DNA from: Loxodes magnus
Taxonomy: Eukaryota; Ciliophora; Karyorelictea; Loxodida; Loxodidae
DNA length: 64,000 nucleotides
Direction of reading: 5' to 3'
NCBI GenBank assembly: GCA_946699065.1
Contig: CAMPDV010000196.1
Span: 186,001 to 250,000, forward strand
Shown: positions 1 through 64,000 of the stretch, piece by piece
Numbering within the stretch: position 1 is the first letter of the stretch
How the letters are laid out: each line of letters starts with the position of its first letter
Notes under the pieces: generated by a model
Database searches by the model: none
What the model saw: only the letters and a program-made list of their open reading frames with translations
What the model was told of the DNA's origin: nothing
Made by a program: the position numbers and the translations under genes

Positions 1-717
1 GCTAGTTTTAGCATCTATTTTATTATATCTTACTGGATTATGCTTTTATAAATAGAAAATAGCATTTGATGTATTATCTATAGTAATAAATTAAAGCAAG
101 TATTTAAAGGTATTTATACTAAATTAGAATCATTAAGTTCATTAAGCTTTCATTTACTCTTTAGAGAAAATACCATTTATATATATTTAAATTACCTAGC
201 TTTTTAGTATGTTTTAGATTAGTAGATGTAAGGCTAGACTAGTTTTCCAAACTTATAGAAAAGGATTGTTAAATGAAAATTAGACTGTTCTTTATTATAA
301 ATGCTTCACTTGCTTTAAATTTTCAATTTTATTTACTTTTTGTGTGTTTTCCTTTTTTCTTTGCTGCTAGTATCGCTATCTAATTCTTTACTTAGCATCA
401 TTAGGCTTTTTAAGCATTTTTAGAGTTATTGCATAATTTTAATATCTAACGAGTGCAGTTTTGCATTTCATACATGAACGAGCTTGTAAAAAATTTTAAC
501 TCTTAAACATAAAGACTACTAAGTAGCTAAATACCTTCATAATTATAGGTTATATACTCTTTTTGGTTGAAAGGTAATATTTAAAGCTAAACCATAATAC
601 AAAAGCACAGATTTTCATTTAATGCGTGAACTTATTTAACAGTATTAAATATATTACTCTTAGGATGCCTAAGTTTTAAAGATTTAAAGTGTTATAATAA
701 AATAGCAATAAATTAGC
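1..717. other. AT-rich non-coding flank
   Basis: This stretch lies downstream of the coiled-coil gene that ends at 718 on the minus strand. I see no frame with protein-like composition and no RNA gene in it. Confidence 0.4.
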
Positions 718-3700
718 TCAATTTTTTCCTTTAGTAGTCTTTTTTCCTGAGGAATTAATGCCTAATTTCTATTACTTTTCCATTATAATATCTTCAATAA
801 TGCAAAACTCAAGCTTCCAATTTAATTCCTGTTTCATGAAAGACACGAAAGATTTTATTTGTGATTTAGAGATCTTAGGATGAGTAACTTTTATCTGAAA
901 TGAGCTAAAACTTACTGATATTTGAAAGCTCTCAAGTCAAGTATTTCTTTTATTCAGAATTTCGTTCACTAAATAGTCTTTCTGTAGTTGATACTAGGTA
1001 ATTGGACTTGTTTTCAGTGCTTATATTTTATCATTAACTTGGCTTATAATAAATTTCCTGAATTCTTTGATTAGCTTCTCATCATACTATTTTTCTTCTG
1101 TCTCGAAAGTAGAAAAATCTTAGCTATGGTCAAAAATCTTGTTGCCTCTTATTTAGGGTTTTCTTTGAAGTAAATACTCCTTTGTTGTTCTTACTTCTCT
1201 AGTCTCTTTTCAAGGTCTTCTATAACTTCTCTCAATTTTCTGCCTGTACTAGAAGCTGATTTGCTTTTAAATTGAAGGCCTCACAAAAGATTTGTTAAGA
1301 GATCTTATGCTTGTTTTAATAGGAGATAAAGAGGAAACTACATTCTTGAATTTCTTAGGTGTTTAAGGCCTGGGAATTCTAATTTAAGTATCCTTATTTT
1401 CTTTAAAATACTAGATCATGGCTTCTATATACAGTCTCACTCATTTGTTAGGTATACTCTCATTTTCTGGTCTAAAATACTTCTACAAATAAAATTCAGC
1501 ATTTTAGACTTTGTGCTTATCAAGGTGCTTGTTTTTAATAAGATAAGGAACATTCTTCATTATGTATATAACTTGGTCAATTTACTGAAAATTAAGAAGT
1601 ACATCATCTCAATTTTTAGTCTAGAAAACTATATTCTTATCTCCTGAGAGTAAGTAAAGTAAGCTCATTCCTAGATTTTAGATCGATTTCGTGACCTCCT
1701 TTTGATTTCTAAACTATTCTATAATCTTTTTCTTGCACAGATTGCTGACACACGTGTTAAGGTCAACTTTCTCCTTTTTTCTCCTGAAGCTGCAGTATTC
1801 AGATTTAGACCTTCGATGATTTTAATAAGATCTGTTAATAAGTTTATTTAAGCTTTATTAATTAGTAATACTAGATAAGTTGCTCAAATCTTCTTATGTG
1901 TTTACTATTTAAGTACTTAAATTAATCGATTGGTCATTAACGTTATATTAGGATGTAGCATCTGTTGATTTGTTCTCTTCTATTTCTCTTTAGTTTATAT
2001 TCATACTTAGTTCTAGCTGTTAACGCTTCGATTAGCGTAATTTTCTCTTTTTCTCATATTCCTAGATACTCTTTTTAGATCTTTCTTTCTAAGGAATATT
2101 TTAAAGAACCTGCTATTCTTACTTACTTAGTTAGTAATTTAATTCTTGCTATTGATTCTCAAATGTAGATCTATTATCTAACGCTTATTGACTTATAATT
2201 TCAAAAGGATTTTATTCCTTGTTTTCTTAATTTTCGTCGATAGATTCATTTTCTTTTTAAATTTCTTCCTTAGTTTCACTTTCATTTCTTTATAACTCTA
2301 GTGAGTTGTCTTAAGATAATTCACACTAAGATTCTTAATTATCATTAGTTTAGTTTTCTTAAGAAGTTGAAGACTCAGAATCCTCATCATCACTATTATT
2401 ACTACTACTATCATCACTATCATCCTCCTAAATTTCATCTATTTTTACAGTTTCATTATTCTATTTTCCCAAATGTGAGGTAAATAAATTCAAAAAATGA
2501 TCGTTCATTACAGACATTTTCATCTTATTTATCAGATTTTATTTAGGAGGTTCCTTTAGACTTCACAGTTTTTTCCTTTCTTCTGTTTTTTATTTAGCAA
2601 ATTCCTATTCTTCTTAGATCTAAAATAGTTCAATTTTGTCTTTATTATTTAGATTTATATATCCATTAGATATTGATCTCTTTAAACTGTTGTCTAATCC
2701 TCTTAACTTTTTCATATAATGCTTTTCCATTACATGCTTTTTTGTCTTCTAGAAAACTGAACTTCATTTTGTTATCTGATTTGGCATGATAAATTATGAT
2801 TGCCGAACTACGTTAATTCATGTTCTTTCTTTTAAAACTCTTTGTTGTTTATTCTAAATCAGTTCTGCTACCTTTTTTGCTTCAGACTTAGCTTAATCAT
2901 CTTAGACGTTGCTTTTTTCTTTAATCTCTTGAAGCACCATCTTATTTGCAAGATCTCTAAAAGGTTTTCTCTCCATAATTTCTTCTTCTAAGGTCTAATC
3001 ATCTTCCTGTAACTAAATTGATTGTAGTAAATTGATTGTTTTCCTTTATAAATTAAGTTCTAGTTACTTGATGGCATTCAAGCGCCTTTAGGCTTCATCC
3101 TATTCTTCGTTTGTTTAACCCAACTGATTTCAATTTACAAAATCACTGCTGGATAAAATAGCCTTTTTAAAATACTGAATTTGCTCTACAAGTTTCTCAG
3201 ACTTTATTTCTATAACAATGATATTTCTCAACTTATTAAGACTCTTTTTTTTCAAACCATAATTAGTTTTTTCTTCTTTTGGCTCCTTTTCAGTAGCTTA
3301 TTTTCATCTCTTGGACATATTTAGTCTCCTCTTTTTGCTTTCTATTAATTACGCAATTTTCTTTGCTTCTTGCTACGCGAATTCACTGATTTACTAACTA
3401 CATCTCTCTATAAATTCTTGAGCTACCATAAAATTAGCTCTTTCTCTATTAGGCTTCCTTTCTTCAATTTCTTCTTCAATCGTTTAATCATCCCCACATT
3501 CTTTTATCTACTACAGCATTACTTCCATCTTCCTTTATAGGTTTAATTCAAGTTCCTTTATAGCATTTCTCCTTTTATACATTTCAGCTGTTTTTTCGTA
3601 TTTTATTTCTTTGGTACTACTTTACATGATTGGCTATTAAAAGTGTTGAATATGCTCAATTAATTTGAATTTAACAATCTCCTAGATTGTTATATAAAGT

Positions 3701-5187
3701 ACTTGCTTTTATATCTAATACCGCTAGACTTTGTTTTAATTTAGTTGTATAGAGAATTCTTTTGCTTTGTTCCACTCAGATTCCTTATGAAATATCTACT
3801 TTTTATTCTCAATCAGTTAGGCTATCTTCTTAGCCTACTATTTCGCTTAAGCTATAAAATGAGCTTCTTTTTCTTGGGATTCTTACTTGACAAGCATATT
3901 AGCAAGTTACCTTTAGGGTTTTCTTTGCTCATTTTCTTCTTCGATTGATAACTTATCTTTTGATTGAAATACCTCTTATAAAAGGCTGACTGATTTTCTT
4001 TAAAGATTTGCTTCTAGTTTTTTAATGGCATTTTGTCTTGTAACATTTTCCTATTCTTACTCAATATTCTCAATAAGATCTTCCTAGGTAACTAATACTG
4101 ATTTCTAGAGATTGACAAACTGTTCTGTTAGTTCTTCTGGTTATATTATAATCTGCTTAATTTAATGACTCAAAATTTTTTTCTTTGACTGATCCATTAA
4201 AATCTGCATAATCCTTTCATTATTACCAAACTAACTGCTTTATTCTTCCTCAGACTAAGTAAAATCAGATGATTCACTACTTTAGTTATCATTAACTTGT
4301 TCCTCTTGAAAGCCTCTTTCGTATAATTCTTATGATATAATCCTTTCATTTTACTGAGTTTCTTGCTATTCCTCATATTTATTCAGCACAACTTCTTAAT
4401 TTTGCAGTTAGTAGTATTAATTAGATTATATTTCAGTTGGTTGCTATACTTATATTATTTCTATTTTATATGCTTAGATAACATTTAAGTTAGCACTCTA
4501 ACTTCATTATTAAATGCTTTTACCTTCAATTTCAGTAAGTTTACTTTATATTTATTACTCTTCCTCTATTTACTAATTTTAAAATGGCTATATAGTTTAT
4601 ACAATTTCCATTGTTCTAAATACTTAGGAAATTTATATGGTTTACTTGCTTTAATTTAATTACAAATCTATTGGAATCTCTTTACTAGTTATATGTACAT
4701 TAGCTTTTGTAAGGTTATGCTTTATAACATTCTATTAGCATTAATTACTCTCATACATGCTTTAATTATCTTTGATCTCTATTATTCTACTCAATATTTA
4801 GATTTTTTATAAACCACTGCTAAGCTTTAAGTCTTTAGATAACTTTTTCCTTTTGTTCTGACTTTCCATTTTAAGCGGAAACTCTATTTGTTCATCTTTA
4901 ATTTTCAGAACAGTAGACTCTGTTATACTCTTACGTTCAGCTCTTTCTTATCACTCTAAACCTTAGACTTAAAAAGACTACCCAACATCTTTTAAAGTTT
5001 CACTAACCTCCTATTTCTTAATCTCTCTGGCAATAAGTCTCGCTAAGGAATCAACGTTTTAATTAGATTTAGTTTAAAGAAAAATTTCTTTGATGATAGA
5101 TTTAATTCTGGAGGTTCTCTATTTCTAGTTTCAAGGCACTTGTTTGGAAGGATCCAAATCAAACATAGAGTTTCTGGTTAAGTTCAT
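718..5187 (-). CDS. Large repetitive coiled-coil protein (1,489 aa)
   Basis: One uninterrupted frame (TAA/TAG=Q, TGA=W) runs from the ATG at 5187 (MNLTRNSMFDLDPSK) to the TGA at 720-718. The middle is Glu/Lys/Gln-rich coiled coil. A module starting near 4028, 3560 and 3072 repeats about every 155-163 codons with related cores (RQNAIKKLEANLQRK, RRNAIKELELNLQRK, RRLNAIKQLELNLQRK), each followed by a DDQT/LSIEE-like acidic stretch. An acidic Ser/Asp-rich linker lies around 2350-2460. The C-terminal third (about 720-1700) is more globular and ends in GKKTTKGKN. TGA at 937-939 is read as W because the protein-like frame continues to 718. I do not recognise the family; a cytoskeletal or basal-body scaffold is an inference from architecture only. 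No intron was needed. Confidence 0.85.
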
Positions 5188-7059
5188 ATTAACTGATTTG
5201 CTATTTATTACTTTAATTTAATTTAACTTTAGTTCCCTTTATTAACCCTATACTCAAATATCTCTCTATTTCCTCTCTTTAGTATCTTAAATATACTCTT
5301 AGTATCCTTTTTGGAAACTTATATGAATGAGTTATTTAGGCTGCTTTGATAGAATGGTAGTATAGTATATGCACTGTGCTTATTTAGAAATCTACAGTCT
5401 TTTAAGAAAATTCTATTATCTTACTAAAAATTAGTAAAGCTGGACTAATTCTTTGATATTTAAAAGCATAGCAAGTAACTTTTGCTTTAGTACTTTAAAG
5501 CCCCATTATAAAGATAGCAGTTTTGTTTGATTGTATGAGAAATCAAATATTTGTAAGGGACTATAAGAGCTCTCTACTTTATTAGACTTAAGATGAAAGC
5601 TTGTTAGTAGATTTAAGTAGAGGTTATTAATTTTGCCTCTAATAGAAGTAAAATCAAACTAAGCATTATTGAAAGAAATATATAGCTTGAGATTAAATGA
5701 GTGGGACTTGCTAATTTCTAATGGAAAACTTCCTACTTTTTTCTTAAGTATGAAAAATGCATATAAAGGAACTTCTTGCTTAAGATTTTTAAAAGCTTAT
5801 ATATATACTATAATTAGTCTAAACAGATTGTTCTAATAAACTATCTATTTTATTATTCAGATAACAGTTTAGCAAGCAAAGACATATTTTAAAATACAAA
5901 CTGTATATAAATTACCAAAATTCTATTTCTATGGATTTTATAATAATGAGAATAGACTTAAGATATAAGCATAGCGGAACCAATATAAATACAATGAATG
6001 CCTATTTATACTTGTATAGTATCTAATCTCTTCTTATCTTTATTTCTCGTTATTAAGTCAGATATTATAACTTCTGTGTAAAATCTTAGTAAATTTACTC
6101 TTGGAAGTTGCTTAGTTTTTTCTTAAGGTTTAAATGATAAATTTAATTGATTTAAGTTAGTGATTATTATGAGTACGACATCTTGAAAGGGTTTATTATA
6201 TCACTTGCAGCTTTATTTTGCTTTCATTATCTAGAACGTTTTTACTTTATCGAATCTAAGATATTTTACTTATCTTAAAGCTGTTAAGATGAAGCTTTAT
6301 ATCCATATAACTCTTAAAATTCAATTATTAACCTAGATTATGGAAGCAAACACTATGCATTCTGAATTTAATCTTTTTAAAGTTTTAAATCATTTGTATG
6401 CTTTTAATACTGAAGCTTAACTTCGGTCAGTAATATTAAAACAGCAACACCAAAAACTAGTTAATTGTTTAATTTTGGCATATTAATGGCATAATGATTC
6501 TAATTCTCTCTTGCTTTAACTTATATTACTTTCAATATCTTCCCCTTAATGAAGGATTGCTTAAGTAAACCATATTAAGTAGCATATACCTTTAATGCTA
6601 ATATCTTCTTAGAATTTACAAATAATGAGCTATTATTCGCTCTAATAAACTAAGCTCTTTTGCTTATCATTTTAAATATTTAGAATATTCTATATTCTCT
6701 CTGATTGTTAAAAATATAATAATAGATACTATGAAGGTATCTGATTTAGCTAACTAGTAAAGTAGCAATTTATTAAAAGGTTATATATTAAAGAACTTTA
6801 ATTAGCTTCAGTGATTGTATATTTCTATTAAGAACTATCGTTTTTTTTTGGTTCATAATTAGTCTATCTTTTATTTAGCCTGACATAGCTGATTAGTATT
6901 ATTTCGATTTAAGCTAAATTTATTTAAACCTTGAGAAACATATAGCTTTTTAATAAATTCTGAGGAATGAAAATGAAAATTAAATACAGAAGTTAAAAGT
7001 AATAATATCTCCATTGTCTTCTTTACCTCTACGACTTTTTTCCTTTTTCGAATCTCTGT
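5188..7059. other. Long AT-rich intergenic region
   Basis: No supported gene. A 45-codon plus-strand ORF at 5535-5672 ends in TGA and has passable composition, but nothing supports it. The second coiled-coil gene may read on to a TGA at 6853 if its TGA at 7060 codes for tryptophan. Confidence 0.35.
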
Positions 7060-7839
7060 TCATCTCTTTTTCCAGCCTTATTTTTTACTTAGCCTCTTTA
7101 AATACCTTTTTAACTTACTCCTATATCTGAATTAAGGTTTTACTTGCTGCTTTAATGTTTACTATAGCTCTGCTATTTACTTTTCCGCCTTTATCATTTT
7201 AGCAAAAATTTCCTTTTTCCTTTTTTTTGCATTCATTAGCCGCTACTCAGTCAAATCAACTATTTGCTTTAATTATAGAAACTCTACTAGTTCTTAATTA
7301 TGCTACTCTTATAACTGTTCTAGTTGCTCACTATAATTAGATATCTATTACTAGTCACTCATTATATCATAAGAAACTGCTTCTATTTCACTCAAGTCTG
7401 TGCCATTTATGCCTGTGTTTTCTTGCATTTAACTATCCAAGTGCAGTTTTTAAGAGTACAGAACATTGAAATTTCTCCTTATATTAAAAATCTCATCCTT
7501 AATCCTTAACTTCTATTTTACTAGTTTCTGCACCCTTTCCTAAAGCATTTGATTCTCACTTTCAGCAGACTAAACTTTCCTTTTGATATCTTAGTGGGTT
7601 TCCTGCTATTGTTCAAAATACATAGTTTAGTTTTTAGTAGCCTAAATTTAATTTCCTTAGCATTCATGATAGAATTTCTAATAAAGAGGGTTTTATTACT
7701 TTTTAGGTCTTCTAGTTCTACTAGTAGATCTTATTTTTGATTGTCTAATGTCTACAGTTCTTAATATGAAGGACATAGAAGAATTTCTTTAAGCTTTGAA
7801 AAACTCCCTTGCACTATTAACTTTATTCCTTATTTTCAT
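7060..7839 (-). CDS. Coiled-coil protein, unknown function
   Basis: The frame from the ATG at 7839 (MKIRNKVNSAREF; a second ATG lies at 7776) is rich in Glu, Lys, Gln and Leu and has a heptad-like pattern, for example KAEKQIAELQQTLKQQ near 7150-7195 and ESENQMLQERVQKLVKQK near 7510-7570. The N-terminus is basic (RSTSRTRRPKKQ). I place the stop at TGA 7062-7060. The next 19 codons (TEIRKRKK...) still look coding, so that TGA could be tryptophan and the protein could run to the TGA at 6855-6853; this end is unresolved. No catalytic domain is visible, and a structural role is inference only. It lies on the same strand as the large coiled-coil gene, about 1.9 kb away. Confidence 0.6.
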
Positions 7840-8613
7840 TTAATTACTCTATTTAATTAAAAACACCTTCTTTCCAAGATAGATTAAAGCCTTTACTAAA
7901 GAGAGAAGTAAGGCATTAAATATATTAAAGCTGATAGAAAATTAATTGGCTTCACTAAATAATTTAGACTTAAGCTAAAATTCCTCGTAACGCGACGAAT
8001 CTCTTTATATTTTGAAGGGAGTAAATCATCAAACTCAAGGACTATTAAATTTTTGACACAGGCACTCATTTATGTATCAATGGGCTAGATATGTTTTACT
8101 ATAATATAAGGATTCAAAATCTTTGACGTAAATAAGCTAAAAGCAGGTTTAAATACTTAAAAATGAAATAAAAAATACTAATATGATTATCCAACAGAGC
8201 ATGCAGATAGTTAGTAATGATTAAAGCCTTGTATGCTAATGTAGTGTATAAGAGTTAAAAAAATAAAAGGGATAATAAATTGATAGGCTTTAAGTAATGT
8301 CTTAGGAAAATAATTAGCATAAATAATTATTAAAGCAAGGAATGTAAAAATGATATAAAACTTCATTAAATGTTAACAATATGACTCTTAGAAAACGTAT
8401 AATGATCTTAACGTTCAACTACATATAGATAAAACAATAAATAATACTAAATCCTTTAGAATCATTTAAAAATAAAATAACGATTGATAAAGCTTAAAGA
8501 TAAAGGATACTAAAAGAAAATAAAGACAAATCTTCTAATCCTCAAACTCACATTGCTGATGTCTAATAATAAAACTAGGATATTTATTAATTAAGTTAGT
8601 GATTAATCATTAA
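7840..8613. other. Intergenic, nothing recognised
   Basis: A- and T-rich DNA between two minus-strand genes. No protein-like frame or structured RNA is evident. Confidence 0.35.
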
Positions 8614-9697
8614 TCATTAAAATAGCTGATCGCCTTCTGGCTTAATTGAAGTTTTTAACGTATAAAATCTCCGTTCCTGCATGTTCTGTCCTTGCACTGC
8701 ATTTTTTCTTAACTTCTCTCTTTTATATAATCTGAGTTGTGATTTTTTTTTTTTTCCATTTCCCGATGGGAAGAATTCCATCGCTCGTTACTTCAGTTGG
8801 TATTAGTTAACATTTCTCCAGATATTCATTCTTATTTTTTTCTATTAGGGACATTTGCGTCATAAATGTCAAGTTCCGTTGCAAATGTAGCATCTTTTTC
8901 TTGCTCTAGGAAATGTCCTTTCTGGCTTCTCTATTTCCATTGGAGTTCCTTATGAAGGCTTCTACAGATTTTCTTATTTTAATTTGAGTCTTGAATCTAA
9001 TTTTACTCAGTTTTTCTCGTATTACTCTTGCATTATTCAAATATCATTCTCTAAGCTTGCCATTTGCTCAAAACTAAGACTTTTGCTCTTAGGTCTACCA
9101 TATGGGTTTCATCATCATCATCACCATTTATCAAATTCTAACTTATTACAAAAATCTCTTTCTTCTGGGAAATTAATTCCTCTTCGAGTTTTTTTATGTT
9201 TCTAATAAGGTGTTAAATCAGCTATTTCATCTACTAAGAGTCCATTTGTTTTATTTCAATATTTTCTAAATCAAATGTAATAGGATCTATATTGAATTAT
9301 CGTACTTTACCTTCTTCGTCTATTTTTTATTTTATCGTAATTATTTTTATCGATTAATTTTAGTGGTCTCTTTTTCCAGTTTTCAATGGAGGTGTTGAGC
9401 TGTGGTAATTAATCTGATCTGAATTTTTATCTCAAATCTTGCTTGTCCTTTGATGAAAGAGATCCGCTTTATTTTAATTTGTAGGAGTTAGTATTTTTTA
9501 TGAATTCTTCTTATCTATTAGATAGTTCTGCCCATTTTTTTAAAAAGACCATTAATCTGAAGAAGACGTACTGATAATATGTGCTTCTGGTTTTCTCTCC
9601 TGTTCTAAGGAGGTGGTAAAAAACTCTTCTTGAATCAAGCGATTTTATATTATACTATGTTAGAGATATTAAAATAATAGCCTTTATATAATTTCAT
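8614..9697 (-). CDS. Gag-like CCHC zinc-knuckle gene, apparently frameshifted
   Basis: Two minus-strand frames look coding in succession. Codons whose first base is at 9299 mod 3 cover about 9650-9245 (FNIDPITFDLENIEIKQM). The frame ending at TGA 8616-8614 covers about 9240-8614 (LLVDEIADLTPYQKHKK) and contains one CCHC zinc knuckle at 8892-8851, reading CYIC-NGTW-H-LWRK-C (CX2CX4HX4C), with both tryptophans encoded by TGA. It is preceded by MEIEKPE. The same MEIE/MDIE-plus-knuckle layout recurs at 26108-26149 and 35840-35880. Joining the two frames needs a -1 shift near 9243. The start is uncertain: ATG 9697 with a 32-nt intron is one possibility. Zinc knuckles bind single-stranded nucleic acid; a retroelement gag origin is inference, as no reverse transcriptase is present. 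A run of five TGA codons lies in frame at 9123-9109. Confidence 0.5.
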
Positions 9698-10022
9698 AAT
9701 TTTATTTTCCACTACAAATAGCATTAAATTTATTCTATCAATAAGCTAAGTTTTCTATACTAAAACTTAGTAAATAGAGATTAACAAGGATGTGTAATTC
9801 TATCTCATATTTCATCATAGAGAAGATTCATTATTTATATGCTTTATTACACTCCTGTCATTGTATCACTATAATCACTATCACTTACCATTACCAAATT
9901 ATATGTGGATGCTTGATAATACAATATCTTTTATTAATTTTAACTAAAAGGCTTAGGATCAAATTTTATTAGAGAAAATGTTTCCTTTAATAAAAGACAA
10001 TAAAAAGTTTTATATTTATGGC
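9698..10022. other. Intergenic, nothing recognised
   Basis: 325 bases between minus-strand genes. A standard-code ORF at 9790-9972 (+) has no supporting composition or homology. Confidence 0.35.
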
Positions 10023-10343
10023 TCAATTTTACATATTTTCATCTGAAACTACTTCAAGCTGAGATAATTCTGCTATCTATTCAATAAGCTAATAGAATTG
10101 TTCTTTCATCTTCTCGTAATTTTTCTACAGTTTCTCTAAATAAATTCTAAGGTATTAGTGTCAATTTAAAGCCATTTATTCGTTGCTATTATTTACCAAA
10201 ATCATGTTTGAGTAATTCCATACTAGAGTGAACTATCACTGGCTTTTTTCTTGAAATTTCCTATAAAAAAAGTTACAATGCAGCATTCTTGTTGATGGAA
10301 CTAATTTCGCTATTACTAAAGCACTCATTTTCACTTTAGACAT
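10023..10343 (-). CDS. Small coiled-coil protein (106 aa)
   Basis: ATG 10343 (MSKVKMSALVIAKLVPSTR) to TGA 10025-10023 in one frame. The C-terminal half is a clear amphipathic helix (LEKLQKNYEKMKEQFYQLIE) followed by an acidic tail (LEVVSDENMQN). The N-terminal half is hydrophobic and aromatic. An alternative frame over 10081-10440 also has reasonable composition (SEISSINKNAALQLFLQEIS), so the reading frame of the 5' half is not certain. I do not recognise the family. Confidence 0.5.
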
Positions 10344-10696
10344 AAAAACATGAATAATCAGACTTTTGAAAAAACAGAGACTTACAAAGAGTATTTAATA
10401 ATATTTATATTATGTCAAGCTTTAGTTCAATATATGAAACTAGAAAAAAAAAATAAAGAGAGATTTCAAGTATTTAAACAATTAAATAAATCAAAAAAAA
10501 TATAAGAAGTAAAGTCTTTACTTCTTATCTAAATCAATTTAAAAATAAATATAAAAAAAATAATTTTTACTTAGAGATATGATAATAATGAAAAGAAATT
10601 TATGTTGACTTTAAAATTTTTTTATAATAGGGCATTTTTATAACTCAAAATTAGCTGCAGAACTTATAATATATTAATATAATTTTATTAGTTTTT
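10344..10696. other. Intergenic, A/T homopolymer-rich
   Basis: Contains A-runs around 10445-10560 and a short AAGTAAAG/CTTTACTT inverted repeat near 10507-10525. I see no gene beyond the alternative frame noted for the neighbouring small ORF. Confidence 0.35.
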
Positions 10697-12204
10697 TCAA
10701 ATGTCCGTCACATCAACACTCAATAGCTTAATATGATTACTTGACCCTAATAATGAAACTGCTGGATACCAAACAGTACTAGTAAAATTAATATTCGAAA
10801 AGGCTTTACCTTGATCACTATTTTCAATTGTAAAAGATAAATGTCCTTCTTTTGTATTGATATTTATTTTTATTGTTTATAAATCATACATGTGCTTTCC
10901 ATATGAATCATTAAACCCTCCATTGAATCTTTGCTAAGCATTCGAATTATAGCTATATTATGTTTTATCTCTCCTATCACTTACTCCAATTAGATCAATC
11001 CTTGTTATCAGGAGATATTCCAATAGCCATTTAATTTGAAGCTATAATTTTGAATAAAATTTCGTAAATTTTATCTGGCTGTAAACTAAAGTTCATTAAG
11101 CCACTCGCCCAACTATATCCAGTATTTCTAGCATCAATAAAGTCAGCATTTAATTTAGCATTTCTACTAAATTTATTTGGGCCAAAATGATATTACTTCT
11201 TATTGATAAATTCCGATTCAAGTTGATTGCAGTTTTAAAGCTTTAGTTAAAGTTAGTCGATGGACTAAGTATTTTAAGTCACTTAATTAATAGAGCTATT
11301 TAAAGTTTAATGCATTTGATTAACCGTTCTAAGTTCATTCATACTATTAGTGCATGCTACATGCTAATCTTAAATTTATTATAGTGATAACTGCTAAGAA
11401 CTTAGATTTTAAAAATAAGCATTTTAGAAAGAATTAAACTTTTCTTAGAACTAATTTATATTACTTTACTCAGTCTAAAATGTCTATTTCACTTCATTTT
11501 AATATTAAGTGTAGCTACCTTAAAGACTTTTTATTTGTTATTCAAATTCCTTCTTCAACTAGATTAGTTAAGACTAAAAATCAAAGGAGTTTTCCTTTGA
11601 GTTCTTATAATATTTTAGTGAATACTCTGTTTCATTGAATTTTATAGTTAGGTTTTTAAATATTTCTGTCTAAGTATTATCTTTCTCTTCAAACGTCTAT
11701 AATCTCGTTTAAGTAAAATCCATAATCTACTTTATTTAAGAAGAAAAGCTTTGAGACATATTAGATATAGAACTGCCTTACTAATTTTAGGTCTAATTAA
11801 TGGAAATTATTTCTTTTCTCTAAGTCTACTGAAGATCTTATAGCTGAGTAATGTTGCGTTTCATATCTTAATTATGTTCTAGTAGCTTTTGAAATTCTTG
11901 AATTATTAGCAGTAATATCCAGTTCTTCTTTTAAGCTTATAGTTTAGTACTTTAAATCCGCTCCTAAAGTTTACAGATTTTTTTCGTTTCACTAGATCTT
12001 TTAAGAAATGTTTTCACTATTTTCCTTCTATTCAGATTGAAGCTTCTACATACCATCCAACTTTTAATTGATTTATTGTTAGAATTTATTTAATTCAAAC
12101 TAAGTTTAAATATTGTAGTTCTCTAACTGCTCAATCCACTTTTACTATAACTCAGAATAATCCTAACTCAATAAGCATACCAGTATATGCTAACAGCTTT
12201 TCAT
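10697..12204 (-). CDS. Coiled-coil plus SPRY-domain protein
   Basis: The C-terminal ~190 residues form a SPRY/B30.2 domain: GYSWASGLMNFSLQPDKIYE, then IASNQMAIGISPDNKDWSNW, YSYNSNAQQRFNGGFNDSYG, GHLSFTIENSDQGKAFSNI and YPAVSLLGS near the end. The stop is TGA 10699-10697. The domain is continuous only if a 16-nt intron at 10984-10969 (GTAAGTGATAGGAGAG) is removed. The N-terminal part is Gln-rich coiled coil (11759-11180), beginning at ATG 11759 (MSQSFSSQ). A further coding-like frame upstream (12204-11770; ISLKEELDITANNSRISK) probably belongs to the same gene through an intron near 11735, but could be separate. SPRY domains bind proteins, and the coiled-coil/SPRY arrangement recalls TRIM proteins without a visible RING or B-box. 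The partner is unknown. Confidence 0.75.
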
Positions 12205-12575
12205 TAACTTGTTATAGCTATCAATAGAAGTACTTTAACAAAGCCAGAAGAATTAAAATATAGGAAACTTAAATTTTCCTTACAAGTTTATTTTTACCTA
12301 GCTAATCTTGGGAAAATATATCAGGACAAATATCATATTAGAGATGAAAGTCACTCTTTAGCAAAGACTCCTTCAAATCATTACTCTTAAGTGAAAAATT
12401 AATATTATAACAACAAGAAAAGCCTAAAATTTAAACTCCATTATTATAAATGAATCATAATTTATTAAATAAAACATTATTATTATATCATAAATATTTA
12501 TATACAATGTATTTCGGCTGTTTCTGGAGTACATTTTGGTAATCTGATGCAGTGTATACTATATTACGAGTAATC
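12205..12575. other. Intergenic, nothing recognised
   Basis: A possible extension of the coiled-coil/SPRY gene (hydrophobic frame from an ATG near 12337) was considered, but its composition is not convincing. Confidence 0.3.
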
Positions 12576-12827
12576 TCACACTAGATTGTACCAATGGGAT
12601 TTTTGGATATCTCTGTTGAGACATGCCTTACTTACCCCAGTTTTCTTTCTATCAGTTTTAAAGTTTTACTGAAGGACTTCTTTTATAGACTAAGTAACTA
12701 GTTCTTCTTTGGACCTTATACAATAAACCTTGAGCATTTTGATCAAGATTCGAGGATAGTCTTAAATAAGAAGATTCCCCATTAAGAGAAGATGAAGTGA
12801 CTCTTTGGACGAATAGAATGAAATCAT
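12576..12827 (-). CDS. Possible small protein (83 aa)
   Basis: ATG 12827 (MISFYSSKESLHLLLMGN) to TGA 12578-12576. The second half (RSKEELVTQSIKEVLQQNFK) has coding-like composition. A neighbouring frame is also passable, so this is a weak call. The frame can be extended upstream through an unusually GC-rich block at 12871-12898. I do not recognise the protein. Confidence 0.35.
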
Positions 12828-13620
12828 CTTTTTAGAACACTTTTTTTAATATTAAAATTCTTATTGAAAAAGCTGCGCGCCAACGAGGTGCTACGTTCTC
12901 TATAATCGTATTTATTTAGATATTTATATCATAAAATACTTATCGACAATTTAAACCTGCCTTTCTAAGATCTTTCTTTAGAGATCATTTTGCTACGGTT
13001 TTTTTTATATTTTATATAAATTTATCATTCCTCTTTTTATTTTGATTTTCTTATTTTTATATCCAATTTCGTTTTGCTTTCTGTTATATCAAGCAAACTT
13101 ATTAATTTTACTATTTATTATTCTTTTTAGCATTGCTAATAGAACATAAGAAAATAAAATTATTTATAGAATATAAGATACAATTTATGCTAAAACATCT
13201 AATTATAAAGCTCTTTTATTTTTTACTCGTATTTTAATAGCTTAATAAACTTCTTCGCTCACTTTTTCTCTGAAGAAGTGAAAAATTATGAAATCTTTAA
13301 TATTATTTGCCATAATTAGGTTTTATACTGTAGATCCTCTCTATAATAGTGATTCTTCTATTTATATTATGAAGTTCTCGTATATTTGCATTTGTTATTT
13401 TTGCTTTCATTTTAGATACAGGAAACTAAAGATTAAGTTTAGCTAGCTATTATATTACTACGATATAGAACTTGAATAAGAATCGTCAAAATGTAGTTTT
13501 GTGATCAAGCAGCTTCTTTCCTTCTTAGTAGATATAAGAAGATAAGAAATTGCTCGTAATAAGGATTGAAGCTTAGTAAGTTGGATACGATAATTAAAAA
13601 TTAATCTTTTTACCGTAAAA
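12828..13620. other. Intergenic upstream of the helicase gene
   Basis: Holds a compact GC-rich block (12871-12898) in otherwise AT-rich DNA and a 7-bp inverted repeat, CTTCTTC...GAAGAAG, at about 13250-13278. A 93-codon plus-strand frame at 13289-13570 ends in TGA, but its composition is weak. No RNA gene was identified. Confidence 0.35.
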
Positions 13621-15937
13621 ATGAAAAGAGTTCTTAGATCTTATTAAGACCTTGCCTTCCAACTAAGCTTACATAAGAATATGGTTATATTACAACCTAC
13701 TGGATCTGGAAAAACACTAATAGCATTTCGCCTTATAAATCATTTTATCTAATAGCAGAACAAGCTAAATTTCTTAAACTACTATTACAAAATGAAGATT
13801 AACTCTCTTAAAAAGTGCATTCTATTAGCTCCAACTAAGCCTATAGCATTGTAACATTACTAAGAGATGGTTGAGGAGTATCCTGATTTGTCTATTATTC
13901 AGGCGATAGGTAAATTAAACTCTACTACAGTATAGAAAATATTAAGTAAGGAGTATCATGTAATTATAGGCACTCCTGGTGTTATAAGCAACTTAATTAA
14001 TAAATAAATACTCCCAAATGATATTTGTCTTGTAGTATTCGATGAAGTGCATCACGCTACCAAAAAGCATAAATACAATGACATAGCTAAACAGTTTCTT
14101 ATTTAGGATATTAGGATAATAGGACTTTCTGCATTTTTAGTCAAAAGAAATACTTCAACTTCATCTGCTGAAGGAGATGTCAAAAAATTGTTGCATAGTT
14201 TAAAAGCGATAAGTCTAAATCCTCCTTTAGAACTAATTCAGAATTTTAAGTCTAATCCAGATGAAATTTTAGTTGAAATCAGACGACAAAAAGAAAAAAC
14301 AGAGGAATATGTAGAGTAATTTGAAAGAGTACTAAAACAGTATTCTGAAAATGAAGAAAAATTTGATGAAATGAAAAGACTTTGCAAAAAATTAGGTCCT
14401 GACTACATTTAATACTTTTAGAACAAAGAGCAAAACGTTGAATTCAACTTTATCCAACTAAAATATTTATCAAGCATTGTAGATAAAATAATTAAGCTAG
14501 TTCTCTAGCATATTCAGACTCCAGAAGATAGAGGGATTATTTTTGTCAAAAGAATCAAACATGTCGAACATATGCAAATGCTACTGCAAGCTATCTTTGA
14601 TTAACTAGGTATATAAATTAAGGTTTAGAAAATAGTAGGATAAGCATCTATGAGGACAAGCGAAGTTAAATAAATTCTAACTTAATTTAAAAATGGAGAA
14701 ATTTAGCTTTTAGTAGCATCATCAGTAGCAGAAGAGGGAATTGATATACAATAATGTAACTTTATAATCGCCCAATTTAACTTAGAAACTGCAAGAAGGT
14801 ATATTCAAACAAAGGGAAGAGCTAGAAAATAGAATAGTAAATACTATGTTTTAGCAACTGTTAATCAGAAAGGATCAATTAAGTAAAAGAATTACTTAAA
14901 AATAAAGGAGCAGACAGAGCAATTTAAGTAAACTACTTGTATGAGTGTTCTTTACGATGCTTAATTTGATATCCAATTTAGGTACGAAAACTCATCTAAA
15001 GAGGTAAAAATTCCCCTAAATACATAAATATCCAAAGAGTAAATCGTTAATCTTAATCCTTTAATGCTAGAAAGATAAGCTTAAAACATTTTCTTTAGCT
15101 AAATTTTTGCATTTCAAGATCCCTAAAACTAAAGTTATTTATATCTATCAGAAAAAATTCCATAGACCTAAACACCTTACTTTTACAGCATGAAATTTAT
15201 GTAAAGTGTAACTATGGAAAATTAAAATCCAGAGATAGATAGCGACATGATGATATAGCTATCGGAAGATTAGTTTTAAGTACTAAAATAGTTTAACATA
15301 GTTATGAACTAATTTTTAGAATAACTAAATATCGCTTCTATCAAGGAATTTTACTATCCAAAATTCCACTCATGTGTTGTTCAAGTAGCAAATGAATTCG
15401 AGGAAGTTAGAAATCAATTAGGAATTCCAAATTTTCAAATGTAGTATGAGAAAGCTGTCCAATAAAGTTAGAACTTTAGTAATGAAGAGGGAGAATGAAG
15501 CTTCTACATAATCGACTGGTATTCGATCTGTCAAGTGATCACTTAACTCTAGTGTGAAATAAAAAATCTCTTACTTTCTATTTATCTAGAAAAACCTTTA
15601 AGCAACAAGGATTCTTTACTAGGAAGAGTTATTTTCAATATGAAGACTAAAAACTTCGAGCGAATTAAAGAAATAAGCGAGAATAAGCAAAGAATTAATA
15701 ACTAAGAAAAAGAGACTTGAATAGTTAAAACATTTGTGATGGATGAATTTACTCATTCATACGATTAGATTGTAACAATTTTTATTACAGAAAGCTAAGC
15801 AAATGAAGTATAAATAAGAAAATTATTTATAATATCCTTTCAATGTAGAATCTTCTCAGTAGTGCTTACTTTTACCTCTCAACTTCGATTTCTGGGGCGC
15901 ATTTATTCATTTATTGAAGTTTAACGATGCTTTTTGA
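13621..15937 (+). CDS. Dicer/RIG-I-type DExH RNA helicase
   Basis: The ATG at 13621 opens MKRVLRSYQDLAFQLSLHKN, a Q-motif-like start, followed by motif I (QPTGSGKT, about residue 25), motif II (DEVHH), a degenerate motif III (IGLSAF instead of SAT), a helical insert (residues ~215-280), motif V (VAEEGIDIQQCN) and motif VI (QTKGRARKQ). This order and the DExH box are those of Dicer/RIG-I/MDA5 helicases, which use ATP to move on double-stranded RNA. About 300 residues follow, with no recognisable RNase III motif (ExxGD) in the window. TGA codons at 15496 and 15718 are read as W. A 19-nt intron (GTAACAATTTTTATTACAG, 15772-15790) restores a good frame to TGA 15935-15937. Coding-like sequence persists to ~16130, so the 3' end is provisional. 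A role in small-RNA pathways is inference from family. Confidence 0.85.
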
Positions 15938-16204
15938 TTTAAATTTCGTTATTTTTTTCATCATTGCTATATAAATTATCATCACTACTTTAACCCTAAT
16001 GCTTACAGCAGTGAAAAAATCAGTCATATAACTTATCTTAAAAGAGCTTTAGAGATATTAAGGAAGATCTCTAGCTTATTTTTCAGATCATTTATCTTTG
16101 CTTAATTTGTATTGGCAAAAGATATGAGAAGAAGGTAAGACTTGCTTATACAATATGATTATATAAGAGAAATTAAAATATTTGTCTGTAAATAGTACAG
16201 TTAA

Positions 16205-18142
16205 TCAAAACAGGCCATAGTCATGTATAACTTTGAATTCAAGTGTATTAACATTCACTTTTATCACTTTCCATTTCAATTCTTAATTAATCATTCATGC
16301 ATATACGTCATTTCCTTTCCTTACTGAAGGACTAAAACACCCTAGATTTTCAGGTAAATCGAACTCCTATATCTCTCATTTACCAGGTAGGTCTTAATCT
16401 TCGAATATATTGAATCTTTCAGACTTAATAAGATCTACTTTATTAACTCATTTTCCGCCTTTTCCATATAATCCTGCTTTACCCCATCCTCCAAAATAAA
16501 CCAACGGGTATAGAGTACATGCAATAGAGTCCAGTCCAACAGGAAGGGAAAGTTTGATTTGTTCTCACTAATCACTTAAAACATTATACTTCTCTATGCT
16601 TTTTAAGAATTTCAACTTCCCAGACTATCTTTAAGTTCCTCCAAGAACATAAATAAAGTTATTTCTATCAGATAAAGCACTACACCCTTATCTCTTTTCA
16701 TTAAGCGATGATTTCATTTTTCAGTTTTAATTAAGATTTTTAGAATTGATGGACTCTACAGAATTCAGATCCTTTTCTTTATTGTTATAACCTGCTATTA
16801 CAAAAACTCTATGTCTACACGAAGTTATTGTAAAGAATTTCCTGGCTTAGTTTAAGTCCTATAATTTAGTGCATTTGCCATTTAGATTAACCAGCTACAC
16901 TGTCTTTAAATCTATTTTTTTAGTTTGGCCTCCTATTACTAGAATTTACTCTCCTATTGCATAAGCTCTAGCGCATTCAGGTATATCAAAGCTTACTTTT
17001 ATTTCTTAATACTTTTAAGTGTCAATAAAGAACAGATGGATCTTTTTACTTCCATGCTGGAGTTCATATACAAACTTCTTTAAGTTTTGCTATCCTCCTA
17101 TGATGGAACTATTGTCTGTACTCCAAGACATATTCCTTGCACCTATAAACTGTTTAGACTCTATTTTTTATAGTGCTGGCATATTTGATAACTCATAAAT
17201 TGACTTGTATTACAATAATTGAGCCTAAATTTCCTATCATTCTGATGACTCTGTTTCAATTGATTCAATCATCCGACTCAATTGAACAAAATCAGGTCTA
17301 TTTTCTTCCCTATGCTTAAGCATTTCTTACAGCAAGTAAATTATTTTGTTGCTGTATTTAGAAGAAATTCTTAACATCCTTTCGAAGATTTGTTACTCAC
17401 TGTTTAGTTCATTTAAGCCATCAATCTCTTCTAATAAAATCATTTCCAATAGACTAATCCCCAAACTGAATACATCAGATTTGTAGATATCATGTGCTGC
17501 AAAATTCTCTACTTGAACGCCTTGTTGCAGTTTTTAATAATTCATCATTTCAATAGGAGATAAATATGCAGGAGTACCTCTTAAGGTTTTAGTTTTCTAT
17601 ATTTGTTCTATTTATGTAGCTTCACCAAAATCTCCCAACTTAGGATTTCCCTAAGCATCTAGAAAGATATTTTTTGGTTTGATATCTCTATGTGCAATAT
17701 TCTTTGCTTGCATAATATACCCAGCTTTTATTAAGTGCTTAAACATGCTTCATGCCTTGTCATCATCATAATATGAACCCTAATCCTTGTATTTACTCAC
17801 TTGCTGCTTTCTCAAGTCAATGTCTTATTATAAATCTCCTTGAGAGCAATACTCAAAAATGATGACAAACTAGTGTGAACATGAGTTTTCTGTGCTTGGC
17901 AAATGAAAATAATTAATAACCTTACAAAAGTTCGTGCTAGATATTGAGTAAAGTATTTGCTACTTCGAAGCTTCTTACTCAGCTTGCTTAATGAGCCCTT
18001 CACTTCCTTAATAAATTTTAATAATATGGAGTTCTTAAAGTTGAGTCTCCTTAGCAAGAATTACATTTATTAGGAAGAACTAATCCCGATCTTCGCTTAT
18101 CTATTTCTGTATTTCGTAATTTTCAAATCAATTAGATAGCAT
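16205..18142 (-). CDS. Protein kinase fused to kelch repeats (645 aa)
   Basis: ATG 18142 (MLSNWFENYEIQKQ) to TGA 16207-16205, no intron needed. Residues ~1-260 are a Ser/Thr kinase: lysine in IIKIY, helix-C glutamate in AEQEA, hinge FEYCSQGDL, catalytic loop HRDIKPKN, LGDFG and the activation end GTPAYLSPIE. No GxGxxG nucleotide loop is visible where it should be (QKQISEDRDQFF), so ATP binding may be weak or the fold divergent. After a linker, residues ~340-590 contain kelch-like units with paired glycines (SIIGGQ, VIGGQ, VIAGYNNKEKDLNSVE, YVLGGTQ, VYFGGWGK). Kelch blades form a beta-propeller for protein binding. The kinase-kelch fusion suggests propeller-guided substrate choice (inference). 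TGA is used for W at several sites, including DDDKAWSMFK. Confidence 0.9.
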
Positions 18143-19054
18143 TTTTAATTATTAGATATTTTAACTTATAATTAAAATGGAAAGTAACATATTTCATATT
18201 TACCATCTACCACTTCTAACCCAACTATGCTTTATATCTATTTATAAATTTAACTATCAATGCTGTACTAAGAGACTAAAGCTTTCTTTTGCTCCCTATA
18301 TTTTATATAAAGCAAAGGCAAACTTAGTGACATTTGTTTATACGATAAGTTCGTTGAATATCATAGCTAATTATATCATTATAGCCTTTTTCTTTATTGA
18401 TAGTCAATGAAGCCTTTACTTAATCTCACATCCTACACATAAGTATGCTAGTAATAATGACGATTGTTACATGTAACTTCCCTTTAAGTATTAGCTTAAA
18501 AATACTTTCTTAATATAAATTGGTTCACATAAATTGAACCTACTAAATAATAGTCATTTTAATATATTAAAGAGCATCTCTTAATAAGGCAATTGAAGTA
18601 GAACCTATTACATCTAGCTAACCATCTCTTTTCAAGTTTGTTGGCTTAAGTTTAAATAGTTCTTATATTTCAGTAAGGTAGTAAAAAGTAACATTCATTG
18701 ACAGTTTTAATCGTGAATGGCATTATAAGGCGATTTAAAGCAGTGTGATTTAGCTTAATTTATATAATTGATTGGTGTTGATGTATTTGAGCTTTATTAA
18801 CCAATTTTACTATATCAAAACGAAAGATTACTTCCTTTTCTGTATCCTATTTTGTATCTACCATCATAATAGGAAATCCCAACTATCTAAGTTGGTTTTT
18901 ATCCTACAACCTTCAATTTATTAAATCTATAACTCTTATAATCTGTATCCTTATTCTAGGACTTAAGCTAAAAATACTGAAGCTTAGTTATAAAGTTTAA
19001 TGATGTATATTAGTAAGAAATGATAAGGAAATCTATTTTATGATATAAATGTTC
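18143..19054. other. Intergenic between divergent/convergent genes
   Basis: A 77-codon plus-strand ORF (18177-18410), 34 bases from the kinase start, ends in TGA but is hydrophobic and Tyr/Ile-rich with no support. A short hairpin (CCAAC...GTTGG) lies near 18879-18895. Otherwise nothing is recognised. Confidence 0.35.
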
Positions 19055-19558
19055 TCACATACCATCTTTTACATTAAACTTATCTGGGTTAAGGCCCAAA
19101 CCATCTATTTTCTTCAAATTTTCTAGTTTAATTTCCTTAGCTTTCATCTTAACCTCTTCTTTCTACAGTCTTCTCTCCATTTTCTTTTATTTGTCTATGT
19201 ATTCAGGAGTTTCATAAGGTGACTCTGGCTAATCTTTGGGTTGATTGGTATATCCTAAGTCTAAGGCATATTTAACTACGCATTCTTTAAAATCTCTATG
19301 TAGTTATATATTCTTTGATCCTGGTGCTGGTGGATTAGGAGCAAAAACTCTAAAATAGCATTCAGAACTAATACACTCATTCATACAATTCTCAGGATTA
19401 CCATTAAACTCAGGAGCTAAGTTTTCTAGAGGAACGTTGCATTAAGGTCTGCATTACTTCTAAACCTGTTTAAAGTATTCAGAAATGTGTCTTTTAGCTT
19501 GGAAAGTACAAAGCAATGAAAAAAGTAGTGAGATAAGTATTACTTGCTTTAAAGTCAT
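19055..19558 (-). CDS. Secreted cysteine-motif protein (167 aa)
   Basis: ATG 19558 starts a classical signal peptide (MTLKQVILISLLFSLLCTFQ). The mature part has paired cysteines, CRPQC, then CMNECISSECYFRVF, and LHRDFKECVVKYALDLGY. The C-terminal ~60 residues are charged and helical (KKMERRLQKEEVKMKAKEIK), and TGA 19057-19055 closes the frame. The CMxxCxSxxCYxxVF...RxFxxCV layout resembles a small conserved secretory-pathway family in other eukaryotes, but I cannot name it with confidence. No transmembrane segment follows the signal peptide, so an ER-luminal or secreted protein is likely. Confidence 0.85.
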
Positions 19559-19964
19559 TGGAAAATATAATTCGGATAAACAAATCACTGCTTAAATATC
19601 TTTACTCTCAATAAAAAATGTAGCATGTATACTAAACTCTTTATAATACAAATTATTAAGCTCTTGTATTTAACAGACTAGCGTTTGCTATTAATACACC
19701 AAGATAAACTGATGTGATGTGTGAACTATTAAGAGATAAACTTTTATTATGAGTTAGTTAATTATCAACAGATTCTTTTTAGGTTTGACTCAATATAGAA
19801 CCTTTCAAAAGGTATCATATTATAATGTTTATCTTTGAAGTGAATCTTCTATTTAGTATATAAACCTTAAGACTCTAACTCTTTAAGTGTTAGATTGTAA
19901 CCTTTTTATAATCTGATATTTATTCAATTATATAAAGATTTATTAGCTATAGTTACAGTAGAAA

Positions 19965-21828
19965 TCATATTCTTTATCTTTCTTTTAGAAAGCAACCTGT
20001 TGCTTTTGATGTATCTATCTTATAAACAAAGCTATAAGCTTTTCCTTTCTTCTGCCTCGCTTTTTTATCTTGTATAATCCCTTTCATATAGAATCCTTTG
20101 GTAACCCTATATTTTATAAAGAAGGGAGTTAGAATATCTTTCATATACTAAGAATAATCTATCTTTTTACTATTTTACCAAAGAAATTAATAAATGGCTA
20201 GCTTGGCAGCGAAAAATACAACTCTAACCTTTGCTTCTTGTCTTTAAAAAGCCGTAGAACCGGATAAAAAATGCTTACTTTTTATACTTAGCAAAATTAT
20301 AGGATTCTGCATTGTGTTTGGAAGCATAATTTTGAAGGTACCGTAGATATTCAAAATGTGGAAGAATAAATCTAGCAAGGGGATATCAGAGATGTCATTC
20401 GTTGTAGAGCTATTTTAGTTTTCTATTGGGTTAGCTTATAATATGCATATAAGATCGCCTTTTAGTACCTATGGAGAAAACTTATTTATACTAATTTAGA
20501 GTTATATCTAAGTGTTTTTATTCTACTTGTATAGAGGATAAAATGTATAAGGTATAATATTAAGACTAGTTGCAATCTTTACCTCTACTGTAGTTTTATT
20601 CATGGAAATACTACCTGAATCATTTTGAACTGTTATAGGTTCTATCCCTATCATATTCGTGATTTTTGTCAAATGTCCTTAAATTACAGAAAACTGAAGA
20701 AATTAATCTACCGGCCAACTTGCTTTTATTACATAATTACTAAATCTAGCAGGGATTGTAGCCAGGATTTTTACAACATTCTAAGAAGTAAATGATAAGC
20801 TAGTGATGACAAACTATTTACTAAAATTCTTTTTCAACTTCACAATAGTAGCTTAATGTATTCTCTACTGGAGAGCACCTTTAGAAAAGGAAATTAAGAA
20901 AGAGTAATGAGAAATTATAAGTTTGATAACAACTCCTTATTTATTATTTTCGTTCTTTTTCATTTAACTTGCATCTATTTTAAGGATAATAGATTTAACT
21001 TTCTTTTAGTTCTTTATATCTATCTTATTACACTTTATTAGCCTAAATCTTAATTCAACTAATAAATTAAGTCAATCTAAAGCTTATATCTATAAGGGTT
21101 TTTATTTGCTAATACTTGGAAAAAAAGCAGGAATTAGATTAATTTGAGAGACTAAAAATACGCTCCACTATTAGCAAATATCAAGAATCAACAATTTGCT
21201 ACTTTAACTACAGCAAATTTATGAAATCAAACTAAGAGTCAGATACTCTAGCAATAGCCTTTTTATTACATAAATACAAGGAGCAGTAAACTTATTTCTC
21301 AACTATATTACCATTAAGATTCTTGAAAGGAATTGGAATATCATTAGTATAGCTTCTGCATTGCTAGTTCATATTAATATTCTTAAGATCTAAAGCTGAA
21401 CATGTGAATTAAATGTTAGCCTTCCTTAAATACAAATGTCCTTTATCTATTAAATAAAGTAGCAAGGATATTCTCGATCACTAAGGAAAGCATGAAGGGA
21501 TATTAATCTCATAGTAATTATTAAATAAATCCTTCAAGTATAATGCTAAACTTAAATTAGCTTTAGAAGGATGATAAGTATTTTGGTTATTATGTATTTA
21601 AATCTTTAAGTTAAAATATAGAATTATAGAGTTTAATGAAGGTCAAAATTATGATCCATATATTTCTGGTGGTATGCTTCTATTTAATTATCTAATTTAG
21701 ACAAGTTATCTAAGAAATACTTAGAGCAAATCTTTAAAGGTATTCAAGCCTACACATAATATTCCTCTCTTAACTAAATAGTGAAAACAAGCAAAAGAGA
21801 AGAGTTATTGAAGTACGATTGAGTACAT
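19965..21828 (-). CDS. Probable secreted or membrane protein, two exons
   Basis: The 3' exon (about 20985-19965, ending TGA 19967-19965) reads as a beta-rich protein: SFTSQNVVKILATIPARFSN, ENDSGSISMNKTT-type stretches, and a basic end, KGIIQDKKARQKKGKAYSF. The 5' exon uses another frame, from ATG 21828 (MYSIVLQQLFSFACFHYLV, signal-peptide-like), and contains SIPPEIYGSQFWPSLNSII and several cysteines (IPSCFPQ, FTCSALDL, QQCRSYT). The frames can be joined by an intron near 21030-21000, but I cannot fix its ends. I do not recognise the family; an extracellular beta-sandwich protein is inference. The first ~190 bases overlap, antisense, the 5' end of the decayed FkbM copy. Confidence 0.6.
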
Positions 21829-22820
21829 GAACTATAAAAGAATAGAAAGGATTAAAAAATAGTTGAATACCTGCTTTAGTTCTAAGAAACAAGAAAGTTA
21901 AGTAAACTTATTTAGTCTAAAAAAATTAAGTTTAGAGGTAATGAAATTGAAGTCTTCTACTGCAAAAAAAGATTTGATGTTCAAGTTAATGAAACTTGTG
22001 GGGATTTAGAGATGAAAGTTGCAATCTATAATTTAATACAACCCTGATTTAAAGTAATTGAAGGAGGTACTCATGTAGGAATGTACACATTAAGAATGGC
22101 TTCTATATTAAATGAAAAATAAGGAGGTAAATTATATGGATTTGAAGCAAACAAACTTGTTGCTACTCTGCTTAACGAATCCATTTACGCTAATAACTTT
22201 TAGAATAATGTTGAACTTCACAATTTTGCATTGTATAATCAATCTAACTTAATGTCCATTTATGGGTTTAAAAGGAGTTATGGTTCGACACTAACTCACA
22301 TTGCAACTAAACGAAAAAATATTTCTTAAATAATTTATCATACTGATAACCAAAAAAATCCTGCAATTTTTGAAATGTTTGCTGTATCTCTTGATGACTT
22401 CTTTCCTGAAGAAGTACTTCCAGAAGTAAATTTTATTAAGATGGATATGGAGCATAGCGAAATTTAAGCTTTGCTAGGAGCTTAGAAACTAATAACTAGA
22501 TCTAAAAACGTGGTTATCATAATTGAAATGATTGGAATAACTTACCATATCTTCTCTAAGAAAATAATAGACGATTGTTTCGACTAGCTCAGTACTTTAG
22601 GATTTAAATTCTGAAATTTAAAATAGAAAAGTAAAAAGATGGTGAATTATTGTGTTCAATGGTTTAAAAAGAATAATTTAACGAAGTTCCAGACTAAGAA
22701 AAATGACTTTAGCCTATTGATTCTTAATAAATGTACGAAAAATCTCAAATAAAGGGAAAGCCTCTTGATATTTTAATAGCAAGAGAACATACCTTAAACT
22801 ACTATTTTCAGAAGAAACAA
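21636..22820 (+). pseudogene. Decayed FkbM-type methyltransferase copy
   Basis: This is a diverged duplicate of the intact gene at 27193-28389, alignable from the start codon to the end. The core is preserved: VIEGGTHVGMYTLR (SAM-binding), LYGFEANKLVATLL, SLDDFFPEEVLPEVNFIKMD and NVVIIIEMIGI. Three lesions relative to the intact copy are visible. A frame break occurs between the 5' membrane-anchor region and the core (~21760-21785), a one-base deletion occurs at ~22617-22650, and the stop TGA is replaced by CAA at 22818. Its 5' end also overlaps an opposite-strand gene. Together these suggest a dead duplicate, although single-base assembly errors could mimic two of the lesions. Confidence 0.75.
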
Positions 22821-23011
22821 ATTTAACTTAGATTTAACAATTCATTTTTCTTAATTTTAAGTATAAAAATAGTATTAATAGTACTCAAATTACATCAATA
22901 GTAGTTAAATCCTACTTTTTATTTTTAAGACTTTTGGCTTTAACTAAGTAATAATTAAAATTAAAAGAGTAGATAAGTAAATAAGAAGGTAATAGGGTTA
23001 TATCTATAATT

Positions 23012-24265
23012 ATGAGTTCTCTTCTAAGATGGTTGAATTATTAAATGATTATAGTGTAATTTATCATAAATAGCTTTCTTTTATTAGAACAAATCAATAC
23101 AAAATTATTTGATTCTATTGTCAAATTCGAGTTAATCAGTAATAAACCTCATTTCCTCCTTAACTTCTGTGATAATAACTATAAAGATTTTTAGCAAATA
23201 TAATCCCTCGATTTATGGGAAGAATTTGCTTAAGAAACCTCTGGAAAGATCCTTTTTAAAACTATTCTAAAAAATTATCTTAAGATTTGAGATATTAAAG
23301 TCAAAGAATGTTTGAAAGTCTTCTCATTTACACTATTTTAATCCAGTCTGCTCCTTAAAGGGCTAATTAAATGGTTTTAAATCAGTATTCGTATATTTTA
23401 AGACAAGTGTCTTTATTAATTTTATCTCTTCTCTATAAAATCTTGCTAAATTCTTCGTATTTCTTGAACTATAACCTTCTTCTTAAACTTATTAGCCTTC
23501 CTTTTTAAAGTTATAACGTATCATTACTTATTATTCGCTCTCTTCATTTTATTCAGAACATCTCTCTTTAATTCCTAATCAAAGTGCTAATAGCCTTACG
23601 TTAATTTGTTCTTAATTAATCTAAAATTCATAAAATAATATAATAAATTAACGTAGCTTCTCCAATATTAGGTTTACCATTATTTTAACTGTTCAAAACT
23701 GCTAATAGGATACTTCTTTAAAAATGGAATCTCAGTAGATTGCATCTCTCAGTACTACCAAGGTAGTGTTCTCATATTCCAAGTCAGATTCCAAGACAAA
23801 TAATTGCCAGAACCTAAGGTTATTCTGTTTCAGGTCCCAAAAATCATCCAAAGCAGAAAAGAAATAATCGATTATGTGTACTTAATTTCCCCATCCTTTG
23901 ATGAAGCTATCCTTTTCTTCACTTCTCTTTCATGGCTTAAGTTTCTGCGGAGGTTCTTAAAGGAGCTATAAACCTTTTATCTTGCTTTTTATCTTTTATT
24001 ACTCCTTATCTTCCTAGATTAATTTAAAACCTAATTATAGTTTATATAGGTTTTCTTACCTAGTATTTTAGAATCCTGTCAACTATAATAGACATAGCAT
24101 TCATTTCTTTTCTAACTTCTTGTTTAGCACTTCTAAATAAAGATTTAATTGAAAGTAGACTTTATTATTTAACCTTCAATATACTTATCAATAAGGAGTT
24201 AAAGAAGATTGTAGCATCCTAGATTTGAGTAAATGATGTAAGCACTTGACTCACATTATATCTGA
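23012..24265 (+). CDS. Membrane protein of unknown function (417 aa)
   Basis: ATG 23012 (MSSLLRWLNYQMIIVQFIIN) to TGA 24263-24265, one frame with two internal TGA codons read as W (LKIWDIKVK, ISWTITFF). Likely membrane segments are FSFTLFQSSLLLKGLI, ITFFLNLLAFLFKVITYHYL and FYLAFYLLLLLIFLDQF. Between them is a soluble part containing NGISVDCISQYYQGSVLIFQ, VILFQVPKIIQSRKEIIDYV and SPSFDEAILFFTSLSW, followed by a Gln-rich C-terminus. The family is not recognised. The gene starts ~190 bases downstream of the FkbM pseudogene on the same strand. Confidence 0.65.
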
Positions 24266-24361
24266 TATTAGATCAAAAACTCTTACATTTTCCTTTAGAA
24301 CTTTCCATTTATCCAGAAGATTTCGTTACATACTTCTATAAAAGAACCTTATAGCTAATGC

Positions 24362-25387
24362 TCATAAAGAATAGCTTGATAATTTCAAAACAATAATTTT
24401 AGCTTTAAAGTACAATTATTAAAATAAGGAGTAATGGGATATGATAATTAAATTAGATTAAAAAATGAAATAATCAGGAATATTTATTAAAAAACTTTTT
24501 ACGCCAGTTGCTGCTTTTTGGCGGGTTATCGGTTTTCCTTTCGGTGAGTTATAATAGTCAAAATGACTTGGATCGTCTAACAGTATGCTTAGTATGGAGA
24601 CTTAGTCTTCTGGTACGAGGTAAAATCTGTCTAACGGTAAAGTTTTTTTCTTGCATATTCGTTGTTAGGATTACATTAGAGGTGATTTTGCATTCTTCTT
24701 AAATTTTGTATCTTTTGTCTTTTTTTCTTAATGCTTACTGCTCCTGATAGGTTTAAATTCTCCAGTAGTTCCTCTATTTTTCAAAAAGTCTATAGATGTG
24801 CCAGCCATACCACATAGGTAGCATTATTTCTGAGACTTGGCTTACTTGTATTTGGCGGGAGAAGGAGTTTTAGGCTAGGAATGCCCATTCTCTTCTAATT
24901 CCATCATTTCAGGACCTATTATTTGCTGTTATAGCTGTTCTTGGGCTTTGTCCAACTTCCCAAGATACTCCGCTAGCTAATATCTAAGGTCTTTCACTTC
25001 ATCTCTGAGTCCCTGGACTTCCTTCTAAAAACAGGCCTGGAGTTTCTAGTTTAGAGCCAGCCCGCTGTTACATAGTTTCATAGCATATTCAGTTTGTGCT
25101 TTGAACCTTCCCACTTCCTGGTTAAGTTCGGTAATTATCATTGCAACTACTTCAGATTGTTCTTGTTACTCCGACTTAGCCGTTTAAAATTCCCTGACCT
25201 CTGGTATTTATCATTTTTTTTCTTAGGTTTTTCAGTGGTCAGAGGGGGCATCTAGTTAAGTATAAAGGTGCTTAAAGGAAGGCTTGAAGATTGCTTGCTA
25301 CAAGTTTTATGTTGTAGCTTGCTCGGCTCCTTCAATTTTCATCTCTACCTTTGTCAAGTTGGTGAATGTCTTCCTTTAACCTTCCAT
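24362..25387 (-). CDS. GC-richer coiled-coil protein
   Basis: The frame from ATG 25387 (MEGQRKTFTNLTKVEMKIEG) is continuous through a long heptad region (TELNQEVGRFKAQTEYAMKL, DLRYQLAEYLGKLDKAQEQL), then a basic segment with CYLCGMAG (a single CX2C) and a tail with LDDPSHFDYYNSPKGKP. TGA at two sites near the N-terminus is W. The 3' end is uncertain: the first in-frame TGA is at 24364-24362, but the last ~40 codons look non-coding, so an intron or an earlier end is likely near 24480. Base composition is visibly richer in G and C than its neighbours. The family is unknown; structural or mobile-element origin cannot be decided. Confidence 0.6.
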
Positions 25388-25936
25388 TTTTTATTGGGAT
25401 ATAATAATAAAGGGAAAGTATTGCATTACTCTCTTAGCATGATATTAAATATCCAATCTATTAACTTCTATTCTAAGTATAACTTTAAGATTATATAATA
25501 TGCATGCATCACAAGGCTAATGCTTTAAATATCTAGAACTTTCTATTTAGAATAAGTTTCTCTTAGGTATCTTATAACTATATTATGTATATCTAATAGT
25601 AAAGCATGAAGGGCTAAAAAGTAAGCAAGATAACTTTCCATACATTTACTATAATATTAAAACTCTAGAATGAAGGCTATATGCTCTTTTTACAGGAGAA
25701 AGGAATAAATTGAACTATCCAATTTAATACTGAAAATGTAGGATTTTAATAACTAATTTTATGATAACAGGGATATATTGAGAGCAGATATAGCTTGAAT
25801 AAACTTAATACTATAATATTAGCACTAATCTTTAATATAAGCTCATTTAAAATTAGGATGCAAATTAAGATTTACTAATATTAAAGTTAGAAAACTAAAA
25901 GCTAAGATATTCAGTTCAACATACTATAAAATAACA
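25388..25936. other. Intergenic, nothing recognised
   Basis: Very AT-rich sequence between two minus-strand genes, with no protein-like frame seen. Confidence 0.35.
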
Positions 25937-26621
25937 TCAAGATAATAACTAAACTAACATTTAATGACTTAATAGGAATTTGTCCTCTATTTACACTTGG
26001 AAAGTTTTAGGATTTTTAGTGAATGGATATGTCAATATAAAACTATAATATTCTGTCAGTCTCTTAACTCTCTAATTAAATTCATTCTTGAATAAATAGA
26101 AATTTCTACACTATTTTTATTAGTGTCCTTTTTTCTTGCAGTAATAGCATTTTCTACTCTTCATTGTATTCTGATAAATTTTTGGTCTTTTTTCAATTTC
26201 CATTTGACAACCTTGCTAATTGTTTTAAAATTATTCTTAAATTTGATTTTGCCCCAATATCGTAATCGGTTCTGACTATTATGAATGTTCTGTTTATTTA
26301 ATTAATTATGATTATGAGTCTAATTTCATTTACTATATTTACTAAGAGCAGTCAGTTTGAATATTTCAATAGGCATCCATTTCTCTTTCTTATTTAATTA
26401 ATCTATCTTCTACATTTTCACGATTCTCTATCTATATTTGATTTTATTCCTTAAGATTTTTAACCTCATTAAGCAAAATTTTTACTAATTCTGTAAGTTA
26501 TTCAATGCTATTTCGATCCTCACTAAGATTAATTTCTGAAAGATCTTAGTCTACTTTTTCTCTTCAGATTCTTATTAATTTTTACCTTCTAATTTTATTT
26601 GGTAAAAAAGCCAGACTCCAT
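25937..26621 (-). CDS. Gag-like CCHC zinc-knuckle protein
   Basis: One minus-strand frame ending at TGA 25939-25937 carries a coiled coil (EQLTELVKILLNEVKNLKEQ) and a single zinc knuckle at 26149-26108, CYYC-KKKG-H-QQKQ-C. The knuckle is preceded by MEIEKRP, the same motif as in the 8.9-kb and 35.8-kb loci. The knuckle spacing is exact (42 nt), so this copy is intact there. The start is uncertain: ATG 26621 is in a different frame and would need an intron, and the protein-like frame begins near 26635. The length (~225 residues), coiled coil and terminal knuckle resemble a minimal retroelement gag or a domesticated derivative. No protease, integrase or reverse transcriptase lies nearby. Confidence 0.65.
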
Positions 26622-27192
26622 TTTTTTATATAAAACTATAATAGATTACTTATAACTTCTAATATATAAACAAGGAAGATTTCATCAAATGCTCCTATTA
26701 CAGAATTGATCATGACCTTTAAAAATCTAGCTATAATCCTCTTTTATACTATATACTAAACTCTTTAAGAAGAATCTTATGGTAAGTTATCTTTGATTCA
26801 AGTCTTTTCCTTTCCATAGTGAAACTTAGTTTTCATCATCTTAAGCAAGTTTGCATTGTAAGTATCAAGCATTTATTTAGTACCTTATTAATTTCCTACT
26901 TAAGCTAGTATAATTATTCTCATTTCTTTTTCTTAAAAAATCACAATCATAAAGATTATGTCGTAGCAGATCTGGAGATACCTAATCTTTGCTACAAAAG
27001 CCAAAGTTTACTGTGAGTTTACTAACAATAATCTTGACATAACAGTTCAAAAATGCTATAGTCAAACTCTTACTAGTTAATTAATCTGTTACTCCATCAA
27101 TAAATTCAGAAGGAGCATGAATAACAAGCATCTTAGCAATGTTAGTGATATATTTTCTCTTAGGTAGTTAAATTAATTAATTAAAGTACATA
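26622..27192. other. Intergenic upstream of the FkbM gene
   Basis: No supported gene. This is the 5' flank of the intact methyltransferase. Confidence 0.35.
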
Positions 27193-28389
27193 ATGAAGAT
27201 CAAATTTATGATTCTAATCTTTTTTTTGGTATTTAACTTGGTACTTATCTAGTTAAGATAATCTATTTTAGAAAGTCTGCATATAGTTCATAAAGATCAT
27301 TCTATTATACATGCAGTAGTATTCTAAAATTCATCTATAAGTAAGCAATTGAAAAATAACAAAAGAGAGGAGTTACTGAAGTATGACTGGAAGCATGATT
27401 TATAAAAGAATAGAGATTAAGAATCCACTGTTAACTTTCTTTTACAGTACCAAGAAACAAGAAAGTAGAATAAAAATATCAAATCTAAAAAAATTAAGTT
27501 TAGAGGTAATGAAATCGAAGTCTTCTACTGCAAAAAAAGATTTGAAATATAAGTCAATGAAACTTGTGGAGACACCGAGATGAAGCTTGTTATCTATAAT
27601 TTAATACAACCCTGATTTAAAGTAATTGAAGGAGGTACTTATGTAGGAATGTACACATTAAGAATGGCTTCTATATTAAATGAAAAATAAGGAGGTAAAT
27701 TATATGGATTTGAAGCAAACAAACTTGTTGCTACTCTGCTTAACGAATCCATTTACGCTAATAACTTTTAGAATAAGGTTGAACTTCACAATTTTGCATT
27801 GTATAATCAATCTAAGTTAATGTCCATTTATGGGTTTAAAAGGAGTTATGCATCGACGTTAACTCACATTGCAACAAAACGAAAGAACATTACCAAGGCT
27901 ATGTTTAATACTGATAAATAAAAGAATCCAGCTGAGTTTGAAGTGTTTGCTGTATCTCTCGATGATTTCTTTCCTGAAGAAGTACTTCCAGAAGTAAATT
28001 TCATGAAGCTGGATTTGGAGCATAGCGAAATTCCAGCTCTGTTTGGAGCTTAGAAACTAATAACTAGATCTAAAAACGTGGTTATCATAATTGAAATGAT
28101 GGGTATAGTTTACCAGATTTTTACTTAGAAAACAATAGATGATTGCTTCAATTGACTCAGCTCTTTAGGATTTAAATTCTGGCTTTTATAAGTGCAAAAG
28201 CAAAAAGATGCTGAAAAATTGTGTAAAATGCTAAAAAAAGAAAAATTTAACTAAGTTCCAGACTGAGAAAAATGACTAAAGCCAGTTGATTCATAATGAA
28301 TTTATAAATAGACATCAGATGATGGAAAGCCTCTTGATATTTTAATAACAAGAGAGTATACCTTTAACTACTATTTTCAGAAGAAATGA
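27193..28389 (+). CDS. FkbM-family methyltransferase, type II membrane protein (398 aa)
   Basis: ATG 27193 opens an N-terminal signal anchor (MKIKFMILIFFLVFNLVLIQ), then a basic stem and the catalytic domain. In the domain are VIEGGTYVGMYTLRMA (glycine-rich SAM loop), LYGFEANKLVATLLNESIYA (acidic residue after strand 2), FAVSLDDFFPEEVLPEVNF and MKLDLEHSEIPALFGAQKLI, the usual FkbM D(V/L)EG(A/S)E-like element in divergent form, and NVVIIIEMMG. TGA 28387-28389 ends the frame. Internal TGA codons are W in VPDWEKWLKPVDSQW and elsewhere. FkbM enzymes O-methylate small molecules or sugars. Placement of this one in the ER/Golgi lumen is inferred from the anchor. A decayed paralogue lies 5.6 kb upstream. 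Confidence 0.88.
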
Positions 28390-28823
28390 AATTAACCTAG
28401 ATTTACACTTAATTTTCCTTAATTTAAGTATAAAAATAGTATTAATAGTAATTATATTGGATAAAGGAAGCATCATTTTGATTTAGGACTATTTATTAAT
28501 TAGGGATTTTAAGCTAAAACTTAATATTTCTTTGATTTTGCTAAAAATAAATAGATAGAAAATCCAAAAATCAATAGAGTTATATCTTGAATTTTGGATA
28601 TGATATTATATATGTCAGATCATAATAGCAAGACTAAATTTTTGGTGATTCGTAGAATGAAATATTTGATTTGAAATTGAAGAAAATTTATTTTAGTCGA
28701 ATTAGTTTTTTAGAGCGATAACAATAAAGACCGTCTGCTAAGTTTAAATTTAGAGGTTGAATGAAAAGATTACTTTTATAGAGGTATATAGAAGGCCAAA
28801 TAAATAACAAATAATCTAACTTG
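28390..28823. other. Intergenic, nothing recognised
   Basis: Space between the convergent FkbM and CEP164-like genes. No coding frame is supported. Confidence 0.35.
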
Positions 28824-29681
28824 TCAAAATTTAGTTAGTTCTTTAATGTAACTTACTTTATCCTTCACTTTTTGAAGCTTATAACTAACACTATTTTAGT
28901 CACTTTACATATTCTACAACATTTGATTTCGAGAGTCTATCTACTTTGACATTTATAACTATAATGCAGCTTGCTCTTCTTACAACTATCTTTGGTATTC
29001 CTTTTTTAGTTCTTAAATTTGGTTTTAAAGCTTTTCTTCCTGCTTTTTTACTTCTTCTTCATTAGCTTTGATAATTTAATTCAATATCATTTAGTTTTTT
29101 TCTTTTAATGCTTTTAATTAGCCAGAGTAGTGATCATTAATATCCTTAGCTATTTAATTCTATTCCTTTTCAAGCTTTTCCTTTAGTTTCCATTTATAAG
29201 TATCAAGTTAGTTTTGATATTCTTGCTTAAGTTTGAATATATAAGCATCTCTTTCCAATTTAAGCTTCTCTTCTTCATTATCTAACTGTTTGTCTTGAAT
29301 TTATGGCTTTTCTTCATTACTTAGCTTTTCTAAATTTAGCAAGGGTATTTAGTATTTCTTTTTTCCCTCTTTTAGTTTCTTAGCTTGCTAAAACTTTTCC
29401 CTGAAATACCAATCGTAAGGATGCTCCCATTTTTTCTCTCCAGTTTAGAAATTCAGATAGTAAATTTCTCCAGACTTCGTTCGACATGGTTTCCACTAAT
29501 TAGGCAAAGCCATCTTCAATCCTTCCTTCGCAATGTAAAAATAGTCTTTATCCTTGAAAGGATCCATTCCAAGATAAGCTGCATATTCCTAGATTTCTTT
29601 GATTGTTGGAGAGTGATCAGGATCGTTAACTTCTTCCAAAACAGAAGAATCATTTTATCCGCTTATGTATTCTTATTCCAT
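28824..29681 (-). CDS. CEP164-like WW-domain coiled-coil protein (285 aa)
   Basis: ATG 29681 (MEQEYISGQNDSSVLEEVND) to TGA 28826-28824. Residues ~25-95 match the N-terminal CEP164 module: IKEIQEYAAYLGMDPFKDKD, YFYIAKEGLKMALPNQWKPC, then a WW domain, SGEIYYLNFQTGEKKWEHPYD. The remainder is an uninterrupted coiled coil rich in Lys, Glu and Gln. In animals the CEP164 WW domain sits at basal-body distal appendages and recruits TTBK2. This protein is much shorter than animal CEP164 and could be one of several CEP164-type WW proteins. A basal-body location is inferred from homology. It has no intron. Confidence 0.88.
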
Positions 29682-30260
29682 TAGAATTTAAAGCTTTTTT
29701 ATTCTTAAACCAATTCTCTTTATACCTTACCAATACCAAGGCTTGTAGCTTCCTCTATTAATCTAGCCTTGATAGTTAGATATCTTGGTATGATATACCC
29801 TAGATAATAACTAGCAAAAAAAGTAGATTATATGATTAGACTTTACTAAATGCTTCAATATGCCATAATACAGTGAAAGCGCAGCAAGACAGTCTAATAG
29901 TTAGAAAGATAAGGAGAAATAACTCTAGACTAATGTCAAAAGCGATAGTACAGATTGATATCTAGGAATCTATCTTATGATATGTAACTATATGGTATTA
30001 TAAATGAATCTAAAGAGATTTACTATAATTCACAAGAAATAAGCTTAAAACTGCAATATCTAAGCATTACAGTACTTATAGTAGCTTTAGAGAAGCATAT
30101 AGCTTATAATTAGAATGGACTATTTAACTTTCATTATCTTTATGATACTCTAACTTAATTCAGGATAATCAAGTTAAATCAGCTAGAGGGAAAGGGTTAT
30201 TAAATTTGAATGGGATATCGTTTGATATTGTATTTTGATAATTTAAGTAAAAGCTGCTAA
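29682..30260. other. Divergent intergenic region
   Basis: Shared 5' region between the CEP164-like gene (-) and the membrane receptor-like gene (+). No motif recognised. Confidence 0.35.
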
Positions 30261-32225
30261 ATGATTTCTCTATTGGCTACTAATAGATATAGCGATATTT
30301 ACAAGAAGTGTCTATTTAGAAATTATGTAGCTAGCACTAATTACTTAGTTTTGGCCTTTATCTTCATTCTTCATTCTTACTTTCATTCAGGTCAGAGCTT
30401 AATTAAAGAGAAATTGGCTAATAATAGAGATTTAAGGTTGAAGATTTAGTTACAACTACAACTATTAAGCACAGTAAGTAACTACAATCCTAGCTTTAAT
30501 AAAGCTTTTAAGTTAATCAACTAGATGCAGATACATAAGCAATTAGCACCAAAATCCATCAAAACTTTACATTAAAAATTCAAAAGGAAATTAAAACTTA
30601 AAAGGCATGAAATTTCATAATTTAGATATTTGAAAAGTTTTCAAAGTAAATTAAATAATAAAAAGATAATTCAAATTTTTTAATTTAAGCAGATCAAAGC
30701 ATTTCAATTATAAAATGCGGTCTTAACTAAAGGTATTGCCATAAAACATAATCTCTACATACTTATACAAAATTCTCTCAATCAATAGCAGATTTGTGCA
30801 ACTTCTATTTATATGGACAGTTATGGTAATGTAGTACTATTAGTTTTTTAACTTTCAGCTTAGTTTTTCAGTTTTGCTGGTTATAGTTTACTAGTTATAT
30901 CAAGACTTTCGAACATACTAGAAAAAAAAGGATCATATAATGGAACTTAGAAACATACTTTAGCTATGCATGATTATAACTATTATCAGTTTGGTGGTTC
31001 AAGTGCTTGGTAACAGAATAATGCTAGTAAGTCATATACAAATTATTCTTAACTGCTATCAGAAATTCTGCTATTATATGTAAGCTTTTTGGCTTATTTT
31101 CTAAGGGGTATATATTTATGATACTTCAATTGCTTTTTACGATTGGCTTTGCAGAATTTGCTGTCCTTAAAATTAGTTCCATGTATTCTTTATCTATATC
31201 TCACTTATAATAGGTCTTATTACTTTAGAAATTTTTAATGCTTATTGGATAATTTAGGGATTAAGTGAGTATAAAAGTTTATTTATAACTATGCTAGTTG
31301 GGTCCTTAATAGCTCTTTTTATCAGTTATGTCATTGCAACTAGTCAAGGATTTTCAAATACATGTAAGTATTCCATTAACCTACAGCTTTGCTGGTGTAT
31401 GTTGTTATATTTGGCTATTTCATGTTCCTATTAATCCATCTTTTTATGTTTGATCTCTAAAATTAAGGAAAACTATTCTAGTTTTATTTTCTTAGATTTG
31501 AGATCATTCTTTCCGGTGTTGTACTTTACTTAGCCTATCTACGAGCATTTTTAAAGAAGCAGAAGAACGGAACTTCTCTTTTAGATTTCTACATAATAGC
31601 AATCCTAGTTTCGCTTTATACTCCTATCATCACATCGAAAATTAATTGGGACTAGATTTACTATTTTAGCCAGTTTTCAATAAAGTCACTATCATTATTT
31701 GGCTTCATAGCTTCCTTTATCTGGATGATAATTGCTCCTGTTATAAATTGTCAGAGGTTCTAGTGATTAATTTTTTGGTTTAAATTATAAATATCTTTCA
31801 ACTTTCTTTTCTCACTTACCCCATTATTTTACTATTTTTGATTAGTACCTTAAACATAACAACCTTATTTATTAACTTAATATATCACCAGCTGATTTTA
31901 CCTCTTTTTATACTAAGCGCTACATAATTTTTTGATTTAAGTTCTATTTTTATTAATTTTATGTAAGTAGCAGCACTTCATTATCTCAATACTATTTTAC
32001 GCATCTTATTATTCTCTTGTTTTGCATAAATTAAATAAACCTTTTCCTTTATTACTTAAAGACTAGGATAGCTCACTATAATCCTTCTCTTAGGATTCTT
32101 ATTCCTAGTTGAATACTTTGATTCCCTAACTCCTTAGGTTTAATTAAGCATATTAAGAGAGTGACTAAGATTTTGACTTTTGTTTCCTTTAAAAATAACT
32201 AGTATATGATGCTAATCAGATTTGA
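30261..32225 (+). CDS. Polytopic membrane protein, receptor-like, several short introns
   Basis: ATG 30261 (MISLLATNRYSDIYKK) starts a signal/anchor region and a basic ectodomain of ~170 residues. Many hydrophobic spans follow: SLFITMLVGSLIALFISYVI, LLVYVVIFGYFMFLLIHLFM, FEIILSGVVLYLAYLRAF, LLDFYIIAILVSLYTPIIT and SLSLFGFIASFIWMIIAP, with a loop KKQKNGTSLLD. A 23-nt GT..AG intron at 31364-31386 is needed to keep the frame. One or two further short introns are required between 30831 and 31180, where more than one solution exists. TGA codons at 31764, 31840 and 31893 are read as W, and the frame ends with a Gln/Asp-rich tail at TGA 32223-32225. The topology suggests a receptor with an extracellular head, but 7 versus more spans cannot be settled. 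Confidence 0.6.
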
Positions 32226-32662
32226 ATTATGATTAGCATTTTAATCGAAAGTATTACTTACACAGCATTACAAGATCAGTATACTAAGCTTTAGACTATT
32301 TAATACTTATCTTATCATAGTAAGAAGCTACTTATACCACTTATTAGCAATCTCTTACTATCCACAATATTAAATACTATATCTCAAATGCAAATAAAGC
32401 TATATAAATTTACCTTTAAACCATAGAGAAGTAAAGTAGTAATATAGTAAACAAAACTAGCAGTACAGATAGTTAAAATCAATATAAATAGATAGCAGTC
32501 AACATTCTAACGATTTATATCAAGTAAGTGAAGAGACAGTAAGACTAGAAGTAGCCTATTTAATAGTATTAGTTGTAATAAGCAAAATTAATTAAGAAAT
32601 AAAGCTATTTTAATTCTCTTTTCTTCAATTAAAAGTAATAATTTATAGTTCTATCCTGCATC
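32226..32662. other. Intergenic, nothing recognised
   Basis: 5' flank of the carboxypeptidase gene. No feature was identified. Confidence 0.35.
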
Positions 32663-35140
32663 ATGAACTTAAGCAGTGTACTATCAGATAATAATCTAGA
32701 TTATCAATGCTAAAAAGAAAAAAGCGAAGCTTTGTAAGAATTAGATAATATGACAGAGTTGCAAACTCTGAAGTATTACCACTAACAGCCAGTTTCAATA
32801 AGTCCTTGGAAGTAACTTGTATATTAGTGTTATTTGCCTAGAACTCCAAGTGAAATGCAAGCTTGGCTTAAGTACTTAACAGAAAAATCTCCCATTCCGT
32901 AGAATTTTGTTTAGTCTCTGAAAAAGTAAGAGCAACATGCATCTTACCTTAAGTTTAATAGTAATTTTGAATGTGGCAATTTGTTTAGAGTATATGCTAA
33001 TTCTGAAAATGAATATGAACTCTTTCTAAATGTTGATACTAATACAACGGGACATATTTACTGATTTTACTTTTCAGTTGAAAACATGAAAAGGGGATAA
33101 ACAGTGACATTCAAAATCAACAACTATAACAAGGTAGGAAATTTTTTCAAGCATGGAATGAAAATTAGTATAAAATCCAGACTATTGAAGTAAATAACAG
33201 GGTAGGGATGGCATAAAGGAGGATAGAATTTAAACTTAGAAAAGAATGAAGAAGTCAAGAGATTTATAAAAGAAGAATTTTAAAAATCGCATACTGGCAA
33301 TTAAGACATCAGAACAAATCATTGCTACTATCAACTCTCCTTTTCATATACGTTTGAATATGAAAAAGATAAAGTATGAATGGCTATGACTAGGCCATAT
33401 AAATATACTAGGCTGCTAAAAAAAATCAAGAAAATCCAATAACAACATGAAAAAAGCATCAAAGTTCTGTCTCTTTGCTAAACGCTAGGAGGATTAAATG
33501 TACCACGAATTATATTGACAAATTAAGAAAGTCATAACAAAAAGCAAATCTTGATTACAGCCAGAGTACATCCAGGGGAAACAGTAGGGAGTTGAATGAT
33601 GGAAGGTCTTATCAAATACCTAGTTAACTTCCCTTATTTACTTGAAGAGTATATAGTATAGATTATTCCTATGCTGAACCCAGATGGAGTTGTATGTGGT
33701 AATAGTAGAACATCTTTACTAGGTGTTGACTTAAATAGAAAATGAAAAGATCCTAAATATGAAGCTCATCCCACTATTTGAAATGCTAAGGAAATATTGC
33801 TTGAAATATGTGCAATGAACTAATGCTCCATGTTCATTGATTTACATGGTCATAGCAGAAAAGCAAACACTTTCATATATGGATGCTATTAATCCTAATA
33901 AGGATACCAAGCTTGAAATCGAGTAAGGCTTCTGCCTAAACTTATGGATATTTTAAGCGATTCTTTCAGTATAAAAGATTGTAGTTTCAAAATACAGCCA
34001 GAAAGAGAAGGAACAGGAAGAGTGGTAGGATGGAGAGAGTTTAATATTACTAATAGTTTTACATTAGAATCAAGTTTCTACGGGTTTGTTGACAGTTAAG
34101 ATAATATAATAGAGTTCAACAAATAGAATCTATAAGAGATAGGAAAAAGTCTTGGGAAGAGTATCTGATGATATACACAAGTCATTTCTCATAATCAGAA
34201 CCAAAAGATTAACGATATGATTTACAATCTTCTCTGTCAGAAAAATACTGAGAATATCTATGATGAAAAGCTTAGAGAAATAATTAAAGAAATTGAGAAA
34301 AAGAGAATCATAAAAGAGCATGTTAAAGTGGACCCAGAAATTTATTAGAGACTTAGCAAACCAAAAAACCCCATTAATATACAAAAGCTGAATATACTTT
34401 AAAACATCGAGAAACCAACATTTCCTTTAATATGCATATAGGGTAATCAAACTTATAGGGAGAAAATCCTGACTACATAGAGAGCAGAAACTAGAACTTA
34501 AGAAAACTCAAGTAACTCTTCATCTAATAATTCATTTGTTGAATTTCCAGAAGAGAATAGGCATTTTTTGAACATAAAGACTATGAACATATTTTAGAAC
34601 AAAAGATAGAACAAATACAAAATAGAAAAAAATAAAGTACAGACATATTATTTTCAGCCTCTTAAGCAAGGCAAGTTAACCTGCTCACGAAAAGAAACAA
34701 TTACCTCACCTTTGGCATAAAATTGGTAGTTAATGATTCAGGTTAATGAAGATCAGATTAATTTTGTCAACTAAATTCCACAAAAGAATGGCATCAATAG
34801 AGAGAAAGGAATATCAAATACTTAAGACTCGTCAAAAAGAGGGGAATTCAAAACAGTAAAAATTAAATAGATTACTCCTGAGATAACTGATAGAGGAAAA
34901 GCATACTCGAACTAGTTTTCCTAGAGTAGTCCTTTAAGAAAACTAAAAAAATATAACCTACTGAGACTTTAAGAAAAAGCAAAAAGAGAAGAGAGAGAAG
35001 CTTTTAATTTCTTCAACTTCCAAAATAAGAATCGAGTAATATACACTGAAAGTAATTTAGCAAATGATAACCGTTTACTAAAGTCAAGACAGACAGAGAA
35101 AAGGAAGAAAGAAAAATGCTAGAAAAATCAGTTTATTTGA
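32663..35140 (+). CDS. AGBL: Cytosolic carboxypeptidase (M14D, tubulin deglutamylase type), 825 aa
   Basis: ATG 32663 to TGA 35138-35140, no intron. The beta-rich N-domain typical of CCPs is present (FNSNFECGNLFRVYANSENE, DTNTTGHIYWFYFSVEN, GMKISIKSRL). The M14 catalytic domain has the zinc ligands in ARVHPGETVGSWMMEGLI and FIDLHGHSRKAN, substrate residues in LNPDGVVCGNSR and GVDLNRKWKDP, and the catalytic glutamate in TNSFTLESSFYGF. At least eight tryptophans are TGA, including GSW (33593), RKW, TIW, AWN and a tandem TGA-TGA in KSIWWYT. The ~280-residue C-terminal extension is basic and charged. CCPs remove glutamates from tubulin tails; here the enzyme would oppose the TTLL ligase at 41741-43015. 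Identification is secure; the exact CCP subtype is not. Confidence 0.95.
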
Positions 35141-35388
35141 TATATTAAGAAATTATTTATTTAATACTCTGATTTAATAACATCGTTAGAGCTTTTACTC
35201 AATTTATAAAAGTTTAAATTAATTAGACTTTATAAAATACCTTAATTTTCCTTCAAAAGTTTATTTAAAAGTCAACTAGCGCTGTAAATAATAACGCGTA
35301 AATATTGCAAAATAAAATTCAAAGAGAAAGCGAAAAAAATCATACCATATATACTTCTAGAGCTTTATTAGCACTGTATTAAATAGAT

Positions 35389-36470
35389 ATGCTTAAAAAG
35401 GAAATTGGATATGACTATGGAAAGTAGCTTTACTCTATTGCCATCAAATGTATATAGGGATCAAAATGTGGATTTCATAAGAAAACTCTGTTTACTTAAG
35501 TATCTAATACTATAACTAATTAAATAAAAAAGCTGGTATACATTTTATAAGGTATAACTACTTTAGTATTAAGTGTAAATTGAAAGCCTTAAAGATAAAC
35601 CATATTATAATAACGTGGACACGCTAAGATAAGAAAATAGTAACTACAAGACTGAACTCAGCAATCATCCTCAGTTATTAGAATTTAACTAGAGAATCAA
35701 GCAGACAGAAGAAAAATTAAACTAATTCGCTGAGATTACTGAGAGTCTGTTTCTAAAAAATCTCTCTCACAACGATCCTATGGATATAGAGCCAGCAATT
35801 CAACCAGCAAAAAGAAATAGAATGAAGGAAAAACCTAAATGCTGGTTCTGCAGAAAACCTATCATTTTGTAAGACAATGCTGGAAATATTAAAATAAACA
35901 AAATGAAGAGAATAAAAGAATTTAAAAAACACTGAATAAATTAAGCAGATTGCATGTTACTCAAGAGGGTAAAATTTATAGACTTAAGATAACAAACGTA
36001 AAAAATTAGTAAATCGGTCCTGAAGAAAATATATGATTTAGACCCTAGTAAATAATTGGAAAAGAACTAGATTTTAACAAAATTCCTATAATAAAACCTG
36101 GAGAAAAAAGTAATAGTCGATATGTAATAATGAAGCATAAGACAGAAGAAGACTATGAAGAATATATCCAGAATACTTTTTTTTAAACATTTATAAACAT
36201 TATATCAGTGATGATCCTAATGAAAGGTGGTATCACTTTAATTAATTATTAGTTATTATTATACAAGAAAATAAAAAAGGTAGCATATTTGTTCAATATA
36301 AATAATCAATTCTTAGGTACATTTTAAGATATTAAAATCCAAATTTTAGCTGCTATAAGTAGAGTAAAGTAAATAAAGAACCAAGATCTTTAAGCAAAAG
36401 TATATCAAAAAGAACGAGGTTTGTGTAAATTGACGAGGATAATGGATAATATAGCTTCCTTGTTATGTGA
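35389..36470 (+). CDS. Gag-like CCHC zinc-knuckle gene with frameshifts
   Basis: ATG 35389 (MLKKEIGYDYGKQLYSIAIK), then a 22-nt intron at 35552-35573 that restores a coiled-coil frame (FNQRIKQTEEKLNQFAEITE). DPMDIEPA and a zinc knuckle at 35840-35880 follow. The knuckle reads CWFC-RK.. in one frame and ..YHFVRQC in the next: CX2CX4HX4C needs 42 nt but only 41 are present, so one base is missing inside it at an A-run (35853-35856). Downstream the second frame continues (KIYRLKITNV, IIGKELDFNKIPIIKPGEKS) until a T8 run near 36177-36184, where a second -1 shift reaches a frame ending RFVQIDEDNGQYSFLVM and TGA 36468-36470. Both breaks are at homopolymers. They may be assembly errors or true decay. 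Confidence 0.55.
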
Positions 36471-36557
36471 TGGTTAGTTATAGTTAAGATGTATAAAAAC
36501 TTTGGTTATTTAAAAAAGAGTTTTAAAACAAATGTTAAAAAGCATTTGGAAGAATTA

Positions 36558-37391
36558 TCATTTTTGCTTTTTCTACCATTCCCACCAATCTTTATAGTAA
36601 TCAGGCTTTATTGGAGGTTCTATAACTGGAGTAAATGTATCAAAAATTTGATCCCATACACAAAAAACAAAACTGAAATTAACTTACGGCTTGTAGTGGT
36701 GAATGTCGTGTGGAGCTGCTCCGCCTCCTAGTGGTGTTTAGGTAAAAGGTAGAAAGTTATATGGGGCAAACCAAACATCATGTCCGCTATGTTCTTCAAT
36801 GAGGAAAATTACCCAGATACATATAAACGTTCAAAATGATAGAGGATGGAATTTAAATAATAAGGGTATGGTAATTTAACACAATACTACAATCATATCT
36901 TCTAATGGATGCACAACTCCGCCAGCCCATCCAAAAGGAGCATGGTATAGATGATGCACCGAGTGAATTTTAGTTCTTAAATATGTGTATTTGTGCATTG
37001 TTCTATGAGACCAGTATATCAAGAAATCTCCTAACACTAATGAAACTGAAATTTCTCATATAAACGTAAAAAGTGAGGGAGCATTCGCAGGTAGTTGAAC
37101 TAAGTCTCTAAAAAGAAAAGTAGCTATGAAATCAAGACCACAGTATATAACTATTTAAGGCCAAGCTGCATCTCACATATCTTTATAAGATGGCCAGTAA
37201 TCCTTCTATATCTTAGAGTCATGTCTCATAACATCCTTTCACATAAAATAGAAGCAAATTAAAAACCAAGTAACAACACTAACGTGTCCAGGAAAAAGCC
37301 AATGCTGCACTACTTTATACTAGCTTATAGCTTCCCAGGGTTTCTAAAGCACGCCGTTTTCTTCTTAAAAGGGTCATAGTAGCCAGTCCAT
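36558..37391 (-). CDS. ERG25: C-4 methylsterol oxidase / fatty acid hydroxylase (272 aa)
   Basis: ATG 37391 (MDWLLWPFQEENGVLQ) to TGA 36560-36558 with a 15-nt intron, GTAAGTTAATTTCAG, at 36687-36673. The three histidine boxes of the di-iron sterol desaturase/hydroxylase superfamily are present: HRTMH, HSVHH and HDIHH. Hydrophobic spans lie around them (WEISVSLVLGDFLIYW, FWTFICIWVIFLI). The EEHSGHD segment and its distance to HDIHH resemble methylsterol monooxygenase, which oxidises C-4 methyl groups of sterols in the ER with O2 and cytochrome b5 electrons. At least five tryptophans use TGA. Another member of the hydroxylase superfamily cannot be excluded. Confidence 0.9.
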
Positions 37392-38418
37392 TATGTAATT
37401 TTAAAAAAGAGTAAATTTCTTAAATGCACTAGTTTTAAAACATCTTCCTTCCCTTTCCACGTTATTCTTACGTATTTACAAATTAAAATTTTACCATGAT
37501 ATCTATAGATTAAAATGGTAGGTATTTTAATGACCTCTAAGCAATAGAGTAAACATATAAATAACTCTATTTCATATAAAAATAGCAAATCCTAAATGAA
37601 TTCAACCTCTAAGCCTCCCTTGAGACAAAGTGTTAATTATGATTACAGAATGATATATACCATTTACCTTTCTTCGACTCCTTAATGCTACCTTTCCATT
37701 TTCTACTCTTTACTTTATATCCTTTTGCCTTAAAAACTCTTATCTACAAACATTCACAAATTAGCTTCCTTTTGGTTATGATATGGTGGTATTAATAATA
37801 AGAAACTACCTTCAGATTATATTTCTGTTTACTTGCTGATTAAACTACAGTAGAACTATAAATAACATACACAGTTATATTTCTAATAATCAGTTAGGAT
37901 AAAAAAGCTAATTCCTTCACAAGGATAGTTACCCTACTTCCTTTATTTAAGGATAAAGAGGATCATTAATAAGAATCTTAGCAGATTATCTAAAGTTTAT
38001 ATAGCTAAGATTAATCTTCAATAGAAATTAACCTTTAGGGTTAGAGTCTTAAATCTTTTGATATGTACTTAAGATAAAAAAGTAGTGAAGTGAAGGTATC
38101 TCAGAAATATAACTTAAGAGATATACAGTATAGTCAATTTAAGGATATAAGAAGGTTAATATAATAAAAGTGAGTCATTGAAAGCAATGATTATATAAAT
38201 TAAGCAGTTTGGTCGATTAAAGTTGTATTAAAATTTAAAGCTTTATTGTTTTTCTTTGAGGTTTATATCTTATACTACAAAAAATTCCTTTCAAATGCTT
38301 GGTATATACTTAAAAAATCCTGGAGCATTCGCTTTAGAACTAAGTTAGCTTATTTATAGTTATTAGGTGGACGTTGCAAACTATGTATTTGCTGGGAAAA
38401 GAAGCACTTAAATATTTT
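37392..38418. other. Intergenic, possible small ORF
   Basis: A minus-strand stretch at about 37860-37630 (KAKGYKVKSRKWKGSIKESK) has protein-like composition but no clear start or stop. Nothing else is recognised. Confidence 0.3.
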
Positions 38419-39234
38419 TCAACATTTGTTTGCAGAAGGCGATTCTAGTAGGTGGAGGCCCACGTTTCTTCTGATAGTTTGCTTTGCTTGCTGAATTATT
38501 TTATACTGGCAACTAGAGTTGATAACTCTGCTATTTTTGATGGATGAAAGGATTAGAGAAAGCTTATGGTTTAGGTTGAAGTTTACTTAGTAGTTTAGAT
38601 TCAGAGTAAACCGGAGTAGATTACTAAACTTATCTTAAAGCAAGTAACTAATATCAATCAGGAGTTTGTCGCTAATCTTTTCATCACAAGCAAAAGCAAG
38701 CATGTCTAAGCTCATTAGCTACTTATCCAAAAAAGAGTATTCTTGAAACTTAGCTCATTAATTAAGAAACTTGTTTCTATAACTAAGATCTTCCACCTCT
38801 AGTTTTCAGAATGCAACCAGTTTATTATAAAATTCGAGTGTATCCTTTATTACTTTACAAGTATCTTACTTTTAATTAATTATTTCAGTTTAAAAATTTC
38901 AAGTAAAGGTTAGCTTAGAATTGTCCAAGCAGATTTCGTAGAGAAACAACTCCAAATCTTCTGCCTCAAAATTAACCAAAATGAACTTTTCCACAGAAAT
39001 GTGGAAAATTTCCTTTGGTTCTTCTTTTATGCTTTCTTACTATATTTCACTCTTAGATTTATTAAACCCATTAGATTCATTGGAAATATTGACTTTGGAG
39101 TCTATTAATGCTAATTCGTATTGTTACGAGGGTCGAGTAATTAGGCTTGAAAAGCGAGCCATAGACTTAATGGGTAAAACTGTTGGCTTTGCCGGGGGTG
39201 ATGAGTTGGATTTATTAATTCGGGGATTTATCAT
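38419..39234 (-). CDS. Conserved-looking helical protein, unknown (271 aa)
   Basis: ATG 39234 (MINPRINKSNSSPPAKPTVL) to TGA 38421-38419 in one frame. The first ~70 residues are low-complexity, with Ser/Pro and then Lys/Glu (SEIQQESIKEEPKE). The rest is helical and mixed (FEAEDLELFLYEICLDNSKL, FWKLEVEDLSYRNKFLNQWA, MSLDMLAFACDEKISDKLLI). The plus strand has a 92-codon standard ORF over the same DNA; the minus-strand reading is preferred for composition. I do not recognise the family. It lies tail-to-tail with the sterol oxidase side and upstream of the PACRG region. Confidence 0.65.
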
Positions 39235-39732
39235 TTTTAATTGCAATTCTATTTATTGAGAAAACTCTTTAAGAGATATTAATTTCACTTTCCAGTTTAT
39301 ATTCAAAACTGTATATTTAATGATTAGTATTTAGACCATCAACCATCCTCAGCTTATTTAGTCTCTATACATACTGCTTTATAGCAAAGAACCAGCAGCT
39401 CATTTAACTTGATCTCTTATCCAACTGATCCACCTATACATCCTCCACTAATTTGTTAATATCTACAATTTTGTGCTTTATAGTAAATACTTTGCTTAGT
39501 ATTGATTTATTGTATCTAATTACAAGTAAGATGTAGAGTAAGCTTCTAATTCGTACATTTAAGATAGCTAGTCTATCGAATTTAATCACAATAAACTAGA
39601 ATAGTTTCATTTTTACTGCTCGTTTTTAAATCCTAATATGTATTGGAACTACTTAACCTATATCACCAATTAAAATTAGTAACGCTATGCTTTTATATAC
39701 ATACAGTAAATTAAGAGAATTTATCTGCCAAT
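39235..39732. other. Intergenic, nothing recognised
   Basis: No coding frame or RNA motif is supported. Confidence 0.35.
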
Positions 39733-40053
39733 ATGAGCATTAATATCTTACTTAGTTTGAAGGGTAACAATTTTAAAGAAAAACTTGATTAATAATAGAA
39801 GGAGAAATACAGGGAACTTAGATTCTTAAATATAGACGAGAAGGATAAGTTTATGAGATATCCTTCTATCTAAGAGCATTATCTTAATTTTTTAATCTGA
39901 AGAAAGGATTTTAGTTGGATGTGCTTTGAATTTATTAGTTTATGTTACAAAGAAAAAAGTTAAATGGAACTAAATTCAAATTAAATAACAAAGATGTTTA
40001 TCAGTTAAGAACACAGCTTTCATAAGTAGGTATCATATACTTTATATTAATGA
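39733..40053 (+). CDS. Small charged protein (106 aa), overlaps PACRG 3' end
   Basis: ATG 39733 (MSINILLSLKGNNFKEKLDQ) to TGA 40051-40053. The segment QQQKEKYRELRFLNIDEKDK has strong coding composition, and one TGA is read as W (LIWRKDFSW). The last 53 bases are antisense to the 3' end of PACRG. The overlap may mean that the true stop lies earlier or that the genes are convergent and overlapping. The family is unknown. Confidence 0.5.
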
Positions 40054-40957
40054 AAGCATCTTCTCCTCCAGTCTACTCAAATAACTCCAAAGTTTCCTAG
40101 ATAAGTTCTCCTATGTTGGTCCTCTTTCTTTGGCTGTAGTCAATTATGTCTCCTTAATTAATATTTTTGTTCTTAAAAATGTTAAAAATTGGTAGTATTT
40201 AACGGTAGTATGGAACTAAAGCCTCTCCAATCATATCTGCAGAAGTGATTAACCGTTATAAGACTTTAAGCACAACACACATAATATCAGGATCTCTTGT
40301 GTTTAATGCTACTTTAATAGGGATAATTAACTATGGAATTACTGGTAGAATTTTACCTCCTCCATTATCAAGCATATCAAATACTCCTTATACAGCTAAA
40401 AATCTATAAGGATCTTATTTTTCACGTAAGCCATCAAAAAAGATAGGTAAGTAATGATGATAATCAAGATGTTCTACTCCTACTTTTCACATTATTTTGT
40501 TTCCAGAGCCTGTATGATTTATAGCTATTGGCAAGTCCCCCCTTTCATAGAACCTACGGAATTCTGTTTGCTATATAATTCTTCTTTTAAATGCCCCTGA
40601 AATTTAAGGCTTTTCTACTGGCTTTTCTTTTCCCTTTTTCAAAGAAGAAGTTTATCCTCCAGATCCAGAACCTTTTTTAAGAGTACTTTATGCATTACAT
40701 ATAGCATACACTTTTTCCATTGCAGGTGGAAAACTAAATATAGTCTAAGGCATTTTTTTTGGTATTTTATATCCTTTAGGAAAATCACCAAAAGGAGACT
40801 AAGAAGCTCTAGGAACTTTTGGATCATTCTTCGCTTATACATATCCATTTCCTCCATGCTTTTATATTATTTTTCTTAGTTAATCTTATATAATCAAAGC
40901 ACCAGCAGGTGATTAAACGATATTACTATTTGTAGCTTATGTTGTAGCCATTTACAT
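40001..40957 (-). CDS. PACRG: PACRG, parkin co-regulated gene product (318 aa)
   Basis: ATG 40957 (MQMATTQATNSNIVQSPAGA) to TGA 40003-40001. The C-terminal ~190 residues follow PACRG closely: [99 protein letters not shown] and the terminal VLN. The tryptophan of MWKV is TGA (40489-40487). The N-terminal ~120 residues are variable and Gly/Ser/Lys-rich. PACRG is an axonemal inner-junction protein that bridges A- and B-tubules of doublet microtubules, and it also bundles microtubules. No intron. The 3' end overlaps a small plus-strand gene by 53 bases. Confidence 0.96.
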
Positions 40958-41740
40958 GGTCTATTCATATTCCGCTTAAAAATAGATACTTCGAAGCCTT
41001 CTATATATTCTAGAATTTCTAGATATGACAATTAATTTAAATTTAGCCAATTAAACGTGAGACTTTCAAGCTATTTAAATACATATTTCCTCTTTAAGCT
41101 TTTATTGAACATTATACTTAATTTTATCATTTTAATTCTAGTTAGTTTCATCTATCTGGTCTAGAAAAGTGTATCTTTTATTTAAATGACACTTTAAGTC
41201 AGTTCCAAGACTTAGTTCTTATACAATTCAGATATATTTCATAATTGCTTATTTTAGCTCCCTTTAGTGATAAAGCTCTTTCTTAGTATTTACATTATTA
41301 CCTATAGAGATTGATAAGGTAACGTATAGGTTTCATTTAATGTCTCATTTAAAAAATAGAAATTAATTAAGAGATTTAAGTTTGAAGATCTACCAATAAG
41401 TAGAAAAGCTTCTTGAGTATTACGCAAATGAGAAGCAAATGCTTTAGCCTTTTAGTTCAAATAATCTTTTATATATCTTAGTTATGATAGATAGGTGACT
41501 TAGCCATTCTAATAAAGTTGGTTATACTTATAGAATATCATAGTAAGACTAGAATATTGGTTACTTAGTATTTAATTAGATAACCTTATGAATATTTAAA
41601 CTCCTTTTTTATGAACTTAGCTTTTGATAGCCTTTAAGCTTACTGGATATTTTCTTATTATATTGAGTGAGTAAAGTAATGATAATTAAGAATGGCTTAG
41701 AATAGTTTAGACTTTTAAGGAAATTAAAGTAAACTAAATG
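40958..41740. other. Intergenic, nothing recognised
   Basis: Space between PACRG and TTLL, both on the minus strand. No supported feature. Confidence 0.35.
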
Positions 41741-43015
<1,275 letters not shown>

Positions 43016-43419
43016 TTATTCTACTTTTCTAACCTTCAAATTTTAATATTACTGGTAAGAAAATTCAAATACCTGAAAATTAGCTATCCAGTAGACTCTT
43101 ATTTCAAAGCTTATATCAGACTATGGTACATCTTATAAGCGTGACTCAGCAAAACAATTTGATCCAATAAAACTAATAAGGTTCTAAAAGCAAACTTTAA
43201 ACCTTACAATGCAATTACAACTTAAATGGTATGATGAATAGAAGGTACAAGTAACTATAGTAAGTTAAATGTATTTAAACCTCTAAATAAGACTAAAGAA
43301 CTAATTTACAATAGACTAAGTTAGATAAAATTAAATATCAATAGATGTATTAAGAGGATATAGAAAGGTAGTTTAAATTGAATTTAGTAATTATTTTAAT
43401 CTTATGGTTTACTCGTTTA
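43016..43419. other. Intergenic, nothing recognised
   Basis: Short AT-rich spacer between the UGGT and TTLL genes on the minus strand. Confidence 0.35.
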
Positions 43420-46400
43420 TCAAAGATCAGTTTTCATTTTCTCTTCTCCTTTAGTTTCACTACCTGTAACTTCTTCTCTGCTTTCTTGCCTAACTTCTTA
43501 AGTACTCTAAGACTATTCTATGCTTTCCTAAACGAATTTTTCTTGTAATCTTGCGATATTTTGGTCATAATAATCCCATTCTTTAATTGTCCTTCTAGCC
43601 ATATCTATTTTATGCTCCTTTGTTAGTGGTGAATTGCATAAATCGATAGATTTTGCTTTGTCTAAAGTTTCTATTGAGCACCATGTTTCACACCATAACC
43701 ATTCAATAGGTAAAGAATAAATAGGAACAGCACTTTGAGCATAATTGGGAAGATCCTAGTCTAAATTAGCTAAAGAGCCTTTGTCTTTAGAGAGTTGCTC
43801 ATAGTTCCAACGCAGAATATCTGCAAAGCCATAGTGTCTCAAGACTTTTAAGTCTACAACATATAAAGCACTAATGTGATAATTCAAGCTGCCTAAATGA
43901 TCTTTCCAATACCCCTATTTCCAGAATCTAAATCCTTCTGTGGCTTTATTAGAATCACAAAATGGAGTATATGCATAAGGCTTTCCTTCAAGATCCATGT
44001 CCCATAGTTCTTTTACATCAGTTCTGACGACTTAGTCTGCATCTATGTATATTATTTTCTCTACAGATACTGGGAATAAAACATCAAGGAAAAGAATCTT
44101 ATAACCCCAAATGATTCTCTACTTTTCAGTTTACTCTTATAGCCACCATGGCCATTTATAAGTGATTAGTTCATATTCAAAGTTAAGTTCTTTGCTGTAA
44201 TTGGGAAGGAAATTTTTCATTTTAGGACTCATGAAATTTTCTATTAACCAGAACTTTACTTTAGAGTTAGTATGATTCATCACAGAACTAATCATAATCC
44301 TAAGCAATCTTTCATATAAATGACCTGATGCTAAAGAAAAGATATGGATAGTTTCACCTCCTTGCGTAGTTATTCCGCTTATCTAATCTGCATCACCTAA
44401 GATGTTTTCATTTTCCATTCCTTCTCGCTTTTCTACCTACAAGAATAGTTAATCACCTATGAAATCCCATATTTCAATATTATTTGAACTCACTATTTAA
44501 TAGATTTCTTTGCTTTTTCCTATATGCAAATCTAGTTTCCACTCTCCAGGCCCTGCTTTAAGCTAGAAGTATCCACTTTACATGACAACAGTATCAGTTT
44601 TAAATTACTATTCCTCTAATTCTTATTACACTGTTATCTCCAAACCTTTTGGGGGATACCATTCAAAGGACTATTCTCCCTTTTGAGAATGTCTCAGTTC
44701 TGAGCAATCACCTTCTATCATTAGATGCTATAGATTATAAGTGATCTCAGTTGAAATGAACTTAGCAGGATTGATATTATCAGCATCTACTTCAGACCTA
44801 TTACTGTAAAATAGCCAATTATCAGGTACATGAAGTGCTAGTGTTCCTACTATCTAATAGTTAATTTAATATACAGACTCAGGTTATTTACTTAAGTCAT
44901 AACTAAAGACAGGCTAGTACCATCTTTTTATCACTTCATCATCAGGTATTTATTCTTCTGGGTTCATATAGAAGCATATATTAGGTTTTAAAGGCAGCGC
45001 TACTTTGATTATTGAAAATATTTATTAGCTTGAAGGTGATGCTGGATTGATGTAGGCTTGGAACTAAATAGGAGAGTTTTCATAGTTGTTGATGCAAATC
45101 TAAGTTAGCTATGACATGGCTTAAGTCTCAGGTGGAGGATAATGATTCTTAGTAAATGGCAATTCCTCTTCAAGCTTCTACTTTAGAACTCCTCTTACTT
45201 GCATGTAATAAGTAGCTTGAGATATTTTACTAAAGATGCTTTTTCCATCATTTGTCTCTCCTGCATTCTTTTCAAAATCAGACACTTCAAGTTTAGGGAA
45301 AATTTTAAAATTTTACTTCTGTTAGCCCATTCTTTATAAAATAGAGTTAGGATCACTAGGGTCAAATTAATCTTCATCATCCTCTTCGAATTCATAAGGT
45401 AGAGATAGTTTCTCTTCTAAATATAATGCTTCAAAGTCCCAAGGAGTTAGTTCGACATCAATATCATACTTCTTTCCATCCACAATGATAATGTTCCTAT
45501 TATAAATTTTCATTTTCATAGCTAAGTTTTACAAATAATCATCAGGTAAGCTTTGAGATTTTTAGTGTTGCCACTTTAGAATCTCTTTAAAGGGAGCGAA
45601 AACAGAATTGCATTGATTATCGTTTGGTATAATAAGCTAAAATCTGGTCAGTTCTCTGAATCTATAAATCTGCTTATTTAAATAGCTATTCAAGCTGGAT
45701 ATAATACTCTTTGCAATTGGTGATGAGCATCCATTACTTTAATCGATGCTTATAATGAAGGTTACATCTTAATCTCTATTTGGATTCAAGATTTGGTTGA
45801 AGTTTACACCTTCGTAAGCAAGTTTAGGATATAAGAAACTATTTTCCAAGAATGTATATTGAGATAGATCAATAAAAGAATATCTGTTCATAAAATTTGG
45901 GATGTTTCTATGAAGTTTGGAGTAGCTAGGTTTCATCTACCCCTCGGTAAGGAATTTACCAATGTCAATTGGATCTCTTAATATACCATAATATACCAAA
46001 CTCTAGAGCCATCTTAATTCCGTCAACAGATTGTTGTTTATCTACTATTGCAGTTTGAACTTCTTTTGTAACTTTAAATAATCGCCATTCAGTATCAAAG
46101 CTGTTTCATCGCAAAAGGCCATTTCTGAGCAAAAGCCAAGGAAATAATCTATGCTTGCTTCCTGCTATTAAGTTAATGTTAATTACTTAGCTTCACATGA
46201 AAAAACCCATGAAAATCCGTAGCATTATTTCTAGTATAACTGCTCAATTACTTCGATGCCCAGGTTAACTTTGGGTTCATAATTTGATAACATTTCATCA
46301 TTTTCATCAATTACTGAGCTTATGAGATTACTCAAAAATGCGAAGCTTCCTTCGTTTTATCTCAAATTATATAAAACTTTGTATAGCAACTTGATGAAAT

Positions 46401-47993
46401 CATTTTCCTTGTTTCTTATCTCTTCGTTTTTATTTTAAGAAAACAGAACGATAGAAAATCTTATTGGTGCGTTATTCTTATATAGCAGATATGCTTGTTT
46501 CATTGTAAGCCAAGTTTATACAGATGCAACATCTCCAATTACAGCTATATTATACAAATTTCTGCCAATGAATTTCAGAACAGCACCTTAGCCTCTTAAT
46601 AGCTCTAATAGCTCCTTTCTCCATCCTTTGTACATTTAATCCTTCTCCAAATCATTAAGTCAGAATATCTTTTAGTTATCAATCATAAAATGAGGATGAG
46701 ATATATGAATTTTTTCCTCATTTTTTCCTTACTTGTTTTACTACTTTTGCTACTACTACTGATCGAAGTAATAGAATTAGTTGATTTACTTTAATAACCT
46801 CAAACTTGCATCATGTGTTAACTAAGTCTTACGCAGTTAATTGTAATAATTATTCTATAATAAAACTGCTTACCTCTTAAGTTATCTCGTCAAGGAATTA
46901 GAAATAGTTAAACTGGCTTATTGAAATGGGCTTATGGTTTCAGAAGAGCATGCTTTTTCCTTGTTGCATATAATACACTTCTCGGTTTGCCTAAACTGCT
47001 TCTACGAACTCCTCGTCAACATTGATTTGGTCTATTTCGTTCATATATTCTGGATAGTTCAAGTTCATGTTGATAATATTCTCTATTTCCTATGCTTTGT
47101 TTTCAGCTTCAATCAACCTCTTAACTATGTATTAGCTTGTCTAAAGGCTAAGGTTAGTTTTATTACTAGGAATTTTCAGTTACTCCAACTCCTTTTGTAT
47201 AACCTCTTAATCCCATGCTTTGAATTCAGTGCTTCTAATTGCTATTTCTGTAAAGTACCCTCCAACTTTACAAAAGCCTTATGATAATGACCTGACTGAG
47301 TGTCTGAAAATATACTAGAACTGGTTTTGAGCAGCTTTCTCTTTTAAAGTTTTGTGCCATTACCTAATGATTGAGTTAGAGTCTTAAAGGTATGAGTAAA
47401 ATATGACAGAAATAGGCTTTTTTTGATATAAGCTGCTTGGATGGTATATTTTATCAGTCTTTTTTTTGGTGAAATAAGAAGGCTATTATTTAATATCTTC
47501 GACTAGGTAGAATTTGTCATCCTGGAAGAACTGATTTTCTTATAAATAGCTAAGCATTTCTTAAGGATCACAGAAGAACTTGTTTACATAAGGAATTTCA
47601 ATCCAGTCTTACTAACAGTTAACTCCATAAACCTACTTCTGCTTTTGTTCCAATTGCCTACTAGCTTCGATTCTAGGTAAGAACCTGTGGTTGAATAGAG
47701 ATACTTTGAAAATTTACTTTTCCACATCAGATTCTATAAGCTAAGTAAGTAACTCTAAGTGGCTTTCCTATAGAACATTATTGATACTATGCTCATTGAT
47801 CAGATCGAGGAATTTCCAGAAAAGCTAATCATCATTTTTAGAATGAGCGAAAAACTCGCTGAATAATAAGATCTTACCTAGCTTCGAGTAAGCTATTCCC
47901 ACATACATTTCAAGGAGCCTCAAGATTGATTTAAATCTGAGAGCAATAACTCTGAATAATAATAAGCAGGATAATTGAGATAATGCTCTTCAT
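43420..47993 (-). CDS. UGGT: UDP-glucose:glycoprotein glucosyltransferase (1,511 aa)
   Basis: ATG 47993 gives a signal peptide ([17 protein letters not shown]) and the mature start QIQINLEAPW typical of UGGT. Two 19-nt introns must be removed: GTAAGATCTTATTATTCAG (47877-47859) and GTAAGCAGTTTTATTATAG (46873-46855). The long folding-sensor part holds thioredoxin-like repeats ([34 protein letters not shown]). The C-terminal GT24 domain is very clear: [40 protein letters not shown], the DAD metal site (IYIDADQVVRTD), [30 protein letters not shown] and [13 protein letters not shown] re-glucosylates misfolded N-glycoproteins in the ER lumen. The protein ends in KTDL before TGA 43422-43420, close to a KDEL-type retention signal. 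Tryptophan TGA codons occur only in the N-terminal part. Confidence 0.97.
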
Positions 47994-48738
47994 TTTTAAT
48001 TATAAGCTAAATATTTATATCTTAAGTTTAATTACATTTAGCAAATATCTAGCATCTTACCCTCTTTCTACCACTCCTTTCTATACATCTATCTCTCCTT
48101 TATCTATTACTTCCAAGCATTGCTGCATTATATGTTTATAGTAACTAGATTCTATCAAATTAGGCTAGCTTAGATAGTGACTGAGTGTATAGAAGGGAAA
48201 GTAGATATATGGAAGTATGTAGTAGCTTAGCTTAATTGGTAGCGATTCTAATATAAACTAGCATTTAATCTCGATTAGTTAACTATTGCTATAATCTAAC
48301 CAATTGCTATATCTATTAACTATTACCAGTCTTCTTTTATTGTATTGGAAAGTCTTTCCATTTTCTTAAAGCGTGTCTATTACGCTCAATTAATGAGCTT
48401 GTCTAAGGTATATAGTAAGGTTATTAAAAGATACTATACAAGCTTCTTAGCTTTTAGCTAGTTATACTAGAACTAAGCATCTGTTGCCTTACTAAACTAC
48501 TTTAGCTTTAAGGTACTTGTATATTTATTGAAGATAAGCAAATAAGTACTAAAATAATAGTCAGTAAAGAAGCTCAGACAACAAGGTAAATAATACTAGT
48601 GAGGGTTTTATAAACTAATCAGGTAGGAAAAATAGGAGTTGAAGCAAAGGAACTAGAGAGTTTTAAAGTAAAGAGTAATAATGATTTAAATAGTAAAGCA
48701 AGTAAGTTAATCTTAGTAAGTAGAACTATTATAGAAAT
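47994..48738. other. Divergent intergenic region
   Basis: Shared 5' flank of UGGT (-) and the ELMO gene (+). A stretch at 48220-48245 resembles the A-box half of a tRNA, but no T-arm follows. Confidence 0.35.
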
Positions 48739-50950
48739 ATGGATTAAGAAATAAGTTCTATTTAAATATAGTCAGAAGATGTAGACTCAGATTATAAATT
48801 CTTCGGTAGTAATAACACCTCTCCTATTGGATAACACCCTTTCCATTTCAAAAATCTATTAAGTAACGAACTAAACTAAAACGAAACTTCTTTAAGTTGA
48901 TTGTCTGCGAGAAGTGAGTTTACCTAGTAGTTTACACAGGAAAGTTAGAAACCATAGATATTGTAGAAAGAAGATTTCAGGGTTAATTCTCATTTTACGT
49001 AGAGCTAGATAGGAGATCCTTAATCTTCTTCAAAGCTTCAATAGTAATCTAAGCCTACTTCTATCAATACTCTACCATCTGGGTCTATGCAATAGACTAT
49101 AAAGAACTCTAAAGGATTTCCACATATCAAGCAGCTAGAACTAACAAATGGCTAACATATTTAAACTTATGAAAGTGAAGACCGTTTTAACATTAGCAGG
49201 ATATCAGATGAATAGCCTTAAAACGCTAACTCCGATAAAAACTTTCAGTCTGATAAGATTAATATTTTAAACCTTAACGTAGAACTGACTAATAATGCCT
49301 GAAGTATAGATAATCAGCAAAACTCTGTTAACTTTCTAAGTGCTTAGCGATAAACATAGGATAATGAAGAATAGATAGAGGTAGAAGATTATTAGAGGAA
49401 AGAAAGATAATTTCAGCAGAACTAACTAACTGAGCAAAGTAACTAAGATAGAGCAGAGTAGTATCATTAGAGTAATCGTAGGCAAAAATCATTAACAAAG
49501 AAGGAAAAAAATGATCCTCATAATCGCGATAAACAGTTTACAGACTAAGTACCAAATCAAAGACAAAATAAAGGTAAAGAAGCATAGACTACCGTTTAAA
49601 CAACTTAATCTCTTCTAAAATCTTCTCCTTATGTACAGACAACTGATTATAACCCAGAAAATATCATTGAAACTGAAAATGATTTTTAAAATTATAAAAA
49701 TCTGCAGTCTCAGTAAGCTGCATAGTAATTGGTTTTTCCATAAAACTGGTAGAACCAAAATAAAGAAAATGATCGAAAACGGAGTCTGTAAAATTATGCA
49801 ATTACAGAGAATTTTTAAGAAGATCAATAAGGATTTTCAGTGAACACTACTGAATAGAATGAGTCTTAAAGAGTAACTGCGTTTTAGATGGTTTAATAGA
49901 TGAAAAGCAATTAGATTGAGGAAAGTAAAAAACAGATTGGAAAGCAGCTTTTCATGAACTAGTATTAGTAAGAGAACTTTAAGCAGCTAAATAGTGGTAC
50001 CAATTAAAACGCTTAAGAACTGAACTTTCTTGGCTTTGGAAAAGAGTAAAGCAATAACTCGGAAATTTCCATCAAATTAACTCCTAGAGACATATAATTG
50101 ATTTAGAATGATATATATTAAGAGTCTCAATCATAACTGAACTTAAAAAACATATTAGTGGAAAATTAAACTAATAAAGTGCCTCTTGAGGAATAGGAAA
50201 GTAGTACTAACATTAATAAACTCTTATAGCAACATAAAGAAGAAACCTAAGCTTAGACAAATGCTAAGAAGCTTTAGTACCATTAAATTTTCTGGGAAGA
50301 ACTGCTTAATTAATTCGAGTTTTAAGATAATTCGACGTGTTGAGACAAGTTTAAAAAATGTCTAGGAAGTAGTAACTAGATGTAAGGAAGCTTAGAGAAG
50401 GAGAAATAAACAATACTGAATGCATTTAAAATAACTCATAATTAGCAAAATTAGTTTCACTCATAAATCCTAAAGTACTTATGGAAAGCTTTGCAAGAAA
50501 ACGACTCTTAAAACACTAAAAATGCTCAGTCTTAGGATTGGCTTTAAATTGGTTTCCCATTTAACAATCCTTTTCAGCCAAAAGGAATTTGAGGTCCAAT
50601 TTAGCTTCTTTATATAGTAGAAAAAGACACCGAAATATAAAAAACTCTCTTACTAAAATTCAAACTCCATTTACCAAAAATTTCTTACAAGCTAGCCTAA
50701 GCAACTGCAAAGAATCTGGTTTCTAACTAAGATTTTATGTAAATATGCCAATAAAAAAAATCAGTAATAAACACAGTAAGTTTCAAATAACCTTTAGGTA
50801 AATAAGTTCCATTACAACCTAATATGTTACTATATCAGTAAAATAGAACAGAAATCTACTATATCAGAAGAAGAAAATGAAGGGTTAATCAGCGAGATTA
50901 TTTCATATTCAGTTAAATTTCCTTCATATATCCTAAAATTTAAGGAATGA
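48739..50950 (+). CDS. Gln/Asn-rich protein with C-terminal ELMO domain (729 aa)
   Basis: ATG 48739 (MDQEISSIQIQSEDVDSDYK) to TGA 50948-50950, with a 22-nt intron at 50776-50797. The first ~500 residues are low-complexity and rich in Gln, Asn and Ser, with many TAA/TAG codons. The C-terminal ~230 residues resemble an ELMO/CED-12 domain: FWEELLNQFEF, QILKYLWKALQEN and the diagnostic DWLQIGFPFNNPFQPKGIWG followed by IQLLYIV, then HYNLICYYISKIEQKS after the intron. ELMO-domain proteins act with Rac-type exchange factors (DOCK) or as GAPs for Arl2-type GTPases (ELMOD). Which applies here cannot be told from the sequence. The catalytic ELMOD arginine motif was not identified. Confidence 0.8.
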
Positions 50951-51430
50951 TTTGGAATAATAGTCTGGCTCTGTTTTAATGAGAATATAAATTAATTAAA
51001 TTTTATTTAAATGCTAAAAGACTTTTTACCTTACTATTAAAAGCTTTAAATAGAATTACTTTTTCACTGTATGTTATTATATGGTAAAAGGAATACATTT
51101 TCCAGCCTAAGAATGCTATAACTATAATTATTATAGGGATTATAGGTTAAAGCCTAATTTCTCAGTTAATGTATTGATTAGATATCAATGAATGATAATG
51201 CTAGAACAATAGCGAAATAATCATAACCATTGATCTTTAAACTCAAACGGAACCTCTTAACTAATACTTTTTATTATACAACAGATTAAAAAATCAATTA
51301 GTCTTATACTATAAAATGCAATGCAGTTTATAGACATTATATTCTATATTACTTATGTATTCCTTTCTATACTAAGCATATACATGCTAACATATGAAGA
51401 TATTATTAAATTAAAGCTTTATTTTTAATC
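50951..51430. other. Intergenic, nothing recognised
   Basis: AT-rich spacer between plus-strand genes. No supported frame. Confidence 0.35.
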
Positions 51431-52770
51431 ATGAAATTAAAAGTTAGTTAAAGTATATCAAAATGTAGATCTTGCAACTGTCATTTTGGCCCATATCCTT
51501 ATTATAATCCAGCTTAATCTTAATTGAATTTATTTTGATCTTATATCTCTTTTTCCAATTAATTAAATTAACTTAAAAGTTCTTCATTTTCTTTAAATCT
51601 ATGCAAATATTAAATTTTCAAAGAGTATAAGCTAATCTATTCTTAGTTTTAATGATATTAATTGAGCAAATTTAATAAAGCTTCTAGTTATTATTGTTAA
51701 TATTACAAAGTCTATAGCTATTATAAAGCTGTAGATTCTATCTGCTACATATTTTGCTAGTTTTGCTGATTTCAAATTTAGTTGCCTTCTTGATGCTACT
51801 AGTTTTATAAGTTGTATTAATATGTGGGAGGTATTTATTGGCTGTTAGTTGAAGGGTTTATATTTTAGTTATATGGAAAGCTGCTTTATGTATTTTGCTG
51901 CTAGTAATAGTTTTATTCATTTACATTTGGTTGATAAGCACCTGGGGTATTTTATAAGATTTAAGCTGATTGCTCAGACTACTATAAGATATAGTTAGGA
52001 CTATAAGAGTTGTTTTCGCTAGTTGGATTAACTGGTAACTAACTAGTGTTTTAAGGCATATTTTGTAGCTGCTAATTCTGTAATATCTGGTACTATTATA
52101 CCTTTAGCATACCTTGCTATTATGAGCTAATATCTAAAGGCCTAACTCCACTTTAATCTTGGTTTCAATTTAATTATCCTAAGTTTTGATTTTAATGTCC
52201 CTACTAAAAGTTCTATACGAGCTAGTTTTGCTATTACCCATAAATTTGAGGATTATGATTATATTCTGTATATTATGTCTGTTACTAACTAGGAGTCTAT
52301 TGAATGTTAAACTGATCAGGATTTTACTATAATGGCTATTATTGATACAGAACGTTAGGAACAAACTACTGATTTTGTTACAAGGAAGGATTCTAGTATA
52401 TAGCGTTTCCCTGCTGTATCTAGATAGAGTTGGACTATTGTAAATTTGACATGGCATTTTTTTCTTATTGTTCTTATTGTTCTTAAACTTCTTAAATAGA
52501 GTAAATAGTCTCACTCATCTAAGCTTCAGATATAAATGATTACAGAATACTAATAATTTAGCTATCTAGAATATAATATCCTGGACACAAAGGACAGTAA
52601 AACGAATTGGCCGAAGATAAAGTTTGTTACTAAGTCTACTGAATTTTGGTATTTTTATGAAATTCCCTCAGATGGTTCTTGCAATATTGGTGTGCACATG
52701 GAATTATAACATCGATTGTCATTTATTAGCATTAAGGAAAACAGCATAGTTGCTGCATTTTTATTTATTA
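51431..52770 (+). CDS. Possible membrane/extracellular protein, unresolved exons
   Basis: A plus-strand frame from about 51480 to 52770 reads as a beta-rich protein (SVISGTIIPLAYLAIMSQYL, LIILSFDFNVPTKSSIRASF, AITHKFEDYDYILYIMSVTN) followed by a hydrophobic span, WTIVNLTWHFFLIVLIVLKL, and a charged tail. A different frame from ATG 51431 (MKLKVSQSISKCRSCNCHFG) may supply the N-terminus through an intron. No clear TGA stop was found near 52770, so both ends are approximate. The minus strand holds a 111-codon standard ORF with no TAA/TAG codons, which is unlike real genes here. The family is not recognised. Confidence 0.4.
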
Positions 52771-54332
52771 TAAAATAATTGTAACTATTTCCTTTAACCC
52801 TCTACTTACTAAGATACTTCATATCTAAATCTACTTAAAAGTATCCTCTAAGCTACTAAGATACTCCTTCTAAGTTCTAGGAAGATACTAAAGGTACTTT
52901 CATTTAAGTCTTTTCTAATATGGGTAAGTGTATGATAGTTAGGTTACAAGTGTAGTAGAATTAGAGTTTATATTAGAAATTTTTAATGCCTTTAGTATTA
53001 TTTTCCCTATTTAGATTTGATGAAACACTCTATTATTTAACCATAACTCTACTTTTAAGCTGCTTGTTCATATAAATCAAATACTGGGATGCTAAGATTT
53101 GCTAATATTAGTGAGATAAATCAGATAGCTAAAGGAGAGCTGGAATTTAAGAGCTATAGGGAAAGTTAGTAGTGTTAAGGGAGTTAATTTTAGAGGTTGG
53201 AAATTAGGGCTATTTAGTATAAAAAAGTAAAAGGAAATGCTTTTAAGAAGCTGGAAAGGAGCTCAGAATACTCTTTCTGGACTTATAAACTAAAGCAACT
53301 ATAGTAGTAATTCTAGAAAAGAAGGCAATCATCTAATCTATAAATGTGGAAGAAGGGATTACTGTAGAGCAGTTCTAAACCTACCTTAAAAGGAAATAAT
53401 ATATAATTAATATGTGAAGTTTCTGTCTACTCTACTCTTATAATACTTTAGGTAGCAAGTTACAACTATCTAGCCTTGCTTATTAGGTAATAAGTAATAA
53501 GTCTTTTAGATACTCTAATCACGATACTAAGAAAAAGGTAGAAAGTAGTATTTCTTTAGTAACTACTTTATGAGAATAAAAGCATTAAGAATTAATATTT
53601 GATTGATTAACCTTTTAGTTAAGATAATATAGTGATTTTTAATTTCCTCTTGAATAAGCTCTCTATTTAATCTCTCTTTTCTATCCCTTTAAAATCAAAA
53701 AAGTAAAGAGCTATTTTAGAAATTTTATGGTAGAACTACTAAACTTGATGGATATTAAAGTTGCTTTATTTAAAAGTTAAAGGATGGAGAATGGAATAGT
53801 AGAGCTTTGATAATAATGCTTATAGTATCTTTGCTAAGTACTTCAATTCTTATTCCTTTAAAAGCATCTATAACCCACTTTCTTTCTAAGTCAAATAATA
53901 GATAAAGATGTATAGCTTTGTTAAGAGATAAAGTATAAGTATGATAGATAGATTGCTTAGCTCTCTAAAAATAAATTTGCTGAGAACATAATTTTGTTAC
54001 TTTAAGCTAATAAGAAGCTTAATAATTCTAACCTCGTCCTCGTTTATCCTCTTTTATATCATTTTTAAGCTTTGGTTTTTATCCTTAAATAACACTTCAA
54101 GATACAAAGATAGCAAAAAAAGATTTAAATTCAAGAAATTAGCTTTATAAGATGCTATTAACTTCCAGTAATCTCTATATAGTTATAGTATTAGGTATAG
54201 AAAGGGATTAGATGATTTAACCTCTTATTAAGGTTTCCCTAACTCTATAGAAATGATTTAAAATAGAAAGTATAAAAGCAGCCTTGAAAAAGTATTATAA
54301 GGTACCTATTTTTAATAAATTAATACTATAAA
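52771..54332. other. Long intergenic region with short repeated words
   Basis: Contains recurring variants of TAAGATACT (about 52800-52890) and weak plus-strand frames, among them one from ATG 53089 and a Cys-containing stretch near 53330-53390 (IYKCGRRDYC). None is supported enough to call. A mobile-element remnant is possible but unproven. Confidence 0.3.
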
Positions 54333-56108
54333 ATGTAATCAGATGAAATTAACTCTCTTGCAGAATATCTGAGTTCTCAGTCTAAAATAGAATCCAAAAT
54401 AACTGCTAACTATAAAAGCATTAGTCAGATTGGAGAAGTAGGTCCTATTTATTATACTAGCATCAAAAAAATCCATCTTAGTCATAATAAAATCAAAAGC
54501 TTAAAAGGAATTGAGGTATTTCAAAGCTTGACTCATTTTTCAGTTGGACATAACTGCATTGAAGATATATCGGAGTTTGGGTATATAAACGATACTTTGT
54601 AGTTCTTAATGATCGAGGGTAATCCTGTTAGTAGGCATCCTAATTTAATTCCCTATTTGCTTGATTTGTTCCCAGTTTTACAAATGATAGACTAAACTAA
54701 AATCACAACCTAGATTAAAGAAAGTATTAGAGATTCCTATAAGCTAAGCAAAATCCTAATACCCTTCATCTATATAACTGAAAAAGTCATAGAGTCAGGA
54801 TAAGCAATTAACTTAAGACCTTTGTTCGATAAATGTTTCTAGAAGGAGTATGGAACTAGCTAATTTGTTGAGTTCATCCTTTAGTCTTCACGTCAGATTT
54901 AATACTAATTAGAGCATTATGACTAACAGACGTTGATATAGATTCACATCAATATGTTCATGCAAATATGCAAACTAATAACCCACGATTTAAAAGACTA
55001 GTCCTTCATTAAGTTTCTACAGATGAAATGCATTAATAATTTTAAAGACCCTAGTGATGTTAATAACCTGATGTACGAGTTCTATAACCTTGACTATCCT
55101 AAATACGAGTAAAATAGCTTATTAGGAAGCTAAGGAACACCTAAAACTCCTTTCCATACCTTTTTATGTAGAGATGTGGATAACTTTCCTCAATCTGATA
55201 TGTATCAAAGTAGTGAGTTTTAAGATCTGAATATTTCGTTAGAGGAATATCCTATATTTGGGTGTCAATTGAACTATATGAAAGCTTTATAACTATATAT
55301 ATCTAATCAGCTGCAAAAACTCTATAATATAAGATCGTTTTCTCAGTCTAAAAGAAAGCAGAACAAAGAAGAAAGCAAGTAAGTGATTGAAGAGACAAGC
55401 TGAAATACTTTTGAGGACCAAAAAGATAAAAATCCTTGAGAGTTTAGTTTAGGTAATGAAGAGGCTGGCTAATGAATATAATAATCTGGCAGGAATGAAA
55501 ACCAATAGATATAAGAAACGCACAAATAAGTAACGCTAAGATATTCACCATTTGAATAAGACCATTAAACTCTCCTAAAGTTCTTTTCTGTCTGAAAAGG
55601 ATATATAAATCAAGTGCTAGCCTAGAAATAGTGTCTTCAAATAGTCTTAGAACATAATCAGCAAAATGATTAAGTATGGAAGAAAAAATACCTGAAAAGA
55701 TGATACAACAATATGTACACAATAAACTATAAAGCGAAGGTATTTAAGAACCAAATGATTATATTGAGAGCTTTTAGAAATTGAAAGAGGGATTTTATAA
55801 GTAAGAGATAATAAATAATATAATAGCAGATACAAAAAAGATAGTAAAAAAAGGTTCAAAATCATTTCAACTCCTTTTCGTACTATTTTATTAGGAACTA
55901 GTTAAGAAAGTGCTTTGGAGGATGGAAGAAAGTAATTAAAATGAAGAGACAATTTACATCAAAGGCAATGAAAGCATAGAATATTTTAAGTAAAATAGAA
56001 GAGAGTGAAAAGAAGTTAGATGCTTTGTTTAAAGCAGTTCTTTCATAACCTAAGGAAAGTGTGTATAAGAAACCAAGCCTGCAAAAATGCTCAACTTGTA
56101 ATCATTGA
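54333..56108 (+). CDS. LRR plus Sfi1-like centrosomal protein (591 aa)
   Basis: ATG 54333 (MQSDEINSLAEYLSSQSKIE) to TGA 56106-56108. Residues ~40-130 form an LRR/LRRCT module of the SDS22-like type: IKKIHLSHNKIKSLKGIEVF, FSVGHNCIEDISEFG, FLMIEGNPVSRHPN and LLDLFPVLQMID. The C-terminal third has spaced Trp/Phe helices like Sfi1 centrin-binding repeats (LKFFSVWKGYINQVL, KKYLKRWYNNMY, ILRAFRNWKRDF, CFGGWKKVIKMKRQF). Six tryptophans there and just before are TGA, and the last lies ~320 nt before the stop. The combination suggests a basal-body/centrosome protein that binds centrin (inference). A T13-14 run immediately follows the stop codon. Confidence 0.88.
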
Positions 56109-56308
56109 TTTTTTTTTTTTTCTATCTTAATTTACCTTTTTATCATATATATTAGAAGCAGGAATATCTATATAATTTGGACCTTAATTATTTATTAGAG
56201 AACATTAAAGAAGCAATGCAAGGATTTATAATTTTGAAGTGTAAAAATTGAATAGATTTGAGTTAATGTATTGATCTGATTTCATTTAAAGAATATATAT
56301 ATTCAATC

Positions 56309-56860
56309 TCATTTAGTGGGTATTCCACCCATAAACGTTCTAGCATCTGGCACCATTCCATTAACTGAAGCTCCTGAAAAGTCAAATCCTGGATGTTCTT
56401 CTTAGAATCTTTCAAGAAGTAATTATTTTTTTACCTCTTCTTAAATTACAGGATTCATATTTCCATGTCCCTTGAAAGCTTCTGTCCACATTTCTCCTTT
56501 AAACACTTTTTGCAAGTTTATATGAATTTCTTCATCTTCAATAGTTCAATAAGATTCTGATTTTATAACACTTGATCCAAAATCTTCGTCTATATAAGGA
56601 TGAGCAGCATTTGTTAATCCTAGTTTCAAATGTTTAGTTCCTATATCTATCTACAATTTAGGCAGAGCTTCTCCTGGTTTTAGTTAAGCTTGGTACTTTT
56701 CTTTATTTTTAGGGAGTACAAAAGGTGGTGGCTCAATATAAATATGTACCTCTTCGAGATTCTACTCTCATTCGTAAATTTTCCTATTATCATGATAAAC
56801 CTTCTACCTTTCCTTTGCTTATTTCACGATTTATTTCTACATTTCTTCACTCTAAATCAT
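56309..56860 (-). CDS. NUDCD2: NudC-domain (CS) protein, NUDCD2-like (183 aa)
   Basis: ATG 56860 (MIQSEEMQKQIVKQAKERQK) to TGA 56311-56309. The CS/p23-like domain is clear: YEWEQNLEEVHIYIEPP, LPKLQIDIGTKHLKLGL, YIDEDFGSSVIKSESYW, TIEDEEIHINLQKVFKGEMW. It is followed by the family-typical tail ERFQEEHPGFDFSGASVNG. Tryptophans in YEWEQ and SYWTIED are encoded by TGA. NudC-type proteins are HSP90 co-chaperones linked to dynein and LIS1 stability, which fits the dynein gene in the window. The NUDCD2-versus-NUDCD3 assignment rests on the PGFDFSGA tail. No intron. Confidence 0.93.
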
Positions 56861-57008
56861 GTTTATATAGACTACTAAAATTAAATGATATTTAAAGTGT
56901 CAAATACTTTAATAAAGATCTTAAATTAAAGAGCTGCTTGTACTTATAAAGATGAGGGTATCATGATTAGATTAATTTAGTTTAAGGAATTTTAAAAATT
57001 TAAAGGTC

Positions 57009-58639
<1,631 letters not shown>

Positions 58640-58737
58640 ATTTTTATAACAATCCTTTCTAAATATTAATTATGAGGTTAATAGATATCACTTTAAGAGA
58701 ACTTACTTTAGAAATAATTAATTAAACTGTTTATACT

Positions 58738-60015
58738 TCAAACTTCGCTCTCAGAATCTTCTATTAGTACAGGTAGTTGATCTTCATCCGCCACTTTTAG
58801 AAGCCATTCAGCGAAATTATTATCCAACTCTGCTATCCTTATCAGTAGTTCATCTCTGTGCTTTTTCACAGCAGTGAAATTCTTGCACGCTTCGTTTAGT
58901 ACTTTCATTTTGCTCGCTTCCTACATTTTTTTTACAGCATTTCTTATCTTCAGCGTAATTTCAGAGTCTTTCGGATCATTATACTTTCTTTTCTTAGGGA
59001 GCTCATTTTCTTAAAGCTACTCAGCATCTATAATTTCTTGTATTTTTTTAGGTTTTCCATTAGTACTTTAACATGATTCCTTATTCTGTTTTTCGTTGAC
59101 TTGGGTTTTATCTTCCTGCTATTAAAAAGGAGGAATTTGCTCAAGATCCATATACTCGGAAACTGTTTAATTTGTGAGAACGGTTAGGCTTTAATTAGCA
59201 GTTTGATTATCCTTCTCTGATAGCTATATTTCACTTTCTGTAATTTCAATCTAATTTTTATTTTCTACCTAATAAATATTAACCGCTCTTGCTGGTTAGT
59301 TTTCATTTCCATTCTCTTTACTAGAAACTTGAATTAAAGATGATTTAACAGTAAGTTAATATCTCTGCTCTATAGGATTGCTGTTCTACTCTTATTTTTG
59401 CTATGAAGATAGATTTAAAGTGATTGGGGCTTCTTATTGCGTTTTAATATCCTTTTGCTACTTTTCATGAGGAAGTTCCTAAAGATTTTCAATAAACCCT
59501 GAAGTGCTAGTTTCTAACTATTACGAGTAATCAATTTCCTATATTTAATCAGACTTATCTATCTACTAAGCTTACATTATTTCTAGCTCTTTTTAAATCT
59601 CAGCACCCAAGGTTTTATTCTAATTTTTTAAGATCTCATTGCTTTATTCTGTCTAACTACTTAACTAGGAGCTTTGCTTATATTAACCATCAACTTTTTA
59701 TTCTATCACCTTACTATTCTTTTGCAAGCAATTAGGCTAAGAGCTAGAATTGCTTAGTTGGCAGTTTTGTTAGTTGCATTCTTCAGTTTAATTTAATACC
59801 TTTAAAGAAGTTGACTAGGCAATGGTTGAAATAGATAGTGCTTATTGGTCTTAAATATTCTATTTATTCATTTACTCTGAACATTATTCAGCTGCTCTTG
59901 ATTCTTCCGTTAAATCCATTTATTCTTATTATAACCTTAAACATATTTAAGCTAACTAAATTTAGAAATTAGTTAAGTTTTTATCAGAAGTGTGGGTATC
60001 ATTTTACCTTATCAT
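58738..60015 (-). CDS. Gln-rich protein of unknown function (425 aa)
   Basis: ATG 60015 (MIRQNDTHTSDKNLTNFQIQ) to TGA 58740-58738 in one frame. The first ~300 residues are Gln/Asn-rich with many TAA/TAG codons. A basic patch, PKKRKYNDPKDSE, about 90 residues from the end resembles a nuclear localisation signal. The C-terminus is helical (KVLNEACKNFTAVKKHRDEL, LIRIAELDNNFAEWL) and acidic (LIEDSESEV). No known domain was recognised. It is placed between the DED1 and dynein genes, all on the minus strand. Confidence 0.7.
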
Positions 60016-60224
60016 GTGCTCTTTCACTAAGAGAGATAGATGTGACTATATAAGAAGGCAAAATAAGCCTTTTTAAACTGATTAGATATAATCATTCAGC
60101 TGTAATAGTAATAAGGATAGTAAGCTTCTTGATTGAAGAGATATGTATCAGATATTATACGATTGTGTCTCATAAAAGCGTAAAGATTGTTTTTTAAATT
60201 TAATTTAAGAAAAGAATTAAAATT

Positions 60225-62669
60225 TCACTCATTCTGTCCCATTTCAAATACTGCTTTATGATGTCCTGATACTTCTGGTAACATCATCACTTAGTTATAC
60301 CATTCTGTCACGTTATTGAACTCAGAATAATCAAACTTCACTAGGTTTAGTTATGCTAGATAGCAAGCTCCGTGTATATCACCTATTGAAAGCTCTCCGC
60401 CTGTTAAAAATCCACCGTTTTCTCCTAATACTTTTTCTAAATATGTCATAGCTGTTTTAAGATTCTTTTTAGCTTCTTCGGATACTTTTGGATCTACTTA
60501 TTTATTTTACATGGGATTGAAAAATTCGTTTAAAACTAACTTGGAGACCCATTATACAAAACCTGTCGCTTACCATGAAAAGTACCTATCTAATAAAGCA
60601 CGTTTATGGACATCTGAAGGATACCAATGGTCAGCTACTTTTCTCGTTGTGCTTAAGTAGATTAGTATTGCTATACTTTCACTCAGCAAGAAATCGGCAT
60701 CTTTAATAGCAGGAACTTATCCAGCTGGATTTATCTCTAAATAATCTGGTTATTTATGCTCTCCTTTTAGCAAATCAATTTCTTAAATTGTATGATCAAT
60801 TTGTGCTAGACCGGCAAAAGAAGCCACAGCTCTTGAAGGAGGAGAAAGTGGATTGTAGTAAATAGTCAAAGGTCCAAGTTAAATTTCTGCTTCACTTTCA
60901 GACTCTTCAGCTTCATCTTCTTTATCCTGAGCTTTCATATCAGGTCTTACACCATCTTCAATATTCTAGCCAATAGCTTCAAAGAAATCATGTTCTAGCT
61001 TTCTTAATTTTTCATCCATTGCTTTTTATTTAGCCTATGCGTTCTATTGTCCATCTTCTTTCCTAGCTGACTTTTACTAAGCTTGTCTTTTAGCAACCTA
61101 TAAATTCTTTTCTCTGTTCTATTCTCTTTCGAACATTTAATGAATTGAAACCTTTTCGTTTGTCTATGGTTAATATAAACTATCACATAACTCCATCAAT
61201 GTAACTGTACCTTCTGCATCTCCTACTGCAACTAAAGAACCAAAAGCAGGAGCGGTTGGTATATTTTGAACTTAGATTGAAGTGAGAGCTGCATCACCTA
61301 CTTTGTGATTATAAGCGACTTCATTTTATCTATAATGGTAATCCCATACATCCAACCATCCATCCATTCTTGTAAGGAAAAAAACTCCAGGTCTTGTTGG
61401 AGACCAGCATCCGTCTGTAAGATATGAGTCATGATATTTAGTTAACATTATAGGAGTCCTTATATCTTCCTACCAGATTCTTGCTGTCCAGTCTCCTACC
61501 GTTAAAAAGAACTTAAGTTCAGTCGGATTACGTTAAATTGCATAAATTGGTCCATGATGTTTACCTCCTTCTTATCCAAATCTGGATTATATTTCAACTG
61601 ATTTTTTAGGCTTTTTATTAGCTAAAACAATATATCCTTGTTCCGTACCTATTAAATACCTGGTTGGTCCTGCTTCACTATTGTATTCCAAGCATGTGGC
61701 TCCCCATATTTTTTCTTCTTATCCTTCATTTTGCTTTCCTTCTTTTAATAAAAGAGTATCAGTTGGATCCTATAGCTTTCTAGTGTCCCACCATAAAATT
61801 CGACCATCTGTTGAGCAGCTAGCACATTCTGTTCCAGTTTTTCCTGAAAGCCAGTAAATATCGTATACAGGATCATGATGAGATTTTTCAATCTAAGTTT
61901 ACTGTAATGGAGTGTTGCAATTTTTCCTAAGATCCCAAAGGGCAATGAGCCCATTATAGCAGCCACCAATAATAACATCAGAACTTTTGTTATTAAAGAC
62001 TAGAGTACATAGAGGTGACTAACCTTTAATTACTTAATCTGGTGTATTTGGTTATGTTTTGTCCCAAATATAAGACTGTAAAGCCATTTTTTCTGGCATC
62101 TATTAGAATCTTAGAATAGCATAGGCCACAGCAATTTTATTCGAGGAGGACTCAGGGTGCCAAGATATTTTGCACACACTTCTTTTAAGTTCTGCAGGGT
62201 CCTTAAATAACATTAGAGTTTTTGTGCTTAAATTTTCTGTACTATAATCTGGCGTTTCTCCTTAAAAGTATTCTTCAAACATATCTATTTGATTGTTTTA
62301 CATAACACAAGTTTCTGTCAATTTGCAAAGCTCTTTGACAGCTGGAGCAAAATTTTGCTCTTTGTCCTATTTTTTTCTCCATTTCGCGGTTTCTTATGCT
62401 TCTGAATAGTCAATTTCTTTAGGCCAACCTCCTTCTATATGTCTCATTCCTTTTGAAACAGCTACAACACGTTCAGTGTTTACAGCATGTTCTGACATTT
62501 CTTGCTGATTATCTAAAGCAATAGTGGTAGGATTTTACAGAACGAACGCATCTTTTTTCTTTTCCTCTTATGTTATTGAAGCCAAAATTTTTAGTTCGCC
62601 GTCTTCAAATCTCGGTGTTTTACCGAATTCCTTTCGTTTACGGTTATAAGGGTACATAAACTCTGCCAT
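60225..62669 (-). CDS. DNAI2: Outer-arm dynein intermediate chain (DNAI2) fused to glutathione S-transferase, 814 aa
   Basis: ATG 62669 ([20 protein letters not shown]) to TGA 60227-60225, one frame, no intron. Residues 1-~597 follow DNAI2/IC2: [35 protein letters not shown], a WD40 propeller ([70 protein letters not shown]), and a tail with MFERE and [12 protein letters not shown], where DNAI2 normally ends soon after. Here an acidic linker leads straight into a GST from about residue 598 ([20 protein letters not shown]). The GST has the catalytic-serine region, [21 protein letters not shown] and an all-helical C-domain ([18 protein letters not shown]). Only a glutamine TAA at 60881-60879 lies at the junction. 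IC2 anchors outer dynein arms; a GST tail would place a glutathione-binding fold on the axoneme (inference). Confidence 0.93.
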
Positions 62670-62730
62670 TGACGTATAATATATAACGTTCGATGGTTAA
62701 TTAAAAAAAAAACCTCAAAGTAATTAAAAA

Positions 62731-63299
62731 ATGAAAAATAGAGTTATGCATGTCTCATATATCTACCTACCTTCACCTATTCACTATAGTATACTTTTAC
62801 CATCCCTCTATTAACCACTTTCAATCCCTAGCCTTCAATATTATTATACCACTTGCTAGCTTTGAATCTTAATATTGTATACGAAGCAAGATATCTTATT
62901 GAAACAAAACTTCCTTTTTCTTTCCTATTATCTTTAGAAGTAGATTCGCCAAATAAAGTACAAGAAAGGTAAATTTTATAGCTAAAAATAGAGAAATTTA
63001 GATAAGAAGATTTGATCTTTTTAGCTACTAAAGCGTCTAAACTAGATGTAAATGGTAAATAAAAAGCTATTAACAATACTAAGTTACGTAATTATGTATC
63101 TAGCTCATTTATATACTAAGCTTATTAGGAAAAACTAAACTTTTTTAAGATAAATCATCTGAGATTTTAGTGTATTACAGTCTAATATAGTTTGTTTACT
63201 AATATTTCAATAAATGGTAGAGCTTTATTTTTAACATTTGGCGTCACTAAATAAGTTAACCATTCTTTCTGGTTTCAATTTGTTGATTATTCAACATGA
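62731..63299 (+). CDS. Possible small protein, two exons
   Basis: A plus-strand frame from about 62770 to TGA 63297-63299 has coding-like composition (LNIVYEARYLIETKLPFSFL, LSLEVDSPNKVQERQ, KIEKFRQEDLIFLATKASKL). ATG 62731 (MKNRVMH) is in another frame and could be joined by a 38-nt intron, but this is a guess. The family is not recognised. It is divergent from the DNAI2-GST gene, with ~60 bases between starts. Confidence 0.4.
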
Positions 63300-63559
63300 A
63301 AGCAAAATTTTTATGCCAATGCTAAAATGATAAGCTAATTAGTACCATTAGATTATGTTTAAAGTACTAATTATGTAACTTGTGAAGATATCCAACCTTT
63401 TTGCAACATGCACCTATGAGGCATTAGAATATTTCAATTTCTATATTTTTCTCTGGTTTAATTCTATTTAAACCTATCAATTAGTTAAATAGGAGTAGAA
63501 TTATTAAGATCCTCTTATATGTTAAGAGCTATTTCTTTATTCCTTATTTGTCTAGTTAA
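63300..63559. other. Intergenic, nothing recognised
   Basis: AT-rich spacer with no supported frame. Confidence 0.3.
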
Positions 63560-63793
63560 ATGAGAGGTTTAATGGAAGCTACTAGTCCTTTATTAAGCAT
63601 TTAATAAGAAATCTATACGAAGCATTTTAACTTTAATTGGCTTGGTTACTGTTATCTATTTATCTTTGAAATGCTATCATTATAAGAAAAATAAGCTCTT
63701 ACTCAATACACTCTTATATTCTCTAGAAACCAAAAGTGGAGCTTTAAGTGTTCTCTTTAATCATCTGAATAGTATAGAAAGTATAGATTGTGA
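63560..63793 (+). CDS. Possible small protein (77 aa)
   Basis: ATG 63560 (MRGLMEATSPLLSIQQEIYT) to TGA 63791-63793; a second TGA in the same frame follows at 63806. Composition is protein-like, with TAA/TAG at plausible Gln positions (MLSLQEKQALTQYTLIFS). There is no homology to support it. The final ~200 bases of the window hold nothing recognised. Confidence 0.35.
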
Positions 63794-64000
63794 GTATAAA
63801 CCAATTGAATATTAAACATTTGATTATGATTTAATTTATTTAAGATAAAAGCTATCTCATTATGACAGTCAACTGAACCTATTATTTTCTCTGTTAGTCA
63901 TTAATAAATATTTAATCTCCTTAATTAAAAGCCCTATTGGCTATGCAGAAATAACAATCTTCTATCAATATTTCTTTTTACTAGCTTAAGAAGATAGAAG

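Follow-up and report, generated by a model that had tools for sequence, protein, structure and literature searches.

A predicted gene-level fusion of the outer-arm dynein chain DNAI2 to a theta-like glutathione S-transferase in the karyorelict ciliate Loxodes magnus

We describe a single open frame in Loxodes magnus that is predicted to join the outer-arm dynein intermediate chain DNAI2 to a complete glutathione S-transferase (GST). As read from the sequence, this gene-level fusion in a genome with a karyorelict-type code (table 27) is well supported by homology, codon usage, stop context, base composition, the use of TGA for tryptophan in a neighbouring gene and the size of introns. The gene probably encodes an outer-arm DNAI2 with a C-terminal theta-like GST that acts locally on glutathione at the motor. 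The GSTs so far known from cilia of sea urchin, human and Chlamydomonas are separate proteins, and redox state affects outer-arm dynein. If our reading is true, the attachment of a GST to a core subunit of the outer arm would directly demonstrate the link between the two, with a fixed place and stoichiometry, and would seat an enzyme of redox control or detoxification on the ciliary motor itself. A natural fusion also makes the link between GST and outer arm testable in one organism.

Results

One open frame spans a dynein chain and a GST

The window analysed here is the whole 64-kb stretch of L. magnus DNA. On its minus strand, positions 62669..60225 form one open frame of 814 codons under tables 6 and 27, ending in TGA. 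Its features are as follows:

60225..62669, minus strand: complete frame of the fusion, 814 codons and a TGA, for a product of about 93 kDa
60963..62669, minus strand: DNAI2/IC2 part, residues 1-569, matching Tetrahymena DIC3 in the PDB (6.4e-189)
60966..61157, minus strand: helix predicted at the C-terminal end of DNAI2 (residues 505-568) by the full-length AlphaFold model (DNAI2 rows only)
60876..60965, minus strand: acidic linker, residues 569-598, with 12 D/E and 3 K/R, pLDDT below 50 in the full-length model
60879..60881, minus strand: TAA read as Gln, codon 597, from the codon reading
60936..60938, minus strand: ATG in frame at codon 578, from which a GST alone might start
60651..60872, minus strand: GST N-terminal (thioredoxin-fold) domain, residues 600-673, Pfam PF02798
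60843..60845, minus strand: Ser609, which in alignments falls on the first Ser of LSQP in human GSTT1
60276..60524, minus strand: GST C-terminal helical domain, residues 716-798, from Pfam PF00043 and the model of the GST alone
60225..60227, minus strand: TGA stop, the next 60 nt having 18.3% GC
60932..60950, minus strand: 19-nt GT..AG pair whose splicing would bring a TGA into frame ahead of the GST

A sequence-only reading of this DNA had proposed a DNAI2 and a complete GST in one continuous frame, and this is borne out by Pfam, the PDB matches and the 814-codon frame. It had carried DNAI2 up to about residue 597; homology actually stops near residue 569, and the linker follows at 569-598. 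The glutamine TAA that it saw at the junction is indeed codon 597 (60881-60879) and, as it stated, the junction is free of TGA, the sole in-frame TGA being the end of the gene. Its further statement that no ATG-led restart lies there needs a small correction, as an in-frame ATG precedes the GST at codon 578.

The dynein half matches DNAI2

Residues 1-569 align from the first Met with Tetrahymena DIC3 (6zyw_E), with an E-value of 6.4e-189 in a PDB sequence search. DNAI2-type chains range in this search from 6.4e-189 to 7.2e-118, whereas the best chain of another type, IC140, reaches 1.8e-37 and DNAI1-type chains reach 1.3e-29. Judged by these matches, the dynein half is DNAI2 among the dynein intermediate chains. 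Identity to 26 aligned DNAI2 relatives is 45-61%, and the 11-residue tail of the DNAI2 family is there as well, which makes the dynein part complete. Pfam returned only WD40-propeller matches on this half, all under the cut-off, as it did for 10 other DNAI2 relatives that were scanned. Aligning DNAI2 and GST relatives together misplaced the GST rows, so that the full-length AlphaFold model was restricted to DNAI2 rows (mean pLDDT 67); the WD40 propeller and the helix at 505-568 are seen in this model, and its GST portion is not usable.

The GST half resembles theta-class enzymes

Pfam recognizes GST_N at residues 600-673 (E 3.5e-11, 43.7 bits against a cut-off of 20.9) and GST_C at residues 716-798 (E 6e-7, 30.1 bits against a cut-off of 20.7). 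When the PDB was searched with the whole fusion, human theta GSTs matched from residue 601 to 766 or 773 (1.5e-28 and 1.9e-27). With the GST part alone as query, human theta GSTs were the best solved sequences (E 1.4e-29) and delta-class GSTs came just behind. Residues ~599-814, modelled alone with AlphaFold from 10 sequences, gave a pLDDT of 94.1 and a pTM of 0.90, and the top Foldseek match of this model was human GSTT1 (TM 0.89, rmsd 1.8, 30% identity). Pfam, the model and Foldseek agree that the thioredoxin-fold N domain and the all-helical C domain are both present. The GST half is predicted to be a complete, Ser-type, theta-like cytosolic GST, with good matches to the delta class as well.

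Ser609 has its counterpart in human GSTT1 in the leading Ser of LSQP, taken to be the catalytic Ser of that enzyme, and Ser609, Pro653 and Glu664-Ser665 are presumably positions of the glutathione site. The Ser, the Pro and the second Ser of this putative site are invariant across the 10 aligned sequences. In Tetrahymena, the motif SQPSR is reported as typical of theta GSTs (PMC11925944); the Loxodes protein reads SPPSR at this position, which keeps the Ser and has one difference, and delta-class GSTs also match well. Theta GSTs are reported in 94.7% of the ciliates covered by the same survey, and those of Tetrahymena have almost no introns (PMC11925944), which makes it easy to envisage a donor gene. 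A search with only the GST part found 18 relatives among 207 candidates, the best at 44% identity over 92%.

The window uses the karyorelict code and holds very short introns

A TTLL6-like neighbour, running downwards from 42880, matches solved TTLL6 (E 3.2e-44) across in-frame TGA codons. Among the eight Trp codons in its first 345 codons (41861-42880, minus strand), five are TGA, including the codon for the conserved W of PWLLE, and three are TGG, versus 0 TGA and 18 TGG in the fusion (60225-62669, minus strand; Fisher p 0.0009); the ambiguous TGA codon is perhaps avoided in some genes. Residues 1-560 of the fusion contain 31 TAA/TAG codons. The karyorelict code, table 27 (TAA/TAG as Gln, TGA as Trp or stop), applies, as established by TAA/TAG within the fusion, TGA as Trp in the TTLL gene and the terminal TGA with its AT-rich flank. 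Code 6, where TGA is a stop only, was ruled out by the tryptophan TGAs of the TTLL neighbour, despite the exclusive use of TGG in the fusion.

Two genes of the window contain introns supported by homology. Removing 17 nt (57543-57527) from a DEAD-box helicase gene (57182-58639, minus strand) restores Helicase_C with 118 bits. In a gene for UDP-glucose:glycoprotein glucosyltransferase (UGGT; 43420-47908, minus strand), removal of a 19-nt intron (46873-46855) lifts the Thioredoxin_13 score from 47.7 bits to 54.5 bits and connects this domain to Thioredoxin_14. The UGGT gene also has in-frame TGAs, one within KIF(TGA)LNDLEKD; a PDB search with a piece of UGGT gave no match. The two lengths fit those published for L. 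magnus introns, with a mode of 17 and a mean of 19.3 bp (PMC11441545). The strict motif GTAA..TTTTATT..AG, a form derived from the introns already seen, has five matches against 1.0 expected, a count reached in 0 of 100 shuffles, and a looser motif is not enriched (15 versus 11.0 expected).

Elsewhere in the window, 13621-15498 (plus strand) encodes a helicase with DEAD/ResIII and Helicase_C domains, which by eye we take to be like Dicer- or RIG-I-like helicases. A coiled-coil-like protein with one WW domain lies at 28824-29681 (minus strand); we presume that it may be CEP164-like, possibly a further cilium or centriole gene. A leucine-rich repeat protein at 54333-55403 (plus strand) has a weak Pfam LRR_4 match. 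No rRNA or tRNA was reported within the 64-kb window.

Coding signals run on through the junction

Codon scores were computed with a table trained on residues 1-540 of the dynein half. The linker (565-600) scores +0.514 per codon in the fusion frame versus -0.335 and -0.451 in the other frames, and the GST scores +0.149 in frame versus -0.316 and -0.268, while the 3' flank gives -0.29 to -0.33 over the three frames. The linker has 36.4% GC and the 60 nt past the final TGA 18.3%, next to reported Loxodes values of 33.5% for coding sequence and 18.6% for 3'-UTRs (PMC11441545); since GC varies along the gene (0.25-0.41 in 99-nt windows), the GC argument taken alone is moderate. The last TAA lies 22 codons ahead of the final TGA and Gln812 is CAG, as expected from the reported depletion of coding UGA and UAA over the ~20 codons ahead of Loxodes stops (PMC11441545). 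The shared frame, the homology of the domains and the codon usage across both halves and the linker make a chance joining of unrelated frames very unlikely. Two ordinary genes that seem joined since TAA does not act as a stop are also very unlikely, being disfavoured by codon usage, by GC and by the lack of an AT-rich gap. Two AT-rich 17-nt candidates, at 62301-62285 and 60510-60494, were not accepted as introns, since homology runs on in one frame across each of them.

Two other accounts of the locus bear on the junction. It is improbable that the locus makes two products, a processed DNAI2 without the GST and/or a GST started at the ATG of codon 578, with the fusion itself minor or unused. 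This account draws on that ATG and on five GT..AG pairs of 17-26 nt (GC 37-47%) that start and end in the linker region and make an intron possible on sequence grounds; splicing at three of them (17, 19 and 26 nt) would change the frame such that a TGA comes ahead of the GST. The earlier claim that the junction is free of introns is weakened by these pairs. However, the linker scores well as coding sequence when read in the fusion frame, and the five pairs lack the GTAA..TTTTATT..AG form of the homology-supported introns, which have 24% and 26% GC, a form resting on two introns, one of which has possible alternative AG ends. An artefact of assembly or sequencing, by misjoined genes or an indel masking a TGA, is more improbable still. 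In its favour, off-frame TGAs are frequent in the linker (one and six in the two other frames, none in the fusion frame), and TAG accounts for 12 of the 31 TAA/TAG Gln codons in residues 1-560 but for 0 of the 9 in the GST (Fisher p 0.037), which hints weakly that the halves differ in history. Yet frame, codon usage and GC are continuous through the junction, there is no AT-rich gap and the GST's own beginning lacks a start codon, whereas neighbouring frames in the window are separated by gaps of 98 nt (18% GC) and 209 nt (26% GC).

No second example among the sequences and literature searched

The GST family was found in none of the 120 DNAI2 relatives among the matches listed (1,298 were found), and a Pfam rescan of 10 DNAI2 relatives detected a GST domain in 0 of 10. 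When residues 590-814 were searched among proteins of 448-1,424 aa, none of the 1,041 candidates matched. Viral and prokaryotic contigs gave no relative, as expected for a ciliate gene. This absence elsewhere is weak evidence, since collections may lack karyorelict genes, which have to be read with table 27, or contain them in broken form. The literature searched did not yield a DNAI2-GST fusion, in agreement with the sequence-only reading, which knew of none; in its main text, the survey of ciliate GSTs (PMC11925944) mentions neither fusion, dynein, Loxodes, karyorelict nor multidomain. Within the searches made, the DNAI2-GST fusion is undescribed, and it varies the composition of the outer-arm dynein without amounting to a new kind of system.

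Discussion

A glutathione enzyme on the motor?

If the frame is expressed as one protein, its DNAI2 part would assemble into the outer arm as usual, and the C-terminal helix together with the ~30-residue acidic linker would tether the GST to the tail complex of the arm. Provided that it is catalytic, the tethered GST could use glutathione locally, in peroxide reduction, electrophile conjugation and perhaps thiol regulation. Such local chemistry may protect or tune the motor, with a possible effect on beating, as a covalent version of free ciliary GSTs. A covalent, local glutathione or redox function appears most likely because free ciliary GSTs affect motility and outer arms carry thioredoxin modules. 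Among the functions suggested earlier (dimer scaffold, redox sensing, detoxification), studies of GSTs in cilia (PMC3812683, PMC11385084) make redox/detoxification the most plausible. Against it stand the lack of a second fusion example among the sequences searched and the fact that the ciliary GSTs studied are reported as separate proteins (PMC11385084). A bolder proposal, that every outer arm bears its own glutathione enzyme, which would sense or set redox state and tune the beat, for example in oxygen-gradient steering, seems quite unlikely.

The main rival, which we consider unlikely, takes the fusion as real and the GST as structural, pairing neighbouring arms or binding a partner, with catalysis immaterial. 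GSTs commonly dimerise, eEF1B-gamma has a GST domain in which catalysis does not matter, and the GST fold is complete in our model. Tetrahymena IC3, the DNAI2 homologue, is moreover reported to contribute to the interface at which adjacent arms meet tail to head (PMC8500839). However, the protein keeps the Ser, the VP-motif Pro and the ES positions, as an active enzyme would be expected to, and local action on glutathione is the reading that we prefer.

Comparison with known systems

The Loxodes protein is like DNAI2/IC2 (Chlamydomonas IC69, Tetrahymena DIC3/IC3) from the first Met to about residue 569, with the WD40 propeller and the C-terminal helix. It differs beyond this point, where 15 relatives end in short, acidic or proline-rich tails while the Loxodes protein continues into a GST.

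Free GSTs in cilia offer a second comparison. In sea urchin, a theta GST is reported as abundant in apical-tuft cilia, where a GST inhibitor increases bending (Jin et al. 2013, PMC3812683); lateral motile cilia contain it in traces only, and the inhibitor left their beat frequency unchanged (PMC3812683). What links this case to ours is the theta-type GST, which in these cilia seems to influence bending, but the reported enzyme is a separate 219-aa protein, found mainly in the less motile tuft and not covalently held on dynein. GSTA2 is reported in human motile cilia, and losing GSTA2 or a Chlamydomonas GST slows beating (PMC11385084). Here too, a GST resides in motile cilia and normal beating needs it, but GSTA2 is of the alpha class and a separate protein, and in Chlamydomonas the GST is described as largely in the matrix (PMC11385084).

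The thioredoxin modules of the outer arm offer a third comparison. Outer arms are reported to be redox-sensitive and to carry the thioredoxin-like LC3, and animal NME8/IC1 has a thioredoxin domain (PMC10886578, PMC8754002). The modules LC3/LC5/LC3BL and NME8 (sea urchin IC1) likewise place a thioredoxin-fold redox module in the outer arm, and in NME8/IC1 the module is part of a protein classed among the intermediate chains (PMC8754002, PMC10886578). In Loxodes, in contrast to these reported modules, the predicted module is a GST rather than a CxxC thioredoxin and is carried at the C-terminus of the WD40 chain DNAI2.
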